In this document: positions 1 to 64,000 of the stretch, piece by piece
Layout: each line of letters starts with the position of its first letter
Position numbering within the stretch: position 1 is the stretch's first letter
DNA from: Fibrobacter sp. UWB2
Lineage (GTDB): Bacteria > Fibrobacterota > Fibrobacteria > Fibrobacterales > Fibrobacteraceae
Assembly: GCF_002210425.1 (NCBI RefSeq)
Contig: NZ_MWQK01000004.1
Location: forward strand, 1 to 64,000
DNA: 64,000 nt
Reading direction: 5' to 3'
Position numbers and translations under genes: made by a program
Notes under the pieces: generated by a model
Told to the model about the DNA's origin: nothing
Databases searched by the model: none
The model's input: only the letters and a program-made list of their open reading frames with translations

Positions 1-1
1 T

Positions 2-1726
2 CGCAATGTTGCAGGCGGCATCAGCGAAGAAACCGAAGGCGTTGTCGCCATCACAAACAAGACCATCGCAGGCGTTTCGCAGAAAGGGCCGTTTGCAAAG
101 GGTTCCAGCGTATACCTCAGAGAAACAAGCAAAGACGGAAGCCTCACCCCTACCGGCAAGGAGTTTTACGCCACCATTCGAAACGATGCCGGCGAATTCA
201 AGATTGAAAACATCAATCTCGAAAGCCAATACGCATTGCTCACCGCCGAAGGATTCTACAATAGAGAATTCACGCATTCATTTTCGGACTGCTCTATTTC
301 TCTAAATGCAGCAAGCGACATCAGCAGCCGCAATTCCACGAACATCAATTTGTTCACGCACTTTGAATACCCACGCATCTTAAATCTCGTCAGTTCCGGG
401 ATGCCTTTCAACGCTGCAAAAGCTCAAGCCGAAAAAGAAATATTCGCCCAATTCGGTTACGAGAAACACGAGCATTCTGCAGAAGACCTCGACATTAACG
501 GACAAACCGAAGAAGATCGTATTTTGTACGAAGTCAGCAAAATGGTGGATAGAAATTTCTTTATTGGAGAATATATCCCGATTTCCAAAACCGTTCACAG
601 AGATTACAGTTTCTCCTGCAAAGAAGTAAAAACACTCATCGACAGCATTGCCAACGATTTCGCAGCAGACGGCACCCTTAACAACAGCTTAACAGAAAAA
701 ATAGCCGCATACTCGTTCGTATTCCAAAAAGAGAACGCAACAAACGTCTTAAGTCGTTACGAAAATCTCGGGTCATGCACCCAAGAAAATCTCGGCCAAC
801 ACACCAAGTTGCAATACGCAATTCCCATAGAAATAACAAATATGCCAACCAACACAGCCGATACATCCTTCACTTACGAATACGCGATTTGTACTGGAAA
901 AAAATGGTTCCTCCTTTCAGGCGAACAATTTGAAAATTCAACAAAAAAGATTGAACACCAAACAGGCTCCATAACCGACCCTAGAGATGGTAAAACCTAT
1001 AAAACAACAAGTTTCACCTTTAAAGAAAAAACGTATGAATGGATGGCAGAAAATCTTCAATTTGCTGGCAATTCTGCAACTCAAAACGAAGAAAATCAAA
1101 AAGGCATTTATACACGAGAAGAAGCTTTAGTCCTAAAGGACAGCTCATTCATTCAGCATTACGAGGCTGTACTAGACAGGAAAGAAATCTTTTACCAAGG
1201 AATCTGTCCTGAAGGCTGGCATATTCCAAATACTAACGAATGGAAAGCACTTCTTGAATATGTAGGTTCACCTAGCAACTTATACAGCAAAGATTGGAAC
1301 AAAATCTACTTTACTAATAGAATACTAGAAGACAACATCGAATTCGGAGCAATACCTATATTTTTCGAGCCCATTGCTACAAATCATAACTCCTTTGTAC
1401 CATACGCACACTTCATTGCATTTGCTTATGCACAAATAAATGAAAATTATTCTACTTGCAAAACAGGCTCACCCGAAGAACTCGAAGAGGTCAGTTGCGA
1501 TACAAAAGGAGACATCTCCTTTGATGTAAACAGCGATTACATCTACGATAACACTCCTCTCAGACAATCCAATTTCTATTCCGTTTTTTTCGGTTCATCA
1601 GCAAGACTACTGAATAATACGGGTTATTTTCCAACCCTAATAATCGACTTTTGGAACACCAATTACAAAACACTCAAATCAAATGTTCTAGACCTTAAAC
1701 TCAACGTTCGTTGTGTCAAAAATTAA
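2..1726 (+). CDS. FISUMP-domain surface protein, 5' truncated by window edge
   Basis: The reading frame is open from base 2 to the TAA at 1724-1726; the start and any signal peptide lie outside the window. The first visible part (IAGVSQKGPFAKGSSV) matches the same segment in the next gene (VSGISQKGPFIKGSTV), so the two are tandem paralogues. The C-terminal half carries a FISUMP domain, recognised by GSITDPRDGKTYKT, then WMAENLQF, then GICPEGWHIPNTNEW, ending in VRCVKN. This family is greatly expanded in Fibrobacter and is predicted to be extracellular; its function is unknown. The next gene follows after 11 nt, so the two are probably cotranscribed. Family call confident, role unknown. Confidence 0.85.
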   Translation, partial: RNVAGGISEETEGVVAITNKTIAGVSQKGPFAKGSSVYLRETSKDGSLTPTGKEFYATIRNDAGEFKIENINLESQYALLTAEGFYNREFTHSFSDCSISLNAASDISSRNSTNINLFTHFEYPRILNLVSSGMPFNAAKAQAEKEIFAQFGYEKHEHSAEDLDINGQTEEDRILYEVSKMVDRNFFIGEYIPISKTVHRDYSFSCKEVKTLIDSIANDFAADGTLNNSLTEKIAAYSFVFQKENATNVLSRYENLGSCTQENLGQHTKLQYAIPIEITNMPTNTADTSFTYEYAICTGKKWFLLSGEQFENSTKKIEHQTGSITDPRDGKTYKTTSFTFKEKTYEWMAENLQFAGNSATQNEENQKGIYTREEALVLKDSSFIQHYEAVLDRKEIFYQGICPEGWHIPNTNEWKALLEYVGSPSNLYSKDWNKIYFTNRILEDNIEFGAIPIFFEPIATNHNSFVPYAHFIAFAYAQINENYSTCKTGSPEELEEVSCDTKGDISFDVNSDYIYDNTPLRQSNFYSVFFGSSARLLNNTGYFPTLIIDFWNTNYKTLKSNVLDLKLNVRCVKN

Positions 1727-1737
1727 AGGAGGAAACC

Positions 1738-3798
1738 ATGCTTATCAAATCTTTTTTCAATGGGCTCATCGCAACTCCCATACTGGCACTAAGCCTGCTA
1801 TTTCAGGCATGTAGCAACGAGTCAACGTTCAGCCCAATTGCATCCAATGGCGAAAGCGACGCTGTCTTATCTGGAGAAACCGTATCGGGAATTTCGCAAA
1901 AAGGGCCATTCATCAAAGGTTCAACCGTTACACTCTACGAACTCGACGAGCAACTGCACCAAACAGGAATTCACTATTCCACAACAATAGACAACGACGA
2001 AGGCAAGTATCACATCGATAGCGTAGTCCTAAGCAAGCCTTACGCATGGATGGTTGTCAAAGGTAATTTCATCAACGAAATTACAGGAAAACGATCATTC
2101 ACCCCCATCACATTGAATGGTCTTGTCAAGATTGAAAAAAACAAAGACGTCAACATCAACATTCTGAGTCACTTGGCGTTTAACAGAATTCAATACTTGG
2201 TACAACAAGGTTTAAATGTTACACAAGCCCAAAAGCAAGCCGAAATTGAAGTCCTCAAAGCCTTCAACATCGATGATGACGGGACGCCTTTCGAAAACAT
2301 GGATATTTTCGCCAATGGCGAAGGAGACGCAAAGCTCCTAGCGATTACCCTTATACTCCTCAACCATCACGATGGCGACATTGCCCAAACCATTGACCTT
2401 TTAGCACAAATCACATACGATCTAGAAACAGACGGCGTATGGAGCGATACGACTTTAAAGAATAGAGTAAAAGAGAACTCCTATTCAGCGACATACGGGA
2501 CATTCAATTCAGCCCGAGAAAACATGAAATACATGAAAAAGACTATTCCAAATTTTGAAAAGTATATAAACAAATTCATTTCACCGGAACATCAAGGATT
2601 AGTGTGGGGGCATTGTAAAAATGAGGGTGAATTACAAAAGAACAATGCTTATCGGGATTCTCTCCATATCTGCCATGATTCTACATGGGTTGAATACACT
2701 GGTTTCAGAAGCTTGAGCGATCCCATTGTTGATACCACCGGTAAATTTGGAACCTTAGTCGATTCTCGTGATGGTCATGTTTATAAAACGCTCACCTTAA
2801 AGTTTGAGAACGGAGATTCTGCCGTATGGATGGCAAATACACTTGAATTTAATAAAACTGAATACGTATATGAAGATATATATACAAAACTATGTCCTGA
2901 CAATTGGCACATTACGAGCAAAAAAGAATGGAACAACATGCTTGAACTGATCCAAAAGAATTACCAATATGGAGAGCTATTATTCGACCAAGGCTTTGAT
3001 TTTTATCGGAGTAGCGAATACTACGTGTCCACAACGGATGAGTATATAAACATCCATTATTCAAAAGGTGAAGTTTACCAAACAAGTGGAACATTCAATC
3101 CAAACTATGTAACCAGCGGTACCGAGAAAATACGCTGCATCAAAGATTACCCAAAACCAGAAAAAATACCTGTAGATACAGCAAAGTATGGAAAGCTCAT
3201 CGACAATCGTGACGGAAATGTCTACAAGACACTCGACATAGAGATGTCTGATGGAACCACAGTCACTTGGATGGCAAGCCTTTTGGAATTCGAAGCGCCG
3301 GCAACAACGGATTCCAACACATATTATGCTCCTCAACACTTCCCTGGATACGGCAGAACTTACACATATAAGCAGATTCTCAACAAGCCCGACGATGCGG
3401 ATACAACCGAGCTCTACCCACTACTCTATGCAGCTGAAAGCGGAGAAAAGATTCAAGGAATATGTCCAGAAAAATATCACATTCCAAATTACCATGAATG
3501 GGACAAGCTATTAGAAATCTCCCAAAGCAATGAACAAATTAAGCAATTGCTCATTTACCCACAACAGGACTTCAACAAAAGAACAAACACCTACGCCTTT
3601 TACGATGAAAGCCTTGTAGACAATTTCAACATTACCGGAAATCATGATCGAGAAAAAGAAGTCGTTTCACCTTGGAGATGGACATTTACAGCTACGATGC
3701 AGCCATTTACCCGCACATCCATAATCGGGAAAAAATTGAGTTACGAATCCGAATACTACTACAGACCTCCACATACACTTCGTTGCGTAAAAGACTAA
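1738..3798 (+). CDS. FISUMP-domain lipoprotein with two FISUMP modules
   Basis: 686-residue predicted lipoprotein. The start is set by a strong Shine-Dalgarno (AAAGGAGG, 1725-1732) that overlaps the stop of the upstream paralogue. The signal peptide ends in a lipobox with Cys25 (LLFQAC). An N-terminal domain shared with the upstream gene (ISQKGPFIKGSTVTLYE) is followed by two FISUMP modules: one from GTLVDSRDGHVYKT to IRCIKD, one from GKLIDNRDGNVYKT through GICPEKYHIPNYHEW to LRCVKD. Probably exposed on the outer membrane. No enzymatic motif seen. A clear terminator follows at 3806. Confidence 0.88.
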   Translation: MLIKSFFNGLIATPILALSLLFQACSNESTFSPIASNGESDAVLSGETVSGISQKGPFIKGSTVTLYELDEQLHQTGIHYSTTIDNDEGKYHIDSVVLSKPYAWMVVKGNFINEITGKRSFTPITLNGLVKIEKNKDVNINILSHLAFNRIQYLVQQGLNVTQAQKQAEIEVLKAFNIDDDGTPFENMDIFANGEGDAKLLAITLILLNHHDGDIAQTIDLLAQITYDLETDGVWSDTTLKNRVKENSYSATYGTFNSARENMKYMKKTIPNFEKYINKFISPEHQGLVWGHCKNEGELQKNNAYRDSLHICHDSTWVEYTGFRSLSDPIVDTTGKFGTLVDSRDGHVYKTLTLKFENGDSAVWMANTLEFNKTEYVYEDIYTKLCPDNWHITSKKEWNNMLELIQKNYQYGELLFDQGFDFYRSSEYYVSTTDEYINIHYSKGEVYQTSGTFNPNYVTSGTEKIRCIKDYPKPEKIPVDTAKYGKLIDNRDGNVYKTLDIEMSDGTTVTWMASLLEFEAPATTDSNTYYAPQHFPGYGRTYTYKQILNKPDDADTTELYPLLYAAESGEKIQGICPEKYHIPNYHEWDKLLEISQSNEQIKQLLIYPQQDFNKRTNTYAFYDESLVDNFNITGNHDREKEVVSPWRWTFTATMQPFTRTSIIGKKLSYESEYYYRPPHTLRCVKD

Positions 3799-3805
3799 AG
3801 CAAAG

Positions 3806-3835
3806 ACCCGCGAACCAATTTCGCGGGTTTTATTC
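3806..3835 (+). terminator. Rho-independent terminator after FISUMP pair
   Basis: Perfect 9-bp stem ACCCGCGAA / TTCGCGGGT (3806-3814 with 3820-3828), 5-nt loop, then a T-rich tail. It ends the FISUMP operon. Confidence 0.8.
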
Positions 3836-3856
3836 ACACTTAAGCAAAGCTATGAC

Positions 3857-3877
3857 AAAGCCCGGTATTACCGGGCT
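3857..3877 (-). terminator. Hairpin terminator of the TolB-like gene
   Basis: Stem AGCCCGGT / ACCGGGCT (3859-3866 with 3870-3877), 3-nt loop, with CTTTG following on the minus strand. It lies just beyond the stop of the minus-strand gene. The T-tract is weak. Confidence 0.55.
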
Positions 3878-3892
3878 AATGTTTTGCAAAAA

Positions 3893-5104
3893 TTACTTCG
3901 CCGGAGCAAGAGCCTTCACGGCATCCGTCAAGCGGTCAATCGCCTTGATGAGTTCATCCATCTTGGCTTCGCTTACGCCACCGGCAATCGCGGCAGCCGT
4001 TGCGTTCGCGGCAGATTCAACAGCCTTAGCCGTTGCTGCAGGAGCTGCGCTCACAGGAACCTTCCCAAACCAAATATCCGGCCAGCGGTCATTACCACTG
4101 TTGTATGTAATACGCGTTGCTGTTTCGACCGGTTCGCCAATCTTCCAAATGTACAGTTCGTAGTCGAACAAATCGTGGTCATGGCCCTTGTCGGTTGCAC
4201 CCCACACAAGCCACTTGCCATCAGGCGAGAGGCGCGGGAAGTATTCATGGCTACGGCGGCCCGGCAGGTCCATCAGCTTCACGTTCTTCGGGATTCCAAA
4301 GAAGCCGACCTTTTCCACCTGCTTGCCATCCTTGGCGGTGAACCACAAAATTTCACTCGGAGCAGCCGTACCACCGTTACCCGTGGGGTTCACGCGGTAG
4401 AGCTTTGTGCCGTCAAAATTCCAGTCAATCTGGCAACCGTCACCGGACTTTGTCCACACATTCTTCGTCAAGTCCCACACGCCCGTTTCGCGCATTGAAC
4501 CGCGGAGTGTAATCGCGAGGTGCTTGCCATCCGGACTCATGTTCGGTTCCTGCAAAATCACGCCCGCCTTCTTGAAGACCTTTTCGCCATCAAGCACAAG
4601 CGTTTCTTTTTTGCTCGCGAGGTCCATCGTAAAGACCTTGCCTGCACGGCTAAACACAATGGACTTGCCATCCGGGCGCCAAGTGCCCCACGTTGCATTT
4701 TCGACAATCTTCATCTCGTTCGTGCCGTCAATACCGACAGTCCACAAGTCCCACTTTTCAGGGTAGTTTGCATCGTTTTCAGGAACCCAGCCACCCTTGC
4801 TGCGGTTGAAGAGCACCTTGGATCCATCCGGAGCGATACGCGGGAACCAGTCCACATTATTGCTCTTGGTGAGTGCGCGAACATTTGTTCCGTCCGCATT
4901 CATAATCCAGATATCATGGAGAGAATTTGCTCGGCTCGTAGACCAGACAATAGCACCCTCAAGTTTACCCTTCAAGGCATCGAGAGCCTTCTGTTCTTCG
5001 GGAGTCGGATCAACAGACGCACCCATCGGAGCGCCCTGAGCCGCAAATGCGGAAACGGCCAAAAGGCCAATCGCAGAAAATAACACAAACTTTTTCATAT
5101 TCAT
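3893..5104 (-). CDS. Secreted TolB-like beta-propeller (PD40 repeats) protein
   Basis: 403 residues with a signal peptide (cleavage expected after AVSAFA). The body has TolB/PD40 blade signatures: DIWIMNADGTNVRALT, PRIAPDGSKVLF, GTWRPDGKSIVF, NMSPDGKHLAI, PRLSPDGKWLVW. The last ~60 residues are Ala-rich with a short helical segment (MDELIKAIDRLTDAVKAL). It is probably periplasmic or exported; such propellers commonly bind proteins or ligands. It is monocistronic. No Shine-Dalgarno is obvious; a weak -10-like TATCTT sits 7 nt before the ATG. Two in-frame ATGs (5104 and 5098) make the exact start uncertain by two residues. Specific role unknown. Confidence 0.85.
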   Translation of the reverse strand: MNMKKFVLFSAIGLLAVSAFAAQGAPMGASVDPTPEEQKALDALKGKLEGAIVWSTSRANSLHDIWIMNADGTNVRALTKSNNVDWFPRIAPDGSKVLFNRSKGGWVPENDANYPEKWDLWTVGIDGTNEMKIVENATWGTWRPDGKSIVFSRAGKVFTMDLASKKETLVLDGEKVFKKAGVILQEPNMSPDGKHLAITLRGSMRETGVWDLTKNVWTKSGDGCQIDWNFDGTKLYRVNPTGNGGTAAPSEILWFTAKDGKQVEKVGFFGIPKNVKLMDLPGRRSHEYFPRLSPDGKWLVWGATDKGHDHDLFDYELYIWKIGEPVETATRITYNSGNDRWPDIWFGKVPVSAAPAATAKAVESAANATAAAIAGGVSEAKMDELIKAIDRLTDAVKALAPAK

Positions 5105-5308
5105 ATTAAGAAAGATAGTAACACAATAAAAAAAAAGTTAAAAAAACGCTCCCAACAGGCCCTCAACGCACCATAAACCACCCCATCCAGTCGCAAAAGC
5201 CCCACAAGCGTGCTCGAGAACACAAAGAGAACATTTAAAACTTACGAAAAGCTTTTTTAAGGTTCAAAATTGAATTGTCAATATAGATTTACAATTCGAG
5301 GAAAGATT

Positions 5309-5680
5309 ATGAAGTTACCCATTTTTAGATGCTTACTGTTAGCAGGCATTCTTGCCACTGCGTGGAACTGCTCCGAAAGTGCAGCGACCCAGGATTCTGC
5401 ATCAAATAAAACTTCTAACCTTCAAATTCCACAAAATCTAGTCGTGAGCGAACCGAGCTACTTCTACCAGCTCGGATCCAAATACTACGTCATCGCCCCC
5501 AAGACGATGACCGTTAGCGACGGTTCAGGCAAAGTCATCGGCACTTTCAACACATCTACCGGTGCCATTATGTCGCTCTCCGGCGAAATCATCGCCATCA
5601 ACCTGGACCTGAGCAAGCTCCCCATGGTTTCCCCGACTGTTCCTTCCAAGGACCTCATTGCCGTTGACCTGGACTCCTAG
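5309..5680 (+). CDS. Small predicted lipoprotein, unknown function
   Basis: 123 residues. The start is chosen for its Shine-Dalgarno GAGGAAAG (5298-5305). A signal peptide leads to Cys21 in ATAWNC, an atypical lipobox with Asn at -1. The mature part is short and beta-rich (YFYQLGSKYYVIAPKTMTVSDGSGKVIGTF). No family recognised. Its last codons contain the -35 box of the next gene. Confidence 0.75.
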   Translation: MKLPIFRCLLLAGILATAWNCSESAATQDSASNKTSNLQIPQNLVVSEPSYFYQLGSKYYVIAPKTMTVSDGSGKVIGTFNTSTGAIMSLSGEIIAINLDLSKLPMVSPTVPSKDLIAVDLDS

Positions 5681-5693
5681 CAATTTTTATATT
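5664..5693 (+). promoter_or_regulatory. Sigma70-type promoter giving a leaderless methyltransferase mRNA
   Basis: TTGACC (5664-5669), 18-nt spacer, TATATT (5688-5693). The -10 box ends 7 nt before the ATG at 5701 and there is no Shine-Dalgarno, so transcription should begin at or next to the start codon. The -35 box is inside the upstream coding sequence. Confidence 0.65.
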
Positions 5694-5700
5694 GCAGTCC

Positions 5701-7140
5701 ATGAGTGACGCTCTCGAAAAACGCATCAAGAAACACATCATCGGAAAACCGCACCGCTTTTTAGCCGTGTCTCCGCTTGGTTTTGAACAAACTCTTTCGA
5801 GAGAATTAGAAATCATTTTAGGCGAAAGCGCAACAGAACCGCCGCACGTCATCGGGGATGGCAAAGTCGAATTCACCACAAAACTCACTGAAGCCTGGAA
5901 AGCCGTCGCCGTAAGCCGCATCGCCTACCGCGTGCTCATGGAAGTTGCAAGTTTCAAAGCCGAAAACTTCCGCGATCTCGAAAAGAAAGCCGCCGAAATC
6001 CCATGGGAACTGTATTTTGACAAGAGAACGGACAACGCCCTACAGACGAGAGACGAGAGTATTATTCCTAGTAACTTACCACACATCCACGTTACGTGCA
6101 AACATTCCCGCCTGTACCACAGCGACGCCATCGCCGAACGTTTGTACAAAATAATAGAAGGGGTAAGCCTCCCCCTCGCTTCTGCCGACACGGCATCCGC
6201 AACCCCCTCTGCGGGGACACCCCGCAACGCCCCGTCGCAAAATCTCTATGTCAACTTTCTAGACGACCGCTGCACCATCTGGCTAGACCTCGCCGGCGAA
6301 GAGCTCTATAAACGCGGCTTTGAGCGATTCGTGAACGACGCTCCGCTCAAAGAAACCATCGCCTCCGCGATGATCTTCGAAGCAATAGAGATCCTTCGAC
6401 TTCGCGCTCCGCGCTCCGCTCAGGATGACACAAGCCATCCGCGAAGCATCACCCTTATCGACCTCATGTCCGGCAGTGGCACGTTCAGTCTTGAAGCAAC
6501 CTGCATTGCAAACAAAATCATTCCCGGCACTTGTCGCGATTTTGCACTTAAACACCAGCCCGCTTTCAAGGAAGCCACGTGGAATTTTATTACGCGAAGC
6601 AACTCTTCTGCACCCGTCACCCTGAGTGAAACGAAGGGTCCAGTAAAGTCTTGCAACACATTCGCGACAATCGCGAAAATCATCACGAGCGACATTTCCG
6701 AACGCGCGGTAAACATCATCAAGCACAACATCGAATGTAGCCCGCTTGCAAACATTTCGCCTGCGCCAATCGCACCGCAACAAAAAGATTTCTTCAGCTA
6801 TACCGCCAAAGAAATTGCAGACGCCTGCGGCGACACCTCGCCCATTCTCGTGCTGAACCCGCCCTACGGCAAGCGCCTCGATTTTGACGCCCCAAAGCTT
6901 TACACGCAAATAGGTAAAAAGCTAACAGAACTTGCTCGCGACCTGCACCATTTCGGCAAATCGCTCACAGTCGCCATCCTCGCCCCAAAAGACGACACCC
7001 GCGATGGCACCAAGTACACCTGCACCGCAAACCTTTTGCGCGAATGCCCCGCCCTTTCGAAAGAGCATAACCCAACCGCCAAAGTCATCCAAACAAGCCA
7101 CGGCGGCTTTAGCCTCAACGCCTTCTTTGCTACAATCTAG
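5701..7140 (+). CDS. THUMP-type RlmL-like RNA (guanine-N2) methyltransferase with repeat insertions
   Basis: 479 residues. An N-terminal THUMP-like region (FLAVSPLGFEQTLSRELE) is followed by the Rossmann methyltransferase core: LIDLMSGSGTFSLEA (SAM motif I), SDISERAVNIIKHN, and the catalytic NPPYGKRL motif. This fits the RlmL/YcbY N-terminal family that makes m2G in 23S rRNA; the exact target nucleotide cannot be read from sequence. Three stretches do not fit the fold: residues ~156-180 (Ala/Ser/Pro/Thr-rich), ~230-244 (RLRAPRSAQDD) and ~304-316 (APVTLSETKG). The last two are encoded by copies of the dispersed palindromic repeat. Frame is kept, so the gene is probably active. Confidence 0.85.
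   Translation: MSDALEKRIKKHIIGKPHRFLAVSPLGFEQTLSRELEIILGESATEPPHVIGDGKVEFTTKLTEAWKAVAVSRIAYRVLMEVASFKAENFRDLEKKAAEIPWELYFDKRTDNALQTRDESIIPSNLPHIHVTCKHSRLYHSDAIAERLYKIIEGVSLPLASADTASATPSAGTPRNAPSQNLYVNFLDDRCTIWLDLAGEELYKRGFERFVNDAPLKETIASAMIFEAIEILRLRAPRSAQDDTSHPRSITLIDLMSGSGTFSLEATCIANKIIPGTCRDFALKHQPAFKEATWNFITRSNSSAPVTLSETKGPVKSCNTFATIAKIITSDISERAVNIIKHNIECSPLANISPAPIAPQQKDFFSYTAKEIADACGDTSPILVLNPPYGKRLDFDAPKLYTQIGKKLTELARDLHHFGKSLTVAILAPKDDTRDGTKYTCTANLLRECPALSKEHNPTAKVIQTSHGGFSLNAFFATI
6160..6240 (+). repeat. In-frame GC-rich insertion within the methyltransferase gene
   Basis: This encodes a low-complexity linker absent from the expected fold. It contains the inverted repeat GCGGGG-ACA-CCCCGC. 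It resembles a repeat insertion but has no second copy in the window, so this is less certain than the two downstream ones. Confidence 0.4.
6388..6431 (+). repeat. Dispersed palindromic repeat (GATCC...AGGATGAC) inside a gene
   Basis: The ends match the intergenic copy at 47731-47797: AGATCCTTCGACTTCGC at one end and GCTCAGGATGACACA at the other; the middle is shorter. It is translated as RLRAPRSAQDD. Confidence 0.75.
6616..6644 (-). repeat. Second palindromic repeat copy inside the same gene, reversed
   Basis: The reverse complement begins GGACCCTTCG and ends CTCAGGGTGAC, the same architecture as the GGATCCTTCG...CTCAGGATGAC repeat in opposite orientation. It is translated as APVTLSETKG. 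Confidence 0.6.
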
Positions 7141-7205
7141 GCGCATTCCCTTTATCATAACAACAATTAATTTTCTAACTTATAACCGAAATTTATGGTG
7201 GCATA

Positions 7206-7211
7206 TATAAT
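7206..7211 (+). promoter_or_regulatory. Probable -10 box of ilvD
   Basis: TATAAT within the small palindrome GGCATATATAATGCC, 35 nt before the ilvD start. No good -35 box seen. Confidence 0.4.
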
Positions 7212-7246
7212 GCCGCCGGAATTATTAAAGACAAAAAAGGATCATT

Positions 7247-9103
7247 ATGCCGAAACTTCGTTCGCTCAAGACTATGGAAGGCCGTGAAATGGCCGGTGCA
7301 CGTGCCCTTTGGCACGCAACAGGAACCAAGGTAGAAGACTTTGGTAAGCCCGTCATTTGCGTGGTGAACAGCTACACCCAGTTTGTACCGGGTCATGTCC
7401 ACCTCAAGGATGTCGGCCAGGTTGTCGCACGCGCGATCGAAGCAGCCGGCGGTGTCGCTAAGGAAATGAACACCATCGCAGTCGATGACGGTATCGCCAT
7501 GGGCCACGACGGCATGCTCTACAGCCTTCCCTCCCGCGACCTCATCGCAGACGCTACCGAATACATGGCAAACGCCCACCGCGCAGACGCCCTCGTGTGC
7601 ATTTCCAACTGCGACAAGGTGACTCCGGGTATGCTCATGGCCGCTATGCGCCTCAACATTCCGGCAATCTTCGTTTCTGGCGGTCCGATGGAAGCTGGCC
7701 ACGTCACGACAAAGGACGGCAAGGACCGCGCTCTCGACTTGATCGACGCCATGATCGATTCTGCAGACAACACCATCAGCGATGAAGAAGTTGCCGACAT
7801 CGAAGCCAACGCTTGCCCGACTTGCGGTTCCTGCTCCGGCATGTTCACCGCAAACTCCATGAACTCCCTTACCGAAGCTCTCGGCCTTAGCCTCCCGGGC
7901 AACGGCACCATCGTTGCAACGCACGCCGAACGCAAGAAGCTCTTCGAAGCCGCCGGTAAGCGCATCGTGGAACTCTGCCACCAGTATTACGATTTGAACG
8001 ACGAAAGCATCCTCCCGCGCAGCATCGCCACGAAGGACGCCTTCGAAAACGCCATGCGCCTCGACATCGCCATGGGCGGTTCTTCTAACACCGTTCTCCA
8101 CTTGCTCGCCGTCGCTCAGGAAGCTGGCGTGGACTTCACCATGAAGGACATCGACCGCCTCTCCCGCAACACGCCGTGCATCTGCAAGGTCGCCCCGACC
8201 GTCCACAACATCCACGTCGAAAACGTGAACCGCGCAGGCGGCATCATGGGCATCATCGGTGAACTCGACCGTATGGGCCTCATCCACAAGAGTGCAAAGA
8301 CTGTTCACGCCGCTACGATGGGCGACGCTCTCGAAGCAAACGACCTCAAGCGTAACCCGACAGCCGAAGCCAAGCAGCGCTACCTCGCAGGCCCGGGCCG
8401 CAAGTACAACATCGAAGCATTCTCTCAGAACTTCATGTATCCTGACCACGACCTCGACCGCGCAAACGGCGCAATCCGCGATGGCGAACACGCTTACACC
8501 AAGGACGGCGGCCTCGCTGTTCTTTACGGTAACCTCGCCATCGATGGCTGCATCGTAAAGACCGCAGGCGTTGACGAATCCATCTGGAAGTTCACCGGTC
8601 CGGCAATCGTGTTCGAAAGCCAGGAAGAAGCCGTGAACGGCATTCTCGGCAACAAGGTGAAGGCAGGCGACGTCGTCGTCATCCGCTACGAAGGCCCGAA
8701 GGGTGGTCCTGGCATGCAGGAAATGCTCTACCCGACCTCTTACCTCAAGAGCCGTCACCTCGGCAAGTCCTGCGCCCTCCTCACCGACGGTCGCTTCTCC
8801 GGCGGTACGAGCGGTCTCTCCATCGGCCACGCTTCTCCGGAAGCCGCCAACAAGGGTAACATCGGCCTCGTGCACACAGGCGACGTCATCGAAATCGACA
8901 TTCCGAACCGCACCATCAACGTGGAACTCACCGACGAAGAACTCGCCGCACGCCGTCAGGAAATGGAATCCCGTGGTGCCAAGGCATGGAAACCTGAGAA
9001 CCGCGACCGCGTCGTGTCCAAGGCTCTCCAGGCATACGCTGCTATGGCATCCAGCGCAGACAAGGGCGCAGTCCGCGACCTCAGCCTCATCGGCGTAAAA
9101 TAA
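7247..9103 (+). CDS. ilvD: Dihydroxy-acid dehydratase
   Basis: 618 residues, normal family length. Converts 2,3-dihydroxy-isovalerate (and the 3-methylvalerate homologue) to the 2-keto acids for valine and isoleucine; cytoplasmic Fe-S enzyme. Family signatures are plain: [83 protein letters not shown]. The cluster-ligand cysteines sit in CDK and CGSCSGM. A Shine-Dalgarno (AAAAAGG) lies ~7 nt before the ATG. It stands alone, without other ilv genes, and ends at a palindromic repeat and a strong terminator. Confidence 0.98.
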
Positions 9104-9107
9104 GAAC

Positions 9108-9139
9108 TTGTCATGCCCGCCACCGAGCGGGCATCTCCT
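9108..9139 (+). repeat. Palindromic repeat, GTCATGCCCGC type
   Basis: Stem ATGCCCGC / GCGGGCAT (9113-9120 with 9127-9134). One base differs from the copy at 22416-22447. Located directly after the ilvD stop. Confidence 0.8.
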
Positions 9140-9147
9140 TTTCATAC

Positions 9148-9179
9148 AAAAAACGGCACCGCACTGGTGCCGTTTTTTC
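9148..9179. terminator. Bidirectional terminator between ilvD and the STAS gene
   Basis: 10-bp stem AAACGGCACC / GGTGCCGTTT (9151-9160 with 9166-9175), 5-nt loop, A-run on the left and T-run on the right, so it can serve both convergent genes. Confidence 0.85.
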
Positions 9180-9202
9180 ATCCATACAAATTCTAAACCA
9201 AA

Positions 9203-9499
9203 CTACACGACAGTCAGAATGTCCGAGAATCCCGTCACCTCAAAAATTTCCTTGATTTCATCGCAGACATTCTTGATGATCATCTTGCCCTGCTTGTTCA
9301 TAATCTTCTGAGCAGAAAGCAACACGCGCAATCCCGCCGAAGAAATATAAGTCAGCTTGGCAAAATCAAATTCCAAATCCGTGACGCCGTCCAGCTTGCC
9401 CTGAATCTCGGATTCAAGCAAAGGAGCAGTCATCGTATCCAAGCGCCCTTCCAATGCGAAAGAGGTATTGGTACCATCCACATTTTTTTCGATTTTCAT
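9203..9499 (-). CDS. STAS-domain anti-sigma factor antagonist
   Basis: 98 residues, a complete single STAS domain (SpoIIAA/RsbV type). The phosphorylatable serine lies in TYISSAGLRVLLSAQ (Ser53/54). In this family the unphosphorylated form binds the anti-sigma kinase and releases its target. Shine-Dalgarno AGAGAGG precedes the ATG. It is the second gene of a two-gene operon with the RsbW-like gene 38 nt upstream. The controlled sigma factor or output is not in the window. Confidence 0.93.
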   Translation of the reverse strand: MKIEKNVDGTNTSFALEGRLDTMTAPLLESEIQGKLDGVTDLEFDFAKLTYISSAGLRVLLSAQKIMNKQGKMIIKNVCDEIKEIFEVTGFSDILTVV

Positions 9500-9537
9500 T
9501 ATCAGCCTCTCTTTGTATTTTTAAAATCTACAATAAA

Positions 9538-9951
9538 TTAACCCAGTTTTTTGACAACGGTTAGAACATTCTTCTGACCATCACGTTTGTACTCAACGCC
9601 ATCCATGATTTTTTTCACGAGGAATATTCCGAGCCCGCCAATTTCACGGTCTTCCGCCGAGAGCGAAACGTCCGGATCCGTCTTCTTCAGCGGATCGTAT
9701 TCCACCCCCTCGTCAATAAAGGTCAGCTTTGCTGTCAGCACGTCCTCGTTCACATTCAGAATCAACTTCATATTAGAAGATCCCGAATAGCGAACAACAT
9801 TGCTGAACAGTTCATCAATGGCTACGCCAATCTGCATGATAGCCTTAGGCGACGGATTCAGCGGCTCCAAGGAGCTTTCAACAAAGTCCGTCAAGGTCTT
9901 GACATTTTCAAATTTCGAATCTACGACGATTTCTTTAACCCAATTCTGCAT
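9538..9951 (-). CDS. Anti-sigma regulatory factor (RsbW-like serine kinase)
   Basis: 137 residues, HATPase_c_2 fold. N-box IDELFSNVVRYSG binds Mg-ATP; G-box region REIGGLGIFLVKKIMDGVEY. Such proteins sequester a sigma factor or partner and phosphorylate the STAS antagonist encoded next door. I chose the ATG at 9951; a TTG four codons upstream (9963) is an alternative. A consensus promoter lies just upstream. Confidence 0.9.
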   Translation of the reverse strand: MQNWVKEIVVDSKFENVKTLTDFVESSLEPLNPSPKAIMQIGVAIDELFSNVVRYSGSSNMKLILNVNEDVLTAKLTFIDEGVEYDPLKKTDPDVSLSAEDREIGGLGIFLVKKIMDGVEYKRDGQKNVLTVVKKLG

Positions 9952-9985
9952 AGTACCAGCCAAAAGTTTCGTAAATCATACAATA

Positions 9986-10015
9986 ATTATACATTTATCT
10001 CGCGCAGTTTGTCAA
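9986..10015 (-). promoter_or_regulatory. Consensus sigma70 promoter of the anti-sigma/STAS operon
   Basis: On the minus strand TTGACA (10010-10015), 18-nt spacer, TATAAT (9986-9991): both boxes match consensus exactly. The leader to the ATG is about 28 nt. Confidence 0.8.
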
Positions 10016-10062
10016 TATTTCTGCAAAAAGCCCTAAAAAATGTGTTTAAAAGCAAACAATTC

Positions 10063-10068
10063 TATATT
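10063..10068 (+). promoter_or_regulatory. -10 box for a leaderless Nudix mRNA
   Basis: TATATT ends 7 nt before the ATG at 10076; no Shine-Dalgarno and no clear -35. Confidence 0.5.
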
Positions 10069-10075
10069 TTCCCGC

Positions 10076-10561
10076 ATGATAAACACAACCCTTTGCTACA
10101 TCGAACAAGACGGCAAGTACCTGCTGCTCCACCGCATCAAAAAGAAAAACGACATCAACAAGGACAAGTGGATAGGCATTGGCGGCAAGTTCGAAGAATG
10201 GGAATCGCCCGAAGACTGCATCCACCGCGAAGCACTCGAAGAAACAGGGCTCACACTCATCCGCCCCAAGTACCGCGGCATCGTCACGTTCATCAGCGAC
10301 GGCATGGACCAGACCGAATTCATGCACCTCTTTACGGCAACCGAATTTACAGGCTCCATCAAAGACTGCGACGAAGGCGTACTGGAATGGGTGGACAAGC
10401 AAAAAGTGAAGGAACTCCCCCACTGGGACGGCGACCTGATATTCCTAGCCCTCCTGGAACGCGGCGAACCGTTCTTTTCACTAAAGCTCACCTACAAAGG
10501 CAGCACGCTCATAGAGGCCTTATTGAACGAAAAGCCTGTGACACTACAGGATTTTCTGTAG
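10076..10561 (+). CDS. Nudix hydrolase, 8-oxo-dGTP diphosphatase type
   Basis: 161 residues. A perfect Nudix box runs from Gly37 to Leu59: G-x5-E43-x7-R51-E52-x2-E55-E56-x-G58. N-terminal CYIEQDGKYLLLHR and the following KWIGIGGK resemble MutT/MTH1-type house-cleaning enzymes that hydrolyse oxidised purine nucleotides. Substrate is inferred from overall similarity only. The start at 10076 is preferred because homologues begin there and a -10 box lies 7 nt upstream. Confidence 0.88.
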   Translation: MINTTLCYIEQDGKYLLLHRIKKKNDINKDKWIGIGGKFEEWESPEDCIHREALEETGLTLIRPKYRGIVTFISDGMDQTEFMHLFTATEFTGSIKDCDEGVLEWVDKQKVKELPHWDGDLIFLALLERGEPFFSLKLTYKGSTLIEALLNEKPVTLQDFL

Positions 10562-10659
10562 TAATGTGATTTTCCGCAATTTTTTGGGGAATTATTCAGA
10601 GCAGGGCTTAACAAAAGCGACAAAATTAAGCATATTTGTGATACTCCAAACCAACCCCA

Positions 10660-10708
10660 GACTCGGCAAGATGCGTACTCCTACGATATTGCCGAGTCGC
10701 TTTTTTTA
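10660..10708 (+). terminator. Terminator after the Nudix gene
   Basis: 10-bp perfect stem GACTCGGCAA / TTGCCGAGTC (10660-10669 with 10689-10698) with an inner CGTA/TACG hairpin, then GC and seven T. Confidence 0.85.
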
Positions 10709-10718
10709 TGGGCTATAG

Positions 10719-11234
10719 TTACCACTTGGCAAGGGCATTCGAGACAATCAGGTCCTGGAGCTTTTCAACGGCACGCGTCTGGCCATGGCGGTCTTCGGTC
10801 TCGTTAGCTTGGACGTCATAGACACCATCCGCCGAAAGCGACTTGCTCTCGTAGATGATTCTCTCTTTTACGTTATCGTAAAACCTGACTTCAACGCGGA
10901 TTGTCACACGATACGTTTCAACATCGCTATTGCTATTGTAGTTTTCAGGCTTGTTCGAATAGCTTAACAAAGTAATTTCAAAATCGGCATTTGCCTCGTC
11001 ATTCACAAGACGCACGCCACCCGCATTGCGCTTGAACATATCGACAACAGCGGTATGAATGTTGTTTGCAAGTACCGGGTCCAAAGTCTTGTCCTCGACT
11101 TCATGGATGTTGACCGTCTTGATGTGGCTCGGAAGCGTACTTGCAGTAAAGCTATAGCAGCCCGAAAAAACGCAAGCCAGCAAAGCAAGCATCATGGCAA
11201 CAAACAGACGAGAAATAAACTTACGGTAAAGCAT
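10719..11234 (-). CDS. lptE: LptE-like LPS-assembly lipoprotein
   Basis: 171 residues, predicted outer-membrane lipoprotein with Cys26 in FSGC followed by YSFTASTLPSHIKTVNI. The order of elements (CYSF, SHIKTVNIHEVEDKT, ANADFEITLLSY, YRVTIRVEVRFYD, AVEKLQDLIVSNAL) fits the LptE family that plugs the LptD translocon and helps place LPS on the cell surface. Sequence conservation in this family is low, so the call is moderate. LptD is not adjacent. A -10-like TACATT lies 6 nt before the ATG. Confidence 0.7.
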   Translation of the reverse strand: MLYRKFISRLFVAMMLALLACVFSGCYSFTASTLPSHIKTVNIHEVEDKTLDPVLANNIHTAVVDMFKRNAGGVRLVNDEANADFEITLLSYSNKPENYNSNSDVETYRVTIRVEVRFYDNVKERIIYESKSLSADGVYDVQANETEDRHGQTRAVEKLQDLIVSNALAKW

Positions 11235-11246
11235 AATCACAATGTA

Positions 11247-11281
11247 GAAAAACACCCCGCAGCGCAAAGCCACAGGGTGTT
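11247..11281 (-). terminator. Terminator of the fibro-slime gene
   Basis: Stem AACACCC / GGGTGTT (11251-11257 with 11275-11281), T-run on the minus-strand exit side. It separates the fibro-slime gene from lptE. Confidence 0.6.
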
Positions 11282-11303
11282 CAAAAATCTATAGAACTAA
11301 GCC

Positions 11304-13997
11304 TTATTTTTTCTGAGTTCTGCGATAACCACGACGAATCGTTTCCGTAGTACGCTGGAACGGCATCGTCATGATGGTCGGGTTGTTACCGTTACTTGCA
11401 TAGCAGTAAGAGTAAGCTTCCTTCACGACCGTCATCTGGTAAACATACGGACCCGTTGCAAGCAAGCGACCCTTGTCCGTAACCGGATACATCTTGATCG
11501 TAGCAAGCATTGCACCCGTAGAGCCATACATCGGAGTTTCACCGCAGCCCGGCATCTTCACACCTGCAGACTTCGTAGAAGAACGCAAGCCGTTCAAGGC
11601 GTTTTCAAATTCTTCCTGCGTCACGCGCTTGCTGTACTGGTTCACAAAGTGGCCGAGATGGTCAAACACGCGAATGTTCACATGGAACGGCTGAGTAGTC
11701 GGGAAAGACCAGCTCGTGCAAGATTCGTTACTCTTCTTGCCCGGAACGCTAGCAGAACCGTCATTATAGCAGAGAGTCTTGTTTGCATCCTGGCCTGCAC
11801 CATAAACAACGCCGGCACCTGCAGGGATTGTCGTTGCGCCCTGAGCACCAGAAGTCATAAGCACCTTGGCGCTATCCTTAGCCCACTTGAGCGGGTCAAC
11901 GTTATTGACAGCCGGAATCGGAGTCAAAACAAGGTCAGCCGTCATGTCGGTCGGAATCGTACCGCTACCAGCCAAGTTCGTAAGCGTCTGGGATTCATTC
12001 GTAAAGTCCGGACGGTCATAAGCAGGATCGTCAGGCACCACAGGAGTCGTAGCCACAGCGGTATAAGAAATCTTACCCCACTTTTCACGTTCATCGAAGC
12101 CTTCCACATGCTTGCCAGAGCTAGAAGCCACATAGAAAGTCACCTTCTGAGACCAGGCCATCAACTGAGCCCATTCCTGTGCAGTGTAGTTACCGCCATT
12201 GCCATCATCGTTAAGTCCCTGGCTATACGGAACGTTGAATGCCAAGCGGTCATCACCAAGGAGACCACCTTCAACAATGTTTCCATTAAGGTCCTTCACG
12301 ACACCTTCAAACTGGTACATCTGACCATCGGCACCCTTGTCAACCGGGCCCGTCATCGAAGTCACATAGAAGCCATAAACCAACGTCACCTTCTGGCCGT
12401 TAGCATCGGTCACTTCGCGCAACACAACCATCGAAGGAACGTTCGGATTGTTGATGGCGATAAGGCTAGAGTCAGCCAGCGGGACGTTCATGTACATGCT
12501 GTTGTGAGAAATACCGTTTTCGTCCACCTTCACGACGACATCGCTAACAGTCGGCTGGCCGTAACGAGACGGAGCAAGTTCGGCAAGAGACGTACGGATG
12601 TAAATGTTGGAACCATCGGACTGGCGGTCAGCATAGAAGAAGTGCAAATGATGCCAAGTGTCATCGGCCCAGCCAGTTGCATCAGAAGCGCCGGAGCAGT
12701 TCGTGTAACCGGAAAGCGGTTCACCGACATGGCAACCATGATTGTTCAAAGCCAAAGTCTGGATGTTGACCTTGCCTGGAGCAGACAAGTGCGTACCGCC
12801 CAAGTCGACAACAAGCACGCCATCCACGAAGATCCACATGTCATCGTCACCAGCGAATTCAAACACTTCCGGAGTCGGAGTCTGGTTAGAAGCCTTGTAC
12901 TTGAAGCTTGCATAACCCATCATGGTAAAGGCGTAATTGCGGAGATGCTGCAAGCCGAGGCTACCGTTCATCACAGCGGCCTGCCAAGCTGCGCTATGGC
13001 CACTACCGTTATCAACAGCACGCGGGCCACCCTGATTCAACCAATCCTGGCAAAGCTGAGCCGTATTCTGGTTCAAGAAGTCGGCCTGAGACTTGGCGTA
13101 CTGGTAATTGTAAGGCGGGCAGAAAATAGAGAGAGTCTGCGGGTCATACTGGTCACACACACCGTTCGTCTGGATCGAAGCGTTACAGGGCTTGTTCATC
13201 ACCCATTCTCTTGTAGTCGGGTTGATGCTATCCAGCGGAGAGTAACCACCATTGTTATAGTTATAGTCGTAAATGTAGTACTTGGTACCAGCCGGATCCC
13301 TCGGGATATCCATTGTCGTGTTGACACGCTTGTTCTGGCCCGGCACGTCGAGATACCACTGTTCAAAGAACTTGTTATCGCAGCGTTCGTTCATCTTGCT
13401 GATGACGACACCGTCATACATATCAATCTTGCCATCGGCACCAGGAGGAGCAAACATCAAATAGGGGTTCACCATGCCCGGCGTGTAAATAACCGGGTTA
13501 GCCCAGACTGTACCACCATTCGGGCATTTGTAACCACTCACGTCATTCTGGGCATTCTTGTAACCACGCTGCGTCCATCCCTGAGTAGACTTCTGGGAAC
13601 ATTCACCATACTCCAAGACAGGACCAGCAGAAACAGTCTGCAAATAGGCCGGGAGATACGTGTTCACCTGTCTCGGGAAACCATCAGTACCAATTTCAGC
13701 ACCGACACCATACTTGGTGAACGTGTTCATATTACCGCAAGTATTATGGTAATTAGAGCTAGAGTACCAAACGGCATCGTAGCCATACAAATTCAATGCG
13801 GCACCAGTCGGTGTCACGTAGTTATATATCTCGTTAATATGGTCGACGGATTCTTCCGAAAAGTTTTCGAAGTCCGGGTGATTCGGCTGGAAATCGCGAA
13901 TCACAATATCCAACGTGCGGACATCCTGGGTCTGGGCAAAAGCAACAACGGAACAACCAAACAGAGCACCGAGGGTTATCCATCTATAAAATTTCAT
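11304..13997 (-). CDS. Fibro-slime domain surface protein
   Basis: 897 residues with signal peptide (cleavage near SVVAFA). Start chosen at the ATG 3' of a GGTGGAG motif. The central PA14-like fibro-slime core shows DDMWIFVDGVLVVDLGGTHLSAPGKVNI, preceded by AFTMMGYASFKYK and followed by WHHLHFFYADRQSDGSNIYIRTSL. Fibro-slime proteins are known from F. succinogenes surface fractions linked to cellulose adhesion (from memory). The C-terminal ~130 residues (VNIRVFDHLGHFVNQYSKRV ... GPYVYQMTV) match the C-termini of the two GH9 enzymes in this window, ending in the basic RRGYRRTQKK. That suggests a shared sorting or anchoring domain. Confidence 0.9.
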   Translation of the reverse strand: MKFYRWITLGALFGCSVVAFAQTQDVRTLDIVIRDFQPNHPDFENFSEESVDHINEIYNYVTPTGAALNLYGYDAVWYSSSNYHNTCGNMNTFTKYGVGAEIGTDGFPRQVNTYLPAYLQTVSAGPVLEYGECSQKSTQGWTQRGYKNAQNDVSGYKCPNGGTVWANPVIYTPGMVNPYLMFAPPGADGKIDMYDGVVISKMNERCDNKFFEQWYLDVPGQNKRVNTTMDIPRDPAGTKYYIYDYNYNNGGYSPLDSINPTTREWVMNKPCNASIQTNGVCDQYDPQTLSIFCPPYNYQYAKSQADFLNQNTAQLCQDWLNQGGPRAVDNGSGHSAAWQAAVMNGSLGLQHLRNYAFTMMGYASFKYKASNQTPTPEVFEFAGDDDMWIFVDGVLVVDLGGTHLSAPGKVNIQTLALNNHGCHVGEPLSGYTNCSGASDATGWADDTWHHLHFFYADRQSDGSNIYIRTSLAELAPSRYGQPTVSDVVVKVDENGISHNSMYMNVPLADSSLIAINNPNVPSMVVLREVTDANGQKVTLVYGFYVTSMTGPVDKGADGQMYQFEGVVKDLNGNIVEGGLLGDDRLAFNVPYSQGLNDDGNGGNYTAQEWAQLMAWSQKVTFYVASSSGKHVEGFDEREKWGKISYTAVATTPVVPDDPAYDRPDFTNESQTLTNLAGSGTIPTDMTADLVLTPIPAVNNVDPLKWAKDSAKVLMTSGAQGATTIPAGAGVVYGAGQDANKTLCYNDGSASVPGKKSNESCTSWSFPTTQPFHVNIRVFDHLGHFVNQYSKRVTQEEFENALNGLRSSTKSAGVKMPGCGETPMYGSTGAMLATIKMYPVTDKGRLLATGPYVYQMTVVKEAYSYCYASNGNNPTIMTMPFQRTTETIRRGYRRTQKK

Positions 13998-14200
13998 AAG
14001 ATTCCAATCTCCACCTATTAATAGGTTACAACAATTCCACCTAAATATAAACCAAATAAAACAAAATGAGGTCCTTTTATAATGCAAAATATATGTAAAA
14101 ACAGAAAATATTGAGAAAACATGACAGTTCACGTATTATATCTGAACAAAACGTCAAAATTTCACGACCGTTTTTAGCGGATTAGCTATTTTTTCCGCCC

Positions 14201-14818
14201 ATGAATTGGTCCATTGTTTTCTTTATCATCATGATGCTCCTGCTGTTGCGCATTTTGCGCCTCAGAATCCGCGCCAACACCACCCGTTCGGAATCTTTTA
14301 AGCGACTCCCGCCCAAAGACCAGTTGGCCGTGCTCAAGGAATGCCTCCTGAACAATCCTTCCGAAGCAAATCTCAAGAATCTTGCCAATTTTGTCAGCCA
14401 AACTCCGCAAAAAATCGACATCGATAGCTATCGACCGTTCCTCAAGTCGCAGTTGGAAATTTTTGGCCGCAACGACGCCATCGCCGAAGATAACGAGCTT
14501 TACGCCAAAGAATGCGAATGGATGGACCAAATAAAGCCCCTTGAATTTGAAGAGGCAGAATCGTTCAGGCGAGAAAATGAAACACAAAAGTACATCGAGC
14601 GTACGCTCGAAGGCATCGCCCGCCTGTACTCCGACGAAGCCATTCTAGAATCTCTTGCTAAAATTGCGTCGGACTATCCGCACGCCACAGAACTTGCCGA
14701 AAGCTACAAGCAGCTCATGCAAGCCCGCGACGAAAGTGGCGCTGACGACAAGTCTCTCGAAGCCCTCCGCAAGCAAAAAGAAGCTTGGGAAGAAGACCTC
14801 TTGAACGTGAGAGTGTAA
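14201..14818 (+). CDS. Membrane-anchored protein of unknown function
   Basis: 205 residues. An N-terminal hydrophobic anchor (NWSIVFFIIMMLLLLRIL), then a basic stretch and a charged, mainly helical cytoplasmic or periplasmic domain, with repeated helix patterns (EANLKNLANFVSQ ... EAILESLAKIASDYPHATEL) reminiscent of TPR-like helices. No family recognised. Its stop meets the stop of the convergent next gene with no gap. Confidence 0.7.
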   Translation: MNWSIVFFIIMMLLLLRILRLRIRANTTRSESFKRLPPKDQLAVLKECLLNNPSEANLKNLANFVSQTPQKIDIDSYRPFLKSQLEIFGRNDAIAEDNELYAKECEWMDQIKPLEFEEAESFRRENETQKYIERTLEGIARLYSDEAILESLAKIASDYPHATELAESYKQLMQARDESGADDKSLEALRKQKEAWEEDLLNVRV

Positions 14819-15166
14819 TTATTTTTCTAAAAAGTCCAGCGCCTCGCCCGCCAGTTCCACACAGCGGTTGCACGGGATAATTTTGTTCGGGCGGATTTCC
14901 TGACACTTGGTACAACCCTGCGCCCCACGCTTAAAGACATCTTCAATCGATTCGGCATGGTCGGGCTGCATCATCTTCGCCGCATAGAGCGCCCCGCACA
15001 AGCCATCCGGTGCCTTGCCACCGCCAAAAGTACGGAACATTTCAGCGGCCTTTACCGCTTCTTCTTCGGACTTGCCCGTAGCACGCGCATAGCCATAAGC
15101 TACAGCCATAGCGCAATTACCGCGCTTATCCGCATGGAATTTCTTCGAAAATTCGGCAATCGACAT
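14819..15166 (-). CDS. C_GCAxxG_C_C family redox protein
   Basis: 115 residues. Start fixed by Shine-Dalgarno AAAGGAGC 4 nt before the ATG. Conserved cysteines appear in the family pattern: NCAMAVAYGYA, DGLCGALYAAKMM, GCTKC and IPCNRCVELAGEALDFL. This family is thought to be redox-active or metal-binding; no reaction is established. A perfect 12-bp palindrome sits upstream of the start. Confidence 0.85.
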   Translation of the reverse strand: MSIAEFSKKFHADKRGNCAMAVAYGYARATGKSEEEAVKAAEMFRTFGGGKAPDGLCGALYAAKMMQPDHAESIEDVFKRGAQGCTKCQEIRPNKIIPCNRCVELAGEALDFLEK

Positions 15167-15190
15167 AAATGCTCCTTTCGCAAAAGACAA

Positions 15191-15202
15191 TGTAAATTTA
15201 CA
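15191..15202. promoter_or_regulatory. Palindromic operator candidate TGTAAATTTACA
   Basis: Perfect 12-bp palindrome 24 nt upstream of the redox protein gene, in the expected promoter zone. The binding factor is unknown. Confidence 0.45.
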
Positions 15203-15247
15203 TTCGTGACAGGCGCTGAAAAACTAAATTTTGCATTTTCATCATTT

Positions 15248-15289
15248 TTTACGTGAGAAAAGCGCGTTTTTCACAAATTTTCACGTAAA
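15248..15289. repeat. 42-bp inverted-arm element, copy 1
   Basis: Arms TTTACGTGA (15248-15256) and TCACGTAAA (15281-15289) around 24 nt. The arm cores are 30 bp apart, about three helical turns. An identical-geometry copy lies at 15457. The surrounding AT-rich non-coding stretch 15167-15546 holds nothing else recognisable apart from the 15191 palindrome. Confidence 0.7.
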
Positions 15290-15456
15290 TTCTAGTACAA
15301 ATTAATCAAAATTTTCGAAAAATCGGGATTTCGCGCTCAAAACCGGCACAAAACACAGGTTAAAGATCCTTTTTCGCGAAAAAATCACTTCCAAAAAGCA
15401 AAAAAATTTACAAAAGCGGCATGTTCACCAGCTTTTATTACATACAACATTAAAAT

Positions 15457-15498
15457 TTTACGTGAATAAAGCTCAAAAATTGAAAATTTTCACGTAAA
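15457..15498. repeat. 42-bp inverted-arm element, copy 2
   Basis: The same arms (15457-15465 and 15490-15498) with the same 24-nt interval. The interval is partly similar to that of copy 1 (shared AAAGC near its start and AAATTT at its end). It sits about 50 bp before the small gene at 15547. Confidence 0.7.
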
Positions 15499-15534
15499 TT
15501 TCGCCATTTTTCAAAAATCGCCTTTAAAACACTC

Positions 15535-15540
15535 TATATT
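15535..15540 (+). promoter_or_regulatory. -10 box for a leaderless small mRNA
   Basis: TATATT ends 6 nt before the ATG at 15547; no Shine-Dalgarno. Confidence 0.5.
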
Positions 15541-15546
15541 TTAGAC

Positions 15547-15702
15547 ATGCCTAACGAAAACAACGACATCAAGAATCTCGACCTCGACCAGCTCATCGGC
15601 AACATGAGCTCCATCAACAGCGAAGACTACTGGTTCACCAAAGTCAGTAAAATCGAGGAACACGACGAAACCGCCGAGCCAAAGCAAGGCGAACAAGGCT
15701 AA
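15547..15702 (+). CDS. Small acidic protein, 51 residues, unknown
   Basis: The frame MPNENNDIKNLDLDQL... ends EPKQGEQG. It is hydrophilic and acidic (many D/E), without membrane segment. Support comes from a -10 box 6 nt upstream, normal codon usage for the region, and clean termination overlapping the convergent gene's stop by 4 nt (CTAA shared). No homologue recognised. Confidence 0.6.
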   Translation: MPNENNDIKNLDLDQLIGNMSSINSEDYWFTKVSKIEEHDETAEPKQGEQG

Positions 15703-16208
15703 AACGAGAACGCCAAAACAGCGCCGTAGCGCCCATCCAGAGGATTCAGCAGAGGAGAAATTTGCACTTGCAAATTGAAGGATTCAGCTTCTTTTGATTT
15801 TCGCTGCTCCAAAAGTTCATCTTTTTTTCGATTGTAATTATAGAAATCCCGCTGACGTCTGATTTTCGCGATACTAAAACCTCCATAAGCAATCCAAGAA
15901 GGCAAGACCAAAATCGCAGCGGTAATCGCAGCAGCGTCCAAAACAACATTTCCCCCACGGCATCCTTCGGGACCATAACAATCTGCAGCGCCTCTAGCGG
16001 CAAACACCAAAATCGGAGTGGCAATAGACAATCCAACACTCGTCCAATAAAGCACTTCGGACATTGTCTCATTCGCACGAAACCTTTGATAATTATAATT
16101 CGCTAAACTATCGTAATACGCCGCGGAATCAACTGGCGTAACCACAGCCGATTCATTCGCCAAGCAAGGCATCATCAACAACGCGACACACAACAAAATA
16201 ATTTTCAT
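15699..16208 (-). CDS. Exported protein with two membrane segments, unknown
   Basis: 169 residues. Signal peptide (cleavage near MPCLA), then VLYWTSVGLSIATPILVFAA and VVLDAAAITAAILVLPSWIAYGGF as membrane segments separated by a short loop with two cysteines (CYGPEGC). A basic helical tail RRQRDFYNYNRKKDELLEQRK precedes a beta C-terminus (LQVQISPLL ... YGAVLAFSF). No family recognised. TATATT lies 7 nt before the ATG. Confidence 0.72.
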   Translation of the reverse strand: MKIILLCVALLMMPCLANESAVVTPVDSAAYYDSLANYNYQRFRANETMSEVLYWTSVGLSIATPILVFAARGAADCYGPEGCRGGNVVLDAAAITAAILVLPSWIAYGGFSIAKIRRQRDFYNYNRKKDELLEQRKSKEAESFNLQVQISPLLNPLDGRYGAVLAFSF

Positions 16209-16215
16209 GCGAATT

Positions 16216-16221
16216 AATATA
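16216..16221 (-). promoter_or_regulatory. -10 box, leaderless type
   Basis: Minus-strand TATATT ends 7 nt before the ATG at 16208. Confidence 0.45.
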
Positions 16222-16257
16222 AAAAAGAAACCCTCGCAAACGCAAATGTTTTGAAAG

Positions 16258-16284
16258 GAGATGCCGCATCAAGTGCGGCATGAC
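16258..16284 (+). repeat. Palindromic repeat, GATGCCGCA...TGCGGCATGAC type
   Basis: Stem ATGCCGCA / TGCGGCAT (16261-16268 with 16274-16281) around TCAAG; ends ATGACAA like the other family members. Confidence 0.75.
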
Positions 16285-16287
16285 AAC

Positions 16288-16322
16288 ACAAAAAAGACCC
16301 TGCAAAAATTGCAGAGTCTTTC
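16288..16322 (-). terminator. Terminator of pgk
   Basis: Stem AAAGACCCTGCAA / TTGCAGAGTCTTT (16293-16305 with 16309-16321), one mismatch, tight loop, T-run on the minus-strand side. Confidence 0.8.
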
Positions 16323-16331
16323 AAAGGTGAT

Positions 16332-16366
16332 GGATCCTATCGCCCTTTTTAGGGCTCCAGGATGAC
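16332..16366 (+). repeat. Palindromic repeat, GGATCC...CCAGGATGAC type
   Basis: Starts GGATCCTATCGCCCT, ends AGGGCTCCAGGATGAC; inner CCCT/AGGG stem. Lies 10 bp beyond the pgk stop. Confidence 0.75.
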
Positions 16367-16376
16367 ATTCTTGCGA

Positions 16377-17633
16377 TTACTTGTCAGTGAGGAAAGCAAC
16401 GCCCGGAAGCACCTTACCTTCGAGCAATTCGAGGGAAGCGCCACCACCCGTAGAGGTGTGGGTCACCTTCTTGTCTGCGCCGTACTTCTTGGCAGCCGTA
16501 GCGGTATCGCCACCACCGATAACGGTGATTGCGCCAGCAGCGGTAGCTTCGACGATAGCGTCAGCCATAGCCTTGGTAGCCTTTTCGAAGGCTTCGAATT
16601 CGAACACGCCTGCAGGACCGTTCCAAACGATGGTCTTTGCAGACTTGATTGCATTCACGAAGAGCTTGGTGGATTCAGCACCCACATCGAGGCCCATCCA
16701 TCCAGCCGGAATGCCTTCGGCGTCAGTGACAGCCTTCGTGGCAGCGTCGGCAGCGAACTTGTCAGCTGCGATGTAGTCAACCGGGAGGATGATTTCCTTG
16801 CCAGCAGCCTTAGCCTTAGCCATGAGATCCGGAACGAGCTTGGCACCTTCTTCGTCAAACAAAGAAGAACCAATTTCGATGTTGTTCAAAACCTTCTTGA
16901 AGGTGAAAGCCATGCCACCGCCGATGATGATCTTGTCGGCCTTGTCGAGGAGGTTGTTGATGAGCTGGATCTTGTCAGCGACCTTTGCACCGCCGAGGAT
17001 GGCGAGGAACGGACGCGGAGGATTGTTGAGCACCTGGTCGAATGCCTTGAGTTCCTTGTTCATGAGGAAACCAGCAGCGCGCTGCGGCAGTTCAACACCA
17101 GTCATGGAAGAGTGGTCGCGGTGAGCGGTACCGAAAGCGTCGTTCACATAGACGTCAGCGAGCTTGGTGAGGCTTGCACGGAAGGCCTTCACGGCTTCCT
17201 TGTCGGCCTTTTCCTTAGTTTCGGTGCCATCGGCGTTCTTGATCTTGCGCTTGCCTTCTTCTTCGATGTGGAAGCGGAGGTTTTCGAGGAGGATGATTTC
17301 ACCCGGCTTGATAGCGGCGCAGGCAGCTTCGACTTCAGGACCCACGCAGTCGGAGAGGAACTTCACCGGCTTCTTGATGAGTTCTTCGAGCTTCTTGGCA
17401 ACCGGAGCGAGCGTGTACTTCATGTTCTTTTCGCCATTCGGACGACCCAGGTGAGAAGCGAGCACGACGGCTGCACCGTGATCGAGAGCGTACTGGATGG
17501 TCGGGAGAGCGGCTTCGATACGCTTGGTGTTGGTGATTTCGCCAGTCACCTTGTCCTGCGGAACGTTGAAGTCGACACGGATGAACACGCGCTTGCCGGC
17601 GAGTTCGAGATCTTCGATAGAAAGCTTTGCCAT
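16377..17633 (-). CDS. pgk: Phosphoglycerate kinase
   Basis: 418 residues, usual length. Transfers the acyl phosphate of 1,3-bisphosphoglycerate to ADP in glycolysis; cytoplasmic. Signatures: [110 protein letters not shown]. Shine-Dalgarno AAAGAGG lies ~10 nt before the ATG. The gene is monocistronic, with its own terminator. Confidence 0.98.
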
Positions 17634-17696
17634 TGTAGCAATCCTCTTTTTAGGGTTAAAATTTTACGCAGGGAAATATAGTAAATAGAAACGGCC

Positions 17697-17725
17697 GTTA
17701 TTAGTCGTTAGTTATCAGTCATTAG
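17697..17725 (+). repeat. Heptamer-phased repeat
   Basis: Four degenerate 7-mers in register: GTTATTA, GTCGTTA, GTTATCA, GTCATTA. Located upstream of pgk on its promoter side. Confidence 0.6.
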
Positions 17726-17774
17726 AAAAAACATGAAGATTTCCCGCACTTCTTGTAACTAGATTTTTACAAAC

Positions 17775-17806
17775 AAGGTGTCATTTCATATTATAAGGTG
17801 ACATTT
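17775..17806. promoter_or_regulatory. Direct-repeat operator candidate
   Basis: AAGGTGTCATTT (17775-17786) and AAGGTGACATTT (17795-17806), 20 bp apart (two helical turns). A second pair, AATCGTGA, lies at 17834-17841 and 17846-17853. Upstream of the 17932 gene. Confidence 0.4.
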
Positions 17807-17931
17807 TTATCACACTTATAATTTATTCGCCCAAATCGTGATTCTAATCGTGAAAAAAATTTATATAATTCATTACTGGTGTTTTTTTTATATATTTTTC
17901 CAAAAAAATTGGATTATTCGGAGTAGATACG

Positions 17932-18963
17932 ATGAAGCGTTCTTTCTTATTGGCCTTATGCCTTTCCGCAGCAGCAGCTTTTGCTGGAGTTTATGATATT
18001 GCTGATTTCTCGGCTAAAGATGCCGTTATGTCCGACAATCAGGTTTTCGCCTCTAGCGGCGAACTGAATACCGTTTCTGTTGATGAAGCCGCAGCCGTTC
18101 CCTCTGGAAACGTCGTCCTCCGCCAGAAGTTCGCTCAAGAATCTGGCCTCAACGCCTACCAGCTTTACATGGGCCAAGCCGGCGACCTTTCTTCCATGAC
18201 TGCCTTGAGCGTTCCGTCTACGGTTTCGTACAAGAACGTCATCAAGTCCAAGCTCTACGTCCGCCGCGGCATGAAGCCGGGTGACGACGCCGATAAGGTT
18301 TACTTCGACGGCAAGTTCGTTTACATTCCAGGCGCAACATCTGCAATCACGTTTGTGAACGGCATCGCCACCGAACTCAAGGGCGAAGCTCAGGCATCCG
18401 CCAGTACCGCTCCGAAGCAGGAATGCGATGAATTCGACGTTTCTTGCGATGAAGACATCATTGCCGCAAAGAACAAGAACATTGACGTTTCCGGCGATTT
18501 GAACAAATCGAACTCTTACGCAGACTCTCGCGACTATTCCGCATCTGCAGCAGCTCAGGACGTCACCGACCGTTTCGGTATTGCTGACGAAGTCCGCTTC
18601 TGGAGCGCCGTTGCCCTTTCTGCTGTTGCCGCAGGCAGCGCCGTTATGGGCGTTCTCCAGCAGATGAAGTCTAGCGAAGCAAACAAGGCTTATAAGGATC
18701 TCGAAAAAGTGGCTAACGCAGTTGATGAAAAGATCAAGATCGCATGTAGCTCCTTTGGCGATCAGGCAAAATGCCTTGATTACTACAGAAACCAAGCCGG
18801 TCCTGAAGGATTCTTGAAGAACAGCGATTGGTCCTACGTCAATCTTAAGGCCAGAATGAAGGTCAACAAGGATACCAAGGATTCTTACGCTATGGGCCGT
18901 AACATTTGGTTCGGCGTAACAGCTGTCTCCTTGACCACTGCTATCGTTTTGTTCGCATGGTAA
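17932..18963 (+). CDS. Exported membrane protein, unknown, coupled to folB
   Basis: 343 residues. Signal peptide (cleavage near AAAFA), a long Ala/Ser/Asp-rich extracytoplasmic region, then two membrane segments: FWSAVALSAVAAGSAVMGVL and the C-terminal WFGVTAVSLTTAIVLFAW. Four cysteines lie in pairs (QECDEFDVSCDED; IACSSFGDQAKCLDY) that could form disulfides. Start chosen for the GGAG motif upstream. Its TAA overlaps the ATG of folB (TAATG), so translation is coupled. No family recognised. Confidence 0.78.
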   Translation: MKRSFLLALCLSAAAAFAGVYDIADFSAKDAVMSDNQVFASSGELNTVSVDEAAAVPSGNVVLRQKFAQESGLNAYQLYMGQAGDLSSMTALSVPSTVSYKNVIKSKLYVRRGMKPGDDADKVYFDGKFVYIPGATSAITFVNGIATELKGEAQASASTAPKQECDEFDVSCDEDIIAAKNKNIDVSGDLNKSNSYADSRDYSASAAAQDVTDRFGIADEVRFWSAVALSAVAAGSAVMGVLQQMKSSEANKAYKDLEKVANAVDEKIKIACSSFGDQAKCLDYYRNQAGPEGFLKNSDWSYVNLKARMKVNKDTKDSYAMGRNIWFGVTAVSLTTAIVLFAW

Positions 18964-19325
18964 TGGAACAAGGGCGAATCCGGCTCAAAGACGTTCAATT
19001 TGACTGCATCGTTGGTATACTCCCCTACGAACGCGAAAACGAGCAGCCAATAATCTTGAACCTGACTCTTTGGTTGGACTTCGCTAAAGCTGCAGAAACT
19101 GAAGATTTAAACGAATCTATCGACTATGCAAAGTTGGCGGAAGAACTAAAAGGGTTCATCCGCCTTTCTTGTTTCAAGCTGGTCGAGACGCTTGTCGTAA
19201 AGACCGCAGAATACGTCTTGGAACATTATCCCAAAGCAACCGCAGTCGAAGTCTCTGTTGCAAAGCCCCAAGCCGTCCCCGGTTGCCTCGGCGCCGAAGC
19301 AAGCGTGAAAATCAGTAGACAGTAG
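18963..19325 (+). CDS. folB: Dihydroneopterin aldolase
   Basis: 120 residues, normal FolB length. Cleaves 7,8-dihydroneopterin to 6-hydroxymethyl-dihydropterin and glycolaldehyde in folate synthesis. Matches: IRLKDVQFDCIVGILPYERENEQPI with the conserved Glu23, ESIDYAKLAEELK, LVETLVVKTAEYVLEHYP, and VEVSVAKPQAVPG with the catalytic-type Lys. The start overlaps the upstream stop as TAATG; an ATG two codons earlier is possible. The last codons and stop lie inside a heptamer repeat, so the C-terminus may have been remodelled by it. Confidence 0.93.
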   Translation: MEQGRIRLKDVQFDCIVGILPYERENEQPIILNLTLWLDFAKAAETEDLNESIDYAKLAEELKGFIRLSCFKLVETLVVKTAEYVLEHYPKATAVEVSVAKPQAVPGCLGAEASVKISRQ

Positions 19326-19348
19326 GCGGTAGGAAGTAGGAAGGAGAC
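19314..19348 (+). repeat. Heptamer-phased repeat at the folB stop
   Basis: Five 7-mers: AGTAGAC, AGTAGGC, GGTAGGA, AGTAGGA, AGGAGAC. It includes the folB stop codon (19323-19325). Confidence 0.65.
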
Positions 19349-19360
19349 TTGTCCGAGCCA

Positions 19361-19388
19361 GTCATCCTCGACCGAAGGGAGGGGATCT
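19361..19388 (-). repeat. Left inverted repeat of the GIY-YIG cassette
   Basis: Reverse complement reads AGATCCCCTCCCTTC then GGTCGAGGATGAC. It pairs with the right copy, which carries ~18 extra central bases. It ends 14 nt from the nuclease stop codon. Confidence 0.75.
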
Positions 19389-19402
19389 AGAAAGCAGTGT
19401 TC

Positions 19403-19705
19403 CTAAGCCATCAATTCAAAAAGATCTTTCCATTCGGAATTAACAGATTCAATTAATCTTATTTTATCGCACCGATGCAATCGCTTTAATTTTTTCTCCC
19501 TTTCTATAGCAAAGCGAATTGATGTTAGCTCTTCAAAATAACCTAATTTATCCACATTATATTTTTTCGTGAATCCAGGAATGATTTTAGACTTATGCTC
19601 TAAGACCCGCTTTTTCAAATCAGAAGTCACTCCAACATAAAGAGTTCCATTCTTTTTATTGAATAAGATATATGTAAAACCTTTCTTTTGCATATTTATC
19701 GACAT
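19403..19705 (-). CDS. Stand-alone GIY-YIG nuclease family protein
   Basis: 100 residues, a bare GIY-YIG domain. The signature is TYILFNKKNGTLYVGVTSDLKKR, with Tyr12, the YVG triad (23-25), Arg33 and a later Glu in RFAIEREKKLKRL. Small proteins like this are common in bacteria and are annotated as putative endonucleases; none of this subgroup has an assigned role that I know. No DNA-binding extension is present. A purine-rich AAGAAG lies upstream of the ATG. The cassette context suggests the nuclease acts on, or moves with, the flanking repeats (inference). Confidence 0.88.
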   Translation of the reverse strand: MSINMQKKGFTYILFNKKNGTLYVGVTSDLKKRVLEHKSKIIPGFTKKYNVDKLGYFEELTSIRFAIEREKKLKRLHRCDKIRLIESVNSEWKDLFELMA

Positions 19706-19719
19706 ATAAAATTCTTCTT

Positions 19720-19765
19720 GGATCCCCTCCCCTCTCGCGCTGCGCGTTCAAGGGTCGAGGATGAC
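19720..19765 (+). repeat. Right inverted repeat of the GIY-YIG cassette
   Basis: Begins GGATCCCCTCCC, has an inner CGCGCTGCGCG palindrome, ends AAGGGTCGAGGATGAC. It starts 14 nt upstream of the nuclease ATG, so it may also hold its promoter or leader. Confidence 0.75.
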
Positions 19766-19785
19766 AAAAATTTCCAAATTAGCCA

Positions 19786-21315
19786 CTAGCCTCTAAAGGC
19801 GCGGTAGCGCAAAGCTTCGGAGAGGTCCACGACGTCTACGGCGGAGGCGCCGCGCAGGTCAGCAATCGTGCGCGCGACTTTTAACAACCTAAAATATCCG
19901 CGCGCACTCAATTCCATTTTAGCAGCGGCATTTACCGCAAAGTTTTCTACGGCAGGCATCATCGCCGCAAATTTCCGAGCGTATTCCGAAGACATCTCGG
20001 CATTGGACTTAAAAGTCAAATTGCGAAAGCGTTCCCGCTGAATAGCACGAGCCGCACACACGCGCCTACGAATATCGGCAGACGACTCCCCTCGCCCTTT
20101 TACAGCAAACATTGCCGCATCTACAGGCGGCACACTCACCTGGATATCGATACGGTCCAATAGCGGTCCCGAGATTTTTTCACGATAACGTTTACGCGCT
20201 TCGGGCAAGCAGGTACACTCGCGTTTAGGGTCCATTGAATAGCCACAAGGGCACGGATTCATTGCAGCGCCCATCATAAACCGCGCGGGCCACACCACAG
20301 TCCCACTTGCACGACTGACCGAGATTTCTCCTTCTTCCATCGGCTCGCGCAACGCTTCCAAAACACTCCGATTGAACTCGGGAAGTTCATCTAAAAACAA
20401 CACGCCGTTATGCGCCAAGCTCGCCTCACCCGGCAAGAGCCTAGTGCCACCGCCCACAAGCGAAACCATAGACGCCGAATGATGCGGCGAACGGAACGGT
20501 CTTACAAGCACAGGTTTAAACTCGTCAGAATCTCCTGCACTTCGAGCACACGAATGAATTCGCGTCGTTTCCAAAATTTCCAATTCAGTCATTTCAGGGA
20601 GGATTCCCGGCAAGCATTTCGCACAAAGAGTCTTGCCCGCACCAGGTGAGCCCACTAGCAAGAAGTTATGCGCACCAGCTGCAGCAATTTCAAGAGCACG
20701 CTTTACTCCATCCATCCCCACCACATTTTTAAAATCAGGTACTTTATCATCAACATCTACGCAGTACGACGCAATCCCTTTTGCAACTTTCACATCTTGA
20801 CTGGAATTGCGCTCCAGAATTTCAACACATTCGCCAAGCGAATCCGCACAAATAAAACGAAGACCTTCCACCAGCGAAGCTTCCTGCACATTCCCGCGCG
20901 GAATAACGAGAATACAGTCACGTTCTGTAGACAAATTCATTGCGATGGATAACACTCCACGGACAGGCTTCAACAAACCATCCAATGAAAGTTCACCCAC
21001 AAAGACATAGCGATCCAACTGAGGGACTTCAATCTCCCCAGTCGAAACAAGCAAGCCTATCGCTAGCGGAAGGTCTAATGCACTCCCCTCCTTTCGCAGA
21101 TCCGCCGGCGACAGATTCACCGTTGTACGGAAACCGGTCACCACTTTCCCGATAGAACGTATCGCCGAAACGACACGCTCTCGAGATTCCCTTACCGCAT
21201 TGTCCGGAAGCCCAACAAGAGTAAAACCAGGCAGTCCCTGAGAGGCATCGACTTCTACACTCACGGGAACAGCCTTAATTCCAAACAAGCAATAAGAACG
21301 GATTCTGCGAAACAA
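19786..21315 (-). CDS. comM: YifB/ComM-family Mg-chelatase-like AAA+ ATPase
   Basis: 509 residues, full family length. N-terminal Lon-protease-like domain (VEVDASQGLPGFTLVGLPDNAVRESRERV), Walker A GSPGAGKT (222-229), Walker B LFLDELPEF, then PCPCGY and CTC zinc-type cysteines and the C-terminal RLLKVARTIADL helix. ComM homologues are hexameric helicases that extend branch migration during natural transformation. The start is TTG at 21315, supported by Shine-Dalgarno AAGGTAGG and by homologues. The stop of spoVG lies 12 nt upstream, so the two are cotranscribed. Confidence 0.95.
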   Translation of the reverse strand: MFRRIRSYCLFGIKAVPVSVEVDASQGLPGFTLVGLPDNAVRESRERVVSAIRSIGKVVTGFRTTVNLSPADLRKEGSALDLPLAIGLLVSTGEIEVPQLDRYVFVGELSLDGLLKPVRGVLSIAMNLSTERDCILVIPRGNVQEASLVEGLRFICADSLGECVEILERNSSQDVKVAKGIASYCVDVDDKVPDFKNVVGMDGVKRALEIAAAGAHNFLLVGSPGAGKTLCAKCLPGILPEMTELEILETTRIHSCARSAGDSDEFKPVLVRPFRSPHHSASMVSLVGGGTRLLPGEASLAHNGVLFLDELPEFNRSVLEALREPMEEGEISVSRASGTVVWPARFMMGAAMNPCPCGYSMDPKRECTCLPEARKRYREKISGPLLDRIDIQVSVPPVDAAMFAVKGRGESSADIRRRVCAARAIQRERFRNLTFKSNAEMSSEYARKFAAMMPAVENFAVNAAAKMELSARGYFRLLKVARTIADLRGASAVDVVDLSEALRYRAFRG

Positions 21316-21327
21316 TTTGCACCTACC

Positions 21328-21660
21328 TTATGCTACTGCGGCCTGATACTTTTCAAGCACGCAATTTTCGATGTGTTCGCGCAACTGGCGAGTAATCGGC
21401 AAGCACACGGTGCGATAATCTTCACCCTTGTAGAACGTATCAATCGGGTAGCCCACAAACATACCGTTTTCGCCATCCATCACACGGAGCCCGCGAATCT
21501 GGATTTGATCGTTCAGCACAATTGTCGCCACACCTTTCATGTGGCCAAGATTTGCCCCTTCCTTGAACGGATAGACTTGCACATTCGTCACGGCAAGGCA
21601 ATCAAATGCAGGGGACATTGCAGGGATACTCGATGTTTTCTTTTCAGTTTTTTCAGCCAT
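21328..21660 (-). CDS. spoVG: SpoVG-family DNA/RNA-binding regulator
   Basis: 110 residues. The SpoVG core is clear: VTNVQVYPFKEGANLGHMKGVATIVLNDQIQIRGLRVMDGENGMFVGYP. Then PITRQLREHIENCVLEKYQ aligns with the conserved C-terminal helix. SpoVG proteins bind nucleic acid and modulate expression in diverse bacteria, not only spore formers. A strong Shine-Dalgarno (AGGAGG) precedes the ATG. First gene of an operon with comM. Confidence 0.92.
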   Translation of the reverse strand: MAEKTEKKTSSIPAMSPAFDCLAVTNVQVYPFKEGANLGHMKGVATIVLNDQIQIRGLRVMDGENGMFVGYPIDTFYKGEDYRTVCLPITRQLREHIENCVLEKYQAAVA

Positions 21661-21799
21661 ATCGGCCTCCTATTTTTTAATGTTCGCCGCTATTTGGCGC
21701 ATTCACGTCACTGCGGAATCGCTAAGCATTTTGCAAAAAACATGCCAAATACAAAATTGGCGTTTTTGAGCAAATTTCAGCACTTTTATCCAAACAGGC

Positions 21800-21837
21800 A
21801 AAGTGATTAATCGATTAAATCACTGATTAATCACTTT
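21800..21837. promoter_or_regulatory. 13-bp inverted repeat upstream of a CBM9-like gene
   Basis: AAAGTGATTAATC (21800-21812) and GATTAATCACTTT (21825-21837), perfect arms, 12-nt interval containing another GATTAAATCACT. It ends 16 nt before the gene start, so an operator is more likely than a terminator, although a T-run follows. Confidence 0.5.
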
Positions 21838-21853
21838 TTTCTAACTTCTATCC

Positions 21854-22399
21854 ATGCTTTTAAAACCGAATATGAAATGGACGGCCAACCAGGAAATTAT
21901 TCATCCGATGGTCACTGCCGAGTTTTCGCAAACGCCCAATAACGTCGTCGTCAAATTTACCGTCGAAGAGCCCGTGGACTGCTACCGCGCCGCCGTTCAA
22001 GAAGACAACGGACGCAGCTGGGAAGATTCCTGCGTGGAAATCTTTTTGCAGAACCCCGCAAACCCAGCCGAATATTTCAACTTCGAAACGACAAGCCGAG
22101 GATTCGTGCTTGCCGCCCGTGGAAAAGACCGCAATAACAGACAAACTCTTCCACTCGAAGATATCGCAAAAATCAAGCGTTCGGGAACAGCGCCAAGCAT
22201 TCAGGACGATTCCGTCTACTGGACAATGTCGATTGAAATTCCCGCCGAGATTTTTGGCATTAAATCGTTTGATGCGCCACTCCGCGGAAACCTCTACAAG
22301 TGCGCCGATAAAGCAAACACGCCCCATTACCTAAGCGCGTTCCGCATAGAAACAGAAAAACCGGACTTTCACCGTCCGGAGTTCTTTGATATTTTGTAA
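21854..22399 (+). CDS. Carbohydrate-binding family 9-like protein, no signal peptide
   Basis: 181 residues. The fold signature EDNGRSWEDSCVEIFLQNP...EYFNFETTSRGFVLAARG, then YWTMSIEIPAEIFG and GNLYKCAD, matches the CBM9-like/DOMON-type family. These are usually secreted sugar-binding modules, but no export signal is visible here and the ATG has no in-frame upstream extension. It could be cytosolic or misassigned. TAACTT lies 6 nt before the ATG (leaderless type). Ligand unknown. Confidence 0.75.
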   Translation: MLLKPNMKWTANQEIIHPMVTAEFSQTPNNVVVKFTVEEPVDCYRAAVQEDNGRSWEDSCVEIFLQNPANPAEYFNFETTSRGFVLAARGKDRNNRQTLPLEDIAKIKRSGTAPSIQDDSVYWTMSIEIPAEIFGIKSFDAPLRGNLYKCADKANTPHYLSAFRIETEKPDFHRPEFFDIL

Positions 22400-22415
22400 T
22401 ACAAACTAGAGAACC

Positions 22416-22447
22416 TTGTCATGCCCGCCACTGAGCGGGCATCTCCT
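22416..22447 (+). repeat. Palindromic repeat, GTCATGCCCGC type
   Basis: Almost identical to 9108-9139 (one base differs). Stem ATGCCCGC / GCGGGCAT. Located after the CBM9-like gene. Confidence 0.8.
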
Positions 22448-22464
22448 TTCACAGAACAAGAAGG

Positions 22465-22491
22465 CGATTCCCGATCAAGTCGGGAATGACA
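22465..22491 (+). repeat. Palindromic repeat, GATTCCCG...CGGGAATGAC type
   Basis: Stem ATTCCCGA/TCGGGAAT around TCAAG, ending ATGACA; lies just beyond the stop of the thioesterase gene. Confidence 0.75.
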
Positions 22492-22506
22492 ATCAGAACA
22501 ACAATC

Positions 22507-23262
22507 TTACATCATACGGAGTTTCATCTCGAAGACGGCGCGATCATTTTCGTCGAGAATTCGCATGTAAGTTGCGCCATTGTGATCTGCACGGAAGACT
22601 CTCATCGTCTGCCCTTCTTCGGATTCGCCCAAGTAATGAACTTCGAGCTCTGACGGGATGCAGAGTTCCAAATCCGAAGCGCTAAACACGTTCAACGCAA
22701 GCTTCACGTACTCGATGTTGTTCATGTGGTGCGACATATCGATATGTTGCGGCAACACCTTTTGCTGATAAACTTCTTCGTACTCTTCTGGTTTCACGTT
22801 AAAGCGGTCGAATTCGTCCGTCATAAACGCATCCGGGAATCCTTCCGTCGGGAAGTCCACATCCGAAAGGCGCATCGGGCGATGGCGATCCAAGCTCAGA
22901 CAACACATTTCTTGCTTTGCAAAAATAATCGGCTCGCCTTCCACCGTGGTAATCGCCGTATTTTCATTCAAACGAATCAGCTGATTATCTGCCGGGAACG
23001 ACGTTGTCACGACTTTGTCGCGCCAGTACGGACGCTTGAGGAACTTGAACTTCGCCTTGTAAACGACCCAGAAGCCGCCCTTTTCTTTCACCACGAAATT
23101 GTCCATTTTCATGGCGCCAAAATTTTCTGTAATATTGTCCTGGACCATGAGCACAGTCTGTGCAAGGCCCATCTTTCCAGAAACATCAATATAAGCCGAA
23201 GTTATTGTTCTCGGCTTTTGGAACACAAGCGGATTTTTCGCCAAAGTATAAATATCAATCAT
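22507..23262 (-). CDS. Acyl-ACP thioesterase
   Basis: 251 residues, double hot-dog fold as in bacterial FatA/FatB relatives. It releases free fatty acids from acyl-ACP. Evidence: the N-terminal YIDVSGKMGLAQTVLMVQDNITENFGAMKMDN, the RPYWRDKVVTTSFP region, and the C-terminal active-site segment HIDMSHHMNNIEYVKLALN (173-191; the Asp-x-x-His-x-Asn-Asn type triad). The start at 23262 is supported by homologue length and by a -10 box 6 nt upstream. It is divergent from the pseudouridine synthase gene with only 34 nt between them. Confidence 0.9.
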   Translation of the reverse strand: MIDIYTLAKNPLVFQKPRTITSAYIDVSGKMGLAQTVLMVQDNITENFGAMKMDNFVVKEKGGFWVVYKAKFKFLKRPYWRDKVVTTSFPADNQLIRLNENTAITTVEGEPIIFAKQEMCCLSLDRHRPMRLSDVDFPTEGFPDAFMTDEFDRFNVKPEEYEEVYQQKVLPQHIDMSHHMNNIEYVKLALNVFSASDLELCIPSELEVHYLGESEEGQTMRVFRADHNGATYMRILDENDRAVFEMKLRMM

Positions 23263-23268
23263 GGTTTT

Positions 23269-23274
23269 AATATA
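23269..23274 (-). promoter_or_regulatory. -10 box for a leaderless thioesterase mRNA
   Basis: Minus-strand TATATT ends 6 nt before the ATG at 23262, inside a 34-nt divergent intergenic space. Confidence 0.55.
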
Positions 23275-23296
23275 ATTTTTTTTATCATTTGGGCGC

Positions 23297-23848
23297 ATGT
23301 CTACCGTTATTATTTTCAATAAGCCTTTTGGTGTTTTGAGCCAGTTCACCCCCGAAGCGGGCCATTCCGCCCTCGATAGCTTCGGATTTCCGCCAGGAGT
23401 GTACGCCGCAGGTCGCCTCGACCATGATAGCGAAGGCGCTTTGCTCCTGACTGATAACGGCAAGCTCATCAAAAAACTTTTGGACCCGAAATACGAGCAC
23501 CCGCGCACATACCTCGCGCAAGTGGACGGTCAAATCACCGAAGAAGCCGTCCGTAAGCTCGCCAAAGGCGTAGACATCAAGGGCTACCACACCAAGCCCT
23601 GCAAAGCTGAAATTGTCGAAGCCCCGAAATGGATTTGGGAACGCAATCCGCCGGTACGTTTCCGCGCAAACATTCCCACGAGCTGGGTAAAGCTCACGCT
23701 CATTGAAGGCAAGAACCGCCAAGTCCGTCACATGACTGCAGCCGTAGGCTTCCCCACGCTCCGCCTTGTCCGCGTGCAAATCGGAAACATCCCGCTTGGC
23801 AAATTAAAGCCAGGCGAATGGCGCATCGTCACAGACAAAGTTATTTAA
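23297..23848 (+). CDS. rluE: RsuA/RluE-family rRNA pseudouridine synthase
   Basis: 183 residues, the short form without S4 domain, like E. coli RluE (23S rRNA U2457). Motifs: IIFNKPFGVLSQF, catalytic Asp42 in AAGRLDHDSEGALLLTDNG, HPRTYLAQVDG, LTLIEGKNRQVRHMTAAVG, LRLVRVQIGNIPLG. Target position inferred from subfamily likeness. Divergent from the thioesterase gene. Confidence 0.9.
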   Translation: MSTVIIFNKPFGVLSQFTPEAGHSALDSFGFPPGVYAAGRLDHDSEGALLLTDNGKLIKKLLDPKYEHPRTYLAQVDGQITEEAVRKLAKGVDIKGYHTKPCKAEIVEAPKWIWERNPPVRFRANIPTSWVKLTLIEGKNRQVRHMTAAVGFPTLRLVRVQIGNIPLGKLKPGEWRIVTDKVI

Positions 23849-23962
23849 ACATCCGATTATTCGCCTTTGATAAATTGACAATGGAAGATTTCTAAAAGCC
23901 AATATTTATCCCCCTTCAAAGAGATATTTTCTTAATAGAAATCACCAAAGGGGGATATTTGG

Positions 23963-25696
23963 ATGAATACCAACACATCATTCAAGGTTGTAGCCTTGTT
24001 GGCGGCTACAGCCGTAGTTTCTAATGCTAACGAAGGCCCATGCGACATTTACGCAAAGGCAAAAACACCATGCGTTGCCGCCCACAGCTTGACACGCGCG
24101 CTCTACTCCAGCTACAGCGGGAACCTCTACCAAGTCCGCAGAGCCGATGGACAAACCAAGGACATTCCAGTCGAGACCATGGGAGGTTATGTCAAATCTT
24201 CCGTGCAAGACGATTTCTGTGCAGGCTCCAAATGCACAATTTCAATCATTTACGATCAGAGCAGCTACAAGAACGATTTGAAGAAATCGCCACCAGTCTA
24301 TTGGCTAAAAGAAGGCGCCAAGGAAGCGGACGCCAACAGAGCCCCGATTTACATCAGCGGGCGCAAGGCTTACGGATTCTATCGCGACGCCTGGTCCGCT
24401 ACCGGTTACCGCAATAACAACACCAAAGGTGTAGCCACCGGAGACGAAGAAGAATCCATGTACATGGTGGTTGATGGCAGGCATTACAACGACTTGTGCT
24501 GTTTCAACTACGGAAACGCAGAAACGACCGGTAACGATGACGGCCCGGGAACTATGGAATGCATCTACTTCGGAAGCGACAAGGACTGGGGCGGTCCAGG
24601 ACAAGGAAACGGTCCGTGGGTTGCCGCCGACTTGGAAGACGGCGTATTCAAGGGAAACGATGCTGGTTGGCAATGGGGCAAGACCCATACGACACCGTGG
24701 CCGGACGCACTTTCTATTGAAGCAGACTATGTAACCGCCATGCTCAAAGGCCCGAACGACGGGACGTTCAAGCTCAAAGGCGGCAGTGCTCAAAAAGGAA
24801 CCCTCAACACCATGTGGGACGGCCCGCGCAAAAGAGGCTACAGCCCGCGCAAATTGCAAGGCGCCATTGTCCTCGGCAACGGCGGTGACGGCAGCGATGG
24901 CGGCGCAGGAACGTTCTTTGAAGGCGTGATGACCATCGGAAACCCGCCCGATTCTGTGGATGATTTGGTACAAGCAAATATTGTCGCCGCCGGTTACGGA
25001 AGTAAAATTGACATTTCTAAAAAAGTCGAAATTGAACCATTCAAGGACACGCTTACTATCCCTGGAAAAATTGAAGTCGAGAACTATGATAAAGGCGGAA
25101 ACGGTCGCGGCTTCCTAGACAGCGATATCGAAAACGAAAACAACCTGTACCGCGAAGACAATGCAGGCCTCGACAGCGCAGGCGACGCCATTATTTACGG
25201 CTGGGGTTATGCCAACGATTGGCTGCGTTATACGATAAAAGTCTCCAAAAACGATTCGCTCGACATTACCGCACGCGTATCGTCGCCAAGCGATAGCACT
25301 TTCTTCTCCATTCTCGTCGATGATAAGGATATCGCCAAAATCATGGTGCCAAACACCGGCGATTGGAAAAACTTTGAAACAGTCACTACAACCGTGCCTG
25401 CAATTACAGCAGGCGACCATGTACTCAAAATTCGAATAGACAAGCCATACTTCAATCTTGACTGGATTGAATTTACAGCGGCAAAAGAAAAAACAGCTTT
25501 ACCACAATTCAGCCAGCGCACAAATTCATCGCAAGCCTACTCCGTCTATGATGTCCTTGGAAACCGCGTGACCTCATTCCAAGCAAGCGAAAGCTCTATG
25601 CAAAACTTTTGGGATAAAGCTCGTGTAAATCTACCAGGTGGCATTTACGTCATCAAGACCAATAACAAAACAATTCGAATTTCAAATACAAAATAA
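23963..25696 (+). CDS. GH54 alpha-L-arabinofuranosidase with CBM6 and C-terminal sorting-like domain
   Basis: 577 residues, secreted (signal peptide ending near SNANE). Residues ~25-345 are a GH54 catalytic domain: GPCDIYAKAKTPCVAAHSLTRALYSSY at its start, vicinal Cys179-Cys180, nucleophile Glu199 (TMECIYFG), acid/base Asp309 (NGGDGSDGGAGTFFEG). It would remove arabinofuranosyl side chains from arabinoxylan and arabinan. Residues ~365-493 look like CBM6 (GKIEVENYD ... FNLDWIEF). The last ~60 residues (AYSVYDVLGNRV ... LPGGIYVIKTNNKTIRI) resemble a type IX secretion C-terminal signal. Shine-Dalgarno AAAGGGGG upstream. GH54 is mainly known from fungi. Confidence 0.93.
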   Translation: MNTNTSFKVVALLAATAVVSNANEGPCDIYAKAKTPCVAAHSLTRALYSSYSGNLYQVRRADGQTKDIPVETMGGYVKSSVQDDFCAGSKCTISIIYDQSSYKNDLKKSPPVYWLKEGAKEADANRAPIYISGRKAYGFYRDAWSATGYRNNNTKGVATGDEEESMYMVVDGRHYNDLCCFNYGNAETTGNDDGPGTMECIYFGSDKDWGGPGQGNGPWVAADLEDGVFKGNDAGWQWGKTHTTPWPDALSIEADYVTAMLKGPNDGTFKLKGGSAQKGTLNTMWDGPRKRGYSPRKLQGAIVLGNGGDGSDGGAGTFFEGVMTIGNPPDSVDDLVQANIVAAGYGSKIDISKKVEIEPFKDTLTIPGKIEVENYDKGGNGRGFLDSDIENENNLYREDNAGLDSAGDAIIYGWGYANDWLRYTIKVSKNDSLDITARVSSPSDSTFFSILVDDKDIAKIMVPNTGDWKNFETVTTTVPAITAGDHVLKIRIDKPYFNLDWIEFTAAKEKTALPQFSQRTNSSQAYSVYDVLGNRVTSFQASESSMQNFWDKARVNLPGGIYVIKTNNKTIRISNTK

Positions 25697-25722
25697 CACA
25701 CTCCTCACAACCAAACTCATTC

Positions 25723-25752
25723 AAGCAGGCTTCGAAAGAAGTCTGCTTTTTT
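25723..25752 (+). terminator. Terminator of the GH54 gene
   Basis: Stem AAGCAGGCTT / AAGTCTGCTT (25723-25732 with 25739-25748) with one G-U pair, followed by T-run. Confidence 0.75.
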
Positions 25753-25772
25753 CAATAGCAATTACATTACGA

Positions 25773-26138
25773 TTATTTTGACGATTCGCCGGACTGGCGT
25801 TCACGCTTTTCGTGATTATAGATAAACGGCTGTACTAGAGCTTTAACAAAGGGTTCCGCTTTCTTCACATTTTTTGTCAAATAGCAATCTTCGTCCCCAT
25901 TGCGGCACTTATCCCATTCGATTCCATCTTTTACTTTATCATAATTAAAATTTTCACCGAGACATCCATTTCCTAAGTCCATACATTTAGGTAAATTTGG
26001 AGACATGTTTAATACAGATTCAGGGACCCAAATTTTTTCTTCATTTTGAATTTTCGCAGTATCAGATAAAAGCTGGGCCATCGCTACAGAACTGTAGCAC
26101 GCCAAAAGAAATACAGAGATACGCAAAGCCTTAAACAT
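25773..26138 (-). CDS. Small exported protein, unknown
   Basis: 121 residues. Signal peptide FKALRISVFLLACYSSVAMAQ. Mature part has four cysteines (KCMDLGNGCLGE; KCRNGDEDCYL) likely forming two disulfides, and a charged C-terminus. No family recognised. TATATT ends 7 nt before the chosen ATG. Confidence 0.7.
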   Translation of the reverse strand: MFKALRISVFLLACYSSVAMAQLLSDTAKIQNEEKIWVPESVLNMSPNLPKCMDLGNGCLGENFNYDKVKDGIEWDKCRNGDEDCYLTKNVKKAEPFVKALVQPFIYNHEKRERQSGESSK

Positions 26139-26145
26139 CGCTTTA

Positions 26146-26151
26146 AATATA
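26146..26151 (-). promoter_or_regulatory. -10 box, leaderless type
   Basis: Minus-strand TATATT ends 7 nt before the ATG at 26138. Confidence 0.45.
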
Positions 26152-26164
26152 AACAAATTCCTAT

Positions 26165-26190
26165 ATACAAGAACACCCTGCAATCATAAA
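26165..26190 (+). repeat. 26-bp direct repeat, left copy
   Basis: ATACAAGAACACCCTGCAAT plus CATAAA; matches 26889-26914 with two differences. The copies flank the frameshifted lipoprotein gene. Confidence 0.6.
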
Positions 26191-26238
26191 TCCGTATAGA
26201 ATTTATTATTATTTCAGCATAACTAAAAAGGAGATTCT

Positions 26239-26721
26239 ATGAAAAAGTTTTTATCCATTTCGCTTATTTTCGCGGTACTAGTACTTTCTGGTTGCGCCAT
26301 TCTGACGGGGACAAGAATGCGCCCCATCGTTCTTGGACAGATGCTCATCTACGTCCGTGTATCAACAGCAAAAGCATATATTGCGACAGAAATGCCTGAG
26401 AAACTCGAAATAGACACCCCATACAACGTCAACTTCCCTTTTTATTACAAAAACGCTGTTCATGACACCACTAAAGGAATCGCCTCCGTTACGTTATTTA
26501 ACGAAGATTTAGAAATGGGTTTCATACTCGCTTCATACAGCAAAGCTGTACAAAACAATCCTGAAGTTTTCCAAAACGACATAAGCGATTCATTAAAGAC
26601 GACCAGAATTTTCACCGCTTACGATGAATTTTTCAAAGATTGTACAAATGAAAACCTTATCGATGCTGGCTATAATTCCGAAAAAAAAGTATACACACAG
26701 ATGCTACAAAATAACACATGA
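26239..26721 (+). CDS. Lipoprotein, unknown, frameshifted near its 3' end
   Basis: 160 residues as read. Lipobox Cys19 (VLSGC); Shine-Dalgarno AAGGAG. The frame ends at 26721, shortly after an eight-A run (26681-26688). From that run another frame continues with good coding character to 26869 (CYKITHDDGTPEETCIASRLTPKGNIVVVFMRSL ...). With one A fewer the two parts join into a ~209-residue protein. Either the gene is broken, the assembly has one extra A, or slippage at the A-run yields both forms. Function unknown. Confidence 0.65.
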   Translation: MKKFLSISLIFAVLVLSGCAILTGTRMRPIVLGQMLIYVRVSTAKAYIATEMPEKLEIDTPYNVNFPFYYKNAVHDTTKGIASVTLFNEDLEMGFILASYSKAVQNNPEVFQNDISDSLKTTRIFTAYDEFFKDCTNENLIDAGYNSEKKVYTQMLQNNT

Positions 26722-26869
26722 TGACGGAACGCCAGAGGAAACCTGCATCGCATCAAGATTAACACCCAAAGGAAATATCGTTGTTGTTTTCATGCGTAGT
26801 TTAACGTTTGACACAAATGTTAGGACAGAACTTTTTGACGCCATTGAAAGCATAGAATTCAAAGACTAG
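26681..26869 (+). pseudogene. Out-of-frame 3' part of the preceding lipoprotein gene
   Basis: This frame carries the likely original C-terminus (IVVVFMRSLTFDTNVRTELFDAIESIEF). It has no ribosome binding site of its own and overlaps the upstream frame at the A8 tract. Confidence 0.55.
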
Positions 26870-26888
26870 AAACTCCTAAATTTTTCAC

Positions 26889-26914
26889 ATACAAGAACAC
26901 CCCGCAAGCATAAA
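26889..26914 (+). repeat. 26-bp direct repeat, right copy
   Basis: Second copy of 26165-26190; here it forms the left half of a terminator hairpin. Confidence 0.6.
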
Positions 26915-26930
26915 CTTGCGGGGCGTTTCT
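26900..26930 (+). terminator. Terminator after the lipoprotein gene
   Basis: Stem CCCCGCAAG / CTTGCGGGG (26900-26908 with 26915-26923), then CGTTTCT. Confidence 0.75.
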
Positions 26931-26940
26931 ATTGAAAGGG

Positions 26941-26967
26941 AGATTCCCGCTCAAGGCGGGAATGACA
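26941..26967 (+). repeat. Palindromic repeat, GATTCCCG...CGGGAATGAC type
   Basis: GATTCCCGC-TCAAG-GCGGGAATGACA, close to the copy at 22465. Confidence 0.75.
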
Positions 26968-26984
26968 GCATCAGCAAAAATCAC

Positions 26985-27012
26985 TGCCTACAGTCTACTT
27001 CCTACTTCTAAC
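26985..27012 (-). repeat. Heptamer-phased repeat at the fumarase stop
   Basis: 7-mers TGCCTAC, AGTCTAC, TTCCTAC, TTCTAAC; on the gene's strand they read GTTAGAA, GTAGGAA, GTAGACT, GTAGGCA, directly after the fumarase stop codon and like those at folB. Confidence 0.65.
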
Positions 27013-28649
27013 TAAATCAAGCCTTCAAAGAAGTTGTTGCCCTTGTCATCCACGAGGATGAATGCCGGGAAGTCCTTGATAGTGATCTTGCGGATGGCTT
27101 CCATGCCGAGTTCCGGGAAGGCCACGATGTCGTTGGACAGAATGTTCTGTTCAGCGAGGATGGCTGCCGGACCGCCGATAGAGCCGAGGAAGAATCCACC
27201 GTACTTCTTGCAGGCGTCGGTCACGTCCTGAGAGCGGTTGCCCTTAGCGACCATGATCATCGAAGCACCCTTGCTCTGGAAGCGCATCACGTACGGGTCC
27301 ATACGGTTGGCCGTCGTCGGGCCGAAGCTACCCGTCGGCATACCTGCCGGGGTCTTGGCCGGACCGGCGTAGTAAATCGGGTGGTCAGAAACAACCTTGA
27401 GCACGGTCTTTTCTTCGTCCGTGAGTTCTTCGCCGCGTTCCTGCTTGTCGAAGATTTCGGCAATCTTGGCGTGTGCCATGTCGCGGGCCACAATCATCGT
27501 GCCCTTGAGGGAGAGGCGCGTCTTCACCGGATACTTGGTGAGGTCGGCGAGCACTTCCTTCATCGGACGGTCAAGGTCAATTTCGATAGCCGGAGCGAGG
27601 TTCACTGCGTTGCCAGCCGGGATGTAGTTTTCCGGATGGTGTTCCATCTTTTCGAGCCAAAGGCCGTTTTCGTCAATCTTTGCCTTGATGTTACGGTCAG
27701 CAGAGCAACTTACGCCGATAGAAACCGGGCAGCTTGCAGCATGACGCGGAGCGCGGATCACGCGAACATCGTGTACGAGGTACTTACCACCGAACTGGGC
27801 GCCAATGCCCGTCTTCTGGCAAATGTGCAGAACCTTTTCTTCCATTTCGAGGTCGCGGAAAATACGACCGCCTTCAGAACCGCTCGTCGGAATATCGTCG
27901 AGGTAGCCGCAGCTAGCGAGCTTCACCATGTGCGTATTCATTTCGGCAGAGGTACCGCCAATCACGATAGCAAGGTGGTACGGAGGGCAAGCGGCTGTAC
28001 CGAGCGTCTTCACCTTTTCGGCGAGGAACTTTTCCAAGGACTTCGGGTTGAGGAGCGCCTTGGTCATCGGCCAGTAATAAGTCTTGTTGGCAGAACCACC
28101 GCCCTTGGCGACGAACAAGAACTTCATTTCGGCACCTTCTTCGGCGTGGATGTCGATCTGAGCCGGGAGGTTGCAACCGGTGTTCTTTTCTTCGTACATC
28201 GTCAAGGGAGCAATCTGGCTGTAGCGAAGGTTCTTGGTGGTGTAAGCGTTGTAGACACCTTCAGAAATCGCTTCGGCGTCATCAAAGCCCGTCCAGACCT
28301 GCTGGCCCTTGTGGGCAACGCAAATAGCCGTACCGGTATCCTGGCAGAACGGGAGAATGCCCTTAGCGGCAACGCATGCATTCTTGAGCATGGTGAGGGC
28401 GACAAACTTGTCGTTATCCGAAGCTTCCGGGTCCTGGAGAATCTTGGCGACCTTGGCCGTGTGGGCCGGGCGGAGGCAGAATTCAACTTCTTCGAAAGCA
28501 GCCTGAGCAATCTTCGTCAAAGCTTCCTTGGAAACCTTGAGAATCTTCTTGCCTTCGAATTCGGCGACAGAAACGCCATCTTTACCGAGATTTACGTATT
28601 CGGTAGTATCTTCACCGTGCTGGACGGTAGCTTCGTATTTGAATGCCAT
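27012..28649 (-). CDS. fumA: Class I (4Fe-4S) fumarate hydratase
   Basis: 545 residues, two-domain FumA/FumB length. Interconverts malate and fumarate; in succinate-producing Fibrobacter it would run toward fumarate for fumarate reductase. Evidence: [81 protein letters not shown], and [20 protein letters not shown] with ELGMEAI at the C-terminal domain. Cluster cysteines lie in LPFC, AACPP and SCP. TATTAT lies 5 nt before the ATG (leaderless type). Confidence 0.96.
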
Positions 28650-28879
28650 AGTAGATAATAGGGGTTAAGGGTTAATTCGTTACTTCCGGCAGTAAAAATA
28701 ATTCTTTCCAGAGAATAAACCACCCATTTTATCTCCACTTTATCCCCCAAAAACGACCGTTCATCTCCTTTTTTCACATTTTTTTTGAACTTTTTTACTT
28801 TTTCCATGACCAAAATCACAGAAGATGTATTATTTTTGATAACGAAACAAAAAAATTCATTTTCCAAGAGGATTGAACG

Positions 28880-29581
28880 ATGAAAAAAATTCTGCTCGCC
28901 ACGATGATTTCGGCAGCTATGGTTTTTGCAGCTCCGGCCGCAAAAAAGGTTAGCAAGGCAGCCACAGCAAAGAAGGCCGTTGCCGCCAAGGTAGAAAAAG
29001 CAGCCGAAGCACCAGCTGCAGTAGAGGCAAAGGCCGCTGAAGCCACCGCCGCTGCTCAGACTCAGGCCGCAGAAGCAACAACGGCCGCTCAGGCACAGGC
29101 TACAGCAGTAGCTGATTCCGCAAAGGCTCAGGCAACTGACGCCGCTGCCACTGCCCAGGCTCAAGCCGCAGCAACGACCGAAGCCGCCCAGGCACAGGCT
29201 ACAGCAGTAGCTGATTCCGCAAAGGCTCAGGCTACTGACGCCGCTGCAGCAACGCAGGCTCAGGCAGCAGCAACCGCAGACTCCGCCAAGGCTCAGGCAC
29301 AGGCAGTCGTCGACACCGCTAAGGCTCAGGCCGCTGAAGCCACTGAAGTTCTCGAAGCCAAGACCGAAGCTCCGGTAGACTCCGCCGCTCTCGCCAAGGC
29401 CGAAGAAGAAAAGAAGGCCGCCGAAGCAGAAGCCCAGGCAAAGGCTGAAGAACAACAGAAAGTCGCTCAGGAAACCAGCGGAACCGCTAAGTCCGCCGTC
29501 ATGGACAATCCGTGGGAATTCATCGCTGTTTCCGCAGCATTCATCGCTTCTGTTCTCGTGATCATCTTCACTGGGGACTAA
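28880..29581 (+). CDS. Exported Ala-rich hendecad-repeat protein with C-terminal membrane anchor
   Basis: 233 residues. Signal peptide (SAAMVFAAPA), then ~150 residues almost wholly A, Q, K, E, T, D and S with an 11-residue period (AQATAVADSAK, AQATDAAATAQ). A 99-nt unit (33 residues, three hendecads) is nearly duplicated (29091 and 29190). The C-terminus has one membrane helix (FIAVSAAFIASVLVIIFTG). The pattern predicts a long rod or amphipathic helix tethered to the membrane. Shine-Dalgarno AAGAGG. Function unknown; perhaps an envelope spacer. Confidence 0.8.
   Translation: MKKILLATMISAAMVFAAPAAKKVSKAATAKKAVAAKVEKAAEAPAAVEAKAAEATAAAQTQAAEATTAAQAQATAVADSAKAQATDAAATAQAQAAATTEAAQAQATAVADSAKAQATDAAAATQAQAAATADSAKAQAQAVVDTAKAQAAEATEVLEAKTEAPVDSAALAKAEEEKKAAEAEAQAKAEEQQKVAQETSGTAKSAVMDNPWEFIAVSAAFIASVLVIIFTGD
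29091..29289 (+). repeat. 99-bp coding tandem repeat
   Basis: Two adjacent units beginning AGGCACAGGCTACAGCAGTA, offset 99 bp, within the Ala-rich gene; the second is more diverged at its end. Confidence 0.7.
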
Positions 29582-29615
29582 TAAGCGACTTTAAGAACGC
29601 TTTTCAAGAGTTTAG

Positions 29616-29644
29616 AGACCGCCCGCAAGGACGGTCTTTTTTTG
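29616..29644 (+). terminator. Terminator of the Ala-rich protein gene
   Basis: Stem AGACCG / CGGTCT (29616-29621 with 29632-29637) followed by seven T. Confidence 0.75.
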
Positions 29645-29724
29645 TAAACTTTTGTATAAAAACTGAGCATTCGTCCTATATGCTACACTTATTCCCACCT
29701 CTAAGAAAAATCACAAAATTAGAG

Positions 29725-29730
29725 TATAAT
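29725..29730 (+). promoter_or_regulatory. Candidate -10 boxes of the GH9 operon
   Basis: TATAAT at 29725-29730 and another at 29800-29805, both upstream of the GH9 start at 29857. No clear -35 for either. Confidence 0.4.
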
Positions 29731-29809
29731 TTGAGAACAAAAAAAGCTTTTCCCGTAAAACATTTTTACATAAATAATCTATTTTATCTTTTGAGAGAAT
29801 ATAATTAGA

Positions 29810-29836
29810 GGGCAAGACTCGTTTTGCCCGATTTTT
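29810..29836 (+). promoter_or_regulatory. Hairpin in the GH9 leader
   Basis: GGGCAA / TTGCCC stem (29810-29815 with 29824-29829) followed by GATTTTTA, 10 nt ahead of the Shine-Dalgarno. It could be a weak attenuator or an mRNA 5' stabiliser. Confidence 0.35.
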
Positions 29837-29856
29837 ACATATGTAAAGGAGACAAT

Positions 29857-32800
29857 GTGAGTATTAAGAAGTATCTGTTAGCTTTGTGCGCTGCCACCTC
29901 TGTAATGGCAGCACAGCAGGAACAACCGACTCCTTATGATCTGATTCGACCGACTTTCCCATTGACTTGGGATAGCACCGTATTCGATAGATTCGACACC
30001 ACAGTCACGAAAAAGCACAACATGGTGCCAAGAAACAGGACTCCGGCAGCATACGCCCCGAACGCCCTGATTCCAGACACATTGAATCAAGCCTACCTCG
30101 ACGCCATCAACGTCCGCATGTCTCCTATCCGCGTTAACCAGGCAGGTTATCTGGAATCGGATCTGGAACGCCAATTCTATTACATTGGTAACGCCTCCTC
30201 CTTTGAAGTCGTTGACGTCAACGGCAAATCCTTTAGCCCTGCTGTAATGGGCTCACTAACCCCTTCTGGTCAAAGCATTTCGTCGGACTGGACAATTATT
30301 GCAGGCACTAACGCCGCCACGAACGACCAGAAACGCTACCAAGTCGACATCACCGGCCAAGCCGGCAAGCTCATGATTGGTCACATTCCGCAGGGAATCC
30401 CGACCGAAACGCGTCTCCGTATCAAGGTCGGTAACGATTTTTCGAGCACATTCATTATCTCCAACAAGGTTTACTCCATGGTGAAGGATGCCGCCCTCAA
30501 GTTCTACGGCATCAACCGCAGCGGTGATGGTGATTCCTGGTTCCATGCAGCAAGCCATATGAAGGATGGCGCCGGTGCCGTAGTGACGGGAGCAGAAGAT
30601 GTTCGAGATCAGTATAACGCAGCTCTTGCAGGAACGTTGCAAGGTGGCTACTATGACTGTGGCGACCACTTGAAGGAATCCCAGACCCAAATGTACGCAT
30701 TCATGGTTGCAGCAGTCCTTGCCGCAACAAACGCCGATGCCGACGAAGACCATTACGCATTCAACCATGGCGAAACGGTCAATACAGACGGTATGCCGGA
30801 TATGTTGCGCGAAGCAAAGCATGGTGCAGATTATGTGTTGCGAGCTTATATTCGCGCCAAGGGCGTGATTGACGACATGGCTCTTTCTGTGGGTAACTTT
30901 GGTTCTGACCACGGTTGGTGGGGCCGCCCCGAAAACAGCGACAAACTGCCTGTTGACGGATCTGCCGCAGCTACAGACCGTGGCGGTCCCATGTCGCGTA
31001 CTGTGCGCCTAGGTGAAATTGGAGCAAACATCGGTGGCGAAACGGCAGCAGGCCTTGCCCTTGTGGGTAAGCTTTATTCTGAATACCCTGAACATAGGGC
31101 TTTTGCCGATAGCTGTTTGAAAGTTGCAAAGGAAATGTATGACTTTGCAAAGTCTATGGCTCAAGGCAAGGTTTATAAGAATAATACCGAAGCTGCCGGT
31201 TGGTCTTCTCCAGCCTACAACGGCAATAACGAATACTTTGACGACCTTGCGCTTGCGTCTGTTGCCCTGTGGTATGCCACAGGCGATTCAAAGTATGGTG
31301 ACGATGCAATTCGTTCTAGGACACTTGGCACGACGGTTCCGCAGTCCTTTTTGGATAATTGCGTGGGCTGCTTTGAGGGTGGTTGGTTCGTGACCGACAA
31401 CAAGGGCTTCCTTAAGAACGTGAAGAACACGAGCTGGGCCAACGCCTATGCTTATGCGACCTATGCCCTTTACAAGTTGATTCTTGCTGACGAAAACAAG
31501 GCTATTAATGAATTTGGCATGACCAAGGAAGAACGTCTCAACGCCATTGAAGACTGTATCATGAGCATGATCCATAACTTGAGCGATGTGAGCGCCGGTA
31601 CGGCGACAATCACCTTGCCCCGCAAGGATCCTTCCAATTACATGGTTCAAGATATTGGCTGGAAGGGCAATGAAGTCAAGTACGACCCCATCTGGTATTC
31701 AATGCAGACGGACCAGACCTGGATTTACAACCGTTACCAGGCGGGTAACATCTTTGAAGTTTTGGCTTATGCTGACGTAGCAAAGGATATTGAGAAACAG
31801 AATCTTTCTCTTCCGAACTTGGGAACCCCTAACTGGAAGGCCGATGAAATGTTCCAGTTGGGTATCAACCAGCTGAACTACCTCTTGGGCGTAAACCCGT
31901 GGGATGTGTCCTACATTTTGGGTATCGGCGACAAGAACGACGCCCACCCGCACCACCGCGCAGCAAACCCCGAAGGCAAGAACCAACCGGGTGCCGCTTA
32001 CAAGTATAATCCGCCTGTAGGAGCACTTTATGGTGGCGTGACTCCGGGAACGACGAACTCCATGGTCCCCGACAACAAGAGCTGGGAAGACTACCACAAA
32101 TCTGAAACCTGTATCGATGCTGCCGCAACGCTCGTCAGTTCGGGTATGATAGCTTCGGCCAAGTTTGACCGTACGGCCGCACCGGACATTAGCGTAGAAA
32201 TCCGCCATGTGAGCATGGACTCGGCAATTGTCATGATCAAGCTCACGCAGCGCGGTACAACCATCATTTCTTACGGCACAACTGAAGGCCAGTACACTCT
32301 AAACGCAGTAGACTCTGTTGCCGGGATCCAGCACGAAATGGTTTTGCGAGGTCTCACCCCGGGTACGACCTACTACTTCTACGTTACCGGTTCCAACGCT
32401 TACAAGCCAGAGAACTCAAAGACGAAGTTCCTCGTGGATAGCACGCAGACTCCGTTCACATTCACGACACTCAGCACCATCGAAAACGCAAACATCGCAA
32501 ACGTTACCGTCTGTAACGTCAGTGCCGACAGCGCCGAAATCATGTGGTACACCCCGAACGGAGAATACGAATCCAAGATCTACTGGGATACAATTCCGCA
32601 CTCCAAGGCCGAAGAATTTGCCTTCAATACAGGAACGGGAAATGCAGACGTGTCCGGCATTCCGACCCAGTTCCACTACGTAAAGATTGGCGGACTTAAA
32701 GAAAAGACGACCTACTATTTTATGGTTGAAAGTAACGGTGTACAGACTAATGTCGATGACAAGGGCAACCTCCTCAAGTTCACAACGCCTGTCGGCTGGT

Positions 32801-35800
32801 ACGATTTCTCAGTCCGCGCCTATCAATACGAATTTGGAGGAACGGAATTCCTAAATCTCAACATTTACAATAACGAAGCTCGCGCATTCGACAGCCTTAC
32901 GTTGCGCATGTACTTCAGCGCAAAGCCCGAAGAAGTAGAAAAGTGCGCCACGTTGATAGACTCCGACATCTGCCAAGCTTACGACGAAGCTGGCTTCAAC
33001 AAGCCCTGCGAAAACGACCGCGAACTCCGTGACTTGATGCGTGCCGCATTACCGGTCCGTTTGGACGACACATACAATCCGACAACAGGTAAGTACGCTT
33101 ACTACTTCCCAGTGCCGCTGGGTTCCTCGATTATCAAGTCCCAGTCTCGTCTGCGTGTTGACTTGACCTATTCTTCGGGTATTAGCAATGACGGCTACAA
33201 GACTTGCGAGACACTTCGTGCTCCGGCCAAGAAGCACATGGACAAGACTACAGGAGACTGGTCTTGGGCTCCGCACGAATTCCTCGTCGATGGCGCAGAT
33301 TATGATGGCATGCCTCAAGAAGACAAAGACTACGGCGACCTTGACAACGATATTCCTGTAAACCCCTACATTGTCGTTTATCGTAAAAACGAATTTATTT
33401 GGGGATTCAGCCCTTCCAAGAGCGAAATGGAAACCAAGAAAGCGAACTACCAGATGGACGTGACATTTGACCCGCCATTCAACGTTTCCAATGGTTCTCA
33501 TATCGACATTGACCAGACTAGCAGCACCGTCCATGTGACTGGTTACGCACACATCACCGAAGGTGGCTACGTTACAAAGATTTGGGCTAACGGTGTACAG
33601 GTCAGCGGCGAAGCATTTGCTGATGGTACCGACAGATGGCTTTTGAACGAAGCTGGCACAGAAATTATCGCCAAGTACAATATGACCACCGACATGTGGG
33701 ACCTCGATATTCCGGTCAAGATGGGAATTGGAAGCAACAAAATCGACATCACCATCTTTGCAGGCCCGAACCCCACATGTGAAAAATGCTCCGAAGGCGG
33801 CGGTTGCGCATTTGAGAACAGAAACTACTATATCAACTTCTCCAAGGGCGATGCTACAGCCTCGACACTTGTCATCAAGGATGCTGCAGGCAATCCGATT
33901 ACAAGCCCAGCAAATACCGAAGGCACAGTATTCTTTATCGACTTGATGGACAAGGATAAGATCAAGGGCAACGTGCAGACGCTCGAAGTCCAGGTTCTCA
34001 ACAACAAGAAGAACGATGTTCTCAAGGTCACCTTGACGGCAGACGCCGCCAATCCGGGCCACTTTGTCGGTGGACCGATTACAGCAGTCAGCCACTCCAA
34101 GGAAACAAGAAACGCCACTTCCGAGATTTCGTTCTTTGCAGGCGACACTATCCAGGTTGTCTATACCGACCCGGATGACGAAGACGATGTTTCCAAGCAG
34201 ACGTTCTACGCCGAATCCAAGGTTCCGTCTCCGCAGACCGTTCTCGCCGAAGACAGCAACTGCGACAACAAGGCCGACCAGCTTAGAATCGTTTTCACGA
34301 ACAAGCTCAGCGCCGATTACCCGCTGGATAGCATCAGGTACTTTATCGAAGGCATGAGCGATACGGTCAGCGTTCCGCTTGTCGCAGCAAACTATACAGA
34401 CAAGAACGAAATCCTCATCGCTCTTGACACAAGCCTCATTCCGACCAATGCAAATCCGTCCGGAAAGATTACGACTTACGTCGCCGACCGCGGTGTCGCC
34501 AATGCCGAAAGCGCAAAGATTACCGATGGCATCCTCCCCACTCTCGTGAGCGTGTCCATCCTCGAAAAATCGGACAACGACGATAGCGGTCTCGATACCG
34601 TCATGATAGCTTTCTCGGAACCGGTCATCTTCTCGAACATGAACGAATGGCCGCTCGTGATTGCAGGTACAACTAGCGCACCGACTCTCGCTGCAGCCCC
34701 GACGACAACGAACAACGGCAAGAGCTGGCAATTGATTATCAGCGGTAACGTAAACAATTTGCTTGTACCGATTGGCGCTTTGGCTAGCGCAAAGGCGACT
34801 GGCGGATTTATGATTACCGACCAGAACTTCAACCAGATTAACCCGGCCGGCTGTAATCCGAGCGTTCCTGTAACGCTTATTTCTCGCCCGGTCCCAGTCT
34901 ACCATGCTGAAATGATCGATATCGAAGGCGATGGTATTCCGGACAAAGTCTACATCATATTCGAAAGAAAGCTCAAGCCGAAGGATGTCTTTGATAGCAT
35001 CGTGACCATTTGGGGTGACCCGGGCATTACGCGCTCGTTCATCACGACAGCAGACACGACCGGCGGCGTCATTGTGCCGAAGGAAAGCTACTGGACCATC
35101 CGAGATACGGTTTCGGCTCCGTTCACGATTCAGATTGACTCGGTTACCACAAAGGATTCTGTCAACACCTATAGCATTATCGAAATCACTATTCCGGCAA
35201 ATCTCGCCTACCCGTATGGTTCTACAAGCGGCGATAAAGATGGTAACGGAACGGTTTCTCCGCTCAAGGGTGCTGCAAACGGCTTCTTTGAAACGAACTA
35301 CACGTTGTACGACAACTGCGCACCGGTTGTCTCCTCGGCACGTATGATCAGAAACGGAGTGCTCTCCGTTACCATATCCGAACCGGTTACCGAAATCGGC
35401 GTTGGCAAGTACATCCAGCGCGAACGCGACGAATACATTCCGTCCGAACAGCCGAACGGAGCAGGCAGAAGCCAGCTGTTCACTTACAACGAGAAGGATA
35501 ACGTCTTCCACGCTGGTGACCGCGTCCGCCTCGTCCCGCAGATTCTCGGTGGCGTCTTTGTCGACAAGAACAACCTTGCACCGACAACAGCAAACCCCTA
35601 TGTGCGCATCACAGGCGATGACAATATCCGCTTTGCAGTGAACCTCACTAACCCGGTCACGACTCCGAAGCTTTACGCTTATGCAGGTCGCCCGGCTACA
35701 ATCCAGAATGATGCATTCATCGCAACAACGGCTATCGGCGGCAAGTACAACTTCATCAGCGGTGACGGAACAGTCATTGACCAGGTCGATACGGCTGCAT

Positions 35801-36246
35801 ACTATGGCTCGGGCCCGAATTTCGAAGTCGAAATCGTCATGCCTGCTGCAAGCTTCACGACTCGCGATGGAAAGCCGATGTATGACATCCACCTGAAAGT
35901 TGTCGCAGACCTCTACGACAACCTTGGGCAGTACATCAATACATACAAGCTCGACATTCCGAAGGAAAAGTTCGCAGCAGCAAGAAACCTTGTCGATAAC
36001 GGCACGCTCAAGCTCAATTTGGAATGGGCAGCCAAGGACAACGAAGCCCCGGTTTCCAAGAAGGGCAACAAGATTGGAACAGGAGCCTACATCGCGAAGT
36101 TCGACTTCACGGCGGAAACCTTCTGTGCAACAACCTTCGACGAAACAACCAACGATTACAAGGCAAAATGCTCCGAAGTCGGTGCTAGAGCCGATAAGGC
36201 AACAGACAGCAAGACGAAGACATTTGGCTTCAAGAGAAGAAAGTAA
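29857..36246 (+). CDS. Giant multidomain GH9 cellulase
   Basis: 2129 residues, secreted. The start is GTG at 29857, 5 nt after AAAGGAG, giving the signal peptide SIKKYLLALCAATSVMAA. An Ig-like domain (PIRVNQAGYLESD) precedes the GH9 module (~225-765). The GH9 active-site residues are visible: Asp267 and Asp270 in YYDCGDH, HPHHR at 697-701, Glu750 in SETCID. Then two fibronectin III-like domains (GLTPGTTYYFYV; GLKEKTTYYFMV), a CBM-like beta domain (FLNLNIYNNEARAFDSLTLRMYF), and several SbsA/Ig-like modules (IAFSEPVIFSN; IDIEGDGIPDKVYIIF). It ends in the C-terminal domain shared with the fibro-slime protein and the basic KTFGFKRRK. Likely an endoglucanase; activity type not decidable here. Confidence 0.95.
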   Translation: MSIKKYLLALCAATSVMAAQQEQPTPYDLIRPTFPLTWDSTVFDRFDTTVTKKHNMVPRNRTPAAYAPNALIPDTLNQAYLDAINVRMSPIRVNQAGYLESDLERQFYYIGNASSFEVVDVNGKSFSPAVMGSLTPSGQSISSDWTIIAGTNAATNDQKRYQVDITGQAGKLMIGHIPQGIPTETRLRIKVGNDFSSTFIISNKVYSMVKDAALKFYGINRSGDGDSWFHAASHMKDGAGAVVTGAEDVRDQYNAALAGTLQGGYYDCGDHLKESQTQMYAFMVAAVLAATNADADEDHYAFNHGETVNTDGMPDMLREAKHGADYVLRAYIRAKGVIDDMALSVGNFGSDHGWWGRPENSDKLPVDGSAAATDRGGPMSRTVRLGEIGANIGGETAAGLALVGKLYSEYPEHRAFADSCLKVAKEMYDFAKSMAQGKVYKNNTEAAGWSSPAYNGNNEYFDDLALASVALWYATGDSKYGDDAIRSRTLGTTVPQSFLDNCVGCFEGGWFVTDNKGFLKNVKNTSWANAYAYATYALYKLILADENKAINEFGMTKEERLNAIEDCIMSMIHNLSDVSAGTATITLPRKDPSNYMVQDIGWKGNEVKYDPIWYSMQTDQTWIYNRYQAGNIFEVLAYADVAKDIEKQNLSLPNLGTPNWKADEMFQLGINQLNYLLGVNPWDVSYILGIGDKNDAHPHHRAANPEGKNQPGAAYKYNPPVGALYGGVTPGTTNSMVPDNKSWEDYHKSETCIDAAATLVSSGMIASAKFDRTAAPDISVEIRHVSMDSAIVMIKLTQRGTTIISYGTTEGQYTLNAVDSVAGIQHEMVLRGLTPGTTYYFYVTGSNAYKPENSKTKFLVDSTQTPFTFTTLSTIENANIANVTVCNVSADSAEIMWYTPNGEYESKIYWDTIPHSKAEEFAFNTGTGNADVSGIPTQFHYVKIGGLKEKTTYYFMVESNGVQTNVDDKGNLLKFTTPVGWYDFSVRAYQYEFGGTEFLNLNIYNNEARAFDSLTLRMYFSAKPEEVEKCATLIDSDICQAYDEAGFNKPCENDRELRDLMRAALPVRLDDTYNPTTGKYAYYFPVPLGSSIIKSQSRLRVDLTYSSGISNDGYKTCETLRAPAKKHMDKTTGDWSWAPHEFLVDGADYDGMPQEDKDYGDLDNDIPVNPYIVVYRKNEFIWGFSPSKSEMETKKANYQMDVTFDPPFNVSNGSHIDIDQTSSTVHVTGYAHITEGGYVTKIWANGVQVSGEAFADGTDRWLLNEAGTEIIAKYNMTTDMWDLDIPVKMGIGSNKIDITIFAGPNPTCEKCSEGGGCAFENRNYYINFSKGDATASTLVIKDAAGNPITSPANTEGTVFFIDLMDKDKIKGNVQTLEVQVLNNKKNDVLKVTLTADAANPGHFVGGPITAVSHSKETRNATSEISFFAGDTIQVVYTDPDDEDDVSKQTFYAESKVPSPQTVLAEDSNCDNKADQLRIVFTNKLSADYPLDSIRYFIEGMSDTVSVPLVAANYTDKNEILIALDTSLIPTNANPSGKITTYVADRGVANAESAKITDGILPTLVSVSILEKSDNDDSGLDTVMIAFSEPVIFSNMNEWPLVIAGTTSAPTLAAAPTTTNNGKSWQLIISGNVNNLLVPIGALASAKATGGFMITDQNFNQINPAGCNPSVPVTLISRPVPVYHAEMIDIEGDGIPDKVYIIFERKLKPKDVFDSIVTIWGDPGITRSFITTADTTGGVIVPKESYWTIRDTVSAPFTIQIDSVTTKDSVNTYSIIEITIPANLAYPYGSTSGDKDGNGTVSPLKGAANGFFETNYTLYDNCAPVVSSARMIRNGVLSVTISEPVTEIGVGKYIQRERDEYIPSEQPNGAGRSQLFTYNEKDNVFHAGDRVRLVPQILGGVFVDKNNLAPTTANPYVRITGDDNIRFAVNLTNPVTTPKLYAYAGRPATIQNDAFIATTAIGGKYNFISGDGTVIDQVDTAAYYGSGPNFEVEIVMPAASFTTRDGKPMYDIHLKVVADLYDNLGQYINTYKLDIPKEKFAAARNLVDNGTLKLNLEWAAKDNEAPVSKKGNKIGTGAYIAKFDFTAETFCATTFDETTNDYKAKCSEVGARADKATDSKTKTFGFKRRK

Positions 36247-36257
36247 CTTACGCAATT

Positions 36258-36297
36258 AGCCACCAGGACTTTTAGTCCTGGCGGCTCTTTATTTTTT
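36258..36297 (+). terminator. Terminator between the two GH9 genes
   Basis: 13-bp stem with one A-C mismatch (36258-36270 with 36274-36286), TTT loop, then CTTTATTTTTT. The next start codon is only 20 nt further, so this is probably partial termination that sets unequal expression. Confidence 0.75.
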
Positions 36298-36316
36298 GAA
36301 TAAAAAAAGAAGCAGT

Positions 36317-39300
36317 ATGAAAAAACTCATTAGCATCATATTCTTATTTGCCCTGTTCGGTTTTGAATTTGCAGCGGCAGCTCAAATTCATACCCTCCCC
36401 AACCTTGACAGGACATGTAAAACCTGCACCCGCGAGTACAACGATACGGTAAACGTATTCAACAGACGTCCTATTCGCCTGAACCAAAGCGGATTCAAGC
36501 CGGAGCATTACAAATACGCCTACGTTGCAGACCCGAAGGAGATGACGTTCAAGGTCATTGACGCCAATAGCGGCAAGGAAGTCCCCGGTGGCGGAAACCT
36601 TTCCTTAATCGGCACGGTCACAAAGCCGGGCATCATGGTGAGGCAAGCCTTCAACTCCATTCAGGACATGGGATTCCTTGGAGATACAACCGATGCTAAG
36701 GAAACACTCTACCGAGCAGATTTCACCTCCTTATCTACAGTAGGTGAATACTTCATCGTTGTCGGGAAAGATACTTCAGCGACATTCCACATCAGCCCTT
36801 ATATCTATAATTCCATTCTCGAAAAGTCGTTGATGTTCTTTGGCATCCAGCGTTGCGGCGATACCAAGTCGCATTTCCATGGAGCATGCCACCTGAAAGA
36901 CGGTTCGGCTGTAGGTCACGATTTGACCGGTGGCTGGCACGATTGCGGGGACCATTTTAAAGTTGCAGAAACGGTCGGCTATGCCGCATACGTACTTTCC
37001 ATGGTTTACCTCACTTACCAGGACAAAGCAGAGGACCGATTCGGCAATTCCTATGGCGACACCATCAAGGACGGCATTCCGGACATTCTCTACGAAGCAA
37101 AGGTCGGTGCCGACTACATTCTGAAGCTCTATAACGCCTCCGTCGCAGACGGCTTGATCGAAAAAGGCGACATGTACCACACCGTCGGCATGAGCGACTG
37201 GGACCACAACTACTGGGACGTACCCGAAAAACAGGACATGCAGGTGCAGAGCAAAGGCGGTCCAGACCGCCTTGTGCTCAAGGGCATCGGCACAAACGTC
37301 GCAGGCATTTATGCGGCAACCCTAGCCAACGTCGCCGTAGGCTACAGGTTCATCAATCCGAGTTACTCCAAGGAATTGCTTGACGCCGCCAAGACTATCT
37401 ACGAAAAAATCGTCAGGACGACCTTCATGACATACACGGAACAGTACGAAGCCAACGACAAGTGCGCAAGACGCGGCAAGGCAACAACATACGAAAGCCA
37501 GACCCCATACTTCAACGGCAAGGGATACTATAGTGGCATGGGCCTCTGCGAAGACGACGCAGCGGCAGCAGCAGTTTCGCTTTGGTACGCTACCGGCGAC
37601 ACGATTTATCCCTACGACCTGTACAAGAATACGGACATGAACGAAAATGGAATGATCAATTCCACAGCACAGTACGACTTGGCGTTTTTCCCAGCAGGCT
37701 ATCTCGGCACGGGTCCAGGCTTCAACAACTCCTGGGCAACAGACTACCAGAACCTTTTTGCATACGTGCTTTTCGCCATGCAAAAGCTCATCTTGAACGA
37801 CCCAGAATACGAAGCAAAATTCAATATTAACGAAACAGAAAGAGATGCTCTTTCCAAGCGCGTCATGGCGGCATTCCGCAAGCAGGTCGAAACGAACTCC
37901 AACGGTGATTCCGTCGCAGTCTTTTACCCGGGATCTGGCAATGAAGAACCCCGCGAAGGCAGTTCTTCGCTCCATGTAGAACCGCCCTACAACCTGGTGT
38001 GGACATCCTTTGACTGGGGCGTGATGCGATACAACATGGGTTCTGCAGTGGCCGTTTTCCTTTTGTACGAACTCACGAAGGATGAACGCTACTTAAAAGT
38101 GGCTCTTGACAACATGTATTACGTTTTGGGCGCAAACCCCTGGGATATTTCCTTGCTGCTTGGCGCAGGCGACAAGAACCCACAGCACCCGCATAACCGT
38201 TCCGCAAATCCGGACGGATACAACGCAGGCGGTATGCCCTATGAATACAAGTGCCCCATTGGCGCTCTGATGGGTGGCCGCGCGCCCAATTTGCCTTTGA
38301 TCGAAGACTGGAGCAAATACACATCGACCGAAACATGTATCGACTTCTCGGCACAGTTCCTTTTCCCGGCACAAAGCCTCGCCGAACAGCTTCCTCCCGA
38401 CAACGACGGACCTCTTTTCAGTGACGTTGTCGGCATCCCGACTTCAGACTCTACGGCAATTATCAGTTGGAAGACCGATGAACTCGCCCTAGTGACCGTT
38501 ACCTATGACGCAACACCAAACTCTACTACGGCAAAGACCATTCAAATGACAGAAGCCGTCATAGAAGGCTCCGTAACGCTAACAGGACTTGTTCCTGGCC
38601 AGACCTACTACTTCTTCCTCGAAGGTGTTGACCAGAAAGGCAATATCTCTACTGACGACAACCATGGATATTGGTACAAGTTTACCATGACCTCGACCGC
38701 CACCACAATCAGTGGAGTCACCATTTGCCAGGTCGATAACCGCAGTGCAAAGATTTACTGGTGGAGTTCCGACCGCCTCGATGGAACGATTCATTACGGA
38801 AAAACAAAAGGCACCTACACAGAACATAATATCGCCAATGGCGGTTCAGCCTTATTCCACGAAGCAATCCTTACAGGGCTTGAACCAGGTACAACTTACT
38901 ATTTCACCGTATCCTCGGGTAAGACAACCTCTGAGGAATACTCATTCACGACAGAGCAGTACGCAACGACAGTCGAAATGGAAATTTACATTAAGCCGCT
39001 CAAAAAAGACGGCTGTGCCAACACCTCGGACTGGAAAAAATGCAATACATTCCTCGTCTTCATTACAAACAAGGATACGGTCGATTATGAAGATCTCGAT
39101 ATGAGATTCTATTTCCCCGTCCCAGTCAGAGGAGCCAGCAACAACAAGTCCATTTGGGACGGTACAGGTCAAGCAGTTGGCTGGCCCACCATCGTTTTCG
39201 AAGAACCGGTCCCATATAATGTGACATCAATGAATGGATCTGCAGAAAATGGCTACTACACGCAAGTCCATATTGAGGGTAAGCTCGCTGTATCCGGGAG

Positions 39301-42214
39301 CTACTTCTTTGAATTTATCGTAAACCCAACATACGGGGAACTCGATAATAGCTGGTCATTGAGACCGCACACAAGCGACGACGATCCAGCCTATTTCAAA
39401 GGCATCGATTTAACCCGCGGACCTCTTTACAAGGAAGAGTCCAATTCCAACATGTATGTCGAAACCGTCAATGGAAAAACAGAAAAGGCGTTCACCAGAA
39501 CATATTATGTAACCGCCTACTACCACGGCAAATATGTTTATGGTTACGCTCCAGACTACACACCAGAGAAAGGACCGCAAGTCAAACGTACCATTGACAT
39601 CGCTTTTGAAAGCCCGTTCGTAAGCCCCATTCACTCAATCGAAAAAGAAAATCCGCAGACGACTTACCTCGCGACAAGCAAGGTTTCGCCGAACGGCATG
39701 CTTGATGCAGTTGAAATGAACGGCAATCCGTACCCATTCATTTACACCCAATCAAATCGCACAGACGCCATCACCTTCGGCGGAGACACGACACTCGCCT
39801 ACGGCAACAACTATATGGAATGGGTCAGCTGGCACAACAGAAATGCCAACCAGAAGGCCGAAAATAAGTATGACTGCGCCTGCGCCGTGGTCCGTAGCAA
39901 TGTTGAAATCGACAGTATCACGAAACCGCTCGAAAAACGCTACCTCGTGTTCGACAAGGCAAGCATTACCGGCTACAAGGATAAATATGTCGAAGTCCAG
40001 ATTTCCCTCCTCGATAGCGCCCTCGAGCTTATCAAGGACGAAAAGAACCTGAACGTAGAACTCGTCACAGACGACCCGAACGTTCTCTTCTACACGGACC
40101 CGGCAGCAACAATTCCTGTAACGACAATTACGCTTTACGATGGCGTTGCAACGATTTACGTGAGCTCTAAAGTTGCCGTAAAAACAATCATTTCGGCAAC
40201 ACACCCGAATACAAAAGATTACGCCTACACGCCGGCTGTTGCAGAACTCAACATCGAGGAATTGCCGCCTTGGCCGATTATCGATGTTGCAAAGATTGTC
40301 GATTTGAACTGCGACCATATTCCTGACGCCATGGACATTACACTTTCGTCGGAATATCAGGCAAACCAGAGCTTTAAGGCCATTACGTTTACCTATGGCA
40401 ATGAAACAATCCCCGCCGAAAAGGTCTTGTCTCTGAACGGCAAGTCGCTCATCGTCGAAATCTCCGTGCCGCAAGAAATCGTAACAAATGCAACCGGAAA
40501 GATTTCGCTCACGAGCAACATCCAGGGTAGCGCAAAGACCGTCGATGACACCTACTCCGATGGCATGCCGCCGGCTCTCCTTTCGGCAACGGTTCTCGAA
40601 CGCCAGGATACGTCGACGACGGACCACCTTTATCTGCAATTTAGCGAACCGATTTCTGCTCCGGGTACAAGTTTCCCGCTTATCCTTTATGGTGCAGACG
40701 GTGTAACTTTGGCAGCAACGCCAACCGTGCTTTCTGCCAAGCTCTATAACGAAGCCAAGAACATTTGGGACTTTGAAATTCCGTTTGATGCAGGCAACGG
40801 TTCGCAAGTCACTGCAGGCATGTGGGGACAGCTGAACCCGGCAGGAACGATTACCGACTTGAATGGCAACGGAGTCGCAGGTATCTGCACACCGGAAAAG
40901 GTCCAAATCCTCTTGAAGATTTTGCCGATTCCGATGACTTACGCCGTCATCACGGACAAGTTCCAGAACGGGTATGCAAGCCATGTCGATATCACGTTCC
41001 AAAAGGCTCTCGACGAAAAGCATACACCTGATAAGTTGGAAATCATCTTCGGTACGGCAAAGCCCGAAACGCTCACCGTCGAAAAGAGTAAGTTTGTATT
41101 TGTTGGCGAAAACCTCTCCATCGACCTCGAAAAGCCCTTCCAGTTCGGCAATACCGCCGGTAACTACGAAGGTTCAACTCCGGGCGGAAAGATGCTTAGC
41201 CATGCAGGACTTGTCACGCAGTACCTCGGAACAGGCGCTGCAACCGAAACAAACGAAGTCCTAGCCGAAGATAAGGTCGGCCCGGTCTATGTATCTGCAA
41301 AGATCAACCAGACTGCCACTTCAGATATCGTAAGCATTACCGCAAGCGAACCGCTAGTCATTGCTGATTCCTCTCAGGAATACTATAGACACAAGCGCGC
41401 CGATATTCAGTCCAATGTCAAGAGCAACGCCTTCTCGAGCTGGAACTTTATGCAGGACAACGCGGGCATTACGCTCTTCTACCTGGGCGACAAAACCGGC
41501 AACGTCATGGAAGGCGACTACGTCAGAATGGGTTCCGGTATGACAAGCGTATTCAAGGACGCCAATGGCAACTATCCGGAATTTGATGTTCCCTGGATTT
41601 TGGTCAACGGCAACGGCGCTCCGAGAATCAAGTTCGACGTGAAGCTCCGCGAAATCGTCACCGACGCCAATTCCACCAACCAAACCAAGGTGGATGTCGC
41701 CGAAACTATGCGTTTCTACGTCAAGAATCCATCAACGAACAAGTTCGACCTCATTCAGAACGACAAGGTTACGCTCATGGGTATCGACTCTGCCGATATC
41801 GGCGGCGCCATCTTTGACGTGAAGCTCACCGTTCCGCGTGGAGCCTCTCTCGGCGACGAATGCGCTTGGGACAATCTGCTCGTGAAGTTCAACATTCCGA
41901 TATACTCGAACCTCGGCAGCTTTGTCAACCGCTTCCACAGATCCTTCAAAGTTGATCCGAAGCAGTACCTCTCGCCCAACAACTTGGTGGAATTCGCCAT
42001 CGAATGGGCTAACAAGGGTACTGCCGGCATCCGCACCAACGAAGACAGAGCTGTGGGTACAGGTGCATTCATCTACAAGGCCGAAATCGATGCCACGTTC
42101 TCGCCGAACCTGAACAACCCCGAAGTCAAGGGTGACCAGAAGGTCATCAACAACTTCTCGACGAAGACATCCTTCGAACAGACAAAGACATTCGGCATCA
42201 AGAGGACAAAGTAA
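36317..42214 (+). CDS. Second giant multidomain GH9 cellulase
   Basis: 1965 residues, secreted (KKLISIIFLFALFGFEFAAAAQ). Ig-like domain (PIRLNQSGFKPEHYKYAYV), then GH9 with Asp209 and Asp212 (GGWHDCGDH), HPHNR (624-628) and Glu672 (TETCID). Two fibronectin III-like domains, a CBM-like domain (FLVFITNKDTVDYEDLDMRFYF), a run of Ig-like modules (YLQFSEPISAP; LNCDHIPDAMDI) and the shared basic C-terminus KTFGIKRTK follow. Paralogue of the preceding enzyme with diverged modules, so substrate preference may differ. A weak AGAAG precedes the ATG. The kinase gene follows after 24 nt with no terminator. Confidence 0.95.
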   Translation: MKKLISIIFLFALFGFEFAAAAQIHTLPNLDRTCKTCTREYNDTVNVFNRRPIRLNQSGFKPEHYKYAYVADPKEMTFKVIDANSGKEVPGGGNLSLIGTVTKPGIMVRQAFNSIQDMGFLGDTTDAKETLYRADFTSLSTVGEYFIVVGKDTSATFHISPYIYNSILEKSLMFFGIQRCGDTKSHFHGACHLKDGSAVGHDLTGGWHDCGDHFKVAETVGYAAYVLSMVYLTYQDKAEDRFGNSYGDTIKDGIPDILYEAKVGADYILKLYNASVADGLIEKGDMYHTVGMSDWDHNYWDVPEKQDMQVQSKGGPDRLVLKGIGTNVAGIYAATLANVAVGYRFINPSYSKELLDAAKTIYEKIVRTTFMTYTEQYEANDKCARRGKATTYESQTPYFNGKGYYSGMGLCEDDAAAAAVSLWYATGDTIYPYDLYKNTDMNENGMINSTAQYDLAFFPAGYLGTGPGFNNSWATDYQNLFAYVLFAMQKLILNDPEYEAKFNINETERDALSKRVMAAFRKQVETNSNGDSVAVFYPGSGNEEPREGSSSLHVEPPYNLVWTSFDWGVMRYNMGSAVAVFLLYELTKDERYLKVALDNMYYVLGANPWDISLLLGAGDKNPQHPHNRSANPDGYNAGGMPYEYKCPIGALMGGRAPNLPLIEDWSKYTSTETCIDFSAQFLFPAQSLAEQLPPDNDGPLFSDVVGIPTSDSTAIISWKTDELALVTVTYDATPNSTTAKTIQMTEAVIEGSVTLTGLVPGQTYYFFLEGVDQKGNISTDDNHGYWYKFTMTSTATTISGVTICQVDNRSAKIYWWSSDRLDGTIHYGKTKGTYTEHNIANGGSALFHEAILTGLEPGTTYYFTVSSGKTTSEEYSFTTEQYATTVEMEIYIKPLKKDGCANTSDWKKCNTFLVFITNKDTVDYEDLDMRFYFPVPVRGASNNKSIWDGTGQAVGWPTIVFEEPVPYNVTSMNGSAENGYYTQVHIEGKLAVSGSYFFEFIVNPTYGELDNSWSLRPHTSDDDPAYFKGIDLTRGPLYKEESNSNMYVETVNGKTEKAFTRTYYVTAYYHGKYVYGYAPDYTPEKGPQVKRTIDIAFESPFVSPIHSIEKENPQTTYLATSKVSPNGMLDAVEMNGNPYPFIYTQSNRTDAITFGGDTTLAYGNNYMEWVSWHNRNANQKAENKYDCACAVVRSNVEIDSITKPLEKRYLVFDKASITGYKDKYVEVQISLLDSALELIKDEKNLNVELVTDDPNVLFYTDPAATIPVTTITLYDGVATIYVSSKVAVKTIISATHPNTKDYAYTPAVAELNIEELPPWPIIDVAKIVDLNCDHIPDAMDITLSSEYQANQSFKAITFTYGNETIPAEKVLSLNGKSLIVEISVPQEIVTNATGKISLTSNIQGSAKTVDDTYSDGMPPALLSATVLERQDTSTTDHLYLQFSEPISAPGTSFPLILYGADGVTLAATPTVLSAKLYNEAKNIWDFEIPFDAGNGSQVTAGMWGQLNPAGTITDLNGNGVAGICTPEKVQILLKILPIPMTYAVITDKFQNGYASHVDITFQKALDEKHTPDKLEIIFGTAKPETLTVEKSKFVFVGENLSIDLEKPFQFGNTAGNYEGSTPGGKMLSHAGLVTQYLGTGAATETNEVLAEDKVGPVYVSAKINQTATSDIVSITASEPLVIADSSQEYYRHKRADIQSNVKSNAFSSWNFMQDNAGITLFYLGDKTGNVMEGDYVRMGSGMTSVFKDANGNYPEFDVPWILVNGNGAPRIKFDVKLREIVTDANSTNQTKVDVAETMRFYVKNPSTNKFDLIQNDKVTLMGIDSADIGGAIFDVKLTVPRGASLGDECAWDNLLVKFNIPIYSNLGSFVNRFHRSFKVDPKQYLSPNNLVEFAIEWANKGTAGIRTNEDRAVGTGAFIYKAEIDATFSPNLNNPEVKGDQKVINNFSTKTSFEQTKTFGIKRTK

Positions 42215-42238
42215 AACCGTTCAAGAGACTGGGAAAAT

Positions 42239-44617
42239 ATGCAAGAGAGTCTATTTACTAACTCACCCTACGTTATAGCGCTATCTGTCGTTGCGTTAAT
42301 CATCGTATGCTATTTTCCCATCATGCTTGGGCAAAAGACGTCCGTCAAGCAGCTCCCGAGATCCATTCACCAGTTGGTGATTATCAGCATCTTCTGGCAA
42401 GCGAGCAACTTGATTGGCGACATCTTTTTTAGCGGTGAAAACTTTGTCGCAGGCACAAAAGCCTATACGGCAAGACAACTTATTTTCTGCACATCGGCTC
42501 TTGGCTGGATCCAGCTTGGGAACGCGATACAGCACACTGCAGAAATAAGCCTGAAAGTAAAGCGAAAAAATGGCTGGAAGCTCCTGAATATTCTCGGGGC
42601 TTTGGCCGTTTTGATTTCGACTTATTTATTCATTAACGACCCGTCGTCTATTACAAGCCTCAACTTCTTTGGCTACCGCCCCTTTGCAGAAAGGCCGTAC
42701 TTCTATTTCTATACATTGCTGTTCTGCATCTTTGTTCTTCCGTGCATTATCGTCACGGCATACATCATGCTTCGCAATATCGTGCAGTCCAGCGACACCA
42801 TGCTCCCCCACCAGGTGAGCATATACATGTTGGCGTCATTCGTGTTCTTTATAACGCTTGCCGCACTTTTTGACTTTATCATCCCCATTTCTACAAAGTT
42901 CAACAACTTCGACCAGTTCTTAAAATGGTCGCAGTTCATCTCGGTATTTTTGGCAATCCTTTCCGGGCAGTACTTTACGTCGGTCTCGTTCAAGAACAAA
43001 AGCGCTTCGTGGTTCTTGGACAAGTTAAAAGACCGCATGGTCGACGGATTGCTTTATTACAACTACAAAGGTGAAATCCAGCTCGCCAACCCGGCCGCAC
43101 TCAGCATTTTGCACACGACTCAAGAAGCGATTCACAACAAGAAGGTGTCTTCGATATTCCCTCAGATTACAGACCCTTCAAGAGAATCGACTTACAACAA
43201 AATAAGAATCAAGATTGACAACGAAGACCATATTTTCAACGTATCGATTTACCAGATCCGTCAATCATTGACAACAAACTATAACGTAGCCTTTTTCAGC
43301 GACGTCTCCAACACGCTCCATTACCAGCAGATTATCAAAAACCGCGATGAACAGTTCAAGGAATACCAGCTCGACCAGATCCGTTATCAGGAACGATTGA
43401 ACATCTGGAAAAAGAAGGTCGATGAAAGTAAGTACTTCCTGGATACGCTTATCAGTACGCTTCCGTTCCGCTTTTGGTCCAAGAACGAGCAGGGCGTGTT
43501 CATGACGCAAAACCAGACGGATATCAAGAGCCGCGGAAACCTGTTGCAGACCTCCGAACCGGACAACAAGATTTTGCCACAGGAACTCCTGGCACGTAAT
43601 GAAGGCGAACCGCAAAGTTTCATCTCTTACGAACGAGTTAAAAAGACGTTCAATGAAGAAAACGAAGAGGAAGAAGATATCGAGATTTTGAAGCAGGACG
43701 ACTACAACATGGCCGTCCGCAAAGGTGTTGCTAAGGATATCATGATTTTCAACAACATGTTTATCCCCATTATGGCCCCGCGCAAGCCGTACAAAATCAT
43801 CGGCATCAAGATCGACATTACCAAGGAAATGCGTCTCGAAAAAGAACGAGACATGTTGCAAGAACAAAAGCACATCCACTCGAGGCTCGAAGAACTGGGC
43901 ACCATCTGCGGTGGCTTTGCGCACGACTACAACAACATTCTCGGTTCCCAGATTGGATTCTGCGACCTCGCCCTCGAAGTGCTCGACAAGGACAACCAAG
44001 CTTACATGTTCATTCAGGAAGCTCGCAAGGCGGCCACACGCGGTAAGGAATCCCTCGAGGAACTCCTGAACACCATCCGCGGAAAGACAACTGAAAAGGA
44101 CAAGCTCACGGAATTCGCGCCATACATGATTATCGACGACGTGGTGAAGAAGCTCTGGATTACGCTCCCGCCGAACGTAAAGGTCAAGGCAGACAACCTC
44201 GACAAGAACATCCGCATCGTCGGAAACGTATCGGCACTCGACCGCATTATCAGCAACCTTGCAAACAACGCCATCTTCGCTATGAAGGAAAATGGCGGAA
44301 CGCTCACGATTGCACTCAAACGCGAAGTGCTCACGGAACCGCTCATCACGCCTTACGCCCCGCAGATCGAAGCTGGCACATATGCCAAAATCACTGTCGA
44401 AGATACGGGTACCGGCATGGATACAGCCACGCTCGAACGCATCTTTTCACCGTTCTTTACGACCAAGGCGCCAGGCGAAGGCCTCGGTTTGGGCCTGTCT
44501 TCGGCACTAAGACTGCTAAAAGAAGGCAATGCGGGCTATACAGTACAAACGACCTTGGGCGAAGGAACTATTTTTAATCTATATTGGTCTATAAGAAACG
44601 AGAAAATGGAGGCTTAA
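42239..44617 (+). CDS. Membrane sensor histidine kinase (7TM, PAS)
   Basis: 792 residues. About seven membrane helices in residues 8-265 form the sensor, followed by a PAS domain (MVDGLLYYNYKGEIQLANPAALSIL), a second PAS-like region and a kinase core. The phosphoacceptor His562 lies in GTICGGFAHDYNNILGSQIGF. ATPase boxes: N-box RIISNLANNAIFAMKENGG, VEDTGTGMD, GEGLGLGLSSALRLL. No receiver is fused; the partner is the next gene, whose ATG overlaps the kinase stop (TAATG). The ligand is unknown. Position behind two cellulases suggests sensing of plant polysaccharide, its products or envelope load. Confidence 0.93.
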   Translation: MQESLFTNSPYVIALSVVALIIVCYFPIMLGQKTSVKQLPRSIHQLVIISIFWQASNLIGDIFFSGENFVAGTKAYTARQLIFCTSALGWIQLGNAIQHTAEISLKVKRKNGWKLLNILGALAVLISTYLFINDPSSITSLNFFGYRPFAERPYFYFYTLLFCIFVLPCIIVTAYIMLRNIVQSSDTMLPHQVSIYMLASFVFFITLAALFDFIIPISTKFNNFDQFLKWSQFISVFLAILSGQYFTSVSFKNKSASWFLDKLKDRMVDGLLYYNYKGEIQLANPAALSILHTTQEAIHNKKVSSIFPQITDPSRESTYNKIRIKIDNEDHIFNVSIYQIRQSLTTNYNVAFFSDVSNTLHYQQIIKNRDEQFKEYQLDQIRYQERLNIWKKKVDESKYFLDTLISTLPFRFWSKNEQGVFMTQNQTDIKSRGNLLQTSEPDNKILPQELLARNEGEPQSFISYERVKKTFNEENEEEEDIEILKQDDYNMAVRKGVAKDIMIFNNMFIPIMAPRKPYKIIGIKIDITKEMRLEKERDMLQEQKHIHSRLEELGTICGGFAHDYNNILGSQIGFCDLALEVLDKDNQAYMFIQEARKAATRGKESLEELLNTIRGKTTEKDKLTEFAPYMIIDDVVKKLWITLPPNVKVKADNLDKNIRIVGNVSALDRIISNLANNAIFAMKENGGTLTIALKREVLTEPLITPYAPQIEAGTYAKITVEDTGTGMDTATLERIFSPFFTTKAPGEGLGLGLSSALRLLKEGNAGYTVQTTLGEGTIFNLYWSIRNEKMEA

Positions 44618-44991
44618 TGTCTACAATACTCATCATTGACGATGACGCTCAGCTCAACCTCATGTTGAAGTCTGCTCTGGAATTGAAAGGTTACACTGTC
44701 GATACTGCATGCAACGGTAAGAAGGCTAAGTCGCTTTATCAGAAGAATACGTACGATGTGATTATCACCGATATCATCATGCCGGAAGGCGATGGATTTG
44801 AAGTTGTCCTTGACCTCCGCCGTATGGGCATGAGCGACCGCACGATCGCGATTAGCGGTGGTGGCCGTACTTCTGCTGAAGACTACCTTGCAACGGCACA
44901 GCACTTCGATGTTGCCGCAATTTTCAGCAAGCCGCTGGATCTCCAGCAGCTCCGCAACAAAGTTGACGAGATTATCAAGGCACATTCGTAA
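44617..44991 (+). CDS. Single-domain (CheY-like) response regulator
   Basis: 124 residues, a lone receiver. Acidic pair in LIIDDDAQ, phosphoacceptor Asp52 in YDVIITDIIMPEGDGFE, Lys105 in FSKPLD; all catalytic residues are present. With no output domain it must act through another protein, plausibly the sigma54 activator encoded 8 nt downstream or a phosphorelay. Translationally coupled to the kinase. Confidence 0.95.
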   Translation: MSTILIIDDDAQLNLMLKSALELKGYTVDTACNGKKAKSLYQKNTYDVIITDIIMPEGDGFEVVLDLRRMGMSDRTIAISGGGRTSAEDYLATAQHFDVAAIFSKPLDLQQLRNKVDEIIKAHS

Positions 44992-44999
44992 TAGCATAA

Positions 45000-46559
45000 A
45001 TGATGAATATCCTGATCGCTGATTTTGATCGGAAATTTGTCGAGGAGCTACAGCGGAACTGGTCTGTAGCCGGAACGAACCTCCTGGTCTGCTCCGACGA
45101 TAAGACTCTGATGCCGCTAATAAAAAAGACGTCGATAGACCTTGCGTTTATCGAGGTTCCTTTTTTAATGCTCGACAATATGGATTTGATCAGCTATTTA
45201 AAGGAACGCCAGCCTGGTATCGAAATCTTTGTCCTGTGCGATGACCGCAACTGGCAGGGTGCCGCTAGCGCCATTACCCGTGGTGCAAGCAGCTTTTTGA
45301 AGAAGCCGGTCACGCTATCGCTCCTTGAGAGCACGGCAAGCAAAATCCAGGCACAGCAGCAAAACAAGTCCAACACGCAGCTCATGGAATCCCAGGTGTT
45401 GGACAGCCTTCTCGGCGACACGCCCGAGATGCGCAAAATTCTAAAAACAGTTTATAAGGTCGCACCGACCAACAGTACCTTACTTATAACCGGCGAGTCT
45501 GGTTCGGGCAAGGAATTTTTGGCAAACGTCGTCCACCGCTACAGCAAGCGCGCGAACGAACCGTTTGTGCCGGTCAACTGCGGCGCCATCCCCGAAAACC
45601 TCGTGGAAAGCGAACTCTTCGGTAGCAAGAAGGGATCGTACACAGGCTCTACCGCCGACAAAAAGGGCTTGTTTGAATCCGCCAATGGCGGTACGCTTTT
45701 CCTCGACGAAGTCGGCGAGCTTTCGCTTGCAACGCAAGTGAAGCTTTTGCGCTTTCTGCAAAGCCACGAGATCCGTCGCGTGGGCGAAACGGAAGCCCGC
45801 TACCTCGACATCCGCATTATCGCGGCAACCAACCGCGATTTACAACAGGCGATGCACGAAGGGCGATTCCGCGAGGACCTTTATTACCGCTTGAACACGT
45901 TCCACTTGCAGCTCCCGCCGCTCCGCGACAGGAAGCCCGTCATCCCGAACTTAATCCGTTACTTTATCTTAAAGAACAAGGAATCGCAGGGCAAGGAAAT
46001 CCATGACCTTGAACCGGCGGCTCTTTACGCTTTGACAAAGTACCCCTACCCCGGCAACATCCGCGAGCTCGAAAACATCATGGAGCATGCGATTGTGCTT
46101 TCGGAAGGTGGCGTCATCAAGCTCGAAGACTTGCCGGAATACGTGCAGGTGGAAGCCCGCGAAAAGACGGTTGCGATTCCGCATATCAAGGACGCCGGCG
46201 GCCTTAAAGAAAGCGCTAGCGAGCCTGTTTTCGACAACGCCGAAGATGCGGAAGAAAATGAAAAGTCTGCCGAGAATCCGCTCGGAAAGCCGATTCATTT
46301 TGAACCGATTTCGGGCAAGACGGATAGCGCAGGGCTTTTAACGCACAATCCGACGAAGTTCATCACGCATAATCCGGCACCCGCCGAAGATGAAGAAATT
46401 CTTTCGCTCGACGAGATGGAACGCAGGCACATTCTGCATGCGCTCAGTATATGCAAGAACAATAAGACGGAAGTCTGCAAAAAGCTCGGCATTAGCCGTG
46501 CTACACTTTGGCGCAAGCTCAAAGAGCTTAAAATTGAAATGGACGGTGGTGAGGAGTGA
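45000..46559 (+). CDS. Sigma54-dependent activator with a degenerate receiver
   Basis: 519 residues, NtrC architecture. The N-terminal receiver is degenerate: Glu52 (FIEVPF) stands where the phosphorylated Asp should be, and Phe9 replaces one residue of the acidic pair (IADFD); the Lys remains (FLKKPV). The AAA+ domain is complete: Walker A GESGSGKE (165-172), Walker B LFLDEVGEL, arginine-finger region FREDLYYRLNTFHLQLPPLRDR. The sigma54-contacting loop reads GSYTGS (212-217) instead of GAFTGA. A Fis-type HTH closes the protein (CKNNKTEVCKKLGISRATLWRKL). Last gene of the GH9-kinase operon; probably activates sigma54 promoters without being phosphorylated itself. Confidence 0.93.
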   Translation: MMNILIADFDRKFVEELQRNWSVAGTNLLVCSDDKTLMPLIKKTSIDLAFIEVPFLMLDNMDLISYLKERQPGIEIFVLCDDRNWQGAASAITRGASSFLKKPVTLSLLESTASKIQAQQQNKSNTQLMESQVLDSLLGDTPEMRKILKTVYKVAPTNSTLLITGESGSGKEFLANVVHRYSKRANEPFVPVNCGAIPENLVESELFGSKKGSYTGSTADKKGLFESANGGTLFLDEVGELSLATQVKLLRFLQSHEIRRVGETEARYLDIRIIAATNRDLQQAMHEGRFREDLYYRLNTFHLQLPPLRDRKPVIPNLIRYFILKNKESQGKEIHDLEPAALYALTKYPYPGNIRELENIMEHAIVLSEGGVIKLEDLPEYVQVEAREKTVAIPHIKDAGGLKESASEPVFDNAEDAEENEKSAENPLGKPIHFEPISGKTDSAGLLTHNPTKFITHNPAPAEDEEILSLDEMERRHILHALSICKNNKTEVCKKLGISRATLWRKLKELKIEMDGGEE

Positions 46560-46635
46560 GCGGCTACGCCGCAGTTGGCAGAACTTAGACCGCTACGCTC
46601 TTAGAACTTAGTTATTTGCTCTTAGATAAGAGATT

Positions 46636-46692
<57 letters not shown>

Positions 46693-46700
46693 CACTTACC

Positions 46701-47714
46701 TCATACCTCTACAAGAGTCGCGACTAAGCAAGAATCTTTTGTAGAACCGCTACCGACAAAGTCTACGTCTTGGGATTTTTTCCAAGACGTTTTTGCATTC
46801 GGGTGCACGGAAGAAACTGCGGCGAGGACATCGCGAGCAAAAGCGGACAGGTTGAATTCGCTGTAGTTGGAACTCACCATGAAGAATCCGCCCGGATTCA
46901 GGAGCGTTGCACAGTCAGCAACGAGCGGCATCAAGTGTTCGCGCACGTTAAAGTTAAAGCCCTTGAAACGCGCAAAGCTCGGCGGGTCTAGCACGATACC
47001 GTCAAAACGTAAGCCCTTCTTTTGAGCCCAATGCACGTATTCGATAGCGTTACCGCGGAAGAACTCTCCAGGGCGCAAATCGAGGCCGTTTAAGGCGTAA
47101 TTTTCACGGCCCTTGTCGAGAATCTTGCCGCTGATATCGGCGTTTGTAGCAACCGCAGCACCGCCTAGACGGGCGTGTACGGAGAAACTGCATGTATAGC
47201 TGAATAGGTTCAAAAAACGGAGGCCGGGATTTTCGGGATGCGCCGAGGCTTCGAGATTCGCCGGAGATGCGCCGGACATTTCGCGGAATCGTTCTTCGAC
47301 TTCGAGGCGCACGTGACGCATATCCAAAAAAAGCCCCGGATTGATTGTATCGAGCAAGTCCACATGAAAATTGGCATTGCCTTCGCGAACGGTTCCAACG
47401 GCATCTTCACGCGTACCAATCACGACATCCATCGGAGCGTTCTCAAGCGATTTTCCAGAGCTCGAAAGGCGTTCCTTAGAGACTACGCAAACGGGATTGA
47501 AAAGAGCGCCCAAGGCCTCGACAATTTCGGTCTTGCTCGTCAATAGCTCCGGTCCAAAAAACTGCATCTGGTAACGGTCACCGAACTTGTCTATCGTGAG
47601 TCCCGGGAAACCATCGGCAGCGCCATTCACAATGCGCAAAGCATCCGTTACATCGAATAACGGAGCGCGCTTTTCGTGCGCAATCGCTAACTTGTTTTTT
47701 AAATCAAAAGCCAT
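46701..47714 (-). CDS. rlmI: RlmI-like class I rRNA (cytosine-5) methyltransferase
   Basis: 337 residues. N-terminal EEHEE-like region (VNGAADGFPGLTIDKFGDRYQMQFF), then the Rossmann core: NPGLFLDMRHVR, LRFLNLFSYTCSFSVHA (SAM motif I), ADISGKILDKGRENYALN, and the catalytic IVLDPPSFAR. This is the RlmI/RlmK-like family acting on 23S rRNA; the exact site is inferred. It lacks the N-terminal PUA domain usual in RlmI, so the symbol is tentative. Confidence 0.78.
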   Translation of the reverse strand: MAFDLKNKLAIAHEKRAPLFDVTDALRIVNGAADGFPGLTIDKFGDRYQMQFFGPELLTSKTEIVEALGALFNPVCVVSKERLSSSGKSLENAPMDVVIGTREDAVGTVREGNANFHVDLLDTINPGLFLDMRHVRLEVEERFREMSGASPANLEASAHPENPGLRFLNLFSYTCSFSVHARLGGAAVATNADISGKILDKGRENYALNGLDLRPGEFFRGNAIEYVHWAQKKGLRFDGIVLDPPSFARFKGFNFNVREHLMPLVADCATLLNPGGFFMVSSNYSEFNLSAFARDVLAAVSSVHPNAKTSWKKSQDVDFVGSGSTKDSCLVATLVEV

Positions 47715-47730
47715 TCGAGAAAATGAATCC

Positions 47731-47797
47731 TAGATCCTTCGACTTCGCAACTTCGTTGCGGAGCCTGTCCTGAGCTTGTCGAAGGGCTCAGGATGAC
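47731..47797 (+). repeat. Palindromic repeat, long GATCC...AGGATGAC copy
   Basis: Contains nested hairpins (GCAACTTCGTTGC; CCTGAGCTTGTCGAAGGGCTCAGG). Shares both ends with the copy inside the methyltransferase gene at 6388. Confidence 0.8.
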
Positions 47798-47820
47798 ACA
47801 GAAAAAATAGAAAATTCACT

Positions 47821-47856
47821 GGATCCCGTCGGTCGTTTCACGCCCTCCAGGATGAC
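47821..47856 (+). repeat. Palindromic repeat, GGATCC...CCAGGATGAC copy
   Basis: Starts GGATCCCGTC, ends CCCTCCAGGATGAC, like the copy at 16332. Next to the nrdR stop. Confidence 0.75.
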
Positions 47857-47873
47857 AACTCCGAATTCCTAAT

Positions 47874-48317
47874 TTATTTATCCAATGTTTTAATTTGGTC
47901 GACGAACTCGCCCACTTCCTTGAATTCGCGGTAGATGGAAGCGAAACGCACATACGCCACAGCGTCAAGCTTTTTGAGTTCCTGCATCACGAGGTTGCCA
48001 ATCTGATCGTAGCTCACTTCAAAGCCTTCCGACATCTGCAACGAATTTTCCACGCGCGTCACCAGCTGTTCGATATCGTCCATGGAAACCGGGCGCTTTT
48101 TGCAGGAGTTCATAATGCCACGTTGCAATTTTTCGCGCTGGAAAGGTTCGCGCTCGCCGCTGCGCTTGATAACGGTCAACGGTTGGACTTCGATATATTC
48201 ACGGGTCGTAAAGCGACGGCCACAAGCACAACATTCACGACGACGACGAATCGACGAGCCACTCACGCGGCTATCGACAACCTTGTCGTTATCATTCTTG
48301 CAAAACGGGCAAATCAT
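47874..48317 (-). CDS. nrdR: Transcriptional repressor NrdR
   Basis: 147 residues. Zinc ribbon with CPFC (Cys3, Cys6) and CxxCGRRF (Cys29, Cys32), then an ATP-cone (LTVIKRSGEREPFQREKLQRGI ... AYVRFASIYREFK). Senses (d)ATP and represses ribonucleotide reductase genes at NrdR boxes; no nrd genes are in the window. TATATT ends 6 nt before the ATG and there is no Shine-Dalgarno. Confidence 0.97.
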   Translation of the reverse strand: MICPFCKNDNDKVVDSRVSGSSIRRRRECCACGRRFTTREYIEVQPLTVIKRSGEREPFQREKLQRGIMNSCKKRPVSMDDIEQLVTRVENSLQMSEGFEVSYDQIGNLVMQELKKLDAVAYVRFASIYREFKEVGEFVDQIKTLDK

Positions 48318-48323
48318 GCTTTG

Positions 48324-48329
48324 AATATA
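48324..48329 (-). promoter_or_regulatory. -10 box for a leaderless nrdR mRNA
   Basis: Minus-strand TATATT ends 6 nt before the nrdR ATG. Confidence 0.55.
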
Positions 48330-48376
48330 ACACTTTTTAAAGAGAAAGTGCGCAAAATCACAATAAAATTACAAAA

Positions 48377-48398
48377 GAAAAAGGGGCCTTGCGGCCCC
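48377..48398 (-). terminator. Terminator of tkt
   Basis: Stem GGGGCC / GGCCCC (48383-48388 with 48393-48398), 4-nt loop, five T on the minus-strand exit side. Confidence 0.8.
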
Positions 48399-48403
48399 GA
48401 TTT

Positions 48404-50479
48404 TTAAGCGTTTGCCTTCTTGAAGTCTTCGACGTTCTTGGCGTATTCAGCGAGGTATTCCTTAGCGGCTGCGGCAACAGCTTCCGGAACGTAACCGAAT
48501 TCCTTTTCGAGGACGCCTGCCGGAGCAGAAGCACCGAAGCGTTCGAGACCAGAGACCTTACCGAAGCCACCCACGACCTGGGCGAACAAGAGCGGAAGAC
48601 CGCTGGACTTTGCAAACACCGGAGTCCACGGAGCGATGATGCTATCACGGTAAGATTTCGGCTGCTTGAGGAAGAGAGCCGGGCTAATCATGGAAACCAC
48701 GCGCACAGACTTGCCTTCGTCGCGGAGGAGTTCAGCAGCCTGGTGTTCGAGGAGAACGTCACTGCCGTTTGCAACCAAAGTAAGATCCGGCTTCTTGCCT
48801 GCGGCAGTGTTGTCGCTGACAATGTAAGCGCCCTTACGGCAAGCCTTAGCTGCTTCGTAGCGGTTTTCACCCGGAAGCGTGTTCACGACCTGGCGAGTGA
48901 GGATGAGAGCCGTCGGGCTGTCATTGTTTTCAAAAGCCATTTCCCATGCAGCGAGCGTTTCGTAAGCATCTGCCGGGCGGAGCACGAGCATTTCGGCCTT
49001 ACCGCTAGCCTTCGTGAGGCTTTCGAGCAAACGAATCTGCGTTTCGTGTTCAATCGGCTGGTGCGTTGGGCCATCTTCACCCACGCGGAAGCTGTCGTGC
49101 GTAAACACGTACTTGACCGGGAGGCCCATGAGAGCGGCCATACGGATTGCCGGCTTCATGAAGTCACTGAAGACAAAGAACGTTGCGCAAATCGGATAGA
49201 GACCGCCGTGGAGAGCGATACCGTTTGCAATGGCACCCATCGTGAGTTCTGCAACGCCGACCTGGACAAATGCACCCTTGAAGTCGTTAGCGCGGAAGAT
49301 GCCCGTCTTGTCGAGGAATGCCTGCGTATTGTCGGAGTTCGAAAGGTCTGCAGAGCTGCAGATGATGTTGTGATAATTTTCGGCGAGGTAGCCAAGAACT
49401 GTACCGCTCGTGACGCGAGTTGCAACACCTTCCTTGATGTTGAGCTTGGAGAGGTCGATCTTGAGACCCTTGCCCGAGAGCCATTCATTGAGGGTTGCGG
49501 ACTTTTCGGCGTTAGCCTTATCCCAAGCGGCCTTAGCCTTCTTCCATTCGGCGACCTGCTTGCGGAGTTCGTTAGCGCGGGCTTCAAAGCCAGCCTTCAC
49601 GTCGTCAAAGACCTGGAACGGATCGTCCGGATTGCCACCGAGATTCTTGACGGTAGCAGAGGTAGAAGCACCTGCGGCATTGAGCGGCTGACCGTGCGTA
49701 GAGACAGCGCCTTCGTAGCTCTTGCCGTCTTCGGCGATAGCGCCCTTGGCCATCGTGGTGTGACCGTAGACGAGAACCGGCTTTTCGGTTTCGGCCCAAG
49801 CGGCCTTGAATGCCTTGCGGAGTTCAGCAATGTTGGAACCGTCGCATTCGATAACGCGGAAGCCCCAGGATTCGTACTGCTTCACGAAGTCGTGGTCCAT
49901 CACGTCTTCTGTCTTGCAGCTGAGCTGGACCTGGTTTGCGTCGTAGAAGAAAATGAGGTTCGAAAGCTTGAGGTGACCTGCAATGCGGCCCACGCCGTAT
50001 GCGATTTCTTCTTCGAGACCGCCGTCAGAAACGAGGCAGACGGTCTTGTGTTCGAGGATGGAGCCAAAGCGTTCGACCATGAAGCGTTCGGCGATAGCAC
50101 CACCGAGAGCAATGCCGTGACCGATACCGAGCGGGCCCGAGGAGTTTTCAATACCGAGGGCGACATCGACTTCCGGATGACCCGGAGTGCGGCTGCCAAG
50201 CTGGCGGAAGTTCTTCACGTCTTCGAGCGTGAGGCGGTTCGTGAGGACGAGTTCGGAGTAGAGGAGCGGACTCATGTGACCCGGGTCCATGAAGAAGCGG
50301 TCGCGAGCCATCCAGTTGGCATCGTCCGGATCGTAACGCAAGAATTCAGCAAACAAAAGCGTGATGGCGTCTGCGGCGCCCATGGCTCCACCCGGATGTC
50401 CGGACTTGGCCTTCTGCACCATTGCGGCAGAAAGGATACGGACGTTGTCAGCTGCTTTTGTAACTAATGAATCTTGCAC
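48404..50479 (-). CDS. tkt: Transketolase
   Basis: 691 residues, usual length. Moves two-carbon units between sugar phosphates in the pentose phosphate pathway using thiamine diphosphate. Evidence: KSGHPGGAMGAADA, RDRFFMDPGHMSPLLYS, PGHPE, GPLGIGHGIALGGAIAER, the ThDP-binding segment VSDGGLEEEIAYGV ... LIFFYDANQVQLS, FVQVGVAELTMGAIANGIAL, HDSFRVGEDGPTHQPIEH. The canonical GDG of the ThDP motif reads SDG here. The start is GTG at 50479, preceded by AAAGGGG. Monocistronic with own terminator. Confidence 0.96.
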   Translation of the reverse strand: MQDSLVTKAADNVRILSAAMVQKAKSGHPGGAMGAADAITLLFAEFLRYDPDDANWMARDRFFMDPGHMSPLLYSELVLTNRLTLEDVKNFRQLGSRTPGHPEVDVALGIENSSGPLGIGHGIALGGAIAERFMVERFGSILEHKTVCLVSDGGLEEEIAYGVGRIAGHLKLSNLIFFYDANQVQLSCKTEDVMDHDFVKQYESWGFRVIECDGSNIAELRKAFKAAWAETEKPVLVYGHTTMAKGAIAEDGKSYEGAVSTHGQPLNAAGASTSATVKNLGGNPDDPFQVFDDVKAGFEARANELRKQVAEWKKAKAAWDKANAEKSATLNEWLSGKGLKIDLSKLNIKEGVATRVTSGTVLGYLAENYHNIICSSADLSNSDNTQAFLDKTGIFRANDFKGAFVQVGVAELTMGAIANGIALHGGLYPICATFFVFSDFMKPAIRMAALMGLPVKYVFTHDSFRVGEDGPTHQPIEHETQIRLLESLTKASGKAEMLVLRPADAYETLAAWEMAFENNDSPTALILTRQVVNTLPGENRYEAAKACRKGAYIVSDNTAAGKKPDLTLVANGSDVLLEHQAAELLRDEGKSVRVVSMISPALFLKQPKSYRDSIIAPWTPVFAKSSGLPLLFAQVVGGFGKVSGLERFGASAPAGVLEKEFGYVPEAVAAAAKEYLAEYAKNVEDFKKANA

Positions 50480-50673
50480 GGTCTAACCCCTTTAGAGTTT
50501 TGTTTTTACGCGGCAAATTTAGTTTTTTCTTGCGAAACTCTCAAGGTATATTGTCAAATGAAAAGCCCAAAGCAATAAAAAGTTATATTTTCGCAACAAC
50601 CTAAAATAATCCCAAAACGCCCCAAATGAAGCAATTCCTGGAGCGCTTTTACGTGTTATCGAGAAGGAACCAA

Positions 50674-53235
50674 ATGAATATCAAAGACGCTATCTTGAGA
50701 CTATTCAAGAACTTAGCTCACCCCACAGGCTTTTTAGGCACCCTCATTGCCATAGCCATCCCCTTCCTTATTTACCTTGCCCCGAACATCAATCACAGGG
50801 AAACCATCCGTCGCATGGATTTGAGCTGGCCGCTCCCACTTTTTGCGATTCAGTTCATTCTTGGGATCATTCTTTTCTGCTTTTTGAGCAAGGATTTTAG
50901 GGAATGGTTCAAGGGAATCCTCCCCGCAAAGTCCGTAAGCATCATGACGCTCGTGTTCACCGTCGCCGTTTCGATTTTCGCCTTCACGCAAATCGAGGCC
51001 CGCCACCGTGTCCAAAGTGACGAAAGCGTCTTTATGTCCGTCGCCCAAAATATGTACTACAACCACGAATCCGGCACCTGCAACCAGGGCGAATTCGACA
51101 AAGGCACCCTCAAATGCAAGGCCACGTCAAATAGTTTCAAGACCAAGGGGTTATCCTTCCTTTACCGCCTCGGCATGTCGCTATTCGGCACCGATCTCCG
51201 CTGGATTTTCACGGCCGAATTCGTGATGCTCCCGCTTTCATTCCTACTCATGTTCCTTGCAATTGTCGCCTGGACCAGACAACCCCTCCTTGCCTTCCTT
51301 GCCTCGCTACTCATGGCACTCCAACCGACGGTACTTTTCCAGTTCCGCGCCATGTCCGTTGAACCGCTCTATATATTCCTCTCGGCTTTAGCTCTGTTCG
51401 TGTTTAAGTGGGCATACGACAGGAACACGGTCATGCACTGGATGCTCCTCGCCCTTATCCTCGCCTTCTTCGCCCAGACCCGCCAAGAAACAATCTTCTG
51501 TGTCTTTGCGTTCGTCCTCTTTGCGCTCCCGAGACTTCTCGACCAGAAAGACGAAAAAGCCCCTGTTTTCTTCGTGACGCTTTCGCTCTTCTCCGTGCCA
51601 GTACTCCTCACAATTAGCTACTTCCAGGGATTCGGTTTCCAGGGTGGCGAATTTGAAGCCCACGGACACTTCTTTGAAGACCTCGCCAAGAACTGGGATG
51701 TGATGACCGCAAAGCTCGACAAGAACGGCAACCTCACAAATCCGTTCCTCAGCTACTTTAACTATTTGTTCGCCATCGGCGGCATTTATCTCATCTTCCG
51801 CGCCATCAACGATGCAAGAAAGAGCGATTTCACGTACCTCAAGATTCTCGCCTTTTTGCTCCTTTACCACATCCAGACGTATGTGATTCTCGAAAACGTC
51901 TCCGGCGATTTCAGCATCGAAATCAACCAGCGCTATAGCCTCGTGATGTTGCCATCTATGGCATTTGTGGCAGCCCTCCCAATTACGCACATGATCCAGT
52001 ACTTTACTACCCCGACAGGTAGCAAAAAGCAGAACGGAACGGGAGCGATTCTCGGCGTATTGATTGTGGCTCTCGCCTTTACCGGATGGACGTTCCATTA
52101 CAAGAAGAATTTCAATGACAATATCATGTACAATCGCAACCACCTGACCATCGAAGAGTACGAAATTCTCGGATGGCTCAAGGAACTGCCGCAAGCGGAC
52201 CGATTCTTTATTTACGGCCGTCCTTGGCACTTTGTGGGTTACGGCATATCGTCCATCCATTACGACAATGCCCGCAGAATGTCGAACAGCGACATGAAGG
52301 ACTTGATCGAAAAGTACAAGGGCGAAGTCTATTACATCCGCGGACTGGACTGCTGGGACAGCCACACGTACCACAAGAAAGCCGTGGAACACCGCATCGC
52401 CACGACCTGCGACGTATTTGAACGCGAGATGGATTTGACGGGAGTCAAGAACATCTTGATTACGAACAACTACTGGGTCCAGATAGCGAAGTTCAATGGC
52501 CGCAAGAACTACAATCCCGAAAAGATTATCGCCATAAACGAACTGGAAGTCGCCCCCGCCGATTCTATCGCCACAAAGCCCGCCATGCTCAAAGTTCATT
52601 ACGAGCTCAAGGAACAGGGACAGGCCGCTGCCAAATGGAAGTTCGCACTCCTTATCAACGACAAAATAATCGAACAAGGCGATTACAAGTTCGGTTCTTA
52701 CGATCAGGAAGTGGACCTCGCAAGTTTGCAGCCTGGATTCAACCAAGTGAGATTCCTGGTGCAAGATTTGGCTACAAAAAGCAAGCTCGCCGATGTTTCC
52801 AAGTTCTACTTTGAAAAGGGAAACGGCGCTATAGCCCTCTCGGACTACCCTATCGAAAGCCACAAGCAGGAATGGGGCAACATGCGCAAGAACAAGAGCA
52901 TTGAAGGGAACAAGCTCAGCGTTAACGGCCAAAGCTTTATAAGCGGCATTGGCATGCACGCCTCTTCAACAACAGTTTTCGATGTCGGACAAAAGTTTAC
53001 TACGGTCAGGTTCTCCGTTGGCCTTGACGACGAATCGCTTTGCAGCGATGGCGTTGCGGTAGAAGTTATCGGCGACGGCAAATCGCTTGCAAAGACTCCG
53101 TTCTTTAAAAACAGCGAATTGCACAAAGTCGAGGCAAACATCGCGGGCGTTCAAAAGCTCACAATCAAGTCGTACCCCAAGGAAGGCATCAACTGTAGCC
53201 ACGTAGACATCATCAACCCCGTACTTATACCATAA
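50674..53235 (+). CDS. GT-C membrane glycosyltransferase with C-terminal NPCBM domain
   Basis: 853 residues from the ATG at 50674, chosen for AAGGA 5 nt upstream; an ATG at 50626 in the same frame lacks a site. About ten membrane helices cover residues ~15-470, as in ArnT/PMT-type enzymes that use polyprenyl-phosphate sugars. The first periplasmic loop holds the acidic motif VQSDESVFMSVAQNMYYNH. A soluble part ends in an NPCBM-like sugar-binding domain (ALSDYPIESHKQEWGNM ... ISGIGMHASSTTVFDVG ... FSVGLDDESLC). It presumably glycosylates an envelope polymer or protein. The next gene likely makes its donor. Confidence 0.85.
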   Translation: MNIKDAILRLFKNLAHPTGFLGTLIAIAIPFLIYLAPNINHRETIRRMDLSWPLPLFAIQFILGIILFCFLSKDFREWFKGILPAKSVSIMTLVFTVAVSIFAFTQIEARHRVQSDESVFMSVAQNMYYNHESGTCNQGEFDKGTLKCKATSNSFKTKGLSFLYRLGMSLFGTDLRWIFTAEFVMLPLSFLLMFLAIVAWTRQPLLAFLASLLMALQPTVLFQFRAMSVEPLYIFLSALALFVFKWAYDRNTVMHWMLLALILAFFAQTRQETIFCVFAFVLFALPRLLDQKDEKAPVFFVTLSLFSVPVLLTISYFQGFGFQGGEFEAHGHFFEDLAKNWDVMTAKLDKNGNLTNPFLSYFNYLFAIGGIYLIFRAINDARKSDFTYLKILAFLLLYHIQTYVILENVSGDFSIEINQRYSLVMLPSMAFVAALPITHMIQYFTTPTGSKKQNGTGAILGVLIVALAFTGWTFHYKKNFNDNIMYNRNHLTIEEYEILGWLKELPQADRFFIYGRPWHFVGYGISSIHYDNARRMSNSDMKDLIEKYKGEVYYIRGLDCWDSHTYHKKAVEHRIATTCDVFEREMDLTGVKNILITNNYWVQIAKFNGRKNYNPEKIIAINELEVAPADSIATKPAMLKVHYELKEQGQAAAKWKFALLINDKIIEQGDYKFGSYDQEVDLASLQPGFNQVRFLVQDLATKSKLADVSKFYFEKGNGAIALSDYPIESHKQEWGNMRKNKSIEGNKLSVNGQSFISGIGMHASSTTVFDVGQKFTTVRFSVGLDDESLCSDGVAVEVIGDGKSLAKTPFFKNSELHKVEANIAGVQKLTIKSYPKEGINCSHVDIINPVLIP

Positions 53236-53285
53236 CGGCTTCGCCGCAGTTCCAAGTTACTAGAAGTAATTTATACAAAAATTCC

Positions 53286-53320
53286 CTAGTAACTAACAAC
53301 TATTAACTAGTAACTATTTT
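53286..53320 (+). repeat. Heptamer-phased repeat before the GtrB-like gene
   Basis: 7-mers CTAGTAA, CTAACAA, CTATTAA, CTAGTAA, CTATTTT. A related run (AGTTCCA, AGTTACT, AGAAGTA) starts near 53250 after a CGGCTTCGCCG mini-hairpin that also occurs at 46560 as CGGCTACGCCG. Confidence 0.65.
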
Positions 53321-53329
53321 TTAAATTGC

Positions 53330-53335
53330 TATAAT
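53330..53335 (+). promoter_or_regulatory. -10 box for a leaderless glycosyltransferase mRNA
   Basis: TATAAT, consensus, ends 6 nt before the ATG at 53342; no Shine-Dalgarno. Confidence 0.6.
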
Positions 53336-53341
53336 TGCACT

Positions 53342-54253
53342 ATGCTTTTATCCGTAATTATACCTGTTTTTAATGAAGAAGAGATCGTTGCCGAAACCTA
53401 CCGCGTCTTGGAGGAAGAGCTCAAGGATATCGAACACGAACTCATTTTCGTAAACGACGGTTCCAAGGACCGCACCCGAGAAATCGTGGAAGGCCTCCTC
53501 CCCGGGAACCCGAACAACAAAATCATCAACTTTAGCCGTAACTTCGGCCACCAGGCAGCGTTCAGCGCAGGCCTCGACCACGCCCAAGGCGCAGCCGTCG
53601 TCATTATCGATGGCGACTTGCAGGACCCGCCGAGCCTCATCCACGAGATGCTCGAAAAGTGGCGTGAAGGCTACCAGGTCGTTTACGCCCAGCGCAACAA
53701 GCGCAAAGGCGAGACGCTCTTCAAGCGCTTTACGGCTTTCTGCTTCTACCGTTTGATTGGCAAGCTCACGAGCATCGACATTCCGCCTGACACCGGCGAC
53801 TTCAGACTCATGGACCGCTGCGTGGTGGACCAGCTCAAGAACCTCCCGGAACGCAGCCGCTTCTTGCGTGGGCTCGTGTGCTGGGTCGGTTTCAAGAAGA
53901 TAGGCGTCAAGTACGACCGTGCCGAACGCACCGCAGGCACTTCGAAGTATCCGCTCAAGAAGATGTTGCGCCTCGCGTTCGACGGCATCACGGGCTTCAG
54001 CTCGGCTCCGCTCAAGATTAGCTTCTACATGGGTTTCATTGCTACAATCGTCGGCTTTGCACTCCTCGTCTGGTCGATTCTCGAAAAGTTCCTCTCCCCT
54101 GCGACAACGGTTCCGGGCTGGGCATCTCTCATGACCGCCATCGTGTTCTTCGCAGGCGTGCAGCTTTTGACCATCGGCATTCTCGGCGAATACATCGGCC
54201 GAATCTACGACGAAGTCAAGCAGCGCCCGCTGTACATCGAAGACAAGAAATAG
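53342..54253 (+). CDS. GtrB/ArnC-type polyprenyl-phosphate glycosyltransferase (GT2)
   Basis: 303 residues. GT2 fold: LLSVIIPVFNEEEIV, LIFVNDGSKDRT, NFGHQAAFSAGLDHAQG, the metal-binding DGDLQDPP, DTGDFRLMDR and RSRFLRGLVCWVG. Two C-terminal membrane helices (SFYMGFIATIVGFALLVW; ASLMTAIVFFAGVQLLTIGI) and the RIYDEVKQRPLY tail are typical of enzymes making undecaprenyl-phosphate sugars. It probably supplies the donor for the GT-C enzyme upstream. The sugar (glucose, mannose or other) is not decidable. Confidence 0.92.
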   Translation: MLLSVIIPVFNEEEIVAETYRVLEEELKDIEHELIFVNDGSKDRTREIVEGLLPGNPNNKIINFSRNFGHQAAFSAGLDHAQGAAVVIIDGDLQDPPSLIHEMLEKWREGYQVVYAQRNKRKGETLFKRFTAFCFYRLIGKLTSIDIPPDTGDFRLMDRCVVDQLKNLPERSRFLRGLVCWVGFKKIGVKYDRAERTAGTSKYPLKKMLRLAFDGITGFSSAPLKISFYMGFIATIVGFALLVWSILEKFLSPATTVPGWASLMTAIVFFAGVQLLTIGILGEYIGRIYDEVKQRPLYIEDKK

Positions 54254-54261
54254 ACGAGCGA

Positions 54262-54356
54262 GTTGTTAGTCTTTGGTTATTAGCTATATTTGGCGCATAT
54301 AGAGCCTAGTTAAAGCTAATGGCTATTGACTAACAACTATTGACCATTGACTAAAA
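54262..54356 (+). repeat. Two heptamer-phased runs upstream of gmk
   Basis: 54262-54289: GTTGTTA, GTCTTTG, GTTATTA, GCTATAT. 54315-54356: GCTAATG, GCTATTG, ACTAACA, ACTATTG, ACCATTG, ACTAAAA, reaching to one base before the gmk ATG. Confidence 0.6.
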
Positions 54357-54357
54357 A

Positions 54358-54918
54358 ATGAAAAACAAGCTTTTCGTTATGAGTGCCGCCAGTGGCGCGG
54401 GCAAGACCACCCTCAAGGATCTTGTCATCAAGGATTTCCCGGACATCAAGTATTCCATTTCCGCTACAACGCGCAAGCCGCGTGAAGGCGAAATCGATGG
54501 AGTCCACTACTTCTTCAAGACCAAGGAAGAATTCGAGCAGATGATCAAGGACGATGCATTAGTCGAATACAACCTGGTTCACGGCAACTACTACGGAACG
54601 CCCAAGAGCTTTGTCGAGAAGACTCTTGCCGAAGGAAACCGCGTGCTGTTTGACCTTGACGTTTTCGGCAAGGTGAACTTCGACAAGGTCTACCCGGACG
54701 CCACCGGCATTTTCATTTTGCCGCCAAGCGACGAAGAACTCGAACGTCGCCTCCGTGGCCGCGGCACTGACAGCGAAGAAGTCATCCAGCTCCGCCTTGC
54801 AAACGCGAAGAAAGAAATCGAATTTGCTAAGACCAAGGGCAAGTACGAATACACCATCGTGAACGATGATCTTCAGAAAGCTGCTGACGAACTCCGCGCT
54901 ATTTTAAGCCAGAAGTAA
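54358..54918 (+). CDS. gmk: Guanylate kinase
   Basis: 186 residues. Phosphorylates GMP to GDP. P-loop SAASGAGKTTL (9-19), GMP-binding SISATTRKPREGEIDGVHYFF, VHGNYYGTPKSFVEKTL, lid RLRGRGTDSEEVIQLRLANAKKEIE, C-terminal YTIVNDDLQKAADEL. The usual DIDVQGA segment reads DLDVFGK. The region before the ATG is a heptamer repeat with no ribosome binding site. Confidence 0.96.
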   Translation: MKNKLFVMSAASGAGKTTLKDLVIKDFPDIKYSISATTRKPREGEIDGVHYFFKTKEEFEQMIKDDALVEYNLVHGNYYGTPKSFVEKTLAEGNRVLFDLDVFGKVNFDKVYPDATGIFILPPSDEELERRLRGRGTDSEEVIQLRLANAKKEIEFAKTKGKYEYTIVNDDLQKAADELRAILSQK

Positions 54919-54974
54919 ATCGCACCCAAAGCTACAAGTGCAGAAAGCCGCGAGATTCGCGCGCACAACCTTTG

Positions 54975-55015
54975 AAATTCCCGCCCCATCGTTTACCGAG
55001 AGGCGGGAATTTTTG
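54975..55015. terminator. Bidirectional terminator between gmk and the HIRAN gene
   Basis: Perfect 11-bp stem AAATTCCCGCC / GGCGGGAATTT (54975-54985 with 55002-55012), flanked by T on the right and A on the left. Confidence 0.85.
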
Positions 55016-55024
55016 TGTGAGGTG

Positions 55025-56032
55025 TTATGTGTGAATTCTTACGACAATGGAATTTTCAAAGAAGCTCGGGTCCGCTCCCAAACGCCACAGCTTAGAACCA
55101 TACGCAAACAGGCTTGGACGCGCCTTGCGCAAAATCGCGGCCCCCGTTGCACGCAGATACCCAGCCTTGCTCTTGGAAACCAAGCCCTTGAGCTTTGCCC
55201 CCAAGTCATCAATGCTCACGCTAATCGCATTATGGTCATGCGGATTGTACGGTTCCGCCTGCACCATGGTCGCAAGCGATGCGAAAAATTCCTGACTTTT
55301 GGCGCCAACCGTAGCATCATCAAAGAAGCGGAACGCCGTCGCCGTTTTAACGACCGATTCATATTTTTCGATGCCCGCAATCCAGGGATGATTCGTTGCG
55401 CCCACAAGCCCAATCGTAAAATCAAATGATTCCGCTTCGCGGAAATAGCGAATAAACATCTCCTCCGGCGATTCCATTTCGGGATTCGGTTTAAGAGCAT
55501 CCTTTGCGGCCTCCAAAAGAATCGCCGCAACATTCGTTTCGCCTGTAGAAATAGGAGCATTAGCCTTGTAAATCTGCGCAAAGTCAGAGTCGCCACGGAA
55601 ACCGCCATAGACATACGCAAACAGAGCCTCGGCCGCTACGGGCTTTATGAGGTGTAACACAATCGGCAAAAAGTTCGCAAACACCGCAGCTCGACGGCGC
55701 AAAAGTTCCGCGATAAGCAGACCATCGCGTTCATCAACGGCAAGCAAAAGCGCCCCCACATGCAACAAGAACGAATATTGCCCAACATCTAAATTTTTGA
55801 TATCGTTTGGCAAATAGACATTAATCGTCGCTTGCAATTCCTTCGGCAAGTACATGTACCAAGAAGGCGTGAAATAAGCACTCCCGTCAACACACTGCAT
55901 ATGAGAAAAATCATATTCTGTAGCAGAAGCAGTTCCCGCATAATCGAGAATCCCCGTCACACTACGGGTGAACGCATAAACCGTCGCATTTTGGGGCGTT
56001 TCAACTTTGATATAAAACATTTCATTAGCCAT
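55025..56032 (-). CDS. HIRAN-domain protein, unknown function
   Basis: 335 residues, cytoplasmic. Strong Shine-Dalgarno AGGAGG before the ATG. The C-terminal third (~205-310) resembles a HIRAN domain: FTIGLVGATNHPW at its start, then AEPYNPHDHNAISVSI (259-274) and KAGYLRATGAAILR, the DNA-end/branch-binding fold of HLTF-like proteins. The N-terminal two thirds (VYLPNDIKNLDVGQYSFLLHVGALLLAV; LLRRRAAVFANFLPIVLHLIKP) match nothing I recognise. No helicase or nuclease motif is present. Single gene flanked by terminator and divergent promoter. Confidence 0.65.
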   Translation of the reverse strand: MANEMFYIKVETPQNATVYAFTRSVTGILDYAGTASATEYDFSHMQCVDGSAYFTPSWYMYLPKELQATINVYLPNDIKNLDVGQYSFLLHVGALLLAVDERDGLLIAELLRRRAAVFANFLPIVLHLIKPVAAEALFAYVYGGFRGDSDFAQIYKANAPISTGETNVAAILLEAAKDALKPNPEMESPEEMFIRYFREAESFDFTIGLVGATNHPWIAGIEKYESVVKTATAFRFFDDATVGAKSQEFFASLATMVQAEPYNPHDHNAISVSIDDLGAKLKGLVSKSKAGYLRATGAAILRKARPSLFAYGSKLWRLGADPSFFENSIVVRIHT

Positions 56033-56206
56033 TGCAGGCCTCCTTTCTGAAGGTTACATGACAAATATAGGTTTAAAGGATGTCAGATAATGACATTTTT
56101 ACTTTTTGTGATTTTTTCGTCATTTTCGTGAATTGTTGCGAAAAGTTGAAGTGCAGAGCTTACCATAATAAACTATATTCAATAGGACTGAATTTAGGAT
56201 CGATTT

Positions 56207-59200
56207 ATGCGCTGCAAAGAAACAGTATTCTTTTTTACTGCTTTGGCATTATTCTTTTGCTTAGATGCTTGCGTAAACGCAAATTCCGAAGACATTGTAG
56301 CCAAAGGACCTTCCGTCGACGAAGAAAATCCCGTCGAGGTTTTTGACAGCACGCTCACCAAAACGTTCGACTCGATGATAGAAGTTTATCATCCAGAGCT
56401 ATTATTCTTTATCGGTACCGACAAGTCTTCGGCAAGGGCAAGCGAAAAGCCGCAGATGGACGCAAAACTCAACTACAAGTTTTACATGGATGTCCATGAA
56501 TTCACTTGCGGCGACTACAAAAAACTGGACAAGGAATTTGACCGGCTAAAACCAAACTGCGCCAATGACAGTCTGCCTCTCACCGACGTCACCTATTTTG
56601 ATGCAATCCTAATCGCAAACGCCAAGAGTAAATCTTTAGGCTTGGATACAGTTTACACATACACCAACGCAAGTTTTGACGAAGAAAACCATTGCACCGA
56701 CATCGAAGGCCTCGTAACGCATTTAGAAATTGAAGGTTTCAGGCTCCCTACCGAAGCGGAATGGATTCTGTCGGCCCAACTTGGCTGGGATCACGAGAAC
56801 AGTTGGAACAACAGCAATTCCGATTACAAAGTCCATACCGTTTGCAGCAAAGGTTTCGATGGCGCCGGCTTCTGCGATTTTTCGGGCAACATCACAGAAT
56901 GGACCAACGACTGGCTCGGGATTTTGAAGGACACTACCATCACCAACTTTACAGGTTCAACTGACGGCGGCGAAATCGGCGAACGCATTATCAAAGGTGG
57001 CAACTACAATTCCGATAAAGCGAACAGCAACCTGTACAGCCGCGGTGACGTTTACTCCGTAACATCTTCTACCATGGCCAAGTACGTGGGGTTCCGCCTC
57101 GCCTTGGGAGTCATCCCCAAACCAGCGTGGTTCACAAGCAACGGGCACATCAGCGAAAGTAAAATCGAACCTATCGCTAGCGCCGCAACGCTCAAGAGCT
57201 ATACCGGTTCCTACAATATGAAACTCGCTTTCCGCAACGATGTCACCAACAACCTAGCCTTCATCGACTACAACAACGGCAACCTAAAAGTTTCAGAAAT
57301 TCACGACACACTAAACGTCTACCATCCTGAAATTTCGCCCAACGGAAAATTCGTCGCATTCTCAACCAAGCCCGAAGGCATTCAGGGCGAGTCTAAATTA
57401 TACATTAGGGAACTTTCAGAAAATTCCTCTACACCTATAGAACTCCAAGTCAAAAGCGCCGCCATCCCCCGCTGGAGAATTCTCGAAAATGGAGACACCG
57501 CAATCGTTTACGTGACCGATGCAGGCAACAATTCCGAAGAATCATCATGGCTAGCGCAAAGTACATGGCAAGTCACTTTTGCAAACGACAAGTTCGGCAC
57601 ACCACAAAAACTTTTTGACGGCACCTTCCACGGAGGAATCGCCCAAGACAACAGCCTCTCAGTCACAGGAGCAAAGCGCCTCCGCGTACGTTATGGGCAA
57701 AAGAACGACATCTGGTACTCTCAGGAACAAGCATGCAATGTAAGCCTCGCACAAGACGGCTCAAAACGCACCGCATTCTTGGACTTTGGCGGAAAAACAG
57801 GCCAAGAATTTGTCGGTTCACACTATGCAACACACGAACGCATTCTCATCGCCGATAGCACAGGCAAACTGATTCAATCTATTGCGGCCCCAAACGGCAA
57901 CACGTTCGACCACACCGAATGGGTATCAAGCACTTCAAACTTGGTCGCCACATTGACTAACATCAACGGATCCCACAAAAAGATTGTCCTCGTAAGCACA
58001 GTTGATACCACATTTATCGACTTGGCCGAAGGCGAAGAACTGTGGCATCCATGCCTATGGGTACAACCTAAAAAGATTATTCCGAAGCCCAAATCTAGTT
58101 CAAGTTCATTCGCACAAAGTTCTAGCTCTAGCGCTCACGCAGAAAGCTCCAGTTCAAGTACACCCACGCTAAATTCTAGCTCCAGCACATCTCCGCAAAG
58201 TTCAAGTTCAAACGAACCAGCGCAAAGTTCAAGTTCTAGCGAAATTGCACAAAGCTCAAGTTCCGAAAAGCAAGTTCCAAGTTCAAGTTCCGAACAAATA
58301 AATTCTAGCAGTTCTTCCCTGCTTGCAGAATCCTCTAGTTCCGAAGTTACTTCGAGCTCAAGCGTCGAAGAATCCAGTTCCAGCACCGCATCAAGTTCTA
58401 GCGAATCATCCAGTTCCGGAGTCCCTTATCAAATTAATTTCGAACTAGACACCGATAGCGCAGGCGTTTATTACAAGGCCGGACAAGCCCAGGTCTTCGC
58501 CGAAGCCCGTTACAAAATGGAACTTCTTTGGCAATACAAAGACAAGGCCGACGTCGTCATCATCGGTTCATCTAGAGCGCAACATGGCGTAGCCCCGATG
58601 GAACTCAGCGAGGAATTTTTCGGAGTCAACCTCGCCTTTATCGGGAACACCCTCAGCGGCTCCGAATTTTTGTACGACAATTACATTATTCCGCACATGT
58701 CCAAAGTCAAGTACATCGTATCATCCATCGACATCGACCGCGGATTCAACACCTTTAGCGGTAGCTTCTTTAATGGACGCGCAAAAATCTGTCCCGGATA
58801 CGTTTACGACAAGGATCACAATTACTGGAAAGACGGCTACCCCGAAGGACTTGCAGAACTGACGTACGATTCACCGGGCATATCAAGCTACGCAAACAAA
58901 TACCGCCAAACTCGCGGCCTAGATTCAATTCCAGGAGCATCAGTCTGGGAAGAAATGCCTCAAGTCGATTCGGACAGCAATTTGTATAGAAGGTCTCCCG
59001 GTTCATACCGCACAAACTTTAACAGCTTAAAGAAAATGGTCGAAACAGCACACGAAAAAGGCATTTACTTTATCGGAGTCGTCTTCCCGCAGAACCCGAA
59101 TTACAAGAAGACGGGCGCATTTGGTCGCTACGGCATTCCCCGCAGCGAAGCACCCATATTGCTCCAAGAAATTGCAGACCTCTCTAAAACCTATCCTAAC

Positions 59201-59347
59201 TTTATATTATTCGACGAAAATAAAATGGGCGATCACGACTATACCGGCGATATGGCATACGACCGTGACCACCTCGCTTATCCGGGTGCAATCCACTTTA
59301 CAGCGCGTCTAGATTCCCTCTTAAAAGAACTACCCGCATTAAAGTAA
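56207..59347 (+). CDS. Giant lipoprotein: FGE-like, beta-propeller, poly-Ser, SGNH-like domains
   Basis: 1046 residues, lipobox Cys22 (CLDAC). Domains: sulfatase-modifying/FGE-like ~70-300 (GFRLPTEAEWILSAQLGWD, FCDFSGNITEWTNDW, RIIKGGNYNSD, YVGFRLAL); TolB-like propeller ~320-625 (YHPEISPNGKFVAFST); serine-rich linker ~630-740 (blocks of S5 broken by short spacers); SGNH-hydrolase-like C-terminus ~750-1046 (VVIIGSSRAQHGVAP ... YDRDHLAYPGAIHF). This matches the Fibrobacter paralogous family I remember as TIGR02171, function unknown. Shine-Dalgarno TAGGATCG. The U32-like gene starts 2 nt after the stop. Confidence 0.88.
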   Translation: MRCKETVFFFTALALFFCLDACVNANSEDIVAKGPSVDEENPVEVFDSTLTKTFDSMIEVYHPELLFFIGTDKSSARASEKPQMDAKLNYKFYMDVHEFTCGDYKKLDKEFDRLKPNCANDSLPLTDVTYFDAILIANAKSKSLGLDTVYTYTNASFDEENHCTDIEGLVTHLEIEGFRLPTEAEWILSAQLGWDHENSWNNSNSDYKVHTVCSKGFDGAGFCDFSGNITEWTNDWLGILKDTTITNFTGSTDGGEIGERIIKGGNYNSDKANSNLYSRGDVYSVTSSTMAKYVGFRLALGVIPKPAWFTSNGHISESKIEPIASAATLKSYTGSYNMKLAFRNDVTNNLAFIDYNNGNLKVSEIHDTLNVYHPEISPNGKFVAFSTKPEGIQGESKLYIRELSENSSTPIELQVKSAAIPRWRILENGDTAIVYVTDAGNNSEESSWLAQSTWQVTFANDKFGTPQKLFDGTFHGGIAQDNSLSVTGAKRLRVRYGQKNDIWYSQEQACNVSLAQDGSKRTAFLDFGGKTGQEFVGSHYATHERILIADSTGKLIQSIAAPNGNTFDHTEWVSSTSNLVATLTNINGSHKKIVLVSTVDTTFIDLAEGEELWHPCLWVQPKKIIPKPKSSSSSFAQSSSSSAHAESSSSSTPTLNSSSSTSPQSSSSNEPAQSSSSSEIAQSSSSEKQVPSSSSEQINSSSSSLLAESSSSEVTSSSSVEESSSSTASSSSESSSSGVPYQINFELDTDSAGVYYKAGQAQVFAEARYKMELLWQYKDKADVVIIGSSRAQHGVAPMELSEEFFGVNLAFIGNTLSGSEFLYDNYIIPHMSKVKYIVSSIDIDRGFNTFSGSFFNGRAKICPGYVYDKDHNYWKDGYPEGLAELTYDSPGISSYANKYRQTRGLDSIPGASVWEEMPQVDSDSNLYRRSPGSYRTNFNSLKKMVETAHEKGIYFIGVVFPQNPNYKKTGAFGRYGIPRSEAPILLQEIADLSKTYPNFILFDENKMGDHDYTGDMAYDRDHLAYPGAIHFTARLDSLLKELPALK

Positions 59348-59348
59348 T

Positions 59349-60320
59349 ATGAAAATATTTTACCACCTCCCCGGACTGTTTGAATTTTACGAGCTGTACA
59401 AAGCATTCTTGCCACTTTGGCGTGAACACCGGGATTGGTTTTACGACTGGTGCGAAATTGGCTCCATTTACGGAGCGCCAAGCGATTGCATTTGGGGCGG
59501 CGGGCGCGTAGGTTTTGGCGAAGCAGAGCCGCGAAAAGTTGCAGAACTTATTCACGAATACGGGATTTCGGCAAGACTCACTTTCAGCAATTCATTGATT
59601 CGCGAAGAACATCTAGCAGACACTCGATGCAATAAGCTGTGCAAAATGTTTAAAAACGGCGCAGTTTCCAATGCTAACGAGATGCACACAATTCAAGAAG
59701 CCGACAAGAGTCGCGCATTTCAAGACAATGGCGAGATGCGCGCGGTTCAAAACGGAATCATCATTCATTCCGACCTGTTGCTGAATTACATCAAAACAAA
59801 ATACCCTAACTTTTATTTCGTCTCCTCGACAACGAAAGTCATCACTGATTTTGAGTTGTTCAAAGCGGAGCTAGACCGCAAAGAATTCCGCTATGTCGTT
59901 CCCGATTTCAGACTCAACAAGCAATTCGACAAATTGAACGCACTTACAAACGCACAAAAGCAAAAGGTTGAATTTCTTTGCAATGAATGTTGTTGGTTCG
60001 GCTGCTATGACCGCAAAAAATGCTACGAGAACGTGAGCCAGAAAAGCCTTGGCGAAAACAGCGAAGACCATGTCTGCGTCTCCCCCACAGCCAAAAGGGG
60101 TTACCATTTTTCCGATGCGATGAAGAATCCCGGCTTTATTGGGATTGAGGACATTCAAAACATCTACGCCCCCGCAGGATTCCAGCACTTTAAAATCGAA
60201 GGCCGTAGCCTCGGCAGCGCTCTCATTTTGGAATTTTTGCTTTATTACATGACCAAACCCGAGCATAAGCTTAAAGTCCGCGAAGAAATTTACCTGGACA
60301 GCACGTTGGATTTGTTTTAA
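59349..60320 (+). CDS. Peptidase U32-like, cysteine-rich protein
   Basis: 323 residues, cytoplasmic. N-terminal part looks like a TIM-barrel (GIIIHSDLLLNYIKTKYPNFYFVSSTTKVI ... YVVPDFRLNKQFDKL). It is followed by a cysteine cluster VEFLCNECCWFGCYDRKKCYE and a later Cys (HVCVSP), arranged as in U32-family proteins that hold a 4Fe-4S cluster (UbiU/UbiV, RlhA type). Assignment is by pattern and moderate. One base separates it from the giant lipoprotein's stop, so it is translated with it, yet the partners act in different compartments. Substrate unknown. Confidence 0.6.
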   Translation: MKIFYHLPGLFEFYELYKAFLPLWREHRDWFYDWCEIGSIYGAPSDCIWGGGRVGFGEAEPRKVAELIHEYGISARLTFSNSLIREEHLADTRCNKLCKMFKNGAVSNANEMHTIQEADKSRAFQDNGEMRAVQNGIIIHSDLLLNYIKTKYPNFYFVSSTTKVITDFELFKAELDRKEFRYVVPDFRLNKQFDKLNALTNAQKQKVEFLCNECCWFGCYDRKKCYENVSQKSLGENSEDHVCVSPTAKRGYHFSDAMKNPGFIGIEDIQNIYAPAGFQHFKIEGRSLGSALILEFLLYYMTKPEHKLKVREEIYLDSTLDLF

Positions 60321-60344
60321 ACAGACAACTAATGGAATGAATTT

Positions 60345-61253
60345 ATGGAACCGACAGACGCATTATTCATGATAATTGTAAATATTGTACTTTTTATCAT
60401 TTTTGCAATAATTCCTTTACTATTAGGCATTTTCGCCAACATTTCGACCAAGCATCCCAGGGCAATGTTCATTGCAGGGAAAACCGTATCAATTCTACTC
60501 ACAATTATCACTGTCATCTCACTTTCGATATCCGTAATATACGCAATCAACGAGCAGGATTCTACACAGCGACCCTATATTTTTGCATGGTGTATTTGCT
60601 GGCTACTCATAGCTATTTTTCCTTTATCAACATTTGACCTCACCACAAGCCAAAAAACAAAAAAGCAAAAGACCTGTTATCTCACCATTTCATTTATTAC
60701 GTTTTTCCTAATTCTGTCAGGATCTGAACTTCTATACAATCGAGCGTTTGGATACGTTTTTCAAACGGAACGGTTTGAACTATCCATAAACGATTTTTAC
60801 TCGAACCATCCTGAAGCCGATAAAAATAGCGACATCAATATATTCGCATCTATACAAAACGGAGAAGATGAGTTCACAGCGAATATATCCGTATATAAAG
60901 ATTCTATAACTCTAAAAGCAACAGAACTCCGTTATATAAGCAGTGAAATTATAAGCAGCGAAAAATCGCAAAAAGATTCTTGTTATCGCAACGACTTGCC
61001 GCGTGACTTAGTTCAAGACATTATTGAAGAAATCACCTATTATCAACCGGAAATTGAATACACCTGGGTAGGAGACCTATGTTTCCATCCATTCGCATTT
61101 GTTGAACTTGCCAATAATAAAAACGCAACAACGATAATATTGAAACTTCCAGACATTGATGAATATCATCCCAACGCCCAGCGTTTAGCAAAAAAAATCG
61201 CGAGTCTTGTAAACGATTCAAAAATCAACCCGACAAAAGGTTGCTCCAATTAA
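60345..61253 (+). CDS. Four-helix membrane protein with soluble C-terminus, unknown
   Basis: 302 residues. Membrane segments near 8-30, 42-66, 78-96 and 109-128, then a soluble domain (~140-300) with ERFELSINDFYSNHPEADKNSDINIFASIQ and two cysteines. Lower GC than the enzyme genes nearby. No family recognised. Confidence 0.7.
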   Translation: MEPTDALFMIIVNIVLFIIFAIIPLLLGIFANISTKHPRAMFIAGKTVSILLTIITVISLSISVIYAINEQDSTQRPYIFAWCICWLLIAIFPLSTFDLTTSQKTKKQKTCYLTISFITFFLILSGSELLYNRAFGYVFQTERFELSINDFYSNHPEADKNSDINIFASIQNGEDEFTANISVYKDSITLKATELRYISSEIISSEKSQKDSCYRNDLPRDLVQDIIEEITYYQPEIEYTWVGDLCFHPFAFVELANNKNATTIILKLPDIDEYHPNAQRLAKKIASLVNDSKINPTKGCSN

Positions 61254-61274
61254 TTTCAAACATCAAAAAAAATC

Positions 61275-62156
61275 ATGCAAAAAATGAAACCCGCAAAGAG
61301 ATTTTTCATGACCATCTTGATTATCATAGCCTCCCTCATTTTACTTTTAGCAATTTGGTTCAATATTCCCTATTCACCCGTCAAGACGCAGTTTCAGAAC
61401 GATGTCGAGGCTAGGTTGCAAAGCGTCACAGCAATCACCGGAACACTAGATTCCGCAAGTATCGCAAACCTCCCACATCTCATCCAAAAATATCTCAAAA
61501 CAAGCGGTTACATCGGCAAAGAAAGACGCTCGCACTTAACCATGGAATACAAAAATGTCGATTTTGGCATGGGCGTGAATAAGCCGCGAATCAAAATCGA
61601 TTACACGCATGTGGACTTTGCCGATTCACCAGAAAGGCTCGCCTTTATCGACAGCAAAATGTTCGGCATCCCGTTCCAAGGCTACGATTACTACATGAAC
61701 GGCAAAGGCGGAATGAAAGGCGTTCTCGCAAAAATCGTTACGCTATTTGACCAGACCGGCCCAGAAATGGACAAGGCTTGTCTCATTACCTATCTCGCCG
61801 AAGCATTCTTTTTGCCAGAAGCACTCCTAAAAGATTTCATCACGTTCAAGCAAATTGATGACCACACCGTCGAAGCTACAATTACAAACCAAGGCGTAAC
61901 CGCAACCGGAATTTTCCATTTCAACAACGCTTACGAAATGACCTCGTTTACAACAAATGATCGTGGTCAAATATCACCCGATGGAACCATCGAATACACC
62001 CCGTGGGAAGCGCAATGCGAAAACTACAAAACCTACTCCGACGGCATCAAACGCCCCACCATTTTCCGCGCTGTATGGAAAAACAAAGACAGCGACTTCG
62101 TCTATTTCGACGGAGAAATCAGCAAAGTGAATGGAGCTAAGGTAAAAGCAGAATAA
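61275..62156 (+). CDS. Membrane-anchored protein, possibly DUF6544-like
   Basis: 293 residues. One N-terminal anchor (FFMTILIIIASLILLLAIWF), then a soluble domain: LPHLIQKYLKTSGYIGKE, YYMNGKGGMKGVLAKIVTLFDQTGPEMDKACLITYLAEAFFLPEALL, ATGIFHFNNAYEMTSFTTNDR, EYTPWEAQCENYKTYSDGIKRPT. The P..QKYL start and WEA..ENY element remind me of the DUF6544 family; from memory only. No catalytic motif seen. Confidence 0.7.
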   Translation: MQKMKPAKRFFMTILIIIASLILLLAIWFNIPYSPVKTQFQNDVEARLQSVTAITGTLDSASIANLPHLIQKYLKTSGYIGKERRSHLTMEYKNVDFGMGVNKPRIKIDYTHVDFADSPERLAFIDSKMFGIPFQGYDYYMNGKGGMKGVLAKIVTLFDQTGPEMDKACLITYLAEAFFLPEALLKDFITFKQIDDHTVEATITNQGVTATGIFHFNNAYEMTSFTTNDRGQISPDGTIEYTPWEAQCENYKTYSDGIKRPTIFRAVWKNKDSDFVYFDGEISKVNGAKVKAE

Positions 62157-62173
62157 TTACTAGATTTTAGACA

Positions 62174-62338
62174 ATGAACAAAATATTTTTCTATTCACTA
62201 TATGCTTTTAGTGCGATTCTTTTTATCGTTGGTTTGTTCCTGCCGCCAACGCCGTCCTTTTGCTTTGTTTTGCCAGCCATTGGGTTGGTATCGGTTTTGA
62301 CAAGCTTGTGGGACTTTGTTGTGATGGGTATTTCTTAG
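62174..62338 (+). CDS. Small two-helix membrane protein, 54 residues
   Basis: Frame MNKIFFYSLYAFSAIL ... VVMGIS: two hydrophobic helices around PPTP. TAGATT ends 7 nt before the ATG, the leaderless arrangement of this genome. Lies between two coding genes in the same direction. Confidence 0.55.
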   Translation: MNKIFFYSLYAFSAILFIVGLFLPPTPSFCFVLPAIGLVSVLTSLWDFVVMGIS

Positions 62339-62371
62339 GCCGCTCAAAGAAGCAAACATAAGGTTGTCTGT

Positions 62372-63010
62372 ATGCTCAGAAATATTTTATTCTTTTCTAT
62401 ATCCATTCTGCTGTCTTCGTGTTTTTATCCTGTTATAGAAGGAATGATGGCGTATTATGATGATGCTGAAAAATTAGATATTTACGGGATTCTAGATGGT
62501 CCTCTTAAGTTTACTGAAAAATATGTGCTGGAATACACTATCAATGGAAAGGAACAAAAGGATATTTCCTATAGTCAAAATGATTCAAATTATAAACAAA
62601 CTTGGAGCGGAAGTTTGAAATTTTATGCTGCAAGTTACTGCAATGTTTATATTGGTGGGGATGTTTTCCCGTGCAGGCGTCATCTAAGAAAAGCTGCTGA
62701 TGTAGAAATCTATATAAAACGTAAATCGGGAGGTGGGCGACAATTGCTAGCCCAAAAGACGGTTGATATAAGGGACTTTCATCAATCACTCTTGCTGACG
62801 CAGGTGCATTTCGGTTCCGATAAAGAACAATATAAAACCAGAAGCAGATTAAATTTTGATTGGGACAGAGCAGAACCAATTGTACTAGACGGGACAAACG
62901 ATACGATTTATCACTATACAGTATGGTATTGGGATAAAAATAATTACAAGGAATCTAATACCATTAAAGATGAGCTTCTCATTGAGATTCCGAGTTCTTA
63001 TAAACAATAA
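62372..63010 (+). CDS. Predicted lipoprotein, unknown
   Basis: 212 residues. Signal peptide with lipobox LLSSC (Cys17). Mature part beta-rich with YVLEYTINGKEQKD, SLKFYAASYCNVYIGGD and FDWDRAEPIVLDGTNDTIYHYTVWYWDK. AT-rich relative to the window. An AAGG lies 9 nt before the ATG. No family recognised. Confidence 0.68.
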   Translation: MLRNILFFSISILLSSCFYPVIEGMMAYYDDAEKLDIYGILDGPLKFTEKYVLEYTINGKEQKDISYSQNDSNYKQTWSGSLKFYAASYCNVYIGGDVFPCRRHLRKAADVEIYIKRKSGGGRQLLAQKTVDIRDFHQSLLLTQVHFGSDKEQYKTRSRLNFDWDRAEPIVLDGTNDTIYHYTVWYWDKNNYKESNTIKDELLIEIPSSYKQ

Positions 63011-63038
63011 ACAACACCCATATACATCTTTATTCCCC

Positions 63039-63221
63039 ATGACACTTCTTTTAGGCATTCTTTTCTTAGCACTTTTCATAAGCGCGATTGTCCGCGGTAA
63101 GTTCACGTACGGTCAAGCCGATTACGATTTTCATGAGCATCCAATACAGTTCGTGATCGTACTCATCTTTATTCTCGGCGTTTCTGCACTTTGTTTTTAC
63201 CGATTTATCGTAGAACTATAA
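63039..63221 (+). CDS. Small two-helix membrane protein, 60 residues
   Basis: TLLLGILFLALFISAIV and FVIVLIFILGVSALCFYRFIV with a charged loop (GKFTYGQADYDFHEH) between. The start at 63039 gives a clean membrane protein; an upstream in-frame ATG overlaps the previous gene. Confidence 0.55.
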   Translation: MTLLLGILFLALFISAIVRGKFTYGQADYDFHEHPIQFVIVLIFILGVSALCFYRFIVEL

Positions 63222-63286
63222 ATAAGACTTTTTAAAGAGTTTGTTATATTAATGACATCTGTAGACAACAGAACAAAAGGGACTTT

Positions 63287-63985
63287 ATGAGCGAAGAAAA
63301 TATTACTTCTGGTTGCAATGCTGAAGATGTTAAAGCCATCACAAAGAGATGCGCAGAATCCTGGATGAAGCGAATCCGCAATTTTGCAGGTTTCTTAGGG
63401 ATGATCCTCCCGTGGATTGCGCTCGCCGGAGCAGCCATCATTGCCAAAGTTCAGCCCGCAAAAATTCCCGACGATTTTTGGACAACACTCTCCATCTCGG
63501 CTACATATTACTTGACCCCAGCACTTGCAGGCATTTTGACAACGGCAGCAGTCGTTCTGATTTGCTACAAGGGCTACGACTGGCGCGATGAACTTGTCGC
63601 AACAGCCTCAGGCATATTCGGCTTGATGATTGTCATTTTCCCTTGTGACTGTTCCGCTGCAGACGGCAAAATCGTTGGATTTTTCCAATTGCCTATAGCC
63701 GTTTCTAACGTCATCCACTTAACATCGGCAGTTATCTTCTTTATACTTTTGGCCATCAACAGCCTATTTCTTTTCACTCTTGGCGAAAGCGACACCAAGC
63801 AAAAAAGAATCCGCAACATCATTTACAGAGTCTGCGGCATCGGCATGTTCTGCACTTTGTTCCTGCTTGTTTTACCGATTCAATTCCCTGCAAAGATTTT
63901 CATCGTTGAAGCGATTGCGCTCACGTTCTTCGGCGTAAGCTGGCTTGTGAAAGGTCAAATTTTCGGTCTGCTCAAAGACAAATAA
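63287..63985 (+). CDS. Six-helix membrane protein, unknown
   Basis: 232 residues. Shine-Dalgarno AAGGGA. About six membrane segments (GMILPWIALAGAAII; YYLTPALAGILTTAAVVLIC; GIFGLMIVIFPC; VIHLTSAVIFFILLAINSLFLF; IGMFCTLFLLVLPI; FIVEAIALTFFGVSWLV). The layout and the conserved-looking FPCDC in helix 3 resemble DUF998-type proteins, but this is a weak match. Complete in the window. Confidence 0.7.
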   Translation: MSEENITSGCNAEDVKAITKRCAESWMKRIRNFAGFLGMILPWIALAGAAIIAKVQPAKIPDDFWTTLSISATYYLTPALAGILTTAAVVLICYKGYDWRDELVATASGIFGLMIVIFPCDCSAADGKIVGFFQLPIAVSNVIHLTSAVIFFILLAINSLFLFTLGESDTKQKRIRNIIYRVCGIGMFCTLFLLVLPIQFPAKIFIVEAIALTFFGVSWLVKGQIFGLLKDK

Positions 63986-64000
63986 GAGCTAGAACGCAAA

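Follow-up and report, generated by a model that had tools for sequence, protein, structure and literature searches.

How did dispersed repeats come to lie in frame within the gene of an rRNA methyltransferase in Fibrobacter sp. UWB2, and what keeps them there? The gene (positions 5701–7140, plus strand, 479 amino acids) lies in a window of 64,000 nucleotides, the whole stretch of DNA analysed here, and was assigned by Pfam, NCBIfam and fold matches as an rlmL-like 23S rRNA (guanine-N2) methyltransferase gene. The Pfam models UPF0020 (E = 6.9e-13) and RlmL_1st (E = 2.8e-6) both scored above their cut-offs. The NCBIfam model of the fused RlmKL protein matched at 1.8e-37 with 129 bits, below its equivalog cut-off of 466, and spanned the RlmL half only. 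Fold matches were obtained to 3ldu, 3ldg and 3v97, representing RlmL and its homologues, and the domain set of RlmL is present, with a ferredoxin-like domain and a UPF0020 Rossmann methyltransferase domain carrying NPPYG at residues 386–390. Judged by its sequence, the product is an RlmL-type enzyme, RlmL being the 23S rRNA m2G2445 methyltransferase. The SAM-binding motif I DLMSGSGTF (6460–6486, plus strand, residues 254–262) is intact and falls in invariant or nearly invariant alignment columns. The same is true for the catalytic motif IV NPPYGKR (6856–6876, plus strand, residues 386–392), of which columns 386–390 and 392 are invariant.

Four dispersed repeats of three families (A, B and C/D) were found in frame in this gene. 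Using positions 5900–6700 as query against the genome itself, separate dispersed matches were obtained for each of the four segments A to D. Family profiles were built from the copies found in a genome sample of 464 kb, composed of 400 kb of stretches plus the window and covering about 13% of the genome. Insert A (6015–6065, plus strand, loop 2, residues 105–122) is a heptamer-flanked dispersed element, GACRAGAGAACGG...GCCCTACAGACGAGAGACGAGAG, with an 84% match at C6:24080-24130 (E = 1.7e-8) and a profile E-value of 4.2e-14. Insert B (6158–6234, plus strand, loop 3, residues 153–178) is a GC-rich hairpin element encoding GVSLPLASADTASATPSAGTPRNAP, with 82–83% matches elsewhere in the genome at E about 1e-16; 7 copies of its family were found in the 464 kb sample, 3 of them within genes. 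Insert C (6389–6430, minus in element orientation, loop 4, residues 230–244) is a palindrome of the CD family encoding EILRLRAPRSAQDDT and the top scorer among the 41 genome copies found with the covariance model (E = 3e-14). Insert D (6615–6651, plus strand, loop 5, residues 305–317) is a short palindrome of the same family, CGTCACCCTGAGTGAAACGAAGGGTCCA, encoding PVTLSETKGPVKS, and has matches at C7:33094, C1:53855, C6:173341 and C1:462176. C and D belong to one family in opposite orientations, with profile E-values in the 464 kb sample of 1.5e-6 on the minus and 1.7e-8 on the plus strand. A preliminary description of the DNA had taken residues ~230–244 and ~304–316 for oppositely oriented copies of a dispersed repeat, and the profile matches on both strands confirm this. 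It had also named a third, GC-rich hairpin segment (~156–180) and stated that all three keep the frame and leave the catalytic motifs intact, which they do. The hairpin turned out to be a dispersed repeat in its own right, namely of family B. The segments it named are thus real, while insert A as the fourth had been missed.

In an AlphaFold2 model of the host protein, built from 15 sequences and of modest quality (mean pLDDT 64), residues 108–125, 156–187, 236–246 and 271–322 had a pLDDT below 50 and formed coil between strands and helices. The inserts are thus placed in low-confidence coil between secondary-structure elements, in line with the surface loops proposed before. The region of insert C falls mostly into gaps when aligned with PDB entries 3k0b and 3ldg.

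The CD family occurs in a long form, TGTCATCCTGAGCGAAG...GAAGTCGAAGGATC, and in a short form, exemplified by insert D. Its stem ends covary with both partners changed (ATCCT/AGGAT, ATTCT/AGAAT, ATGCT/AGCAT, ACCCT/AGGGT), and since the changes affect both sides of the stem, the palindrome itself is maintained. Using the covariance model, at least 41 copies were counted in the genome itself and 59, 92 and 24 in three others. G098, which belongs to another genus of the same family, gave 24 CD-family matches, so that the CD family extends past the genus Fibrobacter. Among the best 30 of the 41 copies, 23 were intergenic, 3 lay at gene edges and 4 inside genes; absence of the repeat from other intergenic sites, which would have spoken against the preliminary description, is thereby refuted. 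As 88% of the genome sample is coding, yet only 4 of these 30 copies lie within genes, most coding insertions are absent; presumably, they were purged. Outside the host gene, the window contains a CD-family element enlarged by the internal palindrome CCCTTCGACAAGCTCAGGACAGG (47730–47797, minus strand). It also contains four intergenic elements of family REP1 with a TGTC tag, an 8-bp stem and a loop of 5–6 nt (9108–9140 and 22416–22448, plus strand; 22461–22492 and 26939–26967, minus strand). All five were found by profile. A scan of the window with the short-form CD consensus pattern gave no match, because the copies of the window are long-form or diverged, and these are detected by the profiles. 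Two CD elements (L225, C1:259792; L233, C6:24135) reach into predicted genes, one of which gains terminal residues at its 3' end and the other at its start. Families A and E carry AGACGAG heptamers on their flanks, which would make heptamer arrays likely places of landing or exchange. At positions 46600–46705 of the window, the 7-bp unit GTTCTAA is repeated in an array that has a partial inverted arm. The Y1_Tnp/RAYT transposase domain (PF01797) had no match in the genome itself, while control genomes did match. An Rfam search of the region returned only RsmV with nothing above a gathering score; with an E-value of 0.69, far under its gathering score, this identity was rejected.

Elements were found in 7 of the 368 genes of the sample, and the rlmL-like gene alone accounts for 4 of the 12 copies within genes. 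A Ser-rich Fib_succ_major protein contains 3 elements and the remaining host genes of the sample one each. The families of the rlmL-like gene have also invaded CoaBC and RluD, in the linkers between domains. Single inserts were found in genes for a glycosyltransferase, FeoB, a TonB-type receptor, RsmB, a periplasmic binding protein, TilS, HsdS and an ABC ATPase. Insertion into so many genes indicates a genome-wide process, of which the rlmL-like gene is the extreme case found; as the sample covers only a small part of the genome, other extreme genes may exist. RNA-modification enzymes make up 4 of about 12 hosts (RluD type, L125:7259-8386; RsmB, L208:600-1901; TilS, L245:1145-2434; and the gene of the window), a number which may mislead in so small a sample. 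In the RluD linker of L171, L186 and L188 a further segment, PPKGGHAHISAEALSGQ, is nested in the B element with the frame kept.

Orthologues were gathered from 111 genomes of the family and aligned. Those from other genera of the family have open frames of approximately 358–436 amino acids and do not contain the insert segments, so that phylum-wide peptides, named in the preliminary description as a possible refutation, were not found. Within the genus, orthologues reach 621 amino acids and the length variation is confined to five loops. These measure 7–111 amino acids compared to outgroup medians of 8–19, whereby their boundaries were delimited from the variable alignment and are not independent of the inserts. 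By contrast, three control genes kept their length. The adjoining gene for IlvD encodes 618–619 amino acids where full length, with one frame about 20 amino acids shorter, a 418-aa gene is constant across orthologues, and a 500-aa gene matched over 495–509 amino acids at 77–100% identity. Labelling the loops with profiles for six families and a heptamer detector, recognisable elements were found in 60 of the 67 intact orthologues of the genus, 43 of which had at least two loops occupied; recognised elements account for only 30% of the loop DNA. The real loops gave 124 family matches versus none in codon-shuffled loops; coding DNA of the core (71 kb) gave no family match and four heptamer calls only. 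A tree of the core columns requires at least 5, 24, 14, 20 and 28 state changes in the five loops, in sum about 91. In loop 2, for example, A is found in the species of the window, whereas its closest relatives have CD-minus or CD-plus there. One 96-bp element, 98–99% identical, is found in loop 2 of G059 and in loop 5 of G024. In loop 3 of the longest orthologue (L087 from G046, 621 amino acids), a peptide of approximately 28 residues (LSTKGYVTLEGGTTDRVLDDCR) is repeated in tandem about four times in near-identical form. In the draft genomes G082 (L091) and G085 (L093) the frame of the gene is broken. The breaks seem to lie close to loops 3 and 5 and could reflect out-of-frame insertions or assembly errors. 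Because close relatives have some inserts in common, the invasion was long-running across the genus with rapid turnover and not a single recent spread. A purely recent origin was rejected due to the genus-wide presence of inserts. Of the recent spread into coding DNA proposed earlier, the spread was corroborated and the recency was not.

The core of the enzyme is under strong purifying selection (dN/dS 0.07–0.15 among eight close species), and the inserts are close to neutral, with a dN/dS of 0.59 in homologous element-bearing loops. For family B in loop 3, mean element divergence was 0.105 across 212 pairs with a 4-fold divergence of 0.5–0.6. Same-loop elements of distant species thus differ by about 10% versus 50–60% at neutral core sites, a similarity to be read in the light of a profile detection biased to similar copies. 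Simple neutral decay after an old insertion has no explanatory power for it. Cases of identity in the same loop require reinsertion at preferred sites, gene conversion with dispersed copies, or constraint at the DNA level.

With high probability, non-autonomous palindromic repeats insert widely in these genomes and selection retains in-frame copies in the tolerant loops of the rlmL-like gene. Several short, non-autonomous, mostly palindromic families would spread together with heptamer arrays through Fibrobacter genomes, probably by transposition-like events. Most copies landing in genes would be lost, and survivors would be those with the frame kept, without a stop, and sited in disordered loops or interdomain linkers. 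As this RlmL-type enzyme has five permissive loops, these may have been filled, emptied and refilled by different elements during the history of the genus. The catalytic core would have stayed under strong selection throughout, with the inserted peptides as nearly neutral passengers of a protein that is presumably made with them.

Clearly less probable, although the strongest competitor, is that loop contents are mostly exchanged between species and between copies, through recombination of short tracts or gene conversion with the many dispersed copies and not through new insertion, while the original insertions were few and old. Elements at the same site can be near-identical in diverged species. 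The loop 5 elements of L015 and L017 show 0 differences in 44 positions while the 4-fold sites of the core differ at 56 of 147, and A and CD elements recur at one site and in one frame in distant branches. Nevertheless, the DNA directly flanking the identical element diverges normally, one element is found in different loops, and the sister species L009–L012 hold different families in one loop (A, CD plus, CD minus). One may also speculate that insertion into coding loops of Fibrobacter is an ongoing and quasi-directed source of protein variation, with preferred sites and frames and with elements homogenised by exchange with genomic copies, family B being a reusable linker module of unrelated enzymes; we regard this reading as rather doubtful.

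Even less credit is given to a domestication of the inserts, above all of element B as a Pro/Ala/Ser linker kept for its peptide. B is found in identical orientation and frame (GxSLPLA...ATPS) in 6 of 8 unrelated host genes, which hints at filtering at the peptide level, yet B copies are free of stops in most frames. Given the stop-free rates, the chance of at least 6 hosts sharing one B frame, computed by hand, is about 0.003. B also sits in the linkers between the domains of RluD, CoaBC and a glycosyltransferase. Against this stand a pN/pS of about 0.95 in loop 3 of the rlmL-like gene, where B is absent from half of the species, the use of the antisense strand of B in two hosts, and the few hosts sampled.

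It is very improbable that the hairpins act as RNA in the rlmL mRNA, through pausing, decay or autoregulation, and that the gene collects them for this reason. The DNA of the elements is conserved and the C/D stems stay paired via changes on both sides, but intergenic copies keep the same pairing, which therefore is a property of the element and not of the rlmL-like gene; moreover, family, loop and orientation vary between species, and Rfam offered no accepted match. A decaying pseudogene or assembly artefacts, to which the broken draft frames might point, can be practically dismissed in the face of a core dN/dS of about 0.1, on which the pseudogene reading was rejected, of 67 intact long frames in separate genomes and of a host genome that is 99.99% complete.

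Palindromic repeats within proteins were first reported from Rickettsia, and scattered cases followed from genomes rich in REPs. What is new here is the phylum, as far as the open-access literature goes, how many families take part, and that a single gene was colonised again and again throughout a genus. A search of the open-access literature found no paper on these Fibrobacter elements and none printing typical insert peptides. A housekeeping enzyme that was invaded repeatedly, and in one set of loops, in most species of a genus offers a natural replicated experiment, in which insertion, loss and frame selection can be measured and insertion-tolerant loops mapped. It also allows a hunt for the mover of CGTC-type repeats in RAYT-free genomes. 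Nearly every Fibrobacter species would possess a differently decorated protein around a strongly conserved core, and annotators should be warned that such peptides derive from repeats.

The Rickettsia palindromic elements (RPEs; Ogata and Claverie) are likewise dispersed palindromes that occur in intergenic DNA and, in frame, within unrelated proteins, to which they add approximately 13–30 amino acids with core motifs intact. The Fibrobacter repeats behave in the same way, with intergenic copies as well as in-frame copies in unrelated genes. The parallel with Rickettsia drawn at the outset holds for behaviour, plus a partial match of C/D to the CGTC-REP architecture. Homology is not claimed; no NCBIfam model, RPE models included, matched the insert peptides up to an E-value of 10. 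Fibrobacter differs in being a free-living gut genus of another phylum, and in having several unrelated families in one gene that was recolonised in most species of the genus. The CGTC-REPs, a superfamily for which no dedicated transposase is known, include dRS3, RPE-4 and RPE-6 and were listed for five phyla, Fibrobacteres not among them (PMC3733652). By their sequence, C/D and REP1 appear to fit this architecture in part. The tag (CGTC or TGTC) and, after it, a stem that begins with AT were found in 10 of 12 C/D and 17 of 21 REP1 copies, with AC for AT in insert D. Compared to the CGTC-REP stem of 8–9 bp with a 4–5 nt loop, REP1 has 8 bp and 5–6 nt, while in C/D only 5 contiguous outer pairs precede a bulge and an inner arm that varies. 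The CGTC-REP tail is unpaired and mostly CCA, versus CCA in 4 of 10 C/D copies and CTC in 13 of 17 REP1 copies, where it usually reads CTCC. REPs inside protein genes were described for many species (uvrA, recB, dnaE2 and others), some genes having two; occasionally, related species share roughly the insertion site, as in recB of X. campestris and X. oryzae (PMC3733652). The gene described here differs by four inserts of three families and by turnover in five loops across 60 species. The STRR heptanucleotide repeats of cyanobacteria are tandem 7-bp arrays. The Fibrobacter arrays of the AGACGAG and ACTAACC types are similar, but here heptamers stand in frame in coding loops and flank the palindromic cores of families A and E.
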